Of a DNA stretch of 42,388 nucleotides, positions 1 to 42,388 are shown piece after piece (position 1 is the first letter of the stretch; the number at the start of each line of letters is the position of its first letter). The position numbers and the translations under genes are program-made. Under the pieces are notes generated by a model that was not told where the DNA came from, ran no database searches, and saw only the letters and a program-made list of their open reading frames with translations. The stretch is from Pseudomonadota bacterium (GTDB lineage Bacteria > Pseudomonadota > Alphaproteobacteria > Puniceispirillales > UBA1172): NCBI GenBank assembly GCA_027593125.1, contig JAQCJL010000005.1, positions 1 to 42,388 on the forward strand. The letters are read 5' to 3'.

Positions 1-574
1 TAGCAAAGCGGCGAGTTTGGGTCAGATAGTCTTCCACTTCACGCCGCAAATCACGGGCAAAGCCTGGGGCATCAGCACGATTTGCAATCGCATTATCAAG
101 GTGAGGTTGAATGACAGCAAGCCGCAACCGGTTGAGTTGCGGGGAGGCAGCAAACTTAGCCACATTGACCTTTAGGATCACTTCAATCGCGTTGTTGAAA
201 TCAGGCCGTGTTCGGGTGGAGATAATTGCAAAGCTGTCCACATGGCCATCAGTGGCGGTTGAAATATCCTCAATAAAATCGGTTGAGGATATAAACTGGC
301 TTCCGGTATCCGTATCTACCACTTGGCTTGATATTCTGGAAATCACTTGCGACGACACTGATATTCCATTGACCTGACCAATGGCTGTTTTTAGGGCATC
401 CATAATCGCATCTTTTTGGCTCATGCCCAATCCTTCGGCGGTGACCTCAACTAGTGTGACCTTAGCTGTGGCAGGCTTGATCAGATTGATGCTGGTTATC
501 ATCATGATAAGCATCAGGATCATCAACCACCGCATTACCATCATATGTCGCTGCGAAATTGTCATCACGCTCAT
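1..574 (-). CDS. Exported FlgT/LPP20-like protein, cut by window start
   Basis: The frame is open from an ATG at 574-572 to the window edge, giving the first 191 residues; the C-terminus lies outside. GAGGATAA sits just upstream of this ATG. The N-terminus is Met-rich and hydrophobic (about residues 10-35, ending KPATA) and looks like a signal peptide or anchor. Mature residues about 37-120 have the pattern of FlgT N-terminal or LPP20-type domains: an EGxGxxxxDAxxDAL-like helix, the VNGISVSSQ strand and a KVNVAKF strand. A stretch LRLAVIQP follows, as where CsgG-like domains begin. It probably acts in the periplasm or at the outer membrane. It lies 21 bp after the 392-residue gene and is likely co-transcribed. 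The family assignment rests on pattern recognition only, and the function is unknown. Confidence 0.65.
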   Translation of the reverse strand, partial: MSVMTISQRHMMVMRWLMILMLIMMITSINLIKPATAKVTLVEVTAEGLGMSQKDAIMDALKTAIGQVNGISVSSQVISRISSQVVDTDTGSQFISSTDFIEDISTATDGHVDSFAIISTRTRPDFNNAIEVILKVNVAKFAASPQLNRLRLAVIQPHLDNAIANRADAPGFARDLRREVEDYLTQTRRFA

Positions 575-595
575 GAACTTATCCTCATATTGGAA

Positions 596-1774
596 TTAAC
601 GAATGCCTTTGGCGTCGAGCACAGCAACAATTTCCTTTGCTGTTTTTTCACCAGAATTGATCAAAGCATTGCGAATAGCGGTCACATCATCAATGCCGCC
701 ATCATTAGCTTGAATAGGGCCAAATGCGGCGATATCACGTGGCAAACGTTTGCGGATATCAATGACAATCCCGTTAACTGAGGCAGAAACACGATAGCCT
801 TCGGATGTAGCATATTCGGGTAAGCCAATATCAATCGTGCCAATGGCAAGAAACTCTATCTCACAATCACGCGCGGCGTTGATCACGGATTTTCTGGTCT
901 CGCGGCTCATTTTGCCATTGAGGGCAATTTCTTCTTCAACCAGATCAGGCTCAACGCCTCCACATTCATTGACCACATCAACATACCGAACAGGTTCAAA
1001 ATTATTTAAAGTCAGCACACTAGATGTGCTGGTGCTGAAATCAGCTGAGGAAACGACAATATAACTGCGCTCACCTAATTCCCGTTCAGCGCCTTCTAAT
1101 ACGGTGGTTCCTGAAGATTTGTTTTGGGTCATGGTTTCGGTAACCGTGCTTTCCACGGTGGTGGTGCCATCACTGGAATAGGTGTTTTCCATGCTGTTTA
1201 GATTTTTGGATTGGCTACGCTGATCTACAGTAGGGTCATAGATTATGGTTGTGCCGTCCTTAATATAGCTGGTCTGGCGTGCTGAAAAAATCCACATCAT
1301 TAGGGCGCCTTCACCAACACTTGATCCAGCCTGATCAGCAAAGAGGGCATCAATCAATTTGGTTTTAACGCGAATGACAACTTTGCCATCAAGAACATTC
1401 TTTTCTGATTTGTTATTTTCATAATCAAATCCGACAACGCTGACATAATTTGTAATATCTGCCAGAATTTGATCTTTCTTGGCGAGATATTGCTTGAGCC
1501 TGCCATCATCCATGCAAAAACCAATATACTCTTCCCATGCGGCTTTGATGGCCATATCCTGAAGCGCTGCAACATCATCATCTTGGGGTTTGGATGACAA
1601 AAATTTAGGCGTGTATTCCATAGAAACTTCGGCAAAGGCCTCAGTTACGGAACCACAAGTGGCATCACTTCTTGCGGTTGAGGCAACCGAAAGCATAAAA
1701 AAGAACACAGCGGTTATCACAAGAAAACGCGATATAACGCTGGAAAGCGCATGGTGGAGAAAGAAATTTTTCAT
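596..1774 (-). CDS. Exported protein of unknown function, distantly FlgT/LPP20-like
   Basis: This 392-residue protein has an N-terminal signal peptide (hydrophobic core about residues 14-32, then STARSDA). A helical segment at about 55-100 leads to YVSVVGFDYENN and a KVVIRVKTKL strand, which resembles the layout of the neighbouring FlgT-like protein. A Ser/Thr/Asn-rich low-complexity stretch (about 185-230) separates it from a C-terminal part with alternating strands (VDVVNECGG, EIEFLAIGTIDIG, YRVSASVNGIVIDI). A predicted periplasmic location follows from the signal. It is first in a two-gene leftward unit that diverges from the gene at 1924. The start is supported by GTGAGATTAAC upstream of the ATG. 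I do not recognise a named family. Confidence 0.75.
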   Translation of the reverse strand: MKNFFLHHALSSVISRFLVITAVFFFMLSVASTARSDATCGSVTEAFAEVSMEYTPKFLSSKPQDDDVAALQDMAIKAAWEEYIGFCMDDGRLKQYLAKKDQILADITNYVSVVGFDYENNKSEKNVLDGKVVIRVKTKLIDALFADQAGSSVGEGALMMWIFSARQTSYIKDGTTIIYDPTVDQRSQSKNLNSMENTYSSDGTTTVESTVTETMTQNKSSGTTVLEGAERELGERSYIVVSSADFSTSTSSVLTLNNFEPVRYVDVVNECGGVEPDLVEEEIALNGKMSRETRKSVINAARDCEIEFLAIGTIDIGLPEYATSEGYRVSASVNGIVIDIRKRLPRDIAAFGPIQANDGGIDDVTAIRNALINSGEKTAKEIVAVLDAKGIR

Positions 1775-1852
1775 GTTAATCTCACTTACAGTTCACTTAA
1801 ATAAAGAGCTGGACAATTTTTATCCAAAGATTTGCATTAACTTATATAACAA

Positions 1853-1868
1853 ATTAGCTATTGCTAAT
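1853..1868. promoter_or_regulatory. Inverted repeat in the divergent intergenic region
   Basis: ATTAGC (1853-1858) and GCTAAT (1863-1868) form a 6-bp inverted repeat with a TATT spacer. It lies in the AT-rich 149-bp gap between the divergent genes at 1774 and 1924. This gap must hold promoters for both directions, but no -35/-10 pair is convincing enough to call. The repeat could be an operator half-site pair or chance in AT-rich DNA. Confidence 0.25.
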
Positions 1869-1909
1869 AGATTTCAATTGCAGCGTCACTTCAAGCAATG
1901 GAAAAATGA

Positions 1910-1922
1910 GATAAGGAATTGA
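1910..1922 (+). repeat. Leader repeat, copy 1
   Basis: GATAAGGAATTGA is identical at 1910-1922 and 2777-2789, each time just before the start codon of one of the two paralogous exported proteins. It contains the Shine-Dalgarno sequence. The shared leader supports origin of the pair by tandem duplication, or common translational control. Confidence 0.6.
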
Positions 1923-1923
1923 A

Positions 1924-2769
1924 ATGAAGACAATAATTATTACCATTTTTGGGATTATATTTTTTAGCCTTAATCATGCCAGCGCTCTTGATCGGGTAAT
2001 GATTGTTTCTGGTGATGCATCCGATGTTTCAGAAAGCTCGGTTGACGCTGATATTTTATTTCGCTTGGAGCATGAGTTTCGGGCGGCGCTTCTTGATCTT
2101 GGGATTAGCGTCACTAATCCTCTTTATATAGAGCAAGAACTTGGTGTGTCGCTGGATGGTGCGGACATAGATGACATTCTGCCCAAGTTGATCCCTTATC
2201 TGGCCAATAGTGATGACAGCATTATTCTGTTGGAATTAGGGCTTATCAGGGGCACAACGGCATTTGCAGATCCTTTTGTGCTGGCAACAGATGCCAAAAC
2301 GGGGCAAATCATGGCGCAAGCAACAACTCTCCCCTTATTGCAGACAGACAGCAATAATATTACCGCTGCCGCCGCGGCCTTGGCCAGAAGCCTTGAGCGA
2401 AGATTACAGCAGAACGGATATCAGACCAGCCTTGCGGATGTAAAACCATGGGGCGGCAAGGCCCATACCCTTCGTTTAGCTTTTGAAGGTTTCAACGGCT
2501 GTGAGCAGGAAACCATCCTTAATATTATAGAAAATGAGTTTCCGGGTTTTATTGGTGCTGATCTCGAAAAAGCCCCTAATCCGAATTATGCTATTTATCA
2601 ACTTCAGACAACGGCTCAAACCCAGCGCATCCGTAAATGGCTTCAGTTGGTGATGGTTGAGGCAGGAATGAGTCCTGATTATGATTATCGTCTGTTTGTC
2701 AGCCAAGAGAACTTAAGATTAAAAAAGCCAGATCACTTGCGCAGTTTTTATTTTCAGTGCGGCGAGTGA
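1924..2769 (+). CDS. Exported protein, first of two tandem paralogues
   Basis: The 281-residue product begins with a clear signal peptide (residues 1-21, ending NHASA before LDRV). The N-terminal domain has strand-helix character (ILFRLEHEFRAALLDLGISV, DSIILLELGLIRG). The C-terminal domain, from about residue 185, carries an EFPGFIG motif and a helix containing RKWLQLVMVEAG. The same C-terminal pattern recurs in the next gene (EFPGFIA, LNDWLRISLQEIG), so the two are paralogues. Architecture is reminiscent of periplasmic LpoB/CsgG-like accessory proteins, but that is only a guess. It opens the rightward operon that carries the ExbD-like protein, the transglycosylase and the Lon-like protein. 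The SD is AAGGA, six bases before the ATG. Confidence 0.75.
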   Translation: MKTIIITIFGIIFFSLNHASALDRVMIVSGDASDVSESSVDADILFRLEHEFRAALLDLGISVTNPLYIEQELGVSLDGADIDDILPKLIPYLANSDDSIILLELGLIRGTTAFADPFVLATDAKTGQIMAQATTLPLLQTDSNNITAAAAALARSLERRLQQNGYQTSLADVKPWGGKAHTLRLAFEGFNGCEQETILNIIENEFPGFIGADLEKAPNPNYAIYQLQTTAQTQRIRKWLQLVMVEAGMSPDYDYRLFVSQENLRLKKPDHLRSFYFQCGE

Positions 2770-2776
2770 GGGTTAG

Positions 2777-2789
2777 GATAAGGAATTGA
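2777..2789 (+). repeat. Leader repeat, copy 2
   Basis: This is the second exact copy of the 13-base GATAAGGAATTGA leader, here directly before the ATG at 2791. It fixes the first of two adjacent ATG codons as the likely start, because the SD-to-ATG distance is then the same as in copy 1. Confidence 0.6.
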
Positions 2790-2790
2790 T

Positions 2791-3687
2791 ATGATGTTAA
2801 AACAGCGTGTTTTTCTTTTTGCCTTTGTCATGCTCGGTGTGGCGATAATAACAACTGGTAGCGGTTTCATCCGTCAAGCCATGGCCGAACCTGTTTATCT
2901 TCTGCCTGGGTCACCTGCAGCCAGTACTAATGTTGGTCAGGTCGCAAGAGATGTTATGGCCTCACGCCTGAGTAAGGCCGGATTAATGGTCAGAGAAATC
3001 TCACCCGTCATGAAAGAACTTGGTTTTGCCCTTGATGGCAATAGGGCGGCTATATTGGCTGAAGCGGATGTTTTGCAAGCACGATTAGGCAGTGGGTTTT
3101 TCATCTTTGTGGAATATGATGAACTGATGGACCCTTCTACCAAGAGCCTATCTTTACGGCTTGCGGCACAGATTTACACAACCAGCAATGGCTTTGTTGC
3201 CAATTGGACAGAGCCAAGCCGCACCCTTTTGTTGCCAGAGAATTGCACACGCATTTGTCTTGATCGCCTTGTGTTGCCAGAAATTGAAGCGCAAGCAGAC
3301 AGTCTCTCTAGCAGTATTGTTCAGTTGCTGAAACGGCCAACGGGTTCATCAGATGGTGAGGCTGTGCCGGTTCAGATCTATCAAGTTGAGATGATAGATT
3401 TGGACAGTGATGAGATGTTAGAATTGGTGGACTTAATGGAACATGAATTTCCAGGGTTTATTGCCATTACTAATAGTGCGTCACGCTCGCCTCGATTGCG
3501 CTTTGACTATCATACCACGGCATCATCACAAAAGCTGAATGACTGGCTTCGGATCAGTCTTCAAGAAATTGGGATTGCCCCAGATAGTGATGCTGACCTT
3601 CAGGTGATGACAGGCTTTATTACGATCAAGCGTTATGACACCATCGAAAGCCGTGGTAGCCAAGGAAACACAGTCAAATTCAATTGA
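2791..3687 (+). CDS. Exported protein, second of two tandem paralogues
   Basis: The 298-residue product has a signal peptide (hydrophobic about residues 6-28, ending QAMA before EPVY). The N-terminal domain contains helical ARDVMASRLSKAGLMV, matched by the 'late' helix of the preceding protein, and a strand FFIFVEYDEL. The C-terminal domain (about 200-290) repeats the neighbour's layout: strand VQIYQVEMIDL, helix, EFPGFIA, strand RLRFDYHTT, helix LNDWLRISLQEIGI. Sequence identity between the two is low outside these motifs, so the duplication is old. Two cysteines (ENCTRICL) near residue 150 could form a disulfide in the periplasm. Role unknown; position implies work with the envelope machine encoded downstream. 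Confidence 0.75.
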   Translation: MMLKQRVFLFAFVMLGVAIITTGSGFIRQAMAEPVYLLPGSPAASTNVGQVARDVMASRLSKAGLMVREISPVMKELGFALDGNRAAILAEADVLQARLGSGFFIFVEYDELMDPSTKSLSLRLAAQIYTTSNGFVANWTEPSRTLLLPENCTRICLDRLVLPEIEAQADSLSSSIVQLLKRPTGSSDGEAVPVQIYQVEMIDLDSDEMLELVDLMEHEFPGFIAITNSASRSPRLRFDYHTTASSQKLNDWLRISLQEIGIAPDSDADLQVMTGFITIKRYDTIESRGSQGNTVKFN

Positions 3688-3692
3688 ATTTG
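3675..3692. repeat. Perfect 18-bp palindrome over a stop codon
   Basis: CAAATTCAATTGAATTTG reads identically on both strands and spans the stop codon (3685-3687) of the second paralogue. With no loop it would make a poor RNA hairpin, so a dimeric DNA-binding site is the more natural reading if it is functional. It lies 20 bp before the hairpin that precedes the ExbD-like gene. Confidence 0.4.
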
Positions 3693-3711
3693 CGACAAAA
3701 CTTGCGCTGAT

Positions 3712-3786
3712 TTTTCCATTTCTCCTCATGAAGCCTAAACCGCTTAAAGGGCTAGTTGCAAAGCTCATAATAGGAGAAATGGAAAA
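3712..3786 (+). promoter_or_regulatory. Long leader hairpin sequestering the SD and start of the ExbD-like gene
   Basis: TTTTCCATTTCTCCT (3712-3726) is the exact reverse complement of AGGAGAAATGGAAAA (3772-3786). The right arm contains the Shine-Dalgarno AGGAG and ends on the A of the ATG at 3786. The stem continues inward: ATGA (3728-3731) pairs with TCAT (3765-3768), then GC (3733-3734) with GC (3763-3764) around a bulged A. In the mRNA the entire leader would fold and hide the ribosome-binding site. No U-tract follows, so it is not a standard terminator. Possible roles are a translational switch, an RNA thermometer or an mRNA processing site. Confidence 0.6.
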
Positions 3787-4208
3787 TGCTTGCTGATGAT
3801 GCTAATCCCCTTGCCGAAGTGGCCTTTGCCCTATCAATGGCGTTTTTCAGCCTAATGGTGCTGATGCTGTTTGCTATTGTTCATCAACCTGAAGATACGG
3901 TGGCGGATAAAATGCTGATGACAGAAATGGCCCCATCCCAAGAGTCGCCAGCAGAACCCCAAGAACAACAAATCCTAATTTTTCATCCTAGCGGATTTTA
4001 TGATGCAGATTTGAAGCCTGTGAACCCTGCACAGCTTGATGCCTCAAAACCGGTTTTATTAGCGGTAGAAGAAACCATTCCTATGTCCAGCATCATGGGT
4101 TTTAAACGCGAATACGCTGGATTTGAAATTGAAATCGCTGAATTAACCGCGCAATGGAAACAGGCCATCACTAGCCAAAACAATTCTGTAAAGGGAGCCG
4201 GACAATGA
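3786..4208 (+). CDS. ExbD/TolR-like single-span membrane protein
   Basis: The 140-residue protein has a short cytoplasmic N-terminus, one membrane span (about residues 8-32, NPLAEV followed by a long hydrophobic run) and a periplasmic tail. The span begins like ExbD/TolR (NPLxDV-type), with Glu11 where the family has its proton-carrying Asp. The tail has a low-complexity Pro/Glu/Gln linker and then strands ILIFHPSGFY and PVLLAVEETIP, comparable in size to the ExbD periplasmic domain. A partner ExbB-like protein is encoded at 10553-11116 on the other strand. Its start lies in the leader hairpin, and its stop overlaps the transglycosylase start (ATGA). The ExbD assignment is inferred from topology and the span motif, not from strong identity. 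Confidence 0.55.
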   Translation: MLADDANPLAEVAFALSMAFFSLMVLMLFAIVHQPEDTVADKMLMTEMAPSQESPAEPQEQQILIFHPSGFYDADLKPVNPAQLDASKPVLLAVEETIPMSSIMGFKREYAGFEIEIAELTAQWKQAITSQNNSVKGAGQ

Positions 4209-4999
4209 CCTTTTTTTCATATCTTAACCATAACGCTAAAGGGCTGATGGTTTGGTTCATGCTGGTGGCTACTTTTGCTAGCGTATCTTCATCCGCGGCC
4301 GCTTTATCCTCAACCCAGACAACCCATCATATTCAAAAGGTGATTGTGATTGAGGCGTTAAAATCACGCCATGTGTCTCCGTCTCTTGCGCTTGCAGTAG
4401 CTGAGGTTGAATCCAGTTTTCGCCCCCAAGTTGTCAGCCATAAAGGGGCGATTGGTGTCATGCAAATCATGCCTGCCACCTCGCGTGATGTGTTTGGCGT
4501 TAACCCTAATCGTCTTTATCAGCCAGATTTAAATATCCGATTGGGAATACGGTTTCTCGATGATTTGATTTCGCAATATGATGGCCGGGTGGATATTGCT
4601 TTATCTCATTATAATGGGGGATCGCGTGTTAACCGCACTAGCCCGCCAAGCATTATCCCTGCGACACGTGGTTATGTGCTTAAAGTCCTAAATCGGGCTC
4701 AGCATTATCAGACCATCTGGCCGGGCATGGTTAATCCTGATCATCGGGTTTTTCCTGTGGTTATTCCGGCACACGAGCCATCACCAAGTTTTATCAATAT
4801 TCAGCCTGAACGCATGGTACAGGCAACATTTGACTGGCAAAATCATGTCACAGAAATTGACTATTGGCTGACCAATAAAGGCCAGCAATCCATGACGATT
4901 TCATCTTATTCCACGCAAAGATCTTATAGCCAAAAATTAGTGACGCGAATGCATCAGAACCGCAGTCATCTTCGCCAGTGGATTAATCGGAACCCTTAG
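4205..4999 (+). CDS. Exported lytic transglycosylase (SLT/Slt70 family)
   Basis: The enzyme cleaves the glycan strands of peptidoglycan to form 1,6-anhydromuramyl ends. Of 264 residues, 15-34 form a signal peptide or anchor, and about 45-170 form the SLT domain. Visible motifs are the catalytic ES pair (VESSF, Glu69), GVMQIMP (84-90), the NIRLGIRFL helix, and HYNGG (135-139) in place of the usual AYNAG. The last about 90 residues have no clear domain and end basic. The start overlaps the ExbD-like stop by four bases, so the two are translationally coupled. This suggests that the transglycosylase opens murein for, or is driven by, the ExbB/ExbD-like complex. Confidence 0.88.
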   Translation: MTFFSYLNHNAKGLMVWFMLVATFASVSSSAAALSSTQTTHHIQKVIVIEALKSRHVSPSLALAVAEVESSFRPQVVSHKGAIGVMQIMPATSRDVFGVNPNRLYQPDLNIRLGIRFLDDLISQYDGRVDIALSHYNGGSRVNRTSPPSIIPATRGYVLKVLNRAQHYQTIWPGMVNPDHRVFPVVIPAHEPSPSFINIQPERMVQATFDWQNHVTEIDYWLTNKGQQSMTISSYSTQRSYSQKLVTRMHQNRSHLRQWINRNP

Positions 5000-5002
5000 A
5001 CG

Positions 5003-6877
5003 ATGTTATCTTATCATCAGCACATTGAAACCCTTGCTTTGCCTTTAGTCATGCGATCGGATGCTGGTCGCACAAATGAGGATAGGGCGTTGTGGTCAAC
5101 AAGGGTGGCACGCCCCCGCAACTATGCTACATTAGTAGGGTATGAGTGTAGTGACGCGTTTGGTTATGGTCTGTCAATGAATGATCCCGGCGAAATTTTA
5201 TCTTCATGGGCGGAATTCCGTCTTTCACCCCCATCGGAGTTTTTACTAACCTGTCTTCGTTATATTCATGATTACACCGACAGCCATGGGCAGGCGATAT
5301 TTTCACCTCGGACAGCCACAGGGCTGACAACCATGATCGCCTCACGGTCTTATGGCCCAGAGCTTTATCGGATGTGTGCGATGATTGCTGGCGCTTCAGC
5401 TTCAGGCATAAAACCAGGGGAGCTGTTAGTTGCTGGGCGAGCAACGCCATCGCGGATCAGGCAGATATTTTCTGATGCGGATCGTCCCCATGCTCTATTG
5501 ATCGAAGATGATCAGTTGGTTTTTGCAAACCACCAGCCAATTTGGCGACAAGCGTTTTCCCGTGCGCCATTATCGGTAGCCTTGGCTAGTTTTCTGGCTG
5601 AAGCCTTGGGGTTTGATGTTTTTCTTGATGCTTATCATAAGCTAGGCCAGGATATAGAGGCGTCATCTATTAAGACAATCGCCAATGATCTGTCAAAGCG
5701 GCTATATCGGTTTCTGGCAGAGCATTTGCCGCGAAGCTCAGAACGACAAATCACCCTGCTGTTGCAACAGTATCTTGAGCAATCTTTGTCACCAGATGCT
5801 AAATTATCAGAAAGCAATATTACCGATGAGATCATTTTTGATTTCTGGTGTGAAAAAAGTTTGGATAAAGAGGTCAGCCTAAAACTGTATGACACTTGCT
5901 TGCGGGCTTGGGTGACTTTTCGATGCGGCGTTGTGATAGCAAGTCAGTCCAGATTTTCTTCTGCGGATAGTTTGACTGATGATGAGCATCGCCTAGATCA
6001 TCTTACCATTGATCATTTTTATGGTGAAAACGATGATGTCAGCTTTCTTGAGGCAGGACCAAAAGCTTTCCAAAGCAGCATGGTATTATCTGGCGATAAA
6101 TCATCGGGGCTAAAGGCGGGTTTTGACGGCCTTGCTGTGCCGCCAGCAGATAGCATCAAAATGTTCAGCAATACCGAACGTGATAAAATTGAATTGCTGG
6201 CCCATGCTAATGATCAGGCTATACCGCTTAAGCAATCAATGCTTCGCGGCATGGTGTTTCCGCTTATGCAAAACCGCCTCACGCAAGCCACAAGGGTGAG
6301 TAAAAAACAACCAGATATTAACACAGTCATGGCAGAGGCAGGGCCTAATCCTTATCAGAACTGTGTTGAGGCGTGGGCAGATATTCAGACGGTTGCGCTA
6401 GGGACCGCGCGCACCGCATGTCAGCGCCTGATCGAAGAACAGCAACTGGCAGGTCTTGCCCTATTAACCAGTATGCTTGATGATGAAGAAAAGCATGAGC
6501 TGATCAGTCTGATGCATGAGGCAGGGGTCACATCAGATCAATCCGCGCTGTTAGCGGAAAACCTTTTTGATAAACTGGAAAACCGCCCTGCCCAAAGTGC
6601 ACTCAATACGATCTTGTCAGAGCTAAAATCTGGCGCAAGGAAATATCGACGCGCTGGACTAAAAGAGGCTCCTGCTGATAGTGATGACCACTCCGCATGG
6701 CATGATGGACTATATCTTGCCGCTGGTTATGCTCAGATGATTGCCAATGATCTAGATATATTCTTGAAAGAAATGGAATCGACGGGCGACACACTCGAAA
6801 CTCTTTATCTAAAAGACCAGATGATCTTTAAGCAACAATTCAACCGTATTTATAAAAGTGAGCATGGCGATGGATAA
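5003..6877 (+). CDS. Large cytoplasmic protein of unknown function
   Basis: The 624-residue product has no signal peptide or membrane span. It looks mostly helical, with an N-terminal segment (1-220) of mixed character, then polar helices. I see no Walker, helicase, protease or nuclease motif. The C-terminal third (about 440-620) is rich in Leu/Glu/Lys/Gln helices, suggesting a scaffold. The start follows the transglycosylase stop by three bases with only a weak SD, pointing to translational coupling. The end overlaps the next gene. Position between the periplasmic genes and the Lon-like membrane protein suggests a cytoplasmic component of the same machine. I do not recognise the family. Confidence 0.75.
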   Translation: MLSYHQHIETLALPLVMRSDAGRTNEDRALWSTRVARPRNYATLVGYECSDAFGYGLSMNDPGEILSSWAEFRLSPPSEFLLTCLRYIHDYTDSHGQAIFSPRTATGLTTMIASRSYGPELYRMCAMIAGASASGIKPGELLVAGRATPSRIRQIFSDADRPHALLIEDDQLVFANHQPIWRQAFSRAPLSVALASFLAEALGFDVFLDAYHKLGQDIEASSIKTIANDLSKRLYRFLAEHLPRSSERQITLLLQQYLEQSLSPDAKLSESNITDEIIFDFWCEKSLDKEVSLKLYDTCLRAWVTFRCGVVIASQSRFSSADSLTDDEHRLDHLTIDHFYGENDDVSFLEAGPKAFQSSMVLSGDKSSGLKAGFDGLAVPPADSIKMFSNTERDKIELLAHANDQAIPLKQSMLRGMVFPLMQNRLTQATRVSKKQPDINTVMAEAGPNPYQNCVEAWADIQTVALGTARTACQRLIEEQQLAGLALLTSMLDDEEKHELISLMHEAGVTSDQSALLAENLFDKLENRPAQSALNTILSELKSGARKYRRAGLKEAPADSDDHSAWHDGLYLAAGYAQMIANDLDIFLKEMESTGDTLETLYLKDQMIFKQQFNRIYKSEHGDG

Positions 6878-7409
6878 ACACAGCAAGGCCATTCTGTCTG
6901 ATGCAGGAAAATTATTTGATAAACTCACCGATGCCCATCTGATGCAAAAACATCTTAATGATGATCCCAAACATGCTGACGGATTAGATTTGCATAGCTT
7001 GTGGCAGGCGGCCGAAGGTAAGGCCAGTGATGCACAGATGCAAAAAATATCGCAAAGCTTCATGGCCAGAAAACAGCTCAAGGCTATTTTGGATGCCTCT
7101 GCCATTGCTTATCAACCCCGTCAGGCGGCAGCATCTAGCACTAGTGATTATCGGCATGGCAGTGCTTTTGATATCCGGATAAAGCCATCCGCCGCTCAGG
7201 ATGGGCTTGTCTATGTTCAGTTACTTTTTCATCAAAAGATGATGCCTGAGCATGAACAACCAAGCGTTTTGGTATCTTACCGAGATGGAATTTATCGTCA
7301 GAAACCATTGACGTCAATTCAGGATCAGCGCATACAGCTTTTGTGGCATAGTGATGATCCCATGTTGAAGGATTTAAGGGATCCAGAGACGGAACTTTAT
7401 ATCAAGTGA
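6864..7409 (+). CDS. Small cytoplasmic protein, anti-sigma-like N-terminus, unknown function
   Basis: The 181-residue protein has no signal or membrane span. Its helical N-terminal part (about 1-75; LHSLWQAAEG, then an FMARKQLKAIL helix) is spaced like the N-terminal helices of anti-sigma factors but lacks the zinc-binding Cys and His, so this is only a resemblance. The C-terminal half (about 90-181) alternates strands (FDIRI, LVYVQLLFH, SVLVSYRDG, QRIQLLWHS), suggesting a beta-sandwich. Start choice is uncertain: GTG 6858, ATG 6864 and ATG 6870 are in frame. All overlap the previous gene, so translation is probably coupled. The stop overlaps the next start (GTGA). Confidence 0.65.
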   Translation: MAMDKHSKAILSDAGKLFDKLTDAHLMQKHLNDDPKHADGLDLHSLWQAAEGKASDAQMQKISQSFMARKQLKAILDASAIAYQPRQAAASSTSDYRHGSAFDIRIKPSAAQDGLVYVQLLFHQKMMPEHEQPSVLVSYRDGIYRQKPLTSIQDQRIQLLWHSDDPMLKDLRDPETELYIK

Positions 7410-8725
7410 CCAGAGTCTATATACCGACGACGCGACATCCGGTTGAGATTATCTCCCTGATTGAGGAAGGCGCGGATATTGAATCGGTGATCTGCCTTGC
7501 GGGCAGTTTTGAAGGTCTTCCGGTTAGTTCAGCTTATAATGCCTTTGTTCGTCGCCCCACAGGACTGATTGAAAAACTCACAGGGGTGGCATCGTTCCGT
7601 ACTGATGTGAGTGGCACCATCGATCAGGGTAACAGTTGGCAATTGCCAATGCTATTGGCGCATCGGTTGCATCACAAAAAGCGGTTTCGTCAATCTGACG
7701 CAAAACACATGATTTGGGCCACAGGACAAGTTGATATTAATCAAAATGTCACCCCTGTTCAGCATATTCGTGAAAAGCTGGCTGCAAGCCAGACGCTTTT
7801 TGATGATCTGATGGGTAAGGGCATTACTGTTCATCTGGTGATGCATCCAGACAATATGGTGGAATGCGAAGACCTTAAATCCAAAGGGTTTATCTGTCAT
7901 GCTGTTCGCGGAGTGATAGAAATTGATCGCTTACTGATAGATGCCGCCTTTGCTGCGCCTTCTGATCCGGTTGTCCATAAATCAGCTTTGAGCCCATGGC
8001 AAAAAGTATTGCGGCAAGGTGTATCTTGGTGCTGGCGCAGGCGCCAGATCATAGGTTATGGCCTAATAGCCTTGATGGTTTTTGGCCTTTATCAGCAGAC
8101 GCCTTGGAAGCCCATCCATGAAGCAATGATGCTAGAAAAACAAGGCCGTCTTGTTGAGCTGATCCGCGTCTTAAAAACCTATCGTCAAAATCCTGATGTC
8201 ATGTCGCGTATCAGCTTTCGTCTGTTTGAGGAAATGGCCTTGAAGCGTAAATCTGACCGCCTCATCCGTAATTTAGAAGTTCATCTTGTCTGGGCTGTTC
8301 CAGGTGATGGGCTTGGTAGTTGCGACGATAGTGACATGCGCTGGCATAAACATTTGGTGGATGGCGAAACTTTGCCGTCATTGCCAAGTAACCTTTGCCG
8401 GCTTTATCTGGATATCCGGAATATTGGCTCAACTCGTCAAGCGGTTGCGGTTGCTGTGCGCCAGAACCCAGATGAAAATCATGGAGAAAATGTGCTGTTG
8501 ATGCAACCTACGCAGTCAGCGCTTGCCCCAACAGAAAATATGCGCAGCATGCCTATAGCCGCTTCATCACAGCCTATGGTCATTATGCTGGCGACATCAG
8601 ATCACATGGATAATGCTTGGTACCCATGGTTTGAACGTTGGGTTAACCGGCCAACGATCAGTTTTAGTCAACGGTTGCACGACACCGGCATTGGCGCACG
8701 CATGGCATCACAGGATATGCCATGA
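7406..8725 (+). CDS. Membrane-anchored protein with Lon-peptidase-like domain
   Basis: Residues about 25-185 of this 439-residue product resemble the S16 (Lon) proteolytic domain without an AAA+ module. DQGNSWQLPMLLAHRL has Ser77 where Lon has its nucleophile in GPSAG followed by a small-residue helix. WATGQVD plus NVTPVQHIREKLAAS matches Lon's TGEIxLxGxVLPVGGIKEKLLAA, placing Lys124 at the catalytic lysine. VHLVMHPDN matches Lon's VIxPxxN. The Ser-Lys distance (47) is close to that in Lon (43). A basic stretch and one span (about 213-232) follow, then a mostly periplasmic 200 residues with a strand-rich part (CRLYLDIRNIG, QPMVIMLATSD) resembling the DUF4384-like domain after some bacterial proteases. 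Start is GTG, overlapping the previous stop. Activity is unproven; the flanks of Ser77 differ from Lon. Confidence 0.6.
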   Translation: MTRVYIPTTRHPVEIISLIEEGADIESVICLAGSFEGLPVSSAYNAFVRRPTGLIEKLTGVASFRTDVSGTIDQGNSWQLPMLLAHRLHHKKRFRQSDAKHMIWATGQVDINQNVTPVQHIREKLAASQTLFDDLMGKGITVHLVMHPDNMVECEDLKSKGFICHAVRGVIEIDRLLIDAAFAAPSDPVVHKSALSPWQKVLRQGVSWCWRRRQIIGYGLIALMVFGLYQQTPWKPIHEAMMLEKQGRLVELIRVLKTYRQNPDVMSRISFRLFEEMALKRKSDRLIRNLEVHLVWAVPGDGLGSCDDSDMRWHKHLVDGETLPSLPSNLCRLYLDIRNIGSTRQAVAVAVRQNPDENHGENVLLMQPTQSALAPTENMRSMPIAASSQPMVIMLATSDHMDNAWYPWFERWVNRPTISFSQRLHDTGIGARMASQDMP

Positions 8726-8744
8726 TGATGGGGTATCCATGGTC

Positions 8745-9890
8745 TTAAATGCAACGCGCATCACCAAGGGCAATACGCCCGGATACGCGTCGGCCTTTTA
8801 CTTGGATATCGTCAATAAAAAGCTGACCTTGGCTAATGGTATAAGACCCTGATACGCGGCCGTTGAGCTGATCTGACCTAGCTGCGTTAAGCAATCCCCC
8901 AATGATATAGCTATCGCCAGATTTGCTGAAAAGCTGAACAGGTGTTCCATCGCCAAGTTGGGCTTTAAGGTTGGCCTGATGGGTGGTTTCTTTAGCATCA
9001 ATATTTTGCCGTGACCGCAAATAAGGAGAATAGAAATTACGGTTAGCAACCTTTACTTTGCCATCGCGAATATCATAGAGTTTTCCATTATTAAGCAAAT
9101 ATCCACTTGTCAGACCAAAGCATTGACGCAGAATGACAGCAACTTTTTCACGGTCGGATTTATTGTCTGGCCAGAACAGCTCAAGTTCAAGTTTTTCATC
9201 TGCTTCATCCATCTGTTTCATCGCGTGTTGCCGGTCTTGCCCAGAAGCTGTCATGGTCACAGGCACTTGGTTTATGGTTAAGGCGCTATCAATGCTTGCA
9301 GATATGTTTGGCAATGGCGTGATAGGGATATTTGCCGCCGCCGTTGTGACCACAGGCTTTGGTAATGGCTCCAGCACAGGCTTTATAGGCGCAAATTGAG
9401 ATGCCTTATCTTTTTCAGGAAACGCCGCGAGGTTAGGTTCAGCCTTTAGTTCAAGCATAAGGGGTTTAGGCAATAGCCTAGCTGGGGGAGAGGTGATTTC
9501 AGCTGTTTCCGTCGGGTTCATTGGCACGATCACGGAAGGGGCCGCGGATGGTTGAACTTGTGATCGTTGAAGCAGGGGTCCCGGCAAAAGGTTTTCGGGC
9601 TTTTCCAGATGGATTTCTTGCTGGTCTTTTGGCGCATCAGTTTCGTTGATGGCTTCTGCTGAGGGAGGAAGATATTCAGAAGGCAAAGTAACGAAACGGA
9701 TGCTGGCCAAAACTTCATTAGCTGATGCTTGATCCTGAGCATCGACAGGGGGCACCAGCGTGTCTTCTGCAGGCGCATGGGTTTGCTCAGGCTTCGCGGT
9801 GTTTGGGGGCGTGTCTGGCAAAACCTGTTGGGGTTCAAGCCAGACCATCGCAAAAAACCCAAGCACCAGAATTACTGAAGCGAGGCGCAT
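8745..9890 (-). CDS. TonB/TolA-shaped proline-rich membrane-anchored protein
   Basis: The 381-residue protein has one N-terminal span (about 3-19) and then a Pro/Ala/Glu-rich linker to about residue 215 with repeated LPKP and PLP motifs. A globular C-terminal domain of about 160 residues follows (LELELFWPDN, VILRQCFGLTSGYLLNNGKLY, strands at the end). This is the layout of TonB and TolA, which reach through the periplasm while anchored by ExbB/ExbD or TolQ/TolR. The C-terminal domain itself is not recognisably TonB_C. It is last in the leftward operon, two bases after the coiled-coil protein and two genes after the ExbB-like protein. The role as energy transducer is inferred from shape and context. 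Confidence 0.65.
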   Translation of the reverse strand: MRLASVILVLGFFAMVWLEPQQVLPDTPPNTAKPEQTHAPAEDTLVPPVDAQDQASANEVLASIRFVTLPSEYLPPSAEAINETDAPKDQQEIHLEKPENLLPGPLLQRSQVQPSAAPSVIVPMNPTETAEITSPPARLLPKPLMLELKAEPNLAAFPEKDKASQFAPIKPVLEPLPKPVVTTAAANIPITPLPNISASIDSALTINQVPVTMTASGQDRQHAMKQMDEADEKLELELFWPDNKSDREKVAVILRQCFGLTSGYLLNNGKLYDIRDGKVKVANRNFYSPYLRSRQNIDAKETTHQANLKAQLGDGTPVQLFSKSGDSYIIGGLLNAARSDQLNGRVSGSYTISQGQLFIDDIQVKGRRVSGRIALGDARCI

Positions 9891-9892
9891 GA

Positions 9893-10549
9893 TTAGATAC
9901 CTGATTTCTCAAGATAGAATACTTGCATATCCAACATCAATTTACCAAGGTCTTGCTGGCGTTCTGCAGGGGTCATATACCGCATTCGCTCATTTACATT
10001 TGCGGTATCAAGGCCTGGGGCAACCATGTTTTCCTGATCAGCTTCTGCTAATTCAGCAAACGCATTAGCAATATCGATATCACTCACAGGGGGGTCTGAT
10101 TGTTCCACTAATATAACAGGCTCAACTTTTGAGGTGTTGGTTTCAGCATGAGGGACACTTGCCGGACTGACATTGCTATTTGGCAAAGGGGCAATCATAT
10201 CTTTGGCCTCAACTGTGGTTACGTTTGCCGCGGGTGTTTGCATGTCTTCCAAAAGCGCATTCAGGCTTGAAACCTCAGCTTTAAGCGACAGAATATCCTC
10301 GCGCAATTGCTCTGTCTCTGATGGTGTTGCCATCACATCGGCTGTGATCTCGGCCATCAGTTCAGATGCTGTTTCGGCTAACCCGTGATGATCGATGTTG
10401 TCTTTGCCTTCTTGCATCACTTGGTCAACCCCTGCGACAACTGTTTTTGATGTGCCCGTTAACCATGAGGAAAAGGATTGATCTGGTGAGGCTGTGAACA
10501 AATAGCCCAGACAAGCGAGAACACAAATATTGAACATAAGGAAACGCAT
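9893..10549 (-). CDS. Membrane-anchored coiled-coil protein, unknown function
   Basis: The 218-residue product has an N-terminal hydrophobic segment (about 3-20) that may be a signal peptide or anchor. A coiled-coil heptad stretch runs at about 77-104 (ETEQLREDILSLKAEVSSLN). A Pro/Asn/Ser-rich linker follows, and an acidic helical tail with the C-terminal motif MRYMTPAERQQDLGKLML. It lies three bases after the ExbB-like gene and two before the Pro-rich gene, so all three are one transcription unit. Predicted location is inner membrane with the bulk in the periplasm. Probably a structural partner of the channel; family not recognised. Confidence 0.65.
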   Translation of the reverse strand: MRFLMFNICVLACLGYLFTASPDQSFSSWLTGTSKTVVAGVDQVMQEGKDNIDHHGLAETASELMAEITADVMATPSETEQLREDILSLKAEVSSLNALLEDMQTPAANVTTVEAKDMIAPLPNSNVSPASVPHAETNTSKVEPVILVEQSDPPVSDIDIANAFAELAEADQENMVAPGLDTANVNERMRYMTPAERQQDLGKLMLDMQVFYLEKSGI

Positions 10550-10552
10550 GAA

Positions 10553-11116
10553 TTATTCTCCTACAACAAGAGGGTTAGCGTGATGGGCAGGACGATCACT
10601 GCTCATTACCGTGGCATTAATAAGGATCAGGATGGTGCGAAGCACAGCAGATACCGGCAGGCCAACCACCGAAGTCATAAAGGCCATACTGAAATGTTGT
10701 GTCAGGTCAGCAATAACATCATTGATCGTGTCAGGTGTTAACCCCCCATGGGAAAGTGAACCAATACCAAGAGAGATGCCCAGCAAAGTAAAGGTAAGGG
10801 CAATGGTGGCAATGCCGTTACAGGCTTGCAGCCCACTCAATAACCATTTCCGGCGAAAGCCATCAATAGCTTCAGATGGGTTCTCCCCTCGGGTTTCCAG
10901 CAATTTCATGCCGCTAAAGATGCTGACCAGAATAAGGATCATGGTTAAAGACATAAAGCCCAAACCAAGCACATCCATAATCCAGTTAAAAATGGCACTT
11001 GCCGGGAGACTGCTGGCAAAGGAAAACCCTGCCAGCAGGATGACTATGGCGCCCATCACAAAGGTAAAGGCGCGTCCACCTAATCCGATATTGTTATGCC
11101 AGATAGACCAGCTCAT
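10553..11116 (-). CDS. ExbB/TolQ/MotA-like proton-channel protein
   Basis: The 187-residue protein has four predicted spans (about 14-36, 45-68, 99-120, 142-168). The last two match the MotA/TolQ/ExbB domain: NGIATIALTFTLLGISLGIG, then a loop and FSMAFMTSVVGLPVSAVLR, equivalent to the ALxTTxxGLxVAIPA segment. Thr148 aligns with the second conserved Thr of ExbB/TolQ. The first Thr (GT in LGLLGTV) seems to be replaced, as the sequence reads LGISLGIG. The large cytoplasmic loop of ExbB is short here (about 70-95). The start overlaps the previous gene (ATGA). With the ExbD-like protein at 3786 it would form a proton-driven motor. It is not MotA, being too short and lacking the MotA loop. Confidence 0.7.
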   Translation of the reverse strand: MSWSIWHNNIGLGGRAFTFVMGAIVILLAGFSFASSLPASAIFNWIMDVLGLGFMSLTMILILVSIFSGMKLLETRGENPSEAIDGFRRKWLLSGLQACNGIATIALTFTLLGISLGIGSLSHGGLTPDTINDVIADLTQHFSMAFMTSVVGLPVSAVLRTILILINATVMSSDRPAHHANPLVVGE

Positions 11117-11496
11117 CTGCCTACCCTCGACACCAGAAGATCACTAGTAGATAGGCCAACGGTTTCTGCCCAATGCTGTGTGATTTTCTGTTTCTTTTCT
11201 GCTGAAGCATGGCTCAGAAACGTTAATTCATAGCTATTAAACGCACGCAGGGCCGCGGCAGGTGAGTTAGATTTCAGCGATTTATCATTAATGACAATCT
11301 TTTCCAGATCGGTCAGCCGACGCCAAGACGCCATCATGTATTCAGACCGCTGTGCAACAGAAATATCTGCGTTCAGCATCTTAGAGATAGCAATGGCGCG
11401 TTCGCGTTCCAAATTTTCAAGCGAATCTGCTTTAGCCTGGGCAAACACCCCAGTAAGGCAAATCACAGCAGCAGAGAGAGCAAATAAACGTTTCAT
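11113..11496 (-). CDS. Small exported protein, unknown function
   Basis: The ATG at 11496 is chosen over an upstream ATG at 11514 because AAAGGA lies eight bases before it and it begins a clean signal peptide (about 1-23, ending AQAKA before DSLE). The mature protein is about 104 residues, helical, with EKIVINDKSLKSNSPAAALRAFNSYELTFLS in its middle (first part cited as two motifs: EKIVINDKSL and ALRAFNSYELTF). It sits directly before the ExbB-like gene with a 4-base overlap, so it is probably a periplasmic partner made together with it. No family recognised. Confidence 0.65.
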   Translation of the reverse strand: MKRLFALSAAVICLTGVFAQAKADSLENLERERAIAISKMLNADISVAQRSEYMMASWRRLTDLEKIVINDKSLKSNSPAAALRAFNSYELTFLSHASAEKKQKITQHWAETVGLSTSDLLVSRVGR

Positions 11497-11522
11497 GGGA
11501 ATATCCTTTCGCATAGGGTTGC

Positions 11523-12395
11523 TTAGCGATTAATAAAAATTTGCAGGTTATTAGCAGGTGAGTTGTAAACAGCAGGCGTATATCCATCGGCGCCATACTG
11601 ATATTCTGCCAGATCAAGAGAAAAGGCCTTGGCATCAAGTGCCACCAATTTAGCCATATAGCCTAACACCTCTTCTTCCATATCAAGGACAGCCAATTGC
11701 GATTGGATATCATGAATGGTCAGCCGCAATTCTTCTTCGCGACTCATAGGTTCACCGTCAATGGAACTAGAGTTTTGCTGAGATGGGTGGGTGTTGATGG
11801 CTTCAACCAATTGGCTGATTGCGGCCTGATTATCAGCATAAGCTTTGGCAAAATCAGATTCAGGCATCATGGTGTTGGTGAATAAATCTTCGCGCAAACT
11901 GCTATCAACACTATTTGCCCGATTGATAACCGCATTTCGTGCAGCATCAAAACTTGCGCTTTGGCTACTTTCTGCTGCCCCTTGGCGCGCTTTCCGCATG
12001 AGGCGTTCATAAATCTCAAGCTTCACCGCCAAACGCTTTTTCTTGAGGTCAATTTGGGTGCCCATCATTTCGATATAATCGCGTTTCCCAGCGATCAGCT
12101 GATGCCGAGCTTCTAGCCTTTGTTCCCCTTCATAGAGATCAAGATCATTCTGAACCTGTGATAAGAAATTGATCTGGCTGGAAATATCTGTTTCCAGACC
12201 GCCCAACTCTGATGCCAGAGGTGAACGATCAAAATCCTGTTCGATTGCGGTTTCTAGGTGCTCGGATGGCAACATTAGGATTTTCTCGCTAATGCTTGGG
12301 CTCCACCCTGTTTGGCTAGCCATGGCAGGTAAGCTTGTCAGGGCAGTTGCAGCCAGAAGCGCGGCGGAGAAAGTGTTACGGATCGTTTTTTTCAT
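11523..12395 (-). CDS. Exported coiled-coil protein, unknown function
   Basis: The ATG at 12395 is preferred to an in-frame one at 12446, since GAAAGGAAAT precedes it and it starts a typical signal peptide (1-26, ending LPAMA before SQTG). The 290-residue product has two predicted coiled-coil stretches: about 55-140 (rich in Gln, Leu, Asp, Lys; QINFLSQVQNDLDLYEGEQ) and about 195-260 (REEELRLTIHDIQSQLAVLD). Such periplasmic coiled coils are seen in YbgF/CpoB-like and EnvC-like proteins, but no defining domain of either is visible. It is second in the leftward operon and likely interacts with the channel complex or murein. Confidence 0.65.
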   Translation of the reverse strand: MKKTIRNTFSAALLAATALTSLPAMASQTGWSPSISEKILMLPSEHLETAIEQDFDRSPLASELGGLETDISSQINFLSQVQNDLDLYEGEQRLEARHQLIAGKRDYIEMMGTQIDLKKKRLAVKLEIYERLMRKARQGAAESSQSASFDAARNAVINRANSVDSSLREDLFTNTMMPESDFAKAYADNQAAISQLVEAINTHPSQQNSSSIDGEPMSREEELRLTIHDIQSQLAVLDMEEEVLGYMAKLVALDAKAFSLDLAEYQYGADGYTPAVYNSPANNLQIFINR

Positions 12396-12424
12396 GGTGC
12401 TATTTCCTTTCCAGACGCATTGGC

Positions 12425-12982
12425 CTAGTTGTTTTCCCAGTACCAAACGCGGCGTACTTCATCCTTAACCGAGGGTTTGGCATTCATGGATGCGAGGTTA
12501 AGTAAGGATTTTTTGTCGCTATGGGTGTAGGAAAACAGCACATCATAAGTATCCGTGAATGAAGTGCCATCGGCATAAATTAGGTCTTTGCCTTGGAACG
12601 TCGTCCTAAACTTTTCCAAATTCATTTTGGCTTTGGTAACATCACCGCCAATAAAATAATTCTGGATGCTAAGCGCATAAACTTTCATCCGTTGGTCTTC
12701 AGGAACGAGATGGGTGCCATCAATGACATGGTACTCACATCCTTCAAGAATTTCCGCACTCGACAGAAACTGCGCTGGATCACCATTATCCCTTGCCATG
12801 CTGTCACGGGAAATGCCTTCCTCAACACAGCTTTCAAAATCATTTATGGTCTGCAGATCACTAAGCCGCATTTGGTGAAATCCCACCACATCTGCTGTTT
12901 TGTTGCTGCCAAGCGTGGCAGGGTTACAAGCAGAAAGGGCGGCCACAGCACAAATGGCTGGCAAAATCATAAGGGTTCTCAT
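12425..12982 (-). CDS. Lipoprotein, unknown function
   Basis: The product has a lipobox LSAC with the acylated Cys at residue 19, after a hydrophobic signal. Asp does not follow Cys (it is CNPAT), so outer-membrane sorting is likely under the +2 rule as known from enterobacteria. The mature part, about 165 residues, contains a Cys pair (FESCVEEG, LEGCEYHV) and ends VWYWENN. Of two adjacent ATG codons, the second (12982) is the better distance from GAGGAAG. It is the first gene of the leftward operon, transcribed from the gap shared with the PotD-like gene. It could be the outer-membrane end of the trans-envelope assembly, by analogy with Pal in Tol-Pal, although no Pal/OmpA domain is seen. 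Confidence 0.7.
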   Translation of the reverse strand: MRTLMILPAICAVAALSACNPATLGSNKTADVVGFHQMRLSDLQTINDFESCVEEGISRDSMARDNGDPAQFLSSAEILEGCEYHVIDGTHLVPEDQRMKVYALSIQNYFIGGDVTKAKMNLEKFRTTFQGKDLIYADGTSFTDTYDVLFSYTHSDKKSLLNLASMNAKPSVKDEVRRVWYWENN

Positions 12983-12995
12983 CATTCTTCCTCAC

Positions 12996-13014
12996 AAACA
13001 GTTGGTTACTGTTT
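12996..13014 (-). promoter_or_regulatory. Small hairpin in the lipoprotein leader
   Basis: AAACAGT (12996-13002) and ACTGTTT (13008-13014) form a 7-bp inverted repeat with a five-base loop, just before the lipoprotein start. It lies in the divergent gap between the envelope operon and the PotD-like gene. It could be an operator or an mRNA leader hairpin; no U-tract is present. Confidence 0.35.
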
Positions 13015-13125
13015 AGGCAATGGAAGGATCAGATGAATTTTTGAAAACAGCTATGGCTAAATAGAGTGCACAAATAAAATATCTTGAGAAATACTCTATA
13101 CAAAACCCTAACTTACGGATTAACA

Positions 13126-13143
13126 TAATCTGATATAAGATTA
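13126..13143 (+). promoter_or_regulatory. Inverted repeat before the PotD-like gene
   Basis: TAATCT (13126-13131) and AGATTA (13138-13143) flank GATATA, ending a few bases before the GGAGGAA ribosome-binding site (from 13147). The central TATAAG could serve as a -10 element, but no good -35 is seen at the right distance. It may be an operator for the transporter gene. Confidence 0.3.
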
Positions 13144-13158
13144 ATTGGAGGAAATAAA

Positions 13159-14193
13159 ATGATTCGTAAACATGTTACCGCAGTTGTTGCTGGTGTTGGG
13201 ATGCTTGCTGCTACCAATGCTTATGCAGCAGGTGAATTAAATATTTTTAACTGGGGCAATTACACCAGCCCAGAGCTGATCGAGAAATTCGAAAAGACCT
13301 ATGATGTCAAAGTGACCATCACAGACTATGATTCCAACGATACCGCTTTGGCGAAGGTTCGTGCAGGCGCTCATGGGTTTGATATGGCCGTTCCATCAGC
13401 CAGTTTCATGCCAATTTGGATTAGCGAAGGCTTGTTGCTTGAAACAAACCCAACCCAAATGTCCAATTACGGCAATGTCAGGGATGAGTTCAAAAGCCCA
13501 GATTGGGACCCAGGCCATAAATATTCGGTTCCTTATCAGTGGGGTACGGTAGGTGTTGTTGTTGATACATCGGTGTATAACGGCGATATCAACACCTTAG
13601 CCGTTATTTTCGATCCGCCAGAAGAGCTTAAGGGTAAGATCAATGTTGCCCCAGAAATGCTCGACTTAATTAACGCAGCACTGAATTATACAGGCAGCGA
13701 GCAATGCTCAAACGATAAAAGTGAACTGAAAAAAGCGCGTGATGTTCTGATTAATGCTAAGCCGCATTGGCTTTCCATGGATTATGGCGTGATTGAAAAG
13801 TTTGCTGGTCGTGATCTAGGGGCATCACTCTATTGGAATGGCGCCGCCTTCCGCGCAAGAGAGAAAAACACGGATGTTCGCTTTGGCTACCCAAGAGAAG
13901 GGTATCCGATGTGGATGGACGCGGTTGTTGTGCTGAAAGATGCTAAGAATGTCGAAAACGCTAAGCTTTTCCAGAACTTCCTGATGGAACCTGAAAATGC
14001 AGCTTTGGCTTCGGCTTTTGCGCGTTATGCAAATGGAATCAAAGGCTCTGAGCCCTTCATGCCAGATGATATGAAAGGCGCGCCAGAAATTGATATTCCT
14101 GCTGAGTTTATCCCTATGGGCTATTTCAGCGAAACCTGCCCACCTGAAGTTCAGGAGATGTATTCCGCGATCTGGACAGAATTGCAGAAGTAA
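13159..14193 (+). CDS. potD: PotD/PotF-like polyamine-type ABC substrate-binding protein
   Basis: The 344-residue periplasmic protein captures a cationic substrate for an ABC importer. It has a signal peptide (1-23, ending NAYA before AGEL). The mature N-terminus has the family pattern LNIFNWGNYTSPELIEKFEK, then DYDSNDTALAKVRAGAHGFDMAVPS and PYQWGTVGVVVDT. Length fits the family (about 345-370). GGAGGAAATAAA precedes the ATG. It ends at a strong terminator, so it is monocistronic. The matching PotABC-like genes lie 4.5 kb away at 18661-21515 beyond hydrolase genes. Substrate could be a polyamine or another amine; the nearby amidases argue for something broader than spermidine. Confidence 0.85.
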   Translation: MIRKHVTAVVAGVGMLAATNAYAAGELNIFNWGNYTSPELIEKFEKTYDVKVTITDYDSNDTALAKVRAGAHGFDMAVPSASFMPIWISEGLLLETNPTQMSNYGNVRDEFKSPDWDPGHKYSVPYQWGTVGVVVDTSVYNGDINTLAVIFDPPEELKGKINVAPEMLDLINAALNYTGSEQCSNDKSELKKARDVLINAKPHWLSMDYGVIEKFAGRDLGASLYWNGAAFRAREKNTDVRFGYPREGYPMWMDAVVVLKDAKNVENAKLFQNFLMEPENAALASAFARYANGIKGSEPFMPDDMKGAPEIDIPAEFIPMGYFSETCPPEVQEMYSAIWTELQK

Positions 14194-14220
14194 ATCTGTT
14201 TCTTTGTGATCAAAGTTAAG

Positions 14221-14252
14221 AAAAGGGGCAACCTATGGGTGCCCCTTTTTTA
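14221..14252 (+). terminator. Intrinsic terminator after the PotD-like gene
   Basis: AAAAGGGGCA (14221-14230) pairs with TGCCCCTTTT (14240-14249) around a nine-base loop, and the T-run continues to 14251. It lies between convergent genes. Read leftward it is followed by TTTTCTT, so it may also serve the amidase on the other strand. Confidence 0.88.
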
Positions 14253-14282
14253 TAGCTTCGTTATCCCCTCGAAAGAAAAGGG

Positions 14283-15728
14283 TCAATGCAGTTGCTGGAT
14301 CAATTCCAACTGTTTGGGGTGCCAAGGCGCGGCTTCTTCGAGATCAGCGGCTAACCCCATCAGCATCTCATCTTCTCCAAATGCTGCCGCAAAATGCACC
14401 CCAACGGGCAGATTGCCTGGTGCCCAATGCATCGGCAGTGAAATAGCAGGCTGACCAGATGCATTAAATACCGCCGTATAAGGCGAATAACTAAATACTC
14501 CGTCAGGGCCATTACGATAATCCATGAAATTGCGGTTGTCAGGTTTGTAGCGGCCAATTTTTGCTGGCGGTTCCGCTAGGGTGGGGGTTAAAAGCACGTC
14601 AAAATCCTGAAATAGAGCCGCCATACGGCGTCCAAAACTATGGACGGTATTGATGGATTGCAGATAATCTGCCCCACTAACCGTCTGGCCTAATTGCACC
14701 GCACCATAGGTGACGCCGTCAACATCTTCGGGTTTTAACTCTGCAATAGCTTTTTTGTAACGCACAGACAGCTCTGTTCCTGAAGCCACAATTTTGGTCC
14801 AAGCTAGCATCATTTCGCGCACCTCTTTGGCGATTGTGGTTTGCCATGAGATCACCTCATGGCCTAACCCTTTGAGCAGACCCGCGACTTTATAAACCGC
14901 CTCACGGCATTCGGCATCAATCGGGTTGCCAAGGAAATCTGTATCTAGCACCGCAATCCGTAACCCTATGGGCGGAGTTTTCATGGCTGCGCGATAACCT
15001 GATTTGAGAGGCGGAGCATGATAAGGCGCCCCAAGATCAGCGCCATGACACAAATCCATCATCAATGCCGTATCGCGCACAGAACGGGTAAGAAAGCCAT
15101 CAATCGCCATGCCTGCCCAGCCTTCACCTACACCGGGGCCATCAGGAAGACGAGCACGGGTAGGCTTAAACCCAACAAGCCCACAACATGACGCAGGGAT
15201 TCTAACAGAGCCGCCCCCATCCGAGCCATGCGCCAAGGGGACAATTCCTGCTGCGACGGCAGCACCAGAACCACCAGACGAACCGCCAGTGGTATGATCC
15301 GTGTTCCACGGATTACGGGTAGGTTTTCCATATACCCCTGCTTCTGTTGTCGGGCCAATGCCCAATTCGGGCGAGGTGGTGCGAGCAAAAGGAATTAATC
15401 CTGCGGCACGCATGCGGGTATAAATTGAGGAATCATATTTATAAACAGTATCACGATAAAGCCGTGAGCCATTATGTGACGGAAAGGCAATGGCCTCTGC
15501 CCCTAAATCTTTGAGCAAAGTCGGCACACCAGATAAGGGCGCATCTGCTGGTGTCTCATCACAGAGTTTTTCAGCAACTTCTGGCTGTTCATGAACAATA
15601 GCATCCAGCGCAGGGTTAATCCGCCGGCTTCGCGCAAGAGAAGCTTTTAACATATCCTTTGCACTGATCGCGCCTGATGCAATATGTGCCGCAAGTTCTG
15701 TGGCATCACATTCAAATAATTCATTCAT
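14283..15728 (-). CDS. Amidase signature family hydrolase
   Basis: The 481-residue enzyme hydrolyses a C-N amide bond with a Ser-cisSer-Lys triad. All three residues are visible: Lys73 in LLKDLG, Ser150 in GGSSGGSG, and nucleophile Ser174 in SDGGGSVRIP. The usual Thr or Ile before GGS is Gly here. Length matches the family (450-500), and the substrate cannot be told. AAGGAGAG precedes the ATG. It stands alone on the minus strand, divergent from the NylB-like hydrolase, within the transporter region. GatA is excluded because no gatB or gatC is adjacent. Likely role is release of ammonia or a carboxylate from an imported amide. Confidence 0.85.
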   Translation of the reverse strand: MNELFECDATELAAHIASGAISAKDMLKASLARSRRINPALDAIVHEQPEVAEKLCDETPADAPLSGVPTLLKDLGAEAIAFPSHNGSRLYRDTVYKYDSSIYTRMRAAGLIPFARTTSPELGIGPTTEAGVYGKPTRNPWNTDHTTGGSSGGSGAAVAAGIVPLAHGSDGGGSVRIPASCCGLVGFKPTRARLPDGPGVGEGWAGMAIDGFLTRSVRDTALMMDLCHGADLGAPYHAPPLKSGYRAAMKTPPIGLRIAVLDTDFLGNPIDAECREAVYKVAGLLKGLGHEVISWQTTIAKEVREMMLAWTKIVASGTELSVRYKKAIAELKPEDVDGVTYGAVQLGQTVSGADYLQSINTVHSFGRRMAALFQDFDVLLTPTLAEPPAKIGRYKPDNRNFMDYRNGPDGVFSYSPYTAVFNASGQPAISLPMHWAPGNLPVGVHFAAAFGEDEMLMGLAADLEEAAPWHPKQLELIQQLH

Positions 15729-15803
15729 GGTAACTCTCCTTAATATGATCGCATTATCCTGCCATGATCTGACATATTAAACTAGCATCTAAAAAACCAC
15801 TAT

Positions 15804-15832
15804 TTGACATAGGGGATGGCTTGGATAACAAT
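15804..15832 (+). promoter_or_regulatory. Candidate promoter for the NylB-like/amidase/ABC genes
   Basis: A consensus TTGACA (15804-15809) is followed after 17 bases by AACAAT (15827-15832), a 4/6 match to a -10 box. It lies 34 bases before the GTG start of the serine hydrolase. A separate TATAAT at 15841-15846 has no -35 at proper spacing and would leave too little leader. Confidence 0.3.
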
Positions 15833-15865
15833 TTACTAATTATAATATGAGCAGGGGAGTAAGCA

Positions 15866-17098
15866 GTGAAGTCTTATAAAAATAGCGAAATACCGCCTCC
15901 AATTATGCAGGGGTTCCCCTCTGATCAGTTTATGCGGTTCCCGCGGATGGATTGGGATAGGCCGCCATGGAATCGCTGGACCTTTCAGCATATTAATGAG
16001 TTTATGCCGACCGCCAGAGTCTGGCGCGGGTCTGGCCCAGCACGGGTTTTGCCACGTCAAGAAGAGACCATCACAGATATTAGCTTTGTCCGGTCAAATG
16101 GCCAGAAACAGACCATTGCTGGTTTTCTGGATGATAGTTACACCGACGGAATGCTTGTGATGTGCGATGGTAAAATCGTGCATGAAAGTTATCACAACGC
16201 CATGCGGCCAGAAACGCCGCATCTGATGCAATCAGTATCCAAATCTATCACCTCTACTGTGACAGGGATTCTTATTGATCGGGGGCTTATTGATCCTGCC
16301 GCACCGGTTGTGACGTATTTGCCTGAAATTGCGGAAACAGCATGGCGAGATGCCACAATCCAACATGTTTTGGATATGACCACAGGGGTTCAGTATAGCG
16401 AGGAATACACGCGTTTGGATTCTGATGTTGGTAAAACCGACGTGGCGTCAGGTTGGCGTCCGATTTCCCCTGATGCTGATCCGGGTATTGATTGGCCTGA
16501 AACCATCTGGGATCAGATTTTAACCTTGAAAACATGTGACGCCAAACACGGTGAGCGTTTTCTCTATAGGTCAATTGAAACGGATCTGTTGGCCCATGTC
16601 ATGATTAAGATAACAGGGCTGCCTTTGCATGAATTGATCAGCCAAGAATTATGGCAACCTATGGGAGCAGAAGAGGACGGCTTTTTCACGGTTGACCCTA
16701 ATGGGTATAGTTTAGCCAGCGGCGGTTTTAACGGATGCTTGCGAGATTTTGGTCGCTTTGGTCAGCTTTATCTGGATGACGGAATGTGCCAAGGCAAGCG
16801 CATCATCCCTAGCGATTGGATCACCGATGTTCGGCGTGGCCCTCATGGTTTATTCTCAGATGACCGGCGACGCATTCTGCCTAATGGGTGTTATCGCAAT
16901 CAATTCTGGATTGAGGATATGACCACCGAAGCCTTCATGTGTCTTGGTGTGTTTGGTCAGCTCATCTATATCTCACCAGCTTATAATATGGTGGTGGTCA
17001 AGCTTTCCACTTGGCCGGATTTTCTGGATGATACCTTCAAAACCGATACCCAATTAGCCATTCATGCCATCGCGGCGGCGCTTGGGAAAACCAAATAA
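15866..17098 (+). CDS. Beta-lactamase-fold serine hydrolase, 6-aminohexanoate-dimer hydrolase (NylB)-like
   Basis: The 410-residue protein belongs to the class C beta-lactamase / esterase fold. Ser123-x-x-Lys126 (QSVSK) is the nucleophile and base pair, preceded by DGMLVMCDGKIVHESY, as in NylB-like proteins. DMTTGVQYSEEY and LYRSIETDLLAHV carry the tyrosines expected near the active site. No signal peptide is present, so it acts in the cytoplasm. The start is GTG with GGGGAG nearby. The stop is 14 bases before the second amidase, and they are probably co-transcribed. Substrate may be a linear or cyclic amide, or an ester; no nylon-like substrate need be assumed. Confidence 0.8.
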   Translation: MKSYKNSEIPPPIMQGFPSDQFMRFPRMDWDRPPWNRWTFQHINEFMPTARVWRGSGPARVLPRQEETITDISFVRSNGQKQTIAGFLDDSYTDGMLVMCDGKIVHESYHNAMRPETPHLMQSVSKSITSTVTGILIDRGLIDPAAPVVTYLPEIAETAWRDATIQHVLDMTTGVQYSEEYTRLDSDVGKTDVASGWRPISPDADPGIDWPETIWDQILTLKTCDAKHGERFLYRSIETDLLAHVMIKITGLPLHELISQELWQPMGAEEDGFFTVDPNGYSLASGGFNGCLRDFGRFGQLYLDDGMCQGKRIIPSDWITDVRRGPHGLFSDDRRRILPNGCYRNQFWIEDMTTEAFMCLGVFGQLIYISPAYNMVVVKLSTWPDFLDDTFKTDTQLAIHAIAAALGKTK

Positions 17099-17112
17099 GA
17101 AAGCTACTGGGA

Positions 17113-18558
17113 ATGAGCGATTTATGTCAGATGTCAGCCACCGCGCTGATTGCAGAAATCAAAAAAGGTGCGATATCCCCTGTGGATGTGATGGAAGCCT
17201 CCATTGCCCGAATTGAGGCTGTTGATCCAGCGGTTAACGCCATGGTCACGCATGATTTTGATGCGGCACTTTCTGCGGCAAAAGCTGCTGAAGCCAAGCA
17301 CCATAAAGGTGAGTCTATTGGCCTGTTGGCCGGCCTGCCAGTGGCGATAAAAGACCTTGAGGCAACCGCAGGGATGCGCACCACTTATGGCTCTATTCCA
17401 TTTCGCGATCATATTCCTGAGCAAGATGATCTCTCGGTGGCACAGGTTAAAGCAGCAGGCGGCATTGTCATTGGTAAAACCAACACGCCAGAGTTTGGTA
17501 CAGGCGGCAACACATGGAATGATGTTTTTGGGGTAACGGGAAACCCCTATGATCCCACAAAAACTTGCGCGGGATCATCAGGGGGGTCTGCGGTTGCGCT
17601 TGCTACGGGAATGGTGCCGCTTGCGTCAGGATCAGACTTTGGCGGCAGTTTGCGAACCCCAGCCGGATTTTGCGGCATAATCGGATATAGGCCCAGCCCA
17701 GGCTTAGTGCCTGATGTTGATAAAGCGAACGCCCTTGCCCCGTTTGCTGTGCTAGGGCCTATGGCACGTCATGTGGCTGACGCTGTGTTGCTGTTAAATG
17801 CCCAGATGAGTGTTGATAACCGTGATCCGTTTTCACCAAACACCCTGCGGTTACTGCCCGATCCCATGAAAGCGGCTAGTCTGGATAGCATCAAAGTCGC
17901 TGTCTCGGATGATTTAGGGGTGGCACCAGTAGCGGATGAGATCAAACAGGTGTTTTCTAGCCGAATGGGGATATTGTCTTCGGCGTTTCAATCCTTTGAG
18001 TGGCAAGACCCAGATTTTACGGATGTGCATGACTGTTTTGAAATTTTGCGCGGGGTCAGTTATGTGGCAGGCATGAAGGATCTTGTCGATCAGCATCGTG
18101 ATCATATCAGCCCCTTGATTATCGACAATGTGGAACGTGCCCTTAGCTATAATCTCGCTGATGTGGCCATGGCGCATCAGACCCAAAGCATTTTAGCGCG
18201 GAAGTGGCTTGCACTTTTTGATCAGGTTGATGTGGTGATTTGTCCAGCGGCATCGGTTTCTCCTTTCCCGCATGCCCAGCGATATATCGACCAGATTGAT
18301 GGGCAAGTTATGCCAACCTATATGCGCTGGTTAGCGCTTTGTTATGCGCCGACGATGGTGATGGCCTGCTCATTAGTAGTGCCTTGTGGTGTCGATGATC
18401 ATGGTATGCCTTTTGGGATACAGTTGCTTGGACCGCCTGGCGGTGATCAACGGCTTCTGGAAATTGGTCTTGCGATTGAGGCAGAGTTAGCAAAACATGA
18501 CGCGACAAAGGCGCCATTACCAGATCTCGCAAAGCTAATCGCATCAAAGAAATCATAA
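17113..18558 (+). CDS. Amidase signature family hydrolase
   Basis: This second amidase of 481 residues shows the whole triad: Lys80 (VAIKDLEAT), Ser155 (CAGSSGGSA) and nucleophile Ser179 (SDFGGSLRTP). The 24-residue spacing of the two serines fits the family. DLSVAQVKAAGGIVIGKTN and PEFGTGGNTWN are typical flanks. It differs clearly from the amidase at 14283, so they are not a recent duplication. It follows the NylB-like gene and precedes the PotA-like gene by about 100 bases, linking amide hydrolysis with import. The exact substrate is unknown. SD before the ATG is weak, so coupling to the upstream gene is likely. Confidence 0.86.
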   Translation: MSDLCQMSATALIAEIKKGAISPVDVMEASIARIEAVDPAVNAMVTHDFDAALSAAKAAEAKHHKGESIGLLAGLPVAIKDLEATAGMRTTYGSIPFRDHIPEQDDLSVAQVKAAGGIVIGKTNTPEFGTGGNTWNDVFGVTGNPYDPTKTCAGSSGGSAVALATGMVPLASGSDFGGSLRTPAGFCGIIGYRPSPGLVPDVDKANALAPFAVLGPMARHVADAVLLLNAQMSVDNRDPFSPNTLRLLPDPMKAASLDSIKVAVSDDLGVAPVADEIKQVFSSRMGILSSAFQSFEWQDPDFTDVHDCFEILRGVSYVAGMKDLVDQHRDHISPLIIDNVERALSYNLADVAMAHQTQSILARKWLALFDQVDVVICPAASVSPFPHAQRYIDQIDGQVMPTYMRWLALCYAPTMVMACSLVVPCGVDDHGMPFGIQLLGPPGGDQRLLEIGLAIEAELAKHDATKAPLPDLAKLIASKKS

Positions 18559-18660
18559 AGGCAGATAAAACTTGTAATCTTCTGGCTTTGCAGGAACAAT
18601 CAATATCAAGGAAATTAAAAGCCATTTTTATGAAGGCTGATCAATATTTGGAGATAACAT

Positions 18661-19761
18661 ATGGTTGACGACACCATCCGAATTGAAGGGGTGGGGAAAT
18701 ATTTTGGGGCAGAGCCAAATCTGGTCAAAGCTCTTGATAATGTTTCTGTTAACATCCGCCGTAATGAATTTTTCACCCTGTTAGGGCCGTCAGGTTGCGG
18801 TAAGACCACATTGTTGCGACTCATCGCAGGTTTTGAAAGCCCTAGTTTTGGAACAATCCTGCTGGATAACAAAGACATCACCACCCTTCCCCCGTATCAA
18901 CGCTCGGTCAACACAGTGTTTCAGAGTTATGCTCTGTTTCCTCATTTGACGGTTGCCCAGAATATCAGCTTTGGGTTGGAGATGCTCAACAAACCAAAGC
19001 ATGAGATTAATCAAACCGTGGATGAGATGCTGGCGCTTGTTCATATGGAAGAGCTAAAGGATCGCCGCACTAATCAGATTTCTGGGGGGCAACAGCAGAG
19101 GGTGGCACTTGCTCGTGCGCTGGCCCCTAAACCCGATGTTTTGCTTCTTGATGAACCGCTTTCTGCTCTCGACTATAAATTGCGCCGCGGAATGCAAATT
19201 GAATTAAAACGCCTCCAATTGGAAACAGGCATCACCTTTATCTTTGTGACCCATGATCAGGAAGAGGCGCTGACCATGTCAGATCGTATCGCGGTGATGA
19301 ACGAAGGGCATATCCTGCAGGTTGGTTCTCCGGATGAGATTTATAACGACCCACAAGAACGCTTTGTCGCTGATTTTATTGGCGAATCTAATTTTGTTGA
19401 AGTTGATATTGTTGGCAAAGCTAGTGGTGCTAGCAGTTCTGGTTCTATCCGTTTCGCCAATAGCAAGAAAAGCTATCCGGTAAAAATCCCAGCAAATAAA
19501 AAGAATGATAAAAAGGCATTGGTTTTCATTCGTCCGGAACATGCTCGCCTTGATGGGAAAACCCGTGGCGCAACGTTAACAGGGACTCTGGCAAATAAGC
19601 TGTTTTTTGGAACTGACACCAATTATCATATTGATCTAGATGATGGCAGCCAATTTGTGGTGCGTGCTCAAAACACCCTAGAAGGCGGATTTAGTCCAGC
19701 GGTTGGTGATAAATTGGGGATTTTTGTTGACGAAAATGCCCTCAAGGTTCTGAAGGATTAA
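18661..19761 (+). CDS. potA: PotA-like ABC transporter ATPase
   Basis: This ATPase drives import through the two permeases encoded next. The 366 residues show Walker A (GPSGCGKTT, 42-50), Q-loop (FQSYALFPH), signature SGGQQQR (141-147), Walker B LLLDEP (161-166) and H-loop His198 (VTHDQEEA). A C-terminal TOBE-type domain (about 290-360) with [10 protein letters not shown] is normal for the PotA/CysA/MalK group. GGAG lies before the ATG. Seven bases separate it from the first permease gene. The polyamine class is inferred from the PotB/PotC-type permeases and the PotD-like protein upstream. Confidence 0.93.
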
Positions 19762-19768
19762 GATTGCG

Positions 19769-20692
19769 ATGAGCCGGACATTAAGCGCACTCGAACAAGA
19801 ACAGATCCGCCGCAAGACGCGGGCGAATTGGTTGTTATCTACCCCAGCCCTGTTGCTGCTGTTGTTTGCAGCCTCTGGCCCCTTGATCATTGTTGTTATT
19901 TATTCCTTTTTATCATCGGGGAATTATGGTGGTGTGGTCTGGGAGTTTTCCACAGACGCTTGGTTTAATGTTCTCTACACCAAAGATATTTTTGATGACA
20001 CGGTATCGCTATCAGATGCTCATCTTTCCATTTTCTGGCGATCGGTACAATTGTCGTTTTTAACAACGGTTTTATGTTTGTTTTTTGGGTTCCCCACGGC
20101 GTATTTTATTGCCACAAGGCCACCTTCGACACGCAATGTCTGGCTTTTTCTCATCACTATTCCGTTTTGGACAAATCTTTTGATACGCACATTCGCTATT
20201 CTTGAGCTGATCAGAAATCAGGGTGTGATTAATAATTCCTTGATGTCGCTAGGGCTGATCCAAGAACCAATACGGATGCTTTACACGGATTTTGCTATTT
20301 TAGTGGGGATGGCTTATGTCTATCTGCCGTTGATGGTATTGCCGATTTATGCGTCGATGGAAAGGTTTGATTTTCGGTTTGTCGAAGCCGGTTATGATCT
20401 TTATGCCTCTCGCATAAAAGTATTGAGGCGTATTATCATCCCCATTATTAAGCCGGGGATCATTGCTGGCTCTATTCTTGTCTTTGTACCTTCTCTGGGG
20501 GCTTATGTTACCCCAAGGGTGCTTGGTGGCGGCAAGCGTTTGATGGTTGGCAATCTGATCGAATTGCAATTTGGTCAGGGTAAGAACTGGCCTCTTGGGG
20601 CGGCATTAGCCGTGACGATGCTAGTGATTGTTATGGTTGCCTTGATTTTCTATGTCCGGCTTGTTCAGAAATCGGAGCGCAACCATGGCTAA
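19769..20692 (+). CDS. potB: PotB-like ABC transporter permease
   Basis: The 307-residue inner-membrane permease has about six spans, beginning LLSTPALLLLLFAASGPLII. The coupling EAA-type loop reads EAGYDLYASRIKVLRRIIIP, followed by KPGIIAGSILVFVPSLGAYV, which is the typical PotB/PotH signature that contacts the ATPase. It lies directly after the ATPase gene and overlaps the second permease by eight bases, so the complex subunits are co-translated. Length fits the family (about 285-310). Confidence 0.92.
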   Translation: MSRTLSALEQEQIRRKTRANWLLSTPALLLLLFAASGPLIIVVIYSFLSSGNYGGVVWEFSTDAWFNVLYTKDIFDDTVSLSDAHLSIFWRSVQLSFLTTVLCLFFGFPTAYFIATRPPSTRNVWLFLITIPFWTNLLIRTFAILELIRNQGVINNSLMSLGLIQEPIRMLYTDFAILVGMAYVYLPLMVLPIYASMERFDFRFVEAGYDLYASRIKVLRRIIIPIIKPGIIAGSILVFVPSLGAYVTPRVLGGGKRLMVGNLIELQFGQGKNWPLGAALAVTMLVIVMVALIFYVRLVQKSERNHG

Positions 20693-21515
20693 ACAGATGA
20701 CTGGCGGTTTGATCCGAAAAAAACCGTTTTCCATTACGCGCCAGCATGGTTTTACGACTATTGCCCTGATTTGTTTTTTTGTGCTTTACGCACCGATTTT
20801 AACGCTGGTGTTTTATTCCTTTAACGCGGGCAATAATCTGATGTTGTGGGAAGGATTTTCGTTTCATTGGTATGTTAAGGCTTATGAAAACGAATTGGTG
20901 CAAGAGGCCGCCATCAGGTCACTTATTATCGCTGTCTCGGCCTCATTGATATCGACTTTGGTGGCTACTATGGCGGCGTTAGGCACGACCAGAACCGCAA
21001 AGTTTAAGGGTCAAAGTATGATCTTTTTAATGATCAATCAGCCCCTGATGGTGCCCGAAATTGTAACTGCTGTGGCTTTGCTGATTTTCTTTGCCATTAT
21101 CAAAACCTTCACCGGATATTATGGGCTAGGCTATTTGATCGCTGCGCATTCAGCGTTTTGTGTTCCGTTTGCGTATCTGCCTATTAAAGCTCGCCTTGAT
21201 GGGATGGATTTAAGCCTTGAGACAGCGGCAGGTGATCTTTACGCCACCCCTTTTAGGGTTTTTCGGCGCGTCACCTTGCCCTTGTTATTTCCGGGGATTA
21301 TGGCAGGCGCCATGCTTGCCTTTGTCATCTCGCTTGATGATGTGATTATCACCGAGTTTGTTAAAACCGCAGGGCAGGATACGCTTCCTACTTATATGTT
21401 GGGTCAGCTTCGCCGTGTTATCACGCCAGAAATTAATGCGATATCAACGGTGCTGCTAGGCATATCGTTATTGGTAGTGACTTTGTTCTTTCTGGTGTCA
21501 CGCAAACGATTTTAA
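20685..21515 (+). CDS. potC: PotC-like ABC transporter permease
   Basis: This is the second permease of the importer. The ATG at 20685 is chosen over one at 20652 because GGAG lies nine bases before it and the 276-residue length fits PotC. About six spans are visible, starting FTTIALICFFVLYAPILTLV. The EAA-type loop is ETAAGDLYATPFRVFRRVTLP, followed by FPGIMAGAMLAFVISLDDVIIT, a hallmark of PotC/PotI. It closes the operon. A short TTAACC/GGTTAA repeat (21526-21545) follows but has no U-tract, so no terminator is called. Confidence 0.92.
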   Translation: MAKQMTGGLIRKKPFSITRQHGFTTIALICFFVLYAPILTLVFYSFNAGNNLMLWEGFSFHWYVKAYENELVQEAAIRSLIIAVSASLISTLVATMAALGTTRTAKFKGQSMIFLMINQPLMVPEIVTAVALLIFFAIIKTFTGYYGLGYLIAAHSAFCVPFAYLPIKARLDGMDLSLETAAGDLYATPFRVFRRVTLPLLFPGIMAGAMLAFVISLDDVIITEFVKTAGQDTLPTYMLGQLRRVITPEINAISTVLLGISLLVVTLFFLVSRKRF

Positions 21516-21541
21516 CCTTTGAGTTTTAACCTAATTGGGGG

Positions 21542-23203
21542 TTAAGCCTGATAAGTGATCCGGCCGTCACAGATGGTGGTTTGGGCGCGGGCTTGATCCA
21601 ATTCCTCAGGGTTCATTGCCTCTAAGTCGTGGGACATGACCACGATATCCGCCATCATACCTGAGATTAGCCGGCCTTTCTTATCCTCATTAAACTCAAC
21701 CCAAGCATTGCTTGCGGTATAGCTCTCAAGGGTATCATGCAGGCTCTGGGCCTGATTTCGCCAAGGCGCAGGCATAGGTTTTGGGGCAACCGCTGATTTC
21801 ACATTTGGCATCACATCAACAGGTATCACGGGCCAATCGGTGGAAAACACCACTGGGGTTCCAGTGGAACGAATATCTTGCCAAGCAAAGGCAGTGGGCT
21901 TTTGGTGTGGATGCAACATTCGGTCAACTGTCTCAGGCGAGAAATAGGTACCAAACGGCGCATGGCCAGGTTGAATAGAGGCGACAACCCCAAGTTCAGC
22001 AAAACGCGGCAGATCATCAGGATGCAGCACTTCGATATGTTCAATACGGTGGCGGCTATCGCGTTTCCCATTCGTGTTGCGCGCTAGCTCATACGCATCA
22101 AGGGTCTGGCGAATAGCCAGATCACCAATGGCGTGAACTGATATTTGAAACTCGCGCCGATCAGCCTCAACGCAAGCCTGACGGAACAATTCCTCGTCAA
22201 ATACCGCGTCACCAATCGTATCAAGACCGGGATATGGCTCAAGCATTAGGGCAGTTGAACTCTCTATGACCCCATCAACAAACATTTTGACGCGCTTGCA
22301 CCAGATATGATCGCCAGTAAAATCACGGCGCATGGCTTCGGCTTCTTCAAAACGGCTTAGCGTATCGAAAAATTTAAAATGAAATGGAATTTCAGTGCGG
22401 CATAACAGGTCGCCGCGGTCTTCAAGCGTTTTTAGCAATTCCAGCGTATAGACATTGCCATCCATATTATGCAGGCTGGTGATACCGTGGCTGGCGCAAT
22501 GCTTCATGCCGCGCGCAATCGCATCAGCGTCAAGAATACGTTCTGCGGCGGTCGCGGCAGGGTCAGGGTTACGTCCTGTGACCATCCCGATCATATCCCG
22601 GCCACCATAACGGGTTAACCGCAACACCGGGGCATAGGCGCCTGGTTCACGCAATTCACCTGATGCGGTTCCGTCAGCCGCCATAACAATTTCAGCCCCT
22701 TTGCCAGCATCACCACCATTAAGAATCCCGCCCATTTCTAAAGCTTTGGTGTTAGCCCAAATCGTGTGGTGATCTGCAGCAAACATAGCAAATGGACGGT
22801 CTGGCATAGCTTTGTCAAGATCATGCCGTGTCGTCTGGTGGCCAGAGGCAATAATGTTATAATCAGCTTGAACAGCAAAGACGATAGCATCATCAGGGCA
22901 GGTTTTTGCCCAAGCGCGCGTTTTTTCGGTTAAGGCATCAAGGCCCTGAACACCAAAAAGATCAAGATAATCAAGTTCGGCAGAACCACCAAACAAATGC
23001 ACATGGCTGTCAATAAAGCCAGGAAGAACGGTGCTGCCACCAGCGTCAATTAATCGGGTATCTGGCCCTGCCATTGCACGAATATCCGCGGTCTCACCAA
23101 CAGCAGCGATACGGCCACCATGAATGGCTAAGGCCGTGGCAGCAGGTTGATTCTTATCAAATGTGATCAGACGACCATTCAGAACAATCATATCAGGGGT
23201 CAT
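21542..23203 (-). CDS. YtcJ-like metal-dependent amidohydrolase
   Basis: The start ATG at 23203 is chosen because GGAGA lies just before it; an upstream ATG would add 28 residues without family match. The 553-residue enzyme has the amidohydrolase-superfamily metal site: His67 and His69 (FIDSHVHL), the KMFVDGV segment that holds the metal-bridging Lys in this group, HAIGD, HRIEHIE, and the terminal Asp in STDWPV. The first about 55 and last about 60 residues form the flanking beta-sandwich. It hydrolyses an exocyclic or ring amide of unknown identity. It converges on the PotC-like gene and is transcribed alone or after the operon at 25247-23395, though a terminator separates them. Confidence 0.85.
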   Translation of the reverse strand: MTPDMIVLNGRLITFDKNQPAATALAIHGGRIAAVGETADIRAMAGPDTRLIDAGGSTVLPGFIDSHVHLFGGSAELDYLDLFGVQGLDALTEKTRAWAKTCPDDAIVFAVQADYNIIASGHQTTRHDLDKAMPDRPFAMFAADHHTIWANTKALEMGGILNGGDAGKGAEIVMAADGTASGELREPGAYAPVLRLTRYGGRDMIGMVTGRNPDPAATAAERILDADAIARGMKHCASHGITSLHNMDGNVYTLELLKTLEDRGDLLCRTEIPFHFKFFDTLSRFEEAEAMRRDFTGDHIWCKRVKMFVDGVIESSTALMLEPYPGLDTIGDAVFDEELFRQACVEADRREFQISVHAIGDLAIRQTLDAYELARNTNGKRDSRHRIEHIEVLHPDDLPRFAELGVVASIQPGHAPFGTYFSPETVDRMLHPHQKPTAFAWQDIRSTGTPVVFSTDWPVIPVDVMPNVKSAVAPKPMPAPWRNQAQSLHDTLESYTASNAWVEFNEDKKGRLISGMMADIVVMSHDLEAMNPEELDQARAQTTICDGRITYQA

Positions 23204-23334
23204 AGCAGGTCTCCACTTCGGCAGGATCAGGAACAGTGATCTTAAACAAATATCCCTTATATTGCCGCCCCTAGACAGGATCAGCAAGCGATATCAACAA
23301 GAGATATGATATCATGATAATCAAATGAGAAACC

Positions 23335-23371
23335 AAAAAGGGGCAACAAAATTGTCGTTTTACTGCCCCTT
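23335..23371 (-). terminator. Intrinsic terminator of the RidA/hydrolase/AA_synth operon
   Basis: On the minus strand AAGGGGCA pairs with TGCCCCTT. The stem extends inward by two G-T wobbles and AAAA/TTTT around the loop CGACAA, for 14 pairs, and it ends in TTTTT. On the plus strand the wobble positions become A-C mismatches, so the leftward direction is the functional one. Confidence 0.88.
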
Positions 23372-23394
23372 GTCAGGATGATACGGATAAAGCG

Positions 23395-23997
23395 TTACAC
23401 GCCAGCAGGGTTATCGAGGTCTGCCCCAAGTGCCGCCAGATCACTATAACGATCACCAATGCGGTGATGCGGTCTGCCGCCAACAGAACCCCCAAACGCA
23501 ACAATTAATTCATTGCTGTTAGGGGCGTCAGGGATATGCATCTGAACAGTCAAATAATGGGAACGGCGCCCGGTATCATTTTTATCCATCAGTGGAATAT
23601 TAATCTGGGTATTGGCAGGCCCACGGGTGTTTGTGAACCCTAAATAAGCTTTTCCTCCTACGGCTTTGCGTAGGGCATTACCATAATTAACAGTATGAAT
23701 GATGGCTGAGGCGTGTTCCATCTCACCATCTAGTCCTGCCATGGACGCTTTGCCAATAGCTTCAATAGCATCACTGCTTCCGCCTAGCGCCAACATCTCA
23801 TCAGTGAGCATCTGGCCCAGTTTTGGGCCAAACGCTCTAATTTCAGGCATCAAGTCTTCAACGAACCCTCGTCCAACCCAAGGATTTTCTATAACCGCGG
23901 CAGCGGCAAATAGCACCAGTGGTGGTGTAGCGGCGCGGCCACCATCAGAGGTGATAACCTCTTTATAGGTAACAATTTTGCGGATATTTGGCTCCAT
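23395..23997 (-). CDS. Amino acid synthesis family protein (AA_synth, DUF1185)
   Basis: The 200-residue protein has the family pattern MEPNIRKIVTYKEVITSDGG, AAAAVIENPWVGRGFVEDL and the late GGSVGGRPHHRIGDR. Despite the family name, no reaction is established to my knowledge. Such genes usually sit in catabolic clusters. It is last in a leftward operon behind RidA and an alpha/beta hydrolase, with 27 bases from the latter, and is followed by a strong terminator. AAGGAG is placed before the ATG. Possibly an enzyme acting on an enamine or amide intermediate, by context only. Confidence 0.78.
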   Translation of the reverse strand: MEPNIRKIVTYKEVITSDGGRAATPPLVLFAAAAVIENPWVGRGFVEDLMPEIRAFGPKLGQMLTDEMLALGGSSDAIEAIGKASMAGLDGEMEHASAIIHTVNYGNALRKAVGGKAYLGFTNTRGPANTQINIPLMDKNDTGRRSHYLTVQMHIPDAPNSNELIVAFGGSVGGRPHHRIGDRYSDLAALGADLDNPAGV

Positions 23998-24024
23998 CGT
24001 GGGATCTCCTTTATGTGGGCATGG

Positions 24025-24861
24025 TTATGAATGGGTTGCGACTTTATTGATAAACCGAATTAAGACAGCATTAAAAGTATCAGGGTCTTCGAGCATAGCC
24101 ATATGACGAAGCCCTTTGAGGATATGAAGTTCTGATGCTGGTATTTCTTTGGCGATGGCTGCACTCATATCGGGATTATTACCAAAATCCTCATCACCTG
24201 TCATGACCAAGGCTGGACAATTGATTGGCAACTCTGGTGCAATCAATTCTTTTACCCCGTCAACCAGCACTTGATAAATCTGGGGATAGATGTTGCGGTC
24301 ATTAGCTTTAACCCATTGCCGGACGTCATCCATAATGTCTGGGCGGCTCGCGCGGAAAGCATCACTGAACCAACGGATCAGCGCATCTTCTACCGTGGCA
24401 TCAGGGCCATTAGCCTTGGCCTGATAAACACGCTGTTGGATTTTATCATGCGCGGCTTGGTCGCGGTCATGCGGCGAATGGAGAATGGCGATAGCCTGTG
24501 CCATATCAGGATAATCCATGGCGAAACGCCTGACGATCATGCCGCCAAGTGAAAAGCCCATGATAATCGCCTGCGAGAGGTTGAGATGTTGCATTAGGGT
24601 TTTTAGCTGACGTGAGAACAGCGTTAACGAGGGGATCTCTGGTGGCGGTGAAGATCTGCCATGACCATAAAGGTCATAACTCAACACCTGATAAGATGGG
24701 GTTTTAGTGCCCTTGAACGTTTTTACCAATGCCTCAGTTTGTTCTCGCCACATGTCATGATTTAACCCAAGCCCATGAATAAGAATCAGAGCTTTGCCCT
24801 CAGTGTCATCATCTGTTTTATAGAGACGATAAAATGTTCCATCTGGTGTCAATGTGGTCAT
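24025..24861 (-). CDS. Alpha/beta hydrolase (RutD/NicD-like by context)
   Basis: This 278-residue enzyme has the alpha/beta-hydrolase features: oxyanion-hole HG (LILIHGLGLNHDMW), the DLYGHGRS loop, nucleophile Ser104 in GFSLGG, acid in MTGDEDFGN and catalytic His in GLRHMAM. It is cytoplasmic. The start overlaps the RidA stop (ATGA). Pairing of a RidA-type and an alpha/beta hydrolase recalls RutC-RutD of pyrimidine breakdown, and the hydrolase might equally be a deformylase like NicD. No RutA or RutB is in the window, so the pathway is not the Rut pathway as known. Esters, amides or thioesters are possible substrates. Confidence 0.85.
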   Translation of the reverse strand: MTTLTPDGTFYRLYKTDDDTEGKALILIHGLGLNHDMWREQTEALVKTFKGTKTPSYQVLSYDLYGHGRSSPPPEIPSLTLFSRQLKTLMQHLNLSQAIIMGFSLGGMIVRRFAMDYPDMAQAIAILHSPHDRDQAAHDKIQQRVYQAKANGPDATVEDALIRWFSDAFRASRPDIMDDVRQWVKANDRNIYPQIYQVLVDGVKELIAPELPINCPALVMTGDEDFGNNPDMSAAIAKEIPASELHILKGLRHMAMLEDPDTFNAVLIRFINKVATHS

Positions 24862-25247
24862 GCTGGTAAGGGGCGATAGGCCACTACCTCTACTTCGACC
24901 CGAACATCTACCAACAATTCGCTGATGACCGCAGAACGGGCTGGAGGGTCAGTCGGGAAATATTCGGCATAAACCTCATTAAAGCCGGGAAAATCAGCTC
25001 GATCACGAAGCCATACCATAGCTTTGACAACATCCGAAACCTCACATTCTGCCATGGCAAGGGTGGCTTTAATCTCATCGAGAACAACCCGGGTCTGCGC
25101 GTAAATATCGCCTTCTGTCATCACGGCTCCGTTTTGCATGGGGATTTGCCCTGTTAAGAAAACAAAATCTCCTGCCCGAATAGCACGCGACAGGGAAAGC
25201 CGCCGTCCGTTAATTTCTAGCGGATCACCGATAACCTGTTTTGCCAT
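24858..25247 (-). CDS. RidA family protein (YjgF/RutC-like)
   Basis: The ATG at 25247 begins MAKQVIGDP and follows an AGGGGG SD. An earlier ATG at 25268 lies inside the leader. The 129 residues carry VFLTGQIPM, and the conserved Arg in PARSAVISEL corresponds to the substrate-binding Arg105 of RidA. The usual EIEAIA end is VEVEVVAYR. RidA proteins hydrolyse reactive enamines and imines to ketones and ammonia, so the operon probably handles an enamine formed from the imported compound. It is first in a three-gene leftward operon and divergent from the aldehyde dehydrogenase. Confidence 0.87.
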   Translation of the reverse strand: MAKQVIGDPLEINGRRLSLSRAIRAGDFVFLTGQIPMQNGAVMTEGDIYAQTRVVLDEIKATLAMAECEVSDVVKAMVWLRDRADFPGFNEVYAEYFPTDPPARSAVISELLVDVRVEVEVVAYRPLPA

Positions 25248-25394
25248 GTTTTTATCCCCCCTGATCATACCTGTTTTAATGGCTTATCTATGCCATCGTC
25301 ACTGGATGAAGTCTTATCCATTATCATTATTTCGCCAAAACATGGCAAAATAATTAATCTTGGTGGGGACAGCTCATTTACCATAAAATGCTAA

Positions 25395-25424
25395 TTGTTC
25401 ACGCATGATGCAATGCTATCATGC
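25395..25424 (+). promoter_or_regulatory. Candidate promoter overlapped by an inverted repeat
   Basis: TTGTTC (25395-25400) and TATCAT (25417-25422) are 16 bases apart, a fair -35/-10 pair for the aldehyde dehydrogenase. GCATGAT (25403-25409) and ATCATGC (25418-25424) form an exact 7-bp inverted repeat across the spacer and -10. A repressor bound there would block transcription. Both motifs lie in the divergent gap. Confidence 0.4.
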
Positions 25425-25461
25425 CTAATCGTATAAAAAATAAAGGGCGGGAGGATATAAA

Positions 25462-26946
25462 ATGGGTGAATTAAAACATTATCAAATGCTGATTGATGGG
25501 GCATGGGTCGATGCCAGTAATGGGAAGCGGTTTGATAGCATTAACCCGACCACCGAACAGGCATGGTGTGACATTCCTGAAGCTAGCGAGGACGATGTCA
25601 ACCGGGCAGTTGAAGCTGCGCACCGCGCCTTTACCACAGGGCCATGGGCAAAAATGACACCGTCAGAACGCGGCCGCCATTTGCGCCGGCTTGCAGAATT
25701 GCTAGCTGATAAATCTGAAGAATTAGGCCGAACCGAAACCATTGATACGGGAAAAATGCTCAAAGAAACGCGCTGGCAAGCTAAGTATATTGCTGAGTTT
25801 TTCCACTTCTATGCAGGCTGTGCAGATAAGGTGCATGGGGAAACCCTGCCGATTGATAAGCCCGATATGATGACAATCACGTTGCGTGAACCGCTTGGAG
25901 TGGTGGCGGCGGTTGTGCCTTGGAACTCGCAACTCTTTTTGGTTGCTGTAAAAATTGGTCCAGCATTGGCGGCAGGGAATACCGTTGTGCTTAAAGCCTC
26001 AGAGCATGCTTCTGCGGCGATGCTGGAGTTTGGACGTCTGATTGAAGAGGCAGGGTTTCCACCCGGGGTTGTGAATATCATCACCGGTCATGCTGACCCT
26101 TGTGGCAGAGTCTTGACCTCGCATCCTTTGGTGGCGCGCATCAGCTTTACAGGGGGGCCGGGGGCGGCGCGTCATGTGGTGCGAAATTCTGCCGAAAATT
26201 TTGCCCAAGTGTCACTGGAATTAGGCGGCAAATCCCCTTTCATCGTCTTTGATGACGCTAATATTGAAAGTGCGGTAAATGGGTCAATCGCAGGAATTTT
26301 TGGGGCCAGTGGGCAAAGTTGTGTGGCAGGTTCAAGGTTATATCTGCATAACCGAATTGCAGATCAGTTTCTGGACCAGATGTTAGGGCAAGTGGCAAAT
26401 ATTCGCCTTGGTGACCCTTTGGCAGAGGACACCCAAATGGGTCCTTTGGCAACCATATCCCAAATCGAACATATCGAGAAACAGGTCAAACAAGCCAAAG
26501 CTGAAGGCGGCGAGGTGCTTAGTGGCGGAAAGCGTCCATCTGATCCTAATCAGGGATGGTTTTATGAACCTACGATTATAGCTGCTCCTGACCAAAATCT
26601 TACCATTGTGGATACGGAATTGTTTGGTCCGGTCTTAAGTGTCTTGCGGTTTGATGACGAAGAAGAAGTCTTAGCCAAAGCCAATGACAGCAAATACGGT
26701 CTGGCTGCTGGTATTTTCACTGCCAATCAGGCGAGAGCCATGCGCATGACACGATCAGTTCATGCAGGAATTGTCTGGGTGAACACCTATCGCATGGTTT
26801 CCCCGATAGCAGCCTTTGGCGGCTATAAGGATTCAGGTTATGGTCGCGAAAGTGGGATGCAGGCAATTTATGATTATACACGTCCTAAAACCGCTTGGAT
26901 CAATATCTCAGATGATCCTATTGCCAATCCTTTTGTGATGCGATAG
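25462..26946 (+). CDS. NAD(P)-dependent aldehyde dehydrogenase
   Basis: This 494-residue enzyme oxidises an aldehyde to its acid. Visible residues are Glu253 (LELGGKSPF), catalytic Cys287 (GQSCVAGSRL), the nucleotide-binding PWNSQ and KASEHAS segments, and FTGG (with PGAA rather than the usual STEVG). Length is that of the family. GGGAGGATATAAA precedes the ATG. It may oxidise trimethylaminobutyraldehyde to gamma-butyrobetaine, given the carnitine-type genes that follow, or a semialdehyde from the amide pathway on its other side. The sequence cannot decide. It converges on the acyl-CoA synthetase gene. Confidence 0.9.
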   Translation: MGELKHYQMLIDGAWVDASNGKRFDSINPTTEQAWCDIPEASEDDVNRAVEAAHRAFTTGPWAKMTPSERGRHLRRLAELLADKSEELGRTETIDTGKMLKETRWQAKYIAEFFHFYAGCADKVHGETLPIDKPDMMTITLREPLGVVAAVVPWNSQLFLVAVKIGPALAAGNTVVLKASEHASAAMLEFGRLIEEAGFPPGVVNIITGHADPCGRVLTSHPLVARISFTGGPGAARHVVRNSAENFAQVSLELGGKSPFIVFDDANIESAVNGSIAGIFGASGQSCVAGSRLYLHNRIADQFLDQMLGQVANIRLGDPLAEDTQMGPLATISQIEHIEKQVKQAKAEGGEVLSGGKRPSDPNQGWFYEPTIIAAPDQNLTIVDTELFGPVLSVLRFDDEEEVLAKANDSKYGLAAGIFTANQARAMRMTRSVHAGIVWVNTYRMVSPIAAFGGYKDSGYGRESGMQAIYDYTRPKTAWINISDDPIANPFVMR

Positions 26947-26975
26947 CCCGTTTCAGGCAACTGGTCTGAATACCA

Positions 26976-29060
26976 TTATTCACTGACGTGGATAACGGCA
27001 TCTGCCGCAATGGCATGATCTGGCGTGATCATGAAGGGGTTAATTTCCACCATGTGGATATTGGGATCACTTGCCATAAGGCGGCTCAAGCTCATGATAG
27101 CATCATGTAGTGCTTGTCGGTTGCCAGCGGCTTTACCGCGATAGCCATCTATCAGCCTTGCTACCGCCAACTGATCAATCGCATCATTAAGGCTAGCATC
27201 ATCGGTGGGCATGATCACTGTCACGGCGTCTTTCAGCAACTCTACCAAAACACCGCCGGATGCCACGGTCAGAATACAGCCAAATTGATTGTCACGCCTC
27301 AAGCTTACCATGATCTCTGCCACCGTATTTGTGACCATTTCCTCAACTAATATCCCGTCAATCCGGGCGGCTGGGGCAAGGCGGGCGCAATTTTGGCGGA
27401 TGACTTCCATCGCCATTTTGGCATCCTCAGGATTGGTCAATCCCACTTGAACGGCTTCACATTCGCTCTTATGTGGCAAATCAGCACTCACTGCTTTGAC
27501 CACGACAGGAAAGGATAGTTGATCAAAAGTAATATTGTCACCGCGGCAAATCACACCATGAGGGGTTTTCACCCCTGCCGTTTTTAAAAGGCTCTTACTG
27601 TCCCATTCATTGCGCATTTTGGTGGTTTTGTCTGCTGTTTGAATAAGCATTAATGGCATGGGGGTTGAGGCCAAAAGACGTGTCCTGTTCGCATTGTATG
27701 TTGCCGCCGCTGCCATCGCTTTAATCGAATCACCAATCCCCTGCATAGGGGCAACACCATGGCTGATTAATTCTTCACGCACATCACGATCTAGATTCTC
27801 GGAAATTGTGCTACAGATTGCTGCTGGAATACCGCGGCGATTAGTGGCTCGGACAAAAGCCATAGCGTCATTATGATAATAAATGCGGCTGTCATCTAGA
27901 CCAGCGGCAGGATAATCCTGAACCAGAACCGCCATATCGGTATCTTCACGAACCATCAGATCAAAGACAGGTTCAGTTTTTTCCGGCATTCCCCAGATCG
28001 GAGTTGTATAATCCAAGGGGTTGGAAACGGTTGCGGTATGCGGCAGTAAGGGTGCCAGTGCCTCGCGGCGAGCGGCATCAGGACGCGGATAATGCAAGCC
28101 CAAGTCTTCGCCATAATCAGCTAGCATAGTGGCGCCACCACCAGAGCAGGTAAAGCCTGTGACCCGCTTGCCTTTTGGCCTTTTTGTGACGGTCAGATAT
28201 TTCAGGGTTTCAATAAAATCACCTGGTTCCCTGGCGCGGATAATACCTAACCGATCAAAAAAAGCTTGATAGACATCGTCTGTGCCAGAAAGAGAACCGG
28301 TATGACTAACCGTCAATTCTGCGCCGATGGTCGAAGTTCCGGTTTTTAAGACAACAATCGGTTTGTCCGCGTCTAGGGCTTTGCGTGCTGCCATAGAAAA
28401 GGCAGCCGTGTCTTTCAGACCTTCAATATGAATCCCAATAGCCTTAACCTCAGGCATATCAACCAGCGTATCGATATAATCCTCAATGCGGATCATAGCT
28501 TGGTTGCCAATCGAAAGCATATAAGCAAGCGGCAGTGACCGTTGGCTCATGGTTAAGTCTGATGACAGCATTCCGCTTTGGGTGATAACAGCGGCGCCAA
28601 ATCCCGGATAGTAACCGCCATGTTCAAATGGCCATAGTGCCACGCGATCAACATAATTGATCATGCCATAACAATTTGGGCCAATAATTGCCATATCGCC
28701 TGCGGCTGTGATGAGATCCGCTTCGTGTTTTGCGCCTTCGGCTCCAACCTCACCAAATCCTGCGGTATAGACCACCGCCCCCCCTGCGCCCATGGCATTC
28801 AACTTGGCTAGGCTTTCGATACTTGCCGCAATGGGAACGGCAATAAAACAGGCATCTGGCGGTTCTGGCAAATCATCAACTGATGCATAACAGGGGTGAC
28901 CACCAATGTTGTCACGCTTAGGGTTCACAGGCCAGAACGGGCCTTTATACCCACTTCGGGCACATTCCTTAGCAACGGTTATCGCATCCCTGCCGCCAAT
29001 AACAGCGACATGACGAGGCTTCAACAGCCGTTTGAGATTAAGCCGTTGTTCTGGCGTCAT
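26976..29060 (-). CDS. ADP-forming acyl-CoA synthetase (fused alpha/beta, Acd/Pat-like)
   Basis: The 694-residue fused enzyme links carboxylic acid and CoA, or the reverse, with phosphohistidine chemistry. Domain order: CoA-binding Rossmann domain (about 10-130; RHVAVIGGRD, GPNCYG), succinyl-CoA-ligase-like domain with catalytic His in VSHTGSLSGTDDVYQAFFDR, and ATP-grasp domain (about 480-694; FPVVVKAVSADLPHKSE). It could activate gamma-butyrobetaine, crotonobetaine or another acid for the following dehydrogenase, taking the place of CaiC. Its start overlaps the acyl-CoA dehydrogenase stop (ATGA). It closes a leftward operon with BKACE and acyl-CoA dehydrogenase. Substrate is an inference from context. 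Confidence 0.85.
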   Translation of the reverse strand: MTPEQRLNLKRLLKPRHVAVIGGRDAITVAKECARSGYKGPFWPVNPKRDNIGGHPCYASVDDLPEPPDACFIAVPIAASIESLAKLNAMGAGGAVVYTAGFGEVGAEGAKHEADLITAAGDMAIIGPNCYGMINYVDRVALWPFEHGGYYPGFGAAVITQSGMLSSDLTMSQRSLPLAYMLSIGNQAMIRIEDYIDTLVDMPEVKAIGIHIEGLKDTAAFSMAARKALDADKPIVVLKTGTSTIGAELTVSHTGSLSGTDDVYQAFFDRLGIIRAREPGDFIETLKYLTVTKRPKGKRVTGFTCSGGGATMLADYGEDLGLHYPRPDAARREALAPLLPHTATVSNPLDYTTPIWGMPEKTEPVFDLMVREDTDMAVLVQDYPAAGLDDSRIYYHNDAMAFVRATNRRGIPAAICSTISENLDRDVREELISHGVAPMQGIGDSIKAMAAAATYNANRTRLLASTPMPLMLIQTADKTTKMRNEWDSKSLLKTAGVKTPHGVICRGDNITFDQLSFPVVVKAVSADLPHKSECEAVQVGLTNPEDAKMAMEVIRQNCARLAPAARIDGILVEEMVTNTVAEIMVSLRRDNQFGCILTVASGGVLVELLKDAVTVIMPTDDASLNDAIDQLAVARLIDGYRGKAAGNRQALHDAIMSLSRLMASDPNIHMVEINPFMITPDHAIAADAVIHVSE

Positions 29061-30217
29061 GCACCAAGCGGCCTTAAGATTGAACGGGTGATAATGTGGC
29101 GCTGAATTTCAGATGTGCCATCCCAAATCCGTTCCAGCCGTGCATCACGCCACAGTCGGTGAATTGGCAATTCTTCCATTAACCCCATGCCACCATAAAT
29201 TTGAACGGTATGGTCAGCCACTCGCCCTAGCATTTCCGAACAATAAAGTTTTACCATCGCGGCATCGGCGTCACTCATGATGCCTTGATTGGCTTTTTGT
29301 ATGGCATCTTTGACCATCAGATTCGCAGCGTGCATTTCCACCGCCATATCTGCCAGCTTAAATCCAGTAGCTTGAAAACGCCCAATAGGTTGGCCAAATT
29401 GCTTACGGTTAGCGGCCCAGTCACAGGCCAATTGATACATCCGTTCGGCCTTACCGCAACAGGTTGCGCCAACCCAGATACGGCCCATACCTAGCCATTT
29501 TCCAGACAGCTCAAGCCCTTTGCCAACCTCACCCAGCACATGTGCTTCACTCAACCGGACATCGTTAAAGTCGAGTTTAAAATTCAGATACCCCCGGTAG
29601 CTGACGCAGTTATAGCCAATATCAATATCAAAACCTTTCATGCCAACATCGACCAAAAAGGCGGTGATTTGTGGGCGCTTGGATTTGCCATTATCATCAT
29701 GACCAGTGACGGCAAAAACAATGGCAAAATCAGGCATCACTGGCCCGGATACAAAATGCTTTGTGCCATTGAGGATCCAATCCTTACCGTCGCGTTTTGC
29801 ATTGGTTCGCATTGACATAATATCGGATCCGGCCTCAGGTTCTGATAAGGCAAACAGCTCACGCTTGGCCCCTGTTAAGCAGGGCATCAGATAGGTGTCA
29901 CGCTGATCACCTTCGGTTGCCAGCAGAATTTCTGTTGGGCGTGCAATCCACGAATGCAGAGCATGGGTGGTTTTACCAAACTCATGCTCAATGATGCCCA
30001 TCTGTTCATAATCCAGACCGCCACCACCGATTTCGGCAGGCAAATTAGCGGCGAAAAGACCAACCTCTTTTGACCGTTCCTCAATCTGGCGCCCTAAATC
30101 AATGGGGACTGCCCCGTCACGATCCACCTGATCTTCATGAGGAAAAATCTCTTCTTCCATAAAGCGGCGAACGCTATCGGCTAGCAATTGGTTTTCATGG
30201 TTAAGTTGGTCTGGCAT
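29057..30217 (-). CDS. Acyl-CoA dehydrogenase family protein
   Basis: This 386-residue flavoenzyme introduces or removes an alpha-beta double bond in an acyl-CoA. Motifs: LSEPEAGSDI (FAD site), WILNGTKHFVSG, RKQFGQPIGRFQ, QIYGGMGLMEELPIHRLWRD and WDGTSEIQRHI. The residue that is Glu376 in medium-chain enzymes is Asp366 here, and no Glu replaces it at the isovaleryl-type position (LGMGRIW). This may mark an unusual substrate or reductase role as in CaiA, where the position is not Glu either. A gamma-butyrobetainyl-CoA dehydrogenase role is suggested by neighbours. AGAGGAGAA precedes the ATG. It lies eleven bases after the BKACE gene. Confidence 0.87.
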   Translation of the reverse strand: MPDQLNHENQLLADSVRRFMEEEIFPHEDQVDRDGAVPIDLGRQIEERSKEVGLFAANLPAEIGGGGLDYEQMGIIEHEFGKTTHALHSWIARPTEILLATEGDQRDTYLMPCLTGAKRELFALSEPEAGSDIMSMRTNAKRDGKDWILNGTKHFVSGPVMPDFAIVFAVTGHDDNGKSKRPQITAFLVDVGMKGFDIDIGYNCVSYRGYLNFKLDFNDVRLSEAHVLGEVGKGLELSGKWLGMGRIWVGATCCGKAERMYQLACDWAANRKQFGQPIGRFQATGFKLADMAVEMHAANLMVKDAIQKANQGIMSDADAAMVKLYCSEMLGRVADHTVQIYGGMGLMEELPIHRLWRDARLERIWDGTSEIQRHIITRSILRPLGA

Positions 30218-30228
30218 CAGGTTCTCCT

Positions 30229-31116
30229 CTAGGATTGCTTTTTCAGGCCAAGTTTTTTACGAGCCTCTTCGGGGGTGAGAATGCGAGCACCCATTCGTTC
30301 AATAATCTCACGCGCGCGTTCAACCAATTGGGCATTGGTCGCCAGCACGCCTTTATCCAAATAAATGTTATCTTCAAGTCCAACGCGAACATTACCGCCC
30401 ATGGCCACCGCCGCCGCCGCCATTGGCATTTGCATTCGTGAAATACCAAATGACGCCCAAGATGCCCCTTGCGGCAATTCATCTTTCATGACTTTCATGG
30501 TGTCGACAGACTGATCTGCTCCCCATGGAATTCCCAGACAAATCTGGAACATTGGCGGCTCATCAATCAGGCCTTCTGCTAACATCTGTTTAGCAAAGCG
30601 AATATGACCCAGTTCAAACACTTCAAGTTCTGGTTTGACGCCCAAGCTTTGCACAATTTCTGCCATACGCCGCAGATAGGCTGGTGTGGAAATATAAATC
30701 TCGTTTCCATTGCCAAAGTTCATTGTGCCGCAATCAAGGCTACAAATCTCAGGTTTTAGGGCAATAACATGAGCTAAGCGTTCTTCGGGGCCAATCATGT
30801 CGGTGCCTGGCCCAGGCATAGCAGGATTAGTTTCATCCGGAACCCAGTCGCCACCCATTCCAGCTGTCAGATTGATCACAACATCAGTGTCGGATGACCG
30901 TACCTTATCAACAACCTGACGAAACAGTTCGGTGTCGCGTGATCCTTTTCCTGTTTTTGGATCGCGGACATGGATATGGGCGGCAGATGCGCCTGCCTTG
31001 GCGGCATCAATCGCGGCCTGCGCAATTTGATCTGGCGTGACTGGAACATGTTCGCTTCTGCTTGTGGTGTCGCCTGCTCCTGTAACCGCGCAGGTTAAAA
31101 TGACTTCCATATTCAT
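30229..31116 (-). CDS. BKACE (DUF849) family, likely 3-dehydrocarnitine cleavage enzyme
   Basis: BKACE enzymes condense a beta-keto acid with acetyl-CoA to give acetoacetate and a new acyl-CoA. The 295 residues have the TIM-barrel family pattern: [22 protein letters not shown] (metal His pair), [40 protein letters not shown] and [10 protein letters not shown]. Substrate is set by context: with a carnitine-dehydrogenase-like and CaiD-like gene nearby and a GlxA-type regulator next door, 3-dehydrocarnitine is likely (product glycine betaine CoA). GGGAGG precedes the first ATG. It opens the leftward operon, divergent from the regulator. Other beta-keto acids remain possible. Confidence 0.88.
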
Positions 31117-31229
31117 AATATGCCTCCCGTGTGTCTGGTCAAATGATCCTCATATAATCAGCTTGCCATTATAAATTTTTCGCCATAATCTTCCTTTTTT
31201 CGATAATTTCTGGGCTAAGGGGCAATCCT

Positions 31230-32276
31230 ATGGATGCATTGTCATCATCGTCAGCAAAACCAGAAGAATTAATCTGTGTGGTTTTGCCACGATTTAATAT
31301 GGCAAGTCTGACCACTTTGATCGAACCTTTGCGGATTGCAAATTATATTGCTCCATCTCCACTCTACCATTGGCAGTTTCAATCCTTGGGTGGTGGACGT
31401 GTTACCGCGAGCAATGGTATCAGCCTGGATTGTGAGCCATTATCAGAACAGATGAGTTCAGCCACCGTAGCCTTGTTTGGAAGCTGGGGCGCAGAGCGCA
31501 ATACTGACAGTAAGCTGATCAACTGGTTGCGCCAACGGGCGCGACACGGATCACCATTAATTGGTGTTGAAATCGGTGCTTATATTCTGGCGAGAGCAGG
31601 GCTTCTTAATCAGAAACCTGCCACCACCCATTGGTCCTTTTTTGCGGGTTTTGCCGAAACTTTTGCTGATGTGATGGCAACCGAACAGCTTTACACTCTT
31701 GATCATCAGATCATGACCTGCGCGGGCGGAACTGCTGGGGCTGATCTGATGTTGCATTTAATGGCAACGACCCACGGTGCTGATTTAGCAAAGGAAGTCG
31801 CAAGCCAGATGTTGCACCAAAGCATCCGGTCAGCCGAAACCATGCAACGCCCTATCGTTGGCACTAATATTGGTGATGTCAATCCATTGATCAGAGACGT
31901 GACGTGGTTTCTGGAACGCCACATTGAAGATAATATTTCCATTCCAGAACTGTGTGAGCAAATCAAAGTGCCACAACGAAAACTGGAACGCTTATTCCGC
32001 CGTGATGTTGGCTGCAGTGTGGTTCAGTTTTATCGCCAATTAAAATTGCAATATGCGCGCACACTTTTGGTAAGCACAAATATGAATATCCGTGAGATTT
32101 CGGTTGCTTGCGGGTTCAATTCCATGTCGTATTTTTCTCATTGCTTTAGCAAGACTTTTGGTCGCAAGCCAAGCCAGTATCGCATGGCTTGGCCAGATGA
32201 TGAACATGAACCCGTATGGCATGGGACTATATACAGTTTCACCAAACTGCCTAAACACCAGCAATCGGAAAAGTAA
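31230..32276 (+). CDS. GlxA/CdhR-type transcriptional regulator (DJ-1/PfpI plus AraC)
   Basis: The 348-residue regulator has an N-terminal DJ-1/PfpI-type domain (about 12-195; ICVVLPRFNMASLTTLIEPL, LIGVEIGAYILARAGLL, CAGGTAGADLMLHL) and a C-terminal AraC-type DNA-binding domain (about 230-325; ISIPELCEQIKVPQRKLERLFRR, then FNSMSYFSHCFSKTFGRKPSQYR). The catalytic Cys of the peptidase relatives is not retained (VEIGAY), so it is a sensor. GlxA-family members such as CdhR and GbdR control carnitine and glycine betaine catabolism in Pseudomonas. It stands between two leftward operons, divergent from BKACE, and probably activates one or both. AAGGGG precedes the ATG. Confidence 0.88.
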   Translation: MDALSSSSAKPEELICVVLPRFNMASLTTLIEPLRIANYIAPSPLYHWQFQSLGGGRVTASNGISLDCEPLSEQMSSATVALFGSWGAERNTDSKLINWLRQRARHGSPLIGVEIGAYILARAGLLNQKPATTHWSFFAGFAETFADVMATEQLYTLDHQIMTCAGGTAGADLMLHLMATTHGADLAKEVASQMLHQSIRSAETMQRPIVGTNIGDVNPLIRDVTWFLERHIEDNISIPELCEQIKVPQRKLERLFRRDVGCSVVQFYRQLKLQYARTLLVSTNMNIREISVACGFNSMSYFSHCFSKTFGRKPSQYRMAWPDDEHEPVWHGTIYSFTKLPKHQQSEK

Positions 32277-32324
32277 ATCTGAAAAACAGCTGGCTGGGCT
32301 ACTAAGCTTAGGGTCGCGGTTATT

Positions 32325-33269
32325 CTATTCTAGAGGGGCATTTGCTGCCTTTAGCACAGCAACGATGCGGCGGTCACGTTCCGCTGCCATATCCTCAAAA
32401 TGTCTGCCTGCGGCCATATCATTACAGCCATTGACCATCGCATCGCGTAACTCTTGGGTCAGCTCAGGAGCTTTGAGGCGTGTCCATGGCAATTTTAACG
32501 CAGGCCCAAATTGATCTAGGTTTGTCGCCATGCCGCCAGCGCCACACGCCACATGAAAAGCCATGCATTGCCCCTGAATGGCCATGCGTGGGGCAGGTCC
32601 AAAGCGAAGCGCACGGTCAATATCTTCGGGTGAGGCTTCACCATTAGCGACCATATGCAAGGCTTCACGCCAAAGCGCCTCTTGCAGGCGCGTGGCAATA
32701 AAGCCTGGGATTTCTTTTTTTAGTCGAATAGGTTCTTTGCCGGCATGATGATAAAATGCCATCACCCAATCCAATGCATCTTCCGCAGTCTTATCACCGC
32801 CAATCACCTCAACCAATGGCAACAGGTAAGGCGGATTAAACGGATGGCCAACAACACAGCGTTCCGGGGTTGCTGATTTTATCTGAATATCAGTCATGGT
32901 CAGCCCAGAGGTGCTGGATGCGATCACAACTTCGGGGGGTGTGATGCGGCCCAGGGTTTCATAAAGCGCTTGTTTAATCTCCATGCGCTCTGGAGCGCTT
33001 TCTTGAATAAATTGGGCCTCACGCGTTGCCACATTCAGATCATCGGTGACCGTTAAGCGATCCAAGCTGGCCCCATCCGCTAGCCCTAAATCAACCAAAC
33101 AAGGCCAAGCGGTGTTAACGACCGACATGAACTGATTTTCTTCATCCCTATGATGGATATAGGCTGTGACCTGATAGCCTCTTGCTAGAAAATGTGCCGC
33201 CCAGCCAGCGCCAATTGGCCCGGCCCCAATGCTCGTGACATGTTTGACTTGGTCTGGCGCAATGCGCAT
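32325..33269 (-). CDS. L-carnitine dehydrogenase-like / 3-hydroxyacyl-CoA dehydrogenase family
   Basis: The 314-residue NAD enzyme oxidises a 3-hydroxy acid. It has GAGPIGAGWA (15-24), SSTSGL (118-123) and GHPFNPPYLLPLVEV with His142, which is the layout of L-carnitine dehydrogenases (LcdH/CdhA); the SAPER motif (91-95) also fits. FadB-type enzymes usually have different GHFFNP-like loops. Product would be 3-dehydrocarnitine for the BKACE enzyme. No thioesterase domain is fused, unlike some carnitine dehydrogenases. It is last in the mgs-gmaS-caiD operon, two bases after the CaiD-like gene. AAGGG precedes the ATG. Lambda-crystallin-type dehydrogenase is the alternative. Confidence 0.75.
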   Translation of the reverse strand: MRIAPDQVKHVTSIGAGPIGAGWAAHFLARGYQVTAYIHHRDEENQFMSVVNTAWPCLVDLGLADGASLDRLTVTDDLNVATREAQFIQESAPERMEIKQALYETLGRITPPEVVIASSTSGLTMTDIQIKSATPERCVVGHPFNPPYLLPLVEVIGGDKTAEDALDWVMAFYHHAGKEPIRLKKEIPGFIATRLQEALWREALHMVANGEASPEDIDRALRFGPAPRMAIQGQCMAFHVACGAGGMATNLDQFGPALKLPWTRLKAPELTQELRDAMVNGCNDMAAGRHFEDMAAERDRRIVAVLKAANAPLE

Positions 33270-33271
33270 GG

Positions 33272-34075
33272 TTATTTTCCCTTAAAAACAGGTTCACGCT
33301 TTTCAACAAACGCCTTAATGCCTTCGGCGGCGTCTTCTGAAGTGAGCATAGAGCGATAGGTTGGCAGATCATCTTTACGCATACTGGAAAAGGCACGTTC
33401 CATGGGCTGACATTCAATATGGCGCAAAACTTCTTTGACGGATTGCATAGCCAGAGGTGCGGCCCAAGCTAGTTTTCCAGCCCAATCCATGGCCTCAGCC
33501 ATCAAGTCGGCATGAGGCACGACTTTATTAATTAGCCCATAATGCGCAGCTTCATCAGCTTTCATCCGCCGCCCCAGCAACAGCATTTCCATGGCAATGT
33601 TATAAGGGATGCGGCGTGGAAGGCGCTGTATTGCCCCAGCATCGGGAATAATCCCCAACGGCATTTCCGGCAGGGCAAACTCAACATGATCACTAGCAAT
33701 CAACAGATCACAGGCCAAGGCAATTTCAAAGCCGCCACCGATCACTAAGCCGTTGAGAGCGCCAATAACAGGTTTGTTTAACGACCAGTTTTCAGTGAGC
33801 CCAGCAAAACCGCCATCACCATAATCGCCATCATCCCACCATTCATCCAGTTTGGCATCACCACTGTTCAGCGATTTCAAATCCCATCCAGCAGAGAAAA
33901 TACGATCCCCTTCGGCGGTAATAATACCAACCCGCAAATCATGGTCATCCCGAAGCCGAGCAAAAGCATCACCAAGGGCTCGGCTCATCTCGTGGTCAAT
34001 AGCATTAACCTTTGGTTTATCTAGTATCACGACCAGAATATGGCCGTGGGTTTCGACTTTTACGCTATCAGACAT
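33272..34075 (-). CDS. caiD: CaiD-like enoyl-CoA hydratase (carnitinyl-CoA dehydratase type)
   Basis: The 267-residue crotonase-fold enzyme reads closely like E. coli CaiD from memory: DKPKVNAID, FSAGWDLKSL, GGFAGLTE, KPVIGALNGLVIGGGFE, FALPEMPLGIIPDAG, and an end of SEDAAEGIKAFVEKREPVFKG. The two crotonase glutamates are Glu117 (GGFE) and Glu137 (LPE). It would hydrate crotonobetainyl-CoA to L-carnitinyl-CoA. AAAGGA precedes the ATG. It follows gmaS by 14 bases and precedes the dehydrogenase by two. The CaiD-specific WDLK and AGLTE motifs support the naming over a generic enoyl-CoA hydratase. A CoA ligase and dehydrogenase for the same pathway lie in the operon at 31116-26976. Confidence 0.78.
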   Translation of the reverse strand: MSDSVKVETHGHILVVILDKPKVNAIDHEMSRALGDAFARLRDDHDLRVGIITAEGDRIFSAGWDLKSLNSGDAKLDEWWDDGDYGDGGFAGLTENWSLNKPVIGALNGLVIGGGFEIALACDLLIASDHVEFALPEMPLGIIPDAGAIQRLPRRIPYNIAMEMLLLGRRMKADEAAHYGLINKVVPHADLMAEAMDWAGKLAWAAPLAMQSVKEVLRHIECQPMERAFSSMRKDDLPTYRSMLTSEDAAEGIKAFVEKREPVFKGK

Positions 34076-34089
34076 GATTAGTTCCTTTA

Positions 34090-35397
34090 TTAGATATCAA
34101 GGGTATTGTCTTTTTCCCATTGGGTGAAATGTGAGGCATAGGCATTCCATTCCTGATATTTGAGTTTCAGGTAAGCATCAGAAAACTCTGTTCCCATTGC
34201 TGCCTTAAGCCCTTTATCGCGGTCAAGATTGCGCAACGCGTCCAACAGATTGAGAGGTAATTTAGGGGCGCCGCGAACCTTATAGCCTTCAGCGTACATA
34301 TCAATGTCATAGCGCTTGCCAGGATCAGCTTTATTTTCTAACCCATCAAGCCCTGCAGCAATAATCACGGCCTGAAGCAGATAGGGGTTAGCGGCCCCAT
34401 CCGGCAGACGCAATTCAAATCGTCCAGGCCCTGGCACACGCACCATATGCGTCCGGTTATTGCCTGTCCAGGTCACGGTGTTTGGTGCCCATGTAGCCCC
34501 TGATGTGGTGCGCGGGGCATTGATGCGCTTATAGCTGTTGACGGTGGGGTTGGTGATTGCGGCCATAGCGCTAGCATGCCGCATGATCCCGCCCAAGAAA
34601 TGCCGCCCGTCTTTGGATAGACCTAATTCCATATTGTTGTCGGCAAACATATTGGTTTTGCCTGTCTTATCCCAAACCGAAACATGAACATGACACCCAT
34701 TTCCGGTTAATCCAGAAATAGGCTTTGGCATGAAAGTGGCGCGAAAGCCGTGTTTTTCAGCAACAGATTTGGTCATGAACTTAAAAAAGGAATGTTTATC
34801 GGCGGTGCGCATCGCCTCATCAAATTCCCAATTCATTTCAAATTGGCCGTTAGCATCTTCATGGTCGTTTTGATAAGGGCCCCAGCCAAGCTCAAGCATA
34901 TAATCACAAATTTCGGCGATCACATCATATCGCCGCATCACCGCCTGTTGATCATAACAAGGCTTCTCTGCTGTATCAAAATCATCAGAAATCTGATTGC
35001 CATCAGGGGTCAGTAAGAAAAATTCTGCTTCAACACCCGATTTTATGGTCAACCCTTTGCTTTCCGCACGCGCAATCAAGGAAGCAAGGACATTGCGCGG
35101 GGCTTGCATGACGTTTTCGTCTTCCATAACGCAATTCGCGGCAACCCATGCGACTTCTTTTTTCCAAGGCAATTGAATGACTGAACTGGCATCAGGAACT
35201 GCTAGCATATCAGCATGAGCAGGGGTTAAATCCAACCATGATGCAAATCCAGCAAATCCAGCACCATCAGCCTGCATATCGGCGATCGCCTGTCGGGGGA
35301 CTAGCTTGGCGCGTTGATATCCAAATAGGTCTGTGTAAGATATCATAAAGTATTTGATATCGTTCTTTTTCCCGAATTCAGCCAAATCAATGGTCAT
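34090..35397 (-). CDS. gmaS: Gamma-glutamylmethylamide synthetase (glutamine synthetase family)
   Basis: GmaS joins methylamine to glutamate using ATP, the first step of the N-methylglutamate pathway. The 435 residues are a GlnT/GS III-type glutamine synthetase: GVEAEFFLLTP (metal and ATP Glu), NDHEDANGQFEMNW, GNGCHVHVSV, NRTHMVRVPGPGRFELRLPDGAANPYL (cited as motifs NRTHMVRVPG and RFELRLPDG). The naming rests on the adjacent mgsABC genes, the diagnostic set of methylamine users; sequence alone could be a glutamine synthetase. GGGGAGAA precedes the ATG. It lies 43 bases after mgsC and before the CaiD-like gene, all leftward. Confidence 0.85.
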   Translation of the reverse strand: MTIDLAEFGKKNDIKYFMISYTDLFGYQRAKLVPRQAIADMQADGAGFAGFASWLDLTPAHADMLAVPDASSVIQLPWKKEVAWVAANCVMEDENVMQAPRNVLASLIARAESKGLTIKSGVEAEFFLLTPDGNQISDDFDTAEKPCYDQQAVMRRYDVIAEICDYMLELGWGPYQNDHEDANGQFEMNWEFDEAMRTADKHSFFKFMTKSVAEKHGFRATFMPKPISGLTGNGCHVHVSVWDKTGKTNMFADNNMELGLSKDGRHFLGGIMRHASAMAAITNPTVNSYKRINAPRTTSGATWAPNTVTWTGNNRTHMVRVPGPGRFELRLPDGAANPYLLQAVIIAAGLDGLENKADPGKRYDIDMYAEGYKVRGAPKLPLNLLDALRNLDRDKGLKAAMGTEFSDAYLKLKYQEWNAYASHFTQWEKDNTLDI

Positions 35398-35440
35398 GAT
35401 GTTCTCCCCTTAATTGTTCTGGTGATGCAATGTTAGCGAT

Positions 35441-36775
35441 CTAGAAACCCTTTCCAGGTATCCAGTCTGTTCCTGCCAAAGGCACTCTAGCCATGGCGGC
35501 GGCCTCTATGGTCAGGGCGCAGAGATCTTCTGGTTCAAGATTATGGACATGGCTCTTGCCGCATGCTCTGGCGATAGTTTGTGCCTCAAGCGTCAAGACT
35601 TTGAGATAGTTAGCGAGTTGCCGGCCTGCGATAACAGGATCAAGCCTAGCGGCAAGTTTTGGGTCTTGGGTAGTAATTCCGGCTGGGTCCATCCCCTCAT
35701 GCCAATCATCATAGGCGCCAGCGGTTGTTCCCAATTTCTGATAGTCGTCTTCCCATCTAGGGTCATTGTCACCGATAGCAATCAATGCCGCAGTGCCAAT
35801 TGATACGGCGTCTGCCCCTAGGGCCAAAGCTTTTGCGACATCAGCCCCGTTGCGAATACCGCCAGAGACAATCAACTGTACTTTGCGGTGCATACCTAAA
35901 TCTTGTAGCGCTTGAACCGCTGGCCGGATACAGCCAAGGATAGGAATGCCAACATGTTCAATAAACACGTCTTGCGTAGCAGCCGTTCCGCCCTGCATTC
36001 CATCAAGAACAACAACATCAGCACCAGATTTCACCGCAAGGGCGGTATCAAAATAAGGTCGCGCACCACCGACTTTGACATAGATAGGTTTTTCCCAGCC
36101 TGTGATTTCACGAAGCTCAAGGATTTTGATTTCCAGATCATCAGGGCCTGTCCAGTCAGGATGGCGGCAAGCTGATCTCTGATCTATCCCAGCAGGAAGA
36201 TCACGCATTCCCGCCACGCGGTCGCTAATCTTTTGGCCTAGCAACATGCCTCCGCCGCCAGGTTTCGCGCCTTGACCAACCACAACCTCAATTGCATCAC
36301 ATCGCCGCAAATCATCAGGGTTCATCCCATAACGCGAAGGCAGATATTGATACACTAATAATTGGGAATGTCCGCGTTCTTCCTCGGTCATGCCCCCATC
36401 GCCAGTTGTTGTCGATGTTCCCGCGGCGGTTGCCCCGCGTCCTAACGCCTCTTTGGCTTGTCCGGACAGGGCGCCAAAACTCATCCCAGCGATAGTAATA
36501 GGAATATCTAGCTCAATAGGCTTTTTGGCAAATCGGGTACCAAGCGTAACATTGGTTGCACATTTTTCCCGATAGCCTTCTAAAGGATAGCGCGAAATAG
36601 ATGCCCCAAGAAACAACAAGTCATCAAAATGTGGCACGCTTCGCTTAGTGCCGCCGCCGCGAATGTCATAAATGCCGGTGGCCGCCGCACGGCGGATCTC
36701 TGCGTTAACAGCAGGGGTAAAAGTTGCCGATTGAACTGGTTCGGTACGGGGCGGTTTGGATGGTTTATCAGTCAT
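35441..36775 (-). CDS. mgsC: N-methylglutamate synthase subunit C (glutamate-synthase FMN domain)
   Basis: The 444-residue product resembles the FMN-binding central domain of glutamate synthase (GlxD/GltB-like). Motifs: GMSFGALSGQAKEALGRGA, TGDGGMTEEERGHS, KPGGGGMLLGQKIS, YVKVGGARPYF, VVVLDGMQGGTAAT and IVSGGIRNGADVAKALALGA. It would make N-methylglutamate from gamma-glutamylmethylamide and 2-oxoglutarate together with subunits A and B. The ATG at 36775 is preferred over a TTG at 36787, which overlaps the mgsB stop, since AGG stands ten bases before it and the family begins near MTDKPSK. Iron-sulfur cysteines may be present at CRHPD; not certain. Confidence 0.87.
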   Translation of the reverse strand: MTDKPSKPPRTEPVQSATFTPAVNAEIRRAAATGIYDIRGGGTKRSVPHFDDLLFLGASISRYPLEGYREKCATNVTLGTRFAKKPIELDIPITIAGMSFGALSGQAKEALGRGATAAGTSTTTGDGGMTEEERGHSQLLVYQYLPSRYGMNPDDLRRCDAIEVVVGQGAKPGGGGMLLGQKISDRVAGMRDLPAGIDQRSACRHPDWTGPDDLEIKILELREITGWEKPIYVKVGGARPYFDTALAVKSGADVVVLDGMQGGTAATQDVFIEHVGIPILGCIRPAVQALQDLGMHRKVQLIVSGGIRNGADVAKALALGADAVSIGTAALIAIGDNDPRWEDDYQKLGTTAGAYDDWHEGMDPAGITTQDPKLAARLDPVIAGRQLANYLKVLTLEAQTIARACGKSHVHNLEPEDLCALTIEAAAMARVPLAGTDWIPGKGF

Positions 36776-36783
36776 ATTTGGCC

Positions 36784-37467
36784 TCAATATGCAGAAGCGT
36801 TATCTACGTTAAAATGATAGAGCTGGCGAGCAGAGCCATAACGGCGAAATGAAGCTGGATCAGCATCTGTTCCAGCGCGTTCCAGCAATTCTGCCAGTTG
36901 CGCCAGATGTTCTGGACGCATTTCTTTTTCGATGCAATCCGCACCAAGGCTTTTGACAGAGCCGCGCACATAAAGTCGTGCTTCATAAAGCGAATCTCCC
37001 AACGCCTCACCAGCATCCCCTAGCACCACCAGATTTCCGCGCTGGGCCATAAAGGCTGACATATGTCCAATATTACCCTCAACCACAATATCAATGCCTT
37101 TCATGGAAATGCCGCACCGGGACGCAGCATTGCCGCGCACCACCAGCATACCGCCGCGGCCAGTTGCCCCAGCATATTGGCTAGCATCCCCTTCGACCAC
37201 AACTATGCCTGACATCATGTTTTCAGCAACCCCAGGCCCGACAGAACCTTTAACCGTGATGCTTGCCTGCTTATTCATGCCGCCGCAATAATATCCGGTT
37301 GATCCTGATACCGTAACGTTGATAGGGGCATCCAGACCCACAGCAATAGCGTGACTGCCACGCGGATTGATGATTTCCCAATCTTGCTGATTGGTGCCTT
37401 GAGCTTGGCTTTGCAAGGTTTCATTAAGATGGCGCAAGCCGTTTTCAGATAGATCAATGATTGACAT
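36784..37467 (-). CDS. mgsB: N-methylglutamate synthase subunit B (GXGXG repeat domain)
   Basis: The 227-residue protein corresponds to the C-terminal GXGXG (GltB beta-helix) domain of glutamate synthase, which is structural. Repeats are visible: ITVKGSVGPGVAENMMSG, VVVEGDASQYAGATGRGG, LVVRGNAASRCG, IVVEGNIGHMSAFMAQRG, LVVLGDAGEALGD. It is the middle gene of mgsA-mgsB-mgsC, three bases after mgsA and nine before mgsC. Length fits the family (about 230). CTGGAG precedes the ATG at 37467. Confidence 0.87.
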   Translation of the reverse strand: MSIIDLSENGLRHLNETLQSQAQGTNQQDWEIINPRGSHAIAVGLDAPINVTVSGSTGYYCGGMNKQASITVKGSVGPGVAENMMSGIVVVEGDASQYAGATGRGGMLVVRGNAASRCGISMKGIDIVVEGNIGHMSAFMAQRGNLVVLGDAGEALGDSLYEARLYVRGSVKSLGADCIEKEMRPEHLAQLAELLERAGTDADPASFRRYGSARQLYHFNVDNASAY

Positions 37468-37470
37468 GAT

Positions 37471-38367
37471 TTAATGACTCCAGAAATAAACCTGTGCCGG
37501 CTCTGGCTCCCAGACGCGAGCCTGTTCAATGTCCGGCAAGCCAACTAGTGCCCGATATTCTGATCCAAAAGCAACATAATCCTCATTTTCTGCCATGACT
37601 GCAGGCTTACAGGCAATGGGGTCTCTTAACACCCCAAACCCATCGCGTGTACCAACAACAAAAGTAAAGAACCCATCAAGGTCAGCAATTCCTGCGGTCA
37701 GCGCTTCACCTAAGCTATCCCCTTCATTCATGCGCGCGGTCAAATACGCGGCGGCAACCTCACTATCATTTTCAGTTTGGGTTGTTATGCCTTCACGGTT
37801 GAGCTGGCGGCGCAGGGTATTGTGGTTGGATAGTGAGCCGTTATGCACAAGGCACTGATCACTTCCTGTTGAAAACGGATGCGCGCCAAGGGTTGTCACC
37901 GCTGATTCGGTCGCCATTCGGGTATGGCCGATACCATGGCTTCCCGAAGCGGATGTTAAGTTAAACCGCTCAACCACTTTTTTGGGTAGCCCGACTTCTT
38001 TGTAAATTTCGATGCTTTGTCCATAGCTCATCAGGCGAATATTAGGATGAGAAGACATTAACATGGCACGAATGGTATCACCTTGGTTAGCATTGGTGTG
38101 AATCACCGCATGGGTGTCTCTGATGCTAAGCTTTGGGTTATCCCCTTTAAGGCTATGTAAGCTTTGTTCCAGCGCAGGGAAATCTTCATCTGGGCTAGCT
38201 GATTGCACAGTCAGCTTGATCATATCCGAAACCTCATCCCCATAAATAGCAATACCAGCGCTATCTGGGCCACGATCTGTCATGGTGATAAGCATCGCGC
38301 TTAGCAATTCACCTAACTGCGGTTTCAGGGCCTCATTTTTTAAAAACAAACCGACAATCCCACACAT
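37471..38367 (-). CDS. mgsA: N-methylglutamate synthase subunit A (class II glutamine amidotransferase)
   Basis: The 298-residue protein is an Ntn-type amidotransferase (GlxB-like). The start is placed at the ATG 38367, not the ATG 38373, because the product must begin MCGIVG: Cys2 becomes the N-terminal nucleophile after Met removal, and AAGGAAG is then about nine bases away. Further motifs: DRGPDSAGIAIYG, GSHGIGHTRMATES, HNGSLSNHNTLRRQL and NDSEVAAAYL. It would release methylamine from gamma-glutamylmethylamide for transfer to the synthase subunits. It opens the leftward operon mgsABC-gmaS-caiD-dehydrogenase. The upstream 150 bases show no convincing promoter. Confidence 0.87.
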   Translation of the reverse strand: MCGIVGLFLKNEALKPQLGELLSAMLITMTDRGPDSAGIAIYGDEVSDMIKLTVQSASPDEDFPALEQSLHSLKGDNPKLSIRDTHAVIHTNANQGDTIRAMLMSSHPNIRLMSYGQSIEIYKEVGLPKKVVERFNLTSASGSHGIGHTRMATESAVTTLGAHPFSTGSDQCLVHNGSLSNHNTLRRQLNREGITTQTENDSEVAAAYLTARMNEGDSLGEALTAGIADLDGFFTFVVGTRDGFGVLRDPIACKPAVMAENEDYVAFGSEYRALVGLPDIEQARVWEPEPAQVYFWSH

Positions 38368-38520
38368 GGACATGCTTCCTTTGTAGTTTTGCCATCACGC
38401 TGAAAGGCTGATAACCCTTTCCCTTATGGTGTTGGCCTTGGATACAGTGTTTAATCAGATGCGTGAACTGTATATCAATTTTTCGACAAAAGTTACGCTT
38501 TTCCGTGACCCTGATTAGGC

Positions 38521-40131
38521 TTACTTTAGCCAGTCATCGCCTTCTCTGATGATGATCAGGGTGGGGCGGTCCGCTTGGAATGCGGCAGAAAAACTGGCCG
38601 TAAACGCATCGGCATCCTGTGGCCGAACCGCATGACAATGACAAGCCTTTGCTAACAGTTCAAAATCTGGATTAATGCCTTCAACCCCAACACGGGTGAT
38701 GGCGCGAATATCCATGTCATCCTGGATTTGTTTAAGGCCACCATTTTCCCAAATCACCACAGGCATAGGAAGATGGTTTTCCGCGGCGGTCATCAATTCA
38801 GGCATGGTAAACATAAAGCCGCCATCACCTACCACCACGACGACTGGGGTATCTGGTTTTGCCATTTTTGCACCAATGGCATTAGGTAAGGCGTTACCGA
38901 GAGAACAGTATCCAGCAGGGAAAAACCATGTCTGGGGTTGCCGCATCGGCATAGTAAAGGATCCGGTGTAAGCGATTTGGCAAGAATCGCAGCTGAAAAT
39001 TGTATTATCCGAGGCATGGTCACGCATGAGTTGCAACACCTTATTATGCTGTCTCTCAGACGAGTTTAGCGTCTTATCAATAGCGGTTCGAACATCACGT
39101 ATTTTGGCCATATGAGTTTGGCTCAGGGTTTCTTCATGGCCTTTTAAGGCCTCTTTCAGCATCGCCATTGCTGGGGCGGCATCAGACACAATACCGATCT
39201 TTGCTGGGAAAACATCACTAATTTTCTTGGGGTCAATATCTACCCTAATCAGATCCCCATTGAGTTTAAGAGGCCCAGCAAAACTATCGGTTTCAGATAA
39301 CTCCGTTCCAATGGCCAAGATAACATCAGCAGCACTAATCACCGCATGGCCTTCAGCTTTGATCATGGCGGCAGATAATGACAAAGGGTGATCATCGGGA
39401 ACGATACCCTTACCAGCGGTAGAACTGACAGCAATTGCGCCAAGCGTCTCGGTGATTTCGCGAATGTCGCTTGCTGCGCCAACAGCGCCGCCGCCAACCA
39501 TGATTAATGGGGCTTTAGCCGTTTTCAAAAGTGCTGCCGCCGCTGTAATCGCTTGTTGTGGACAAGTTGATCGACCGGGCAATGAAACGGGTTCCCATAT
39601 CTCGTCAACCGGCATCGCTTGAACATCAATAGGAATAGAGATATGGCAAGGCCGAGGGCGCGAACTGGAAAAAATGGAAAAGGCACGTGCCATCATATCC
39701 GGAATATCTGAAGGCCGCATAGCGGTTGCCGAAAACGCGGTAATGGGTTCAGTGACTTTTTTCTGTTCAGTAATCTCATGCAAAACCCCCCAGCCTTTGC
39801 CAAGCGTTTCTGATGGCGGCTCAGCGGATATCAGTAACATCGGCAGGCTATCAGCATAACATTGTGCCAAGGCTGTGGTGGAATTGGTTACCCCAGGGCC
39901 AGAAATCACCAAAGCAACGCCGACCTCACCTGTTGCACGTGCCCAGCCTTCGGCCATAAAGCCTGCTCCAGCTTCGTTTCGTGCTTGGACGTGTTGGACC
40001 GCGCCTGCATTATCGCCGCCTGTTAGGCCGCGACACATATCTAGCGTATGGACACCGGGAATGCCAAAAACATGGCTGATGCCATAACGCGCCAAAAGCC
40101 GGATGGTGGCCTCCCCACAGGTCATTGTCAT
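38521..40131 (-). CDS. TPP-dependent decarboxylase family (AruI/acetolactate-synthase-like)
   Basis: The 536-residue enzyme uses thiamine diphosphate. Glu53 (QARNEAGAGFMAEGWARATG) activates TPP, and GDGG (435-438) with Asn463 (WENGG) forms the TPP/Mg site. The N-terminal MTCGEATIRLLARYGISHVFGIPGVHT is typical of 5-guanidino-2-oxopentanoate decarboxylases (AruI) and related enzymes. No acetolactate synthase small subunit is adjacent, and the FAD-related parts are not clear. The substrate is probably a 2-oxo acid. GAGGAGAAGC precedes the ATG at 40131. It is monocistronic between mgsA and the EamA gene; a link to methylamine metabolism is unclear. Confidence 0.82.
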   Translation of the reverse strand: MTMTCGEATIRLLARYGISHVFGIPGVHTLDMCRGLTGGDNAGAVQHVQARNEAGAGFMAEGWARATGEVGVALVISGPGVTNSTTALAQCYADSLPMLLISAEPPSETLGKGWGVLHEITEQKKVTEPITAFSATAMRPSDIPDMMARAFSIFSSSRPRPCHISIPIDVQAMPVDEIWEPVSLPGRSTCPQQAITAAAALLKTAKAPLIMVGGGAVGAASDIREITETLGAIAVSSTAGKGIVPDDHPLSLSAAMIKAEGHAVISAADVILAIGTELSETDSFAGPLKLNGDLIRVDIDPKKISDVFPAKIGIVSDAAPAMAMLKEALKGHEETLSQTHMAKIRDVRTAIDKTLNSSERQHNKVLQLMRDHASDNTIFSCDSCQIAYTGSFTMPMRQPQTWFFPAGYCSLGNALPNAIGAKMAKPDTPVVVVVGDGGFMFTMPELMTAAENHLPMPVVIWENGGLKQIQDDMDIRAITRVGVEGINPDFELLAKACHCHAVRPQDADAFTASFSAAFQADRPTLIIIREGDDWLK

Positions 40132-40177
40132 GAGCTTCTCCTCATTTTTTTTATAGAGATTGATTTCATTAGTGGCC

Positions 40178-40205
40178 TAAATAAGGTTTTATTTTACGCT
40201 TTCAA
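40178..40205 (-). promoter_or_regulatory. Candidate promoter for the TPP enzyme
   Basis: On the minus strand TTGAAA (40205-40200) and TATTTA (40183-40178) are 16 bases apart, with about 45 bases to the ATG. The AT-rich hairpin AAATAA/TTATTT (40179-40194) overlaps it. The match is moderate and unsupported by other data. Confidence 0.35.
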
Positions 40206-40222
40206 AATGGCCTTGACCAGAC

Positions 40223-41194
40223 CTAGTGATATTTTTCGCTTGCCCCCTTGGATAATAGTTCATCGGGATCGGCATCAGGGGTTTGGCCAGATGTCGCAAG
40301 CCAGATAGCACCAATAATCACCAAAACGGACAACCATACCCACCAGGGATGAGTCTCACCAAAGAATACCATGCCAAAAAACACCCCAGCGATGAGAGAG
40401 ACAAAGCCAGCCAAACTCACAAAAATGGGCCCACCTTTTTCAAGCAAAAAGAAATATAGATAGATCGACGCTGCGCTAAGCACGATATATCCTATCATGA
40501 TCCGGTAAAGTCCTGTTTCCACAACAGGGGCGATTTCCATTCCATAAAACAGAAACACCATAGGGACAATGGTCAGGCAACCAATTGCCATTTCCCCAGT
40601 GGCAAGTTGCCAACCATCTTCTCCTTCAGGCCAGAACTTGGCAATAAAATTATGGTAAAAGCCATAGCAAAGCGGTACGGCTATCGCCAAGGCCAGCCCC
40701 ACGCTAGCCATGTCAGGAATAGGAATAGAGAGTTTTTCGCCAAACAAAATAGGAAGCATGGCGAGACTAGCCAAAAGGACCCCTATGATTTTGCGGCGAT
40801 TGAGATGATCAGTTCGCATGGCAAAGGCGATGATCACCGTCACAACAGGGGTTAGTGAGACCACAATCGTCAATAGTCCAGCCCCTATGATGGGGGCGGA
40901 ATAAAGCTCTAGTATCGCTGGGATCATATAGCCCAGAATGCCAGCCATAAGATAAAAAACCATGCTGGCAGGGCGAAATAAGCGAGGGTATCTGCCTCTG
41001 ATAATACAGATCAGACCAAACAAAGGGACCTCTGCGATCAGCGTATAGGCTAGAATAGAAAGAGGCTTAACTTCAGTTTCACCAGCAAATCGGGATAGAG
41101 AGAAAAACAATCCCCATGTCATGCCCAGAAAGACCAGACCAAGAATAGCAGAGCCCGTGATTGGCGGACGCTTTATGATGGTTGATGCCGTCAT
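40223..41194 (-). CDS. EamA/DMT family transporter
   Basis: The 323-residue membrane protein has about ten spans, in two EamA halves (about 12-150 and 165-305). Typical elements are LGLVFLGMTWGLFFSLSRFA at the start, AAPIIGAGLLTIVVSLTP-like ends of the first half, and LEKGGPIFVSLAGFVSLIAG in the second. Such proteins export or import amino acids or other metabolites; substrate is unknown. The start overlaps the stop of the MobA-like gene (ATGA). The combination with XdhC suggests a molybdoenzyme-related metabolic route. Confidence 0.88.
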   Translation of the reverse strand: MTASTIIKRPPITGSAILGLVFLGMTWGLFFSLSRFAGETEVKPLSILAYTLIAEVPLFGLICIIRGRYPRLFRPASMVFYLMAGILGYMIPAILELYSAPIIGAGLLTIVVSLTPVVTVIIAFAMRTDHLNRRKIIGVLLASLAMLPILFGEKLSIPIPDMASVGLALAIAVPLCYGFYHNFIAKFWPEGEDGWQLATGEMAIGCLTIVPMVFLFYGMEIAPVVETGLYRIMIGYIVLSAASIYLYFFLLEKGGPIFVSLAGFVSLIAGVFFGMVFFGETHPWWVWLSVLVIIGAIWLATSGQTPDADPDELLSKGASEKYH

Positions 41195-41826
41195 AGCTGC
41201 GTTGCCTGATGCGTCATCATCATGTCCTCAATTTCTGCTAATGCATTAGGAGTGTCAGCATCAATTAACACGGCAGGATGTTCAATGGCTAGGACATTAA
41301 TGGCCTCGGCGTTGTCTTTGATTAAGGTTTTGCCGCCTTGATCACCATGAAGATCAGAAAGAGCAGAGAAAAAATCACTGCCCCATATCACAGGGTTGCC
41401 TTGCCTGCCTCCGGCTATCGGAATGGTGATGGTTTTGTCAGGTAGGTTTGTCTTAAGATGACTGGCAAGCAACTGATCTAGGATGGTGGCGGTAATCAAT
41501 GGCATATCACCCAAAACGATCATCATATCCGTAATATGGTCTTGGCGCGCCTTGAGGGCGCAAGCAATGGATGCCCCCATGCCTTGATCATAATTGGTGT
41601 TATGGATTTGACGAAATGCGGTGCCATCACAAAGGTTGGCGATGTTCTCAGCCTCATGACCAAGAATGATCGTCAAACTATGGAACTGGCTTTTTGCCAT
41701 CGCCTCAATCACATGACGGATCATGGGTTTGCCAATAAGTGGGGTCAGTAATTTGTTGATGCCGCCACTGCGTGTGGATTTGCCTGCGGCAAGCAAAACG
41801 CCCTCAATATGACGACGGGTGGTCAT
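41191..41826 (-). CDS. MobA-like nucleotidyltransferase (molybdenum cofactor cytidylyl/guanylyltransferase)
   Basis: The 211-residue protein has the NTP-transferase start VLLAAGKSTRSGG plus Lys in NKLLTPLIGKP, and the metal-binding Asp in VLGDMPLI. DQGMGASIACAL is typical for MocA-type enzymes that attach CMP to molybdopterin for xanthine-dehydrogenase-family enzymes. Adjacent XdhC supports MocA over MobA. ATGA overlap on both sides makes the three genes a coupled operon. The nucleotide (CTP or GTP) cannot be told from sequence. Confidence 0.85.
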   Translation of the reverse strand: MTTRRHIEGVLLAAGKSTRSGGINKLLTPLIGKPMIRHVIEAMAKSQFHSLTIILGHEAENIANLCDGTAFRQIHNTNYDQGMGASIACALKARQDHITDMMIVLGDMPLITATILDQLLASHLKTNLPDKTITIPIAGGRQGNPVIWGSDFFSALSDLHGDQGGKTLIKDNAEAINVLAIEHPAVLIDADTPNALAEIEDMMMTHQATQL

Positions 41827-42388
41827 GATGACCTTTCGGTTTTGCCGCCTCGTCTTGTTTTGATAATTGAGGCTAATATCGAAACAGCAATTTCTGCGGT
41901 GGTACTGGCATGGATATCCAATCCGGCAGGCCCTTCCACTCGGCTGATAGCATCATCATCGTATCCAGCTTGCCGCAGACGCTCACATCGCTTTGAATGC
42001 GTAAGGCGACTGCCCAGCGCGGCAAGGTAAAAAACAGGCGCCCCAAGAGCAAGGATTAAGGCGGCATCATCAATTTTTGGATCATGGGTCAAGGTCACAA
42101 GAGCACTATTTTCATGAAGCGGATAAAGAGGTTGGTTTAGCACCTCATCAGGCCAGCTTGCGATTACCTCAACATCTGGAAAACGCTTAGGACTTGCAAA
42201 ATCTTGGCGTGGATCAATGATAGTCACTTGATATCCAGCGGCTATCGCCATAGGCGCCAGATGCTGGCTGATGTGAACGGCCCCAATAAGATAAAGCCGC
42301 GGCATCGGCATGAGGCTTAAATGAAAATTATTCCCATCAGGGTGAATGGCATTAGCTTGGTGTTGATCATGATCATTCACACTCACCA
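41823..42388 (-). CDS. XdhC family protein, cut by window end
   Basis: The reading frame is open through the window end, so the N-terminal XdhC_CoxI part is missing; the in-frame GTG at 42386 is not taken as the start. The visible about 188 residues are the C-terminal XdhC Rossmann domain: RLYLIGAVHISQHLAPMAIAAG, TIIDPRQDFA, ALVTLTHDPKIDD, FYLAALGSRLTHSKR, and VEGPAGLDIHASTTAEIAVSIL. XdhC binds molybdenum cofactor, promotes its sulfuration and delivers it to xanthine dehydrogenase-type enzymes. It overlaps the MobA-like gene (ATGA). Confidence 0.87.
   Translation of the reverse strand, partial: VSVNDHDQHQANAIHPDGNNFHLSLMPMPRLYLIGAVHISQHLAPMAIAAGYQVTIIDPRQDFASPKRFPDVEVIASWPDEVLNQPLYPLHENSALVTLTHDPKIDDAALILALGAPVFYLAALGSRLTHSKRCERLRQAGYDDDAISRVEGPAGLDIHASTTAEIAVSILASIIKTRRGGKTERSS

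Follow-up and report, generated by a model that had tools for sequence, protein, structure and literature searches.

The start of g3 (3786–4208, + strand), a gene coding for a protein with one TM helix and an ExbD/TolR-like periplasmic domain, is enclosed by a long hairpin in the window analysed here, i.e., the whole stretch of 42,388 nucleotides from a bacterium of the SAR116 group (Puniceispirillales). The right arm of this hairpin holds the SD sequence of g3, and its left arm overlaps the −10-like part of a conserved promoter-like motif. We consider it probable that the hairpin acts as a lock against the translation of read-through RNA, of which the codirectional upstream gene g2 (2791–3687, + strand) would be a possible source, whereas RNA from the promoter of g3 itself would be open.

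The SD-closing helix and its covariation

A first-pass annotation of this DNA had described a perfect 15-bp inverted repeat at this position, and a repeat search likewise finds the arms, at 3712–3726 (TTTTCCATTTCTCCT) and 3772–3786 (AGGAGAAATGGAAAA, + strand), to be complementary at 15 of 15 positions across 45 intervening nucleotides. The right arm covers, as had been stated, both the SD AGGAG (3772–3776) and the A of the g3 ATG (3786), with the spacer between them. The annotation had also proposed folding the RNA from 3690 to 3830, and the MFE structure of this segment (−37.7 kcal/mol; shuffles −30.1 ± 3.4, z −2.2) contains both arms. The same structure holds the 6-pair extension that had been reported, its left side at 3728–3734 and its right side at 3763–3768, in which 3728–3731 pairs with 3765–3768 (AUGA/UCAU) and 3733–3734 with 3763–3764 (GC/GC); a small internal loop separates it from the 15-bp helix. 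Perfect inverted repeats of at least 15 pairs with a loop of 3–60 nt number one in the window against 0 in 40 dinucleotide-resampled windows, in which even those of at least 14 pairs with a loop of up to 60 nt were absent; the earlier judgement that the repeat goes beyond chance is thus upheld. The loop, however, does not quite fill the intergenic space as had been thought: the stop of g2 (3687) is followed by 24 nt before the left arm begins, and this stretch holds half of the promoter-like motif. Elsewhere in the window, an imperfect 23-nt inverted repeat (83%; 25230–25252 and 25337–25359) surrounds the beginning of a RidA-like gene (24858–25268, − strand).

Several other accounts of the hairpin could be set aside. 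An intrinsic terminator is disfavoured, the helix being without a U-tract: none follows 3786, in agreement with the annotation, and a terminator scan made no call at the hairpin. Translational coupling to g2 was rejected, its stop lying 24 nt before the left arm and hence beyond the reach of a terminating ribosome, whose footprint we reason to be about 15 nt. The hairpin had also been suggested to be the remnant of an inserted element, which does not agree with its sequence occurring only once in the 2-Mb genome and with homologues having a different helix at the same place. The same annotation had offered an RNA thermometer. As in the FourU and ROSE thermometers, a helix of the leader takes up the SD, and here it adjoins the start codon, but with its 15 perfect pairs this helix has a predicted stability far too high for such a device: in silico, the probability that the SD is open, P(SD open), in the full leader of the window only goes from 0.17 to 0.19 between 4 and 75 °C. 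Nor did any covariance model of Rfam 15 reach its gathering score in the window, which also disfavours a curated RNA family such as a riboswitch or a leader. We regard a thermometer as very improbable.

The 5′ region of g3 was compared in 39 distinct loci, from which one representative was taken for each of 28 lineages, comprising SAR116 and other Rhodospirillales, as the set for covariation. The SD-closing helix is kept in most of these lineages with differing letters, its arm pairs including CTCCT/AGGAG, CCTCTCA/TGAGAGG, TCCAT/ATGGA and CCTTTCAT/ATGAGGGG, among others. In silico duplexes were computed between the 24 nt around the CAT of the promoter-like motif, i.e., its −10 region, and the SD region; as a null, the arms were permuted between lineages, which preserves the character of both motif and SD. 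The −10 region pairs with its own SD at a mean of −12.8 kcal/mol versus −8.7 ± 0.5 kcal/mol for the swapped pairs (z −8.0, p 5e-5); leaving out the window, or restricting the set to SAR116 or to the distant genomes, gives a p of 5e-5 again. In the controls, the 24 nt at CAT −60 to −36 with the own SD gave z −0.5, the −35 region with the own SD z −2.1, and the −10 region with an intragenic SD-like site z −1.5. These figures bear directly on whether the complementarity is a chance matter of a pyrimidine-rich −10 region meeting a purine-rich SD. The composition does lean towards pairing, as the average of the swapped pairs attests; nevertheless, own pairs beat swapped ones while the control pairings do not or barely do, and the 15 perfect pairs of the window have no equal among the 40 shuffles, leaving this reading with scarcely any credibility.

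The sequence comparison thus indicates that the helix is under selection and that its arms change together between lineages. The covariation in homologous leaders that the annotation had proposed looking for is therefore present: the helix is kept across lineages through compensating letters, which lends good support to the annotation's suggestion of translational control by SD hiding. In eight loci (L047, L050, L053, L057, L061, L064, L073 and L074), the SD pairs with the promoter region little or not at all. When divided by upstream neighbour, with L065 assigned by eye, pairing occurs in 25 of 32 loci with a codirectional neighbour versus 2 of 5 with a divergent one, which is a tendency only (Fisher p 0.11). 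In relatives of the same genus (L037–L040), an outer helix formed by the leader (GGCATCAT) with codons 4–6 of g3 (ATGATGCC) encloses the SD hairpin.

The promoter-like motif and the expected RNA start

The motif of g3 (3691–3724, + strand), delineated by conservation and matrix scan, consists of an A-tract (AAAA, 3697–3700) followed by CCTTTCATAG, with the pyrimidine-rich CATTTC at 3717–3722 and its CAT at 3717–3719; the left, anti-SD arm of the hairpin sits on it. Its general form across loci is an A-tract, a fixed interval of 19–21 nt and a pyrimidine-rich CAT, roughly AAAAnnnnnCCTgATCCTTTCATAG, with a T-tract sometimes taking the place of the A-tract in some distant loci. It is present upstream of the g3 homologues in 39 of 39 loci (selection score 10.6 versus 6.9 for shuffles), the conservation of the CAT being in part by construction because the rule for choosing sites included it, and it is conserved even where the arm lies elsewhere. 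The spacing within the motif is constant, and the distance from CAT to start codon is 21–72 nt among the loci. Cross-training of PWMs between SAR116 and the distant genomes returned the same position in 16 of 23 and 8 of 16 loci, which we do not count as independent evidence because one common rule chose the sites. In three loci (L049, L062 and L063), a terminator-like hairpin lies directly before the g3 motif, with its T-run replacing the A-tract; it is possibly a second barrier against read-through.

A weight matrix built from the g3 sites was used to scan both strands of the whole window. Its top match, on which it had not been trained, is at 13022 (− strand), 37 nt ahead of h1, with which the convergent h operon begins, in a segment (12985–13048, − strand) that also has an SD-hiding fold, with a P(SD open) of 0.05 at full length versus 0.53 when truncated. 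The g3 site itself (3717) ranks next, followed by another untrained site, with its CAT at 1900 (1893–1926, − strand; score 21.6), upstream of the divergent gene 596–1774. A weaker copy with its CAT at 1835 (1809–1842, + strand), at the head of g1 and without an SD hairpin, scores 14.0, barely over the next background match at 13.4. Among the relatives, untrained sites are found before h1 (L076–L079 and L070), before g1 (L037, L042, L044 and L045) and ahead of the genes that open further operons of the cluster (L061, L063 and L139–L145); in nearly all cases where h1 is internal to a longer operon, no motif is present or none that is significant. Genome-wide relaxed patterns occur near control level in this genus, with just the cluster sites standing out, and this search of its genomes found no wider regulon of the motif. 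The recurrence of the motif at the operon heads of the cluster and hardly elsewhere therefore argues that it marks the transcript heads of one cluster.

The two copies between the divergent genes (window 1809–1926; CAT 1835 on the + and 1900 on the − strand) face each other, so that the two leaders would overlap head-on. In L143, the motif is likewise on both strands of the equivalent gap (15691, +; 15669, −), and in L140 a strong match (698–721, score 25.2), with a near-palindromic partner on the opposite strand, lies outside the cluster region.

In the f4 relatives, just 24–28 nt separate the CAT from the ATG, leaving no room for an intervening promoter; hence, the motif would lie at the promoter itself or have the promoter upstream of it. 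It matches no known sigma consensus and is slightly dyad-like (A-tract/T-rich). A scan with the sigma-70 consensus found no site at 3690–3730, and the sigma-28 and heat-shock consensus sequences differ from the motif in spacing or letters. A dedicated ECF sigma factor was rejected as a candidate: the genome has just three sigma70-type factors, by its Sigma70_r2 matches, which makes a dedicated sigma unlikely. From its conservation, position and spacing we infer that the motif is the core promoter of g3. One might instead see in it an operator bound by a repressor or activator specific to the cluster, with the SD complementarity serving the same or another end, and this would accord with its restriction to the cluster, its slight dyad and the small set of sigma factors. 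However, the two-block spacing is like that of a promoter, and no promoter would fit downstream of such an operator within the short interval seen in the f4 relatives. We deem the operator improbable.

A −10 hexamer beginning at CAT puts the canonical transcription start at CAT+12, i.e., at 3729 in the window. By base-pair probabilities, the partners of the SD are at CAT −12 to +12, with peaks at −4 to +1 and +6 to +9, and are essentially absent from CAT+14 to +23, where the shuffled null is flat at 0.04–0.08. The SD pairs with CAT −8 to +11 at 0.58 versus 0.17 in the null, and its partners are depleted between the promoter region and the SD (0.07 versus 0.18, p 0.001). The left arm of the window ends at CAT+9, and the partner profile across loci at CAT+12. 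Canonical spacing and the end of the SD partners together point to a start region at CAT+11 to +13 (3728–3730, + strand), and transcription of g3 is predicted to begin at about 3729. RNA begun there lacks the left arm and therefore could not form the hairpin. With the RNA starting at CAT+12, the predicted mean P(SD open) across loci rises from 0.22 to 0.53; in the window, shortening to the predicted start raises it from 0.17 to 0.57, and the shortened RNA folds no better than shuffles. At 4–25 °C the shortened RNA is in silico only partly open (0.20–0.38), so that the contrast between full and short RNA is weaker at sea temperatures. The first-pass annotation had held a start inside the loop to speak against a role for the hairpin; the predicted start does fall there, and the hairpin would keep a role, as a lock on read-through RNA.

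The position of the arms also bears on a different account, in which the hairpin would be part of all g3 RNAs and be opened by a protein, a small RNA or a ligand, the motif being an RNA element and the promoter lying further upstream. The conservation of the SD-hiding helix would suit such a switch, and the constant distance from A-tract to CAT could equally reflect an RNA-binding site. Against this, the SD partners end sharply at CAT+12, Rfam provides no match, and the exchange of A-tract for T-tract in some distant loci fits double-stranded DNA better than RNA. Moreover, the heads of g1 have the motif without an SD helix; therefore, motif and hairpin are separable, and the complementarity is no by-product. 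We find a switch acting on all g3 RNAs unlikely, and return below to the lock on read-through RNA.

The 14-gene cluster

The g3 protein has no match in Pfam or NCBIfam. Its AlphaFold2 model (pLDDT 74) has an N-terminal helix (8–32) and a small alpha/beta domain, for which the five best VIA entries in a fold search are all ExbD or TolR (Z 5.3–5.9; next unrelated 4.6), making ‘ExbD-like’ a fair name. The gene belongs to a conserved cluster of 14 genes (596–12985), made up of 596–1774 (− strand), g1–g7 (1924–8725, + strand) and h6–h1 (8745–12985, − strand). The whole cluster is syntenic in 6 of the 7 SAR116 relatives compared, in two blocks in L144, and g3 with its downstream genes extends to other Rhodospirillales. 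Within the cluster, g4 codes for an SLT-family lytic transglycosylase. The h operon, which is convergent and runs from 12985 to 8745, opens with a lipoprotein-like gene and includes a helical membrane protein, h4 (10553–11116). The model of h4 has TolQ, ExbB and ZorA as its first matches, among other helix bundles and at Foldseek E-values of at least 0.06, for which reason we claim only a likeness to these proteins. A 14-gene cluster with an SLT transglycosylase along with ExbD/TolR-like and TolQ/ExbB/ZorA-like proteins is, as such, undescribed. Most genes in 596–12985 are without a match in Pfam, NCBIfam or PHROGs. By eye, the N-terminal half of g7 (7406–8725) resembles the Lon proteolytic domain (GQVDINQNVTPVQHIREKL) and is followed by a TM helix.

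A proposed lock on read-through RNA and its phage precedents

In the mechanism that we propose, the −10 region of the g3 promoter (3712–3724) would double as the complement of the SD. Polymerase arriving from g1–g2 would copy both arms, and its RNA would fold, closing the SD and the start codon. RNA from the g3 promoter (about 3729) would be without the left arm and leave the SD free, so that g3 and the genes behind it could be translated. Synthesis of the g3 product would then depend on firing of the cluster's own promoter. We infer that read-through from g1–g2 occurs and that translation differs between the two RNAs. A possible reason for such a lock would be to avoid making a leak-prone motor subunit without its partners. 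On balance, we lean towards the fuller picture of a vertically inherited, non-phage cluster with a dual-coded, cluster-specific promoter, its −10 element being the anti-SD, that keeps a TolQR/ExbBD-like gene locked, with covariation across alphaproteobacterial families.

The closest parallels come from phages. In gene e (lysozyme) of T4, late promoters lie inside the 5′ arm of an RBS hairpin, a measured 100-fold reduction of translation has been reported, and the arrangement is predicted in related phages (PMC3014915). As there, the helix of SD and AUG would be formed solely by the longer RNA started upstream; in contrast to the T4 late promoter (TATAAATA), which works in a phage, the present case concerns a cellular cluster with another type of promoter and is drawn from sequence. 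Hairpin-locked RBSs are also known for I-TevI, I-TevII, I-TevIII and segB of T4 and mobE of phage Aeh1 (PMC2988022), and late promoters in the 5′ strand of RBS hairpins for e, soc, I-TevI and segB of T4 and mobE of Aeh1 (PMC2988022; PMC3014915). With I-TevI and its like and mobE, g3 shares a place behind codirectional genes, a stable RBS hairpin and an own promoter that is here predicted to be so placed that its RNA lacks the 5′ arm; however, those are mobile endonuclease genes of phages, whereas g3 is ExbD/TolR-like and belongs to a chromosomal cluster with conserved synteny. The g3 locus has neither a transposase nor terminal repeats, unlike the IS10/IS50-type elements. In the transposase genes of the latter, incoming RNA folds and hides the RBS, and RNA from the own promoter does not. 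The literature searched yielded no chromosomal case of a promoter-nested RBS lock, which does not by itself prove that none exists.

Phage T4 supplies the textbook cases of promoter-nested RBS locks, by which its late genes are kept silent on early RNA. A conserved cellular case, if true, would mean that chromosomal operons, too, label RNA according to where it began and restrict translation to that from the right promoter. It would also furnish a search rule applicable to any genome, namely, an anti-SD overlapping a −10 box. More specifically, our observations point to an envelope cluster with ExbB/ExbD-like parts, the first stator-type gene of which would be kept under tight control. The putative lock sits before the gene for this motor protein across many marine alphaproteobacteria, its pairing kept while its letters change.
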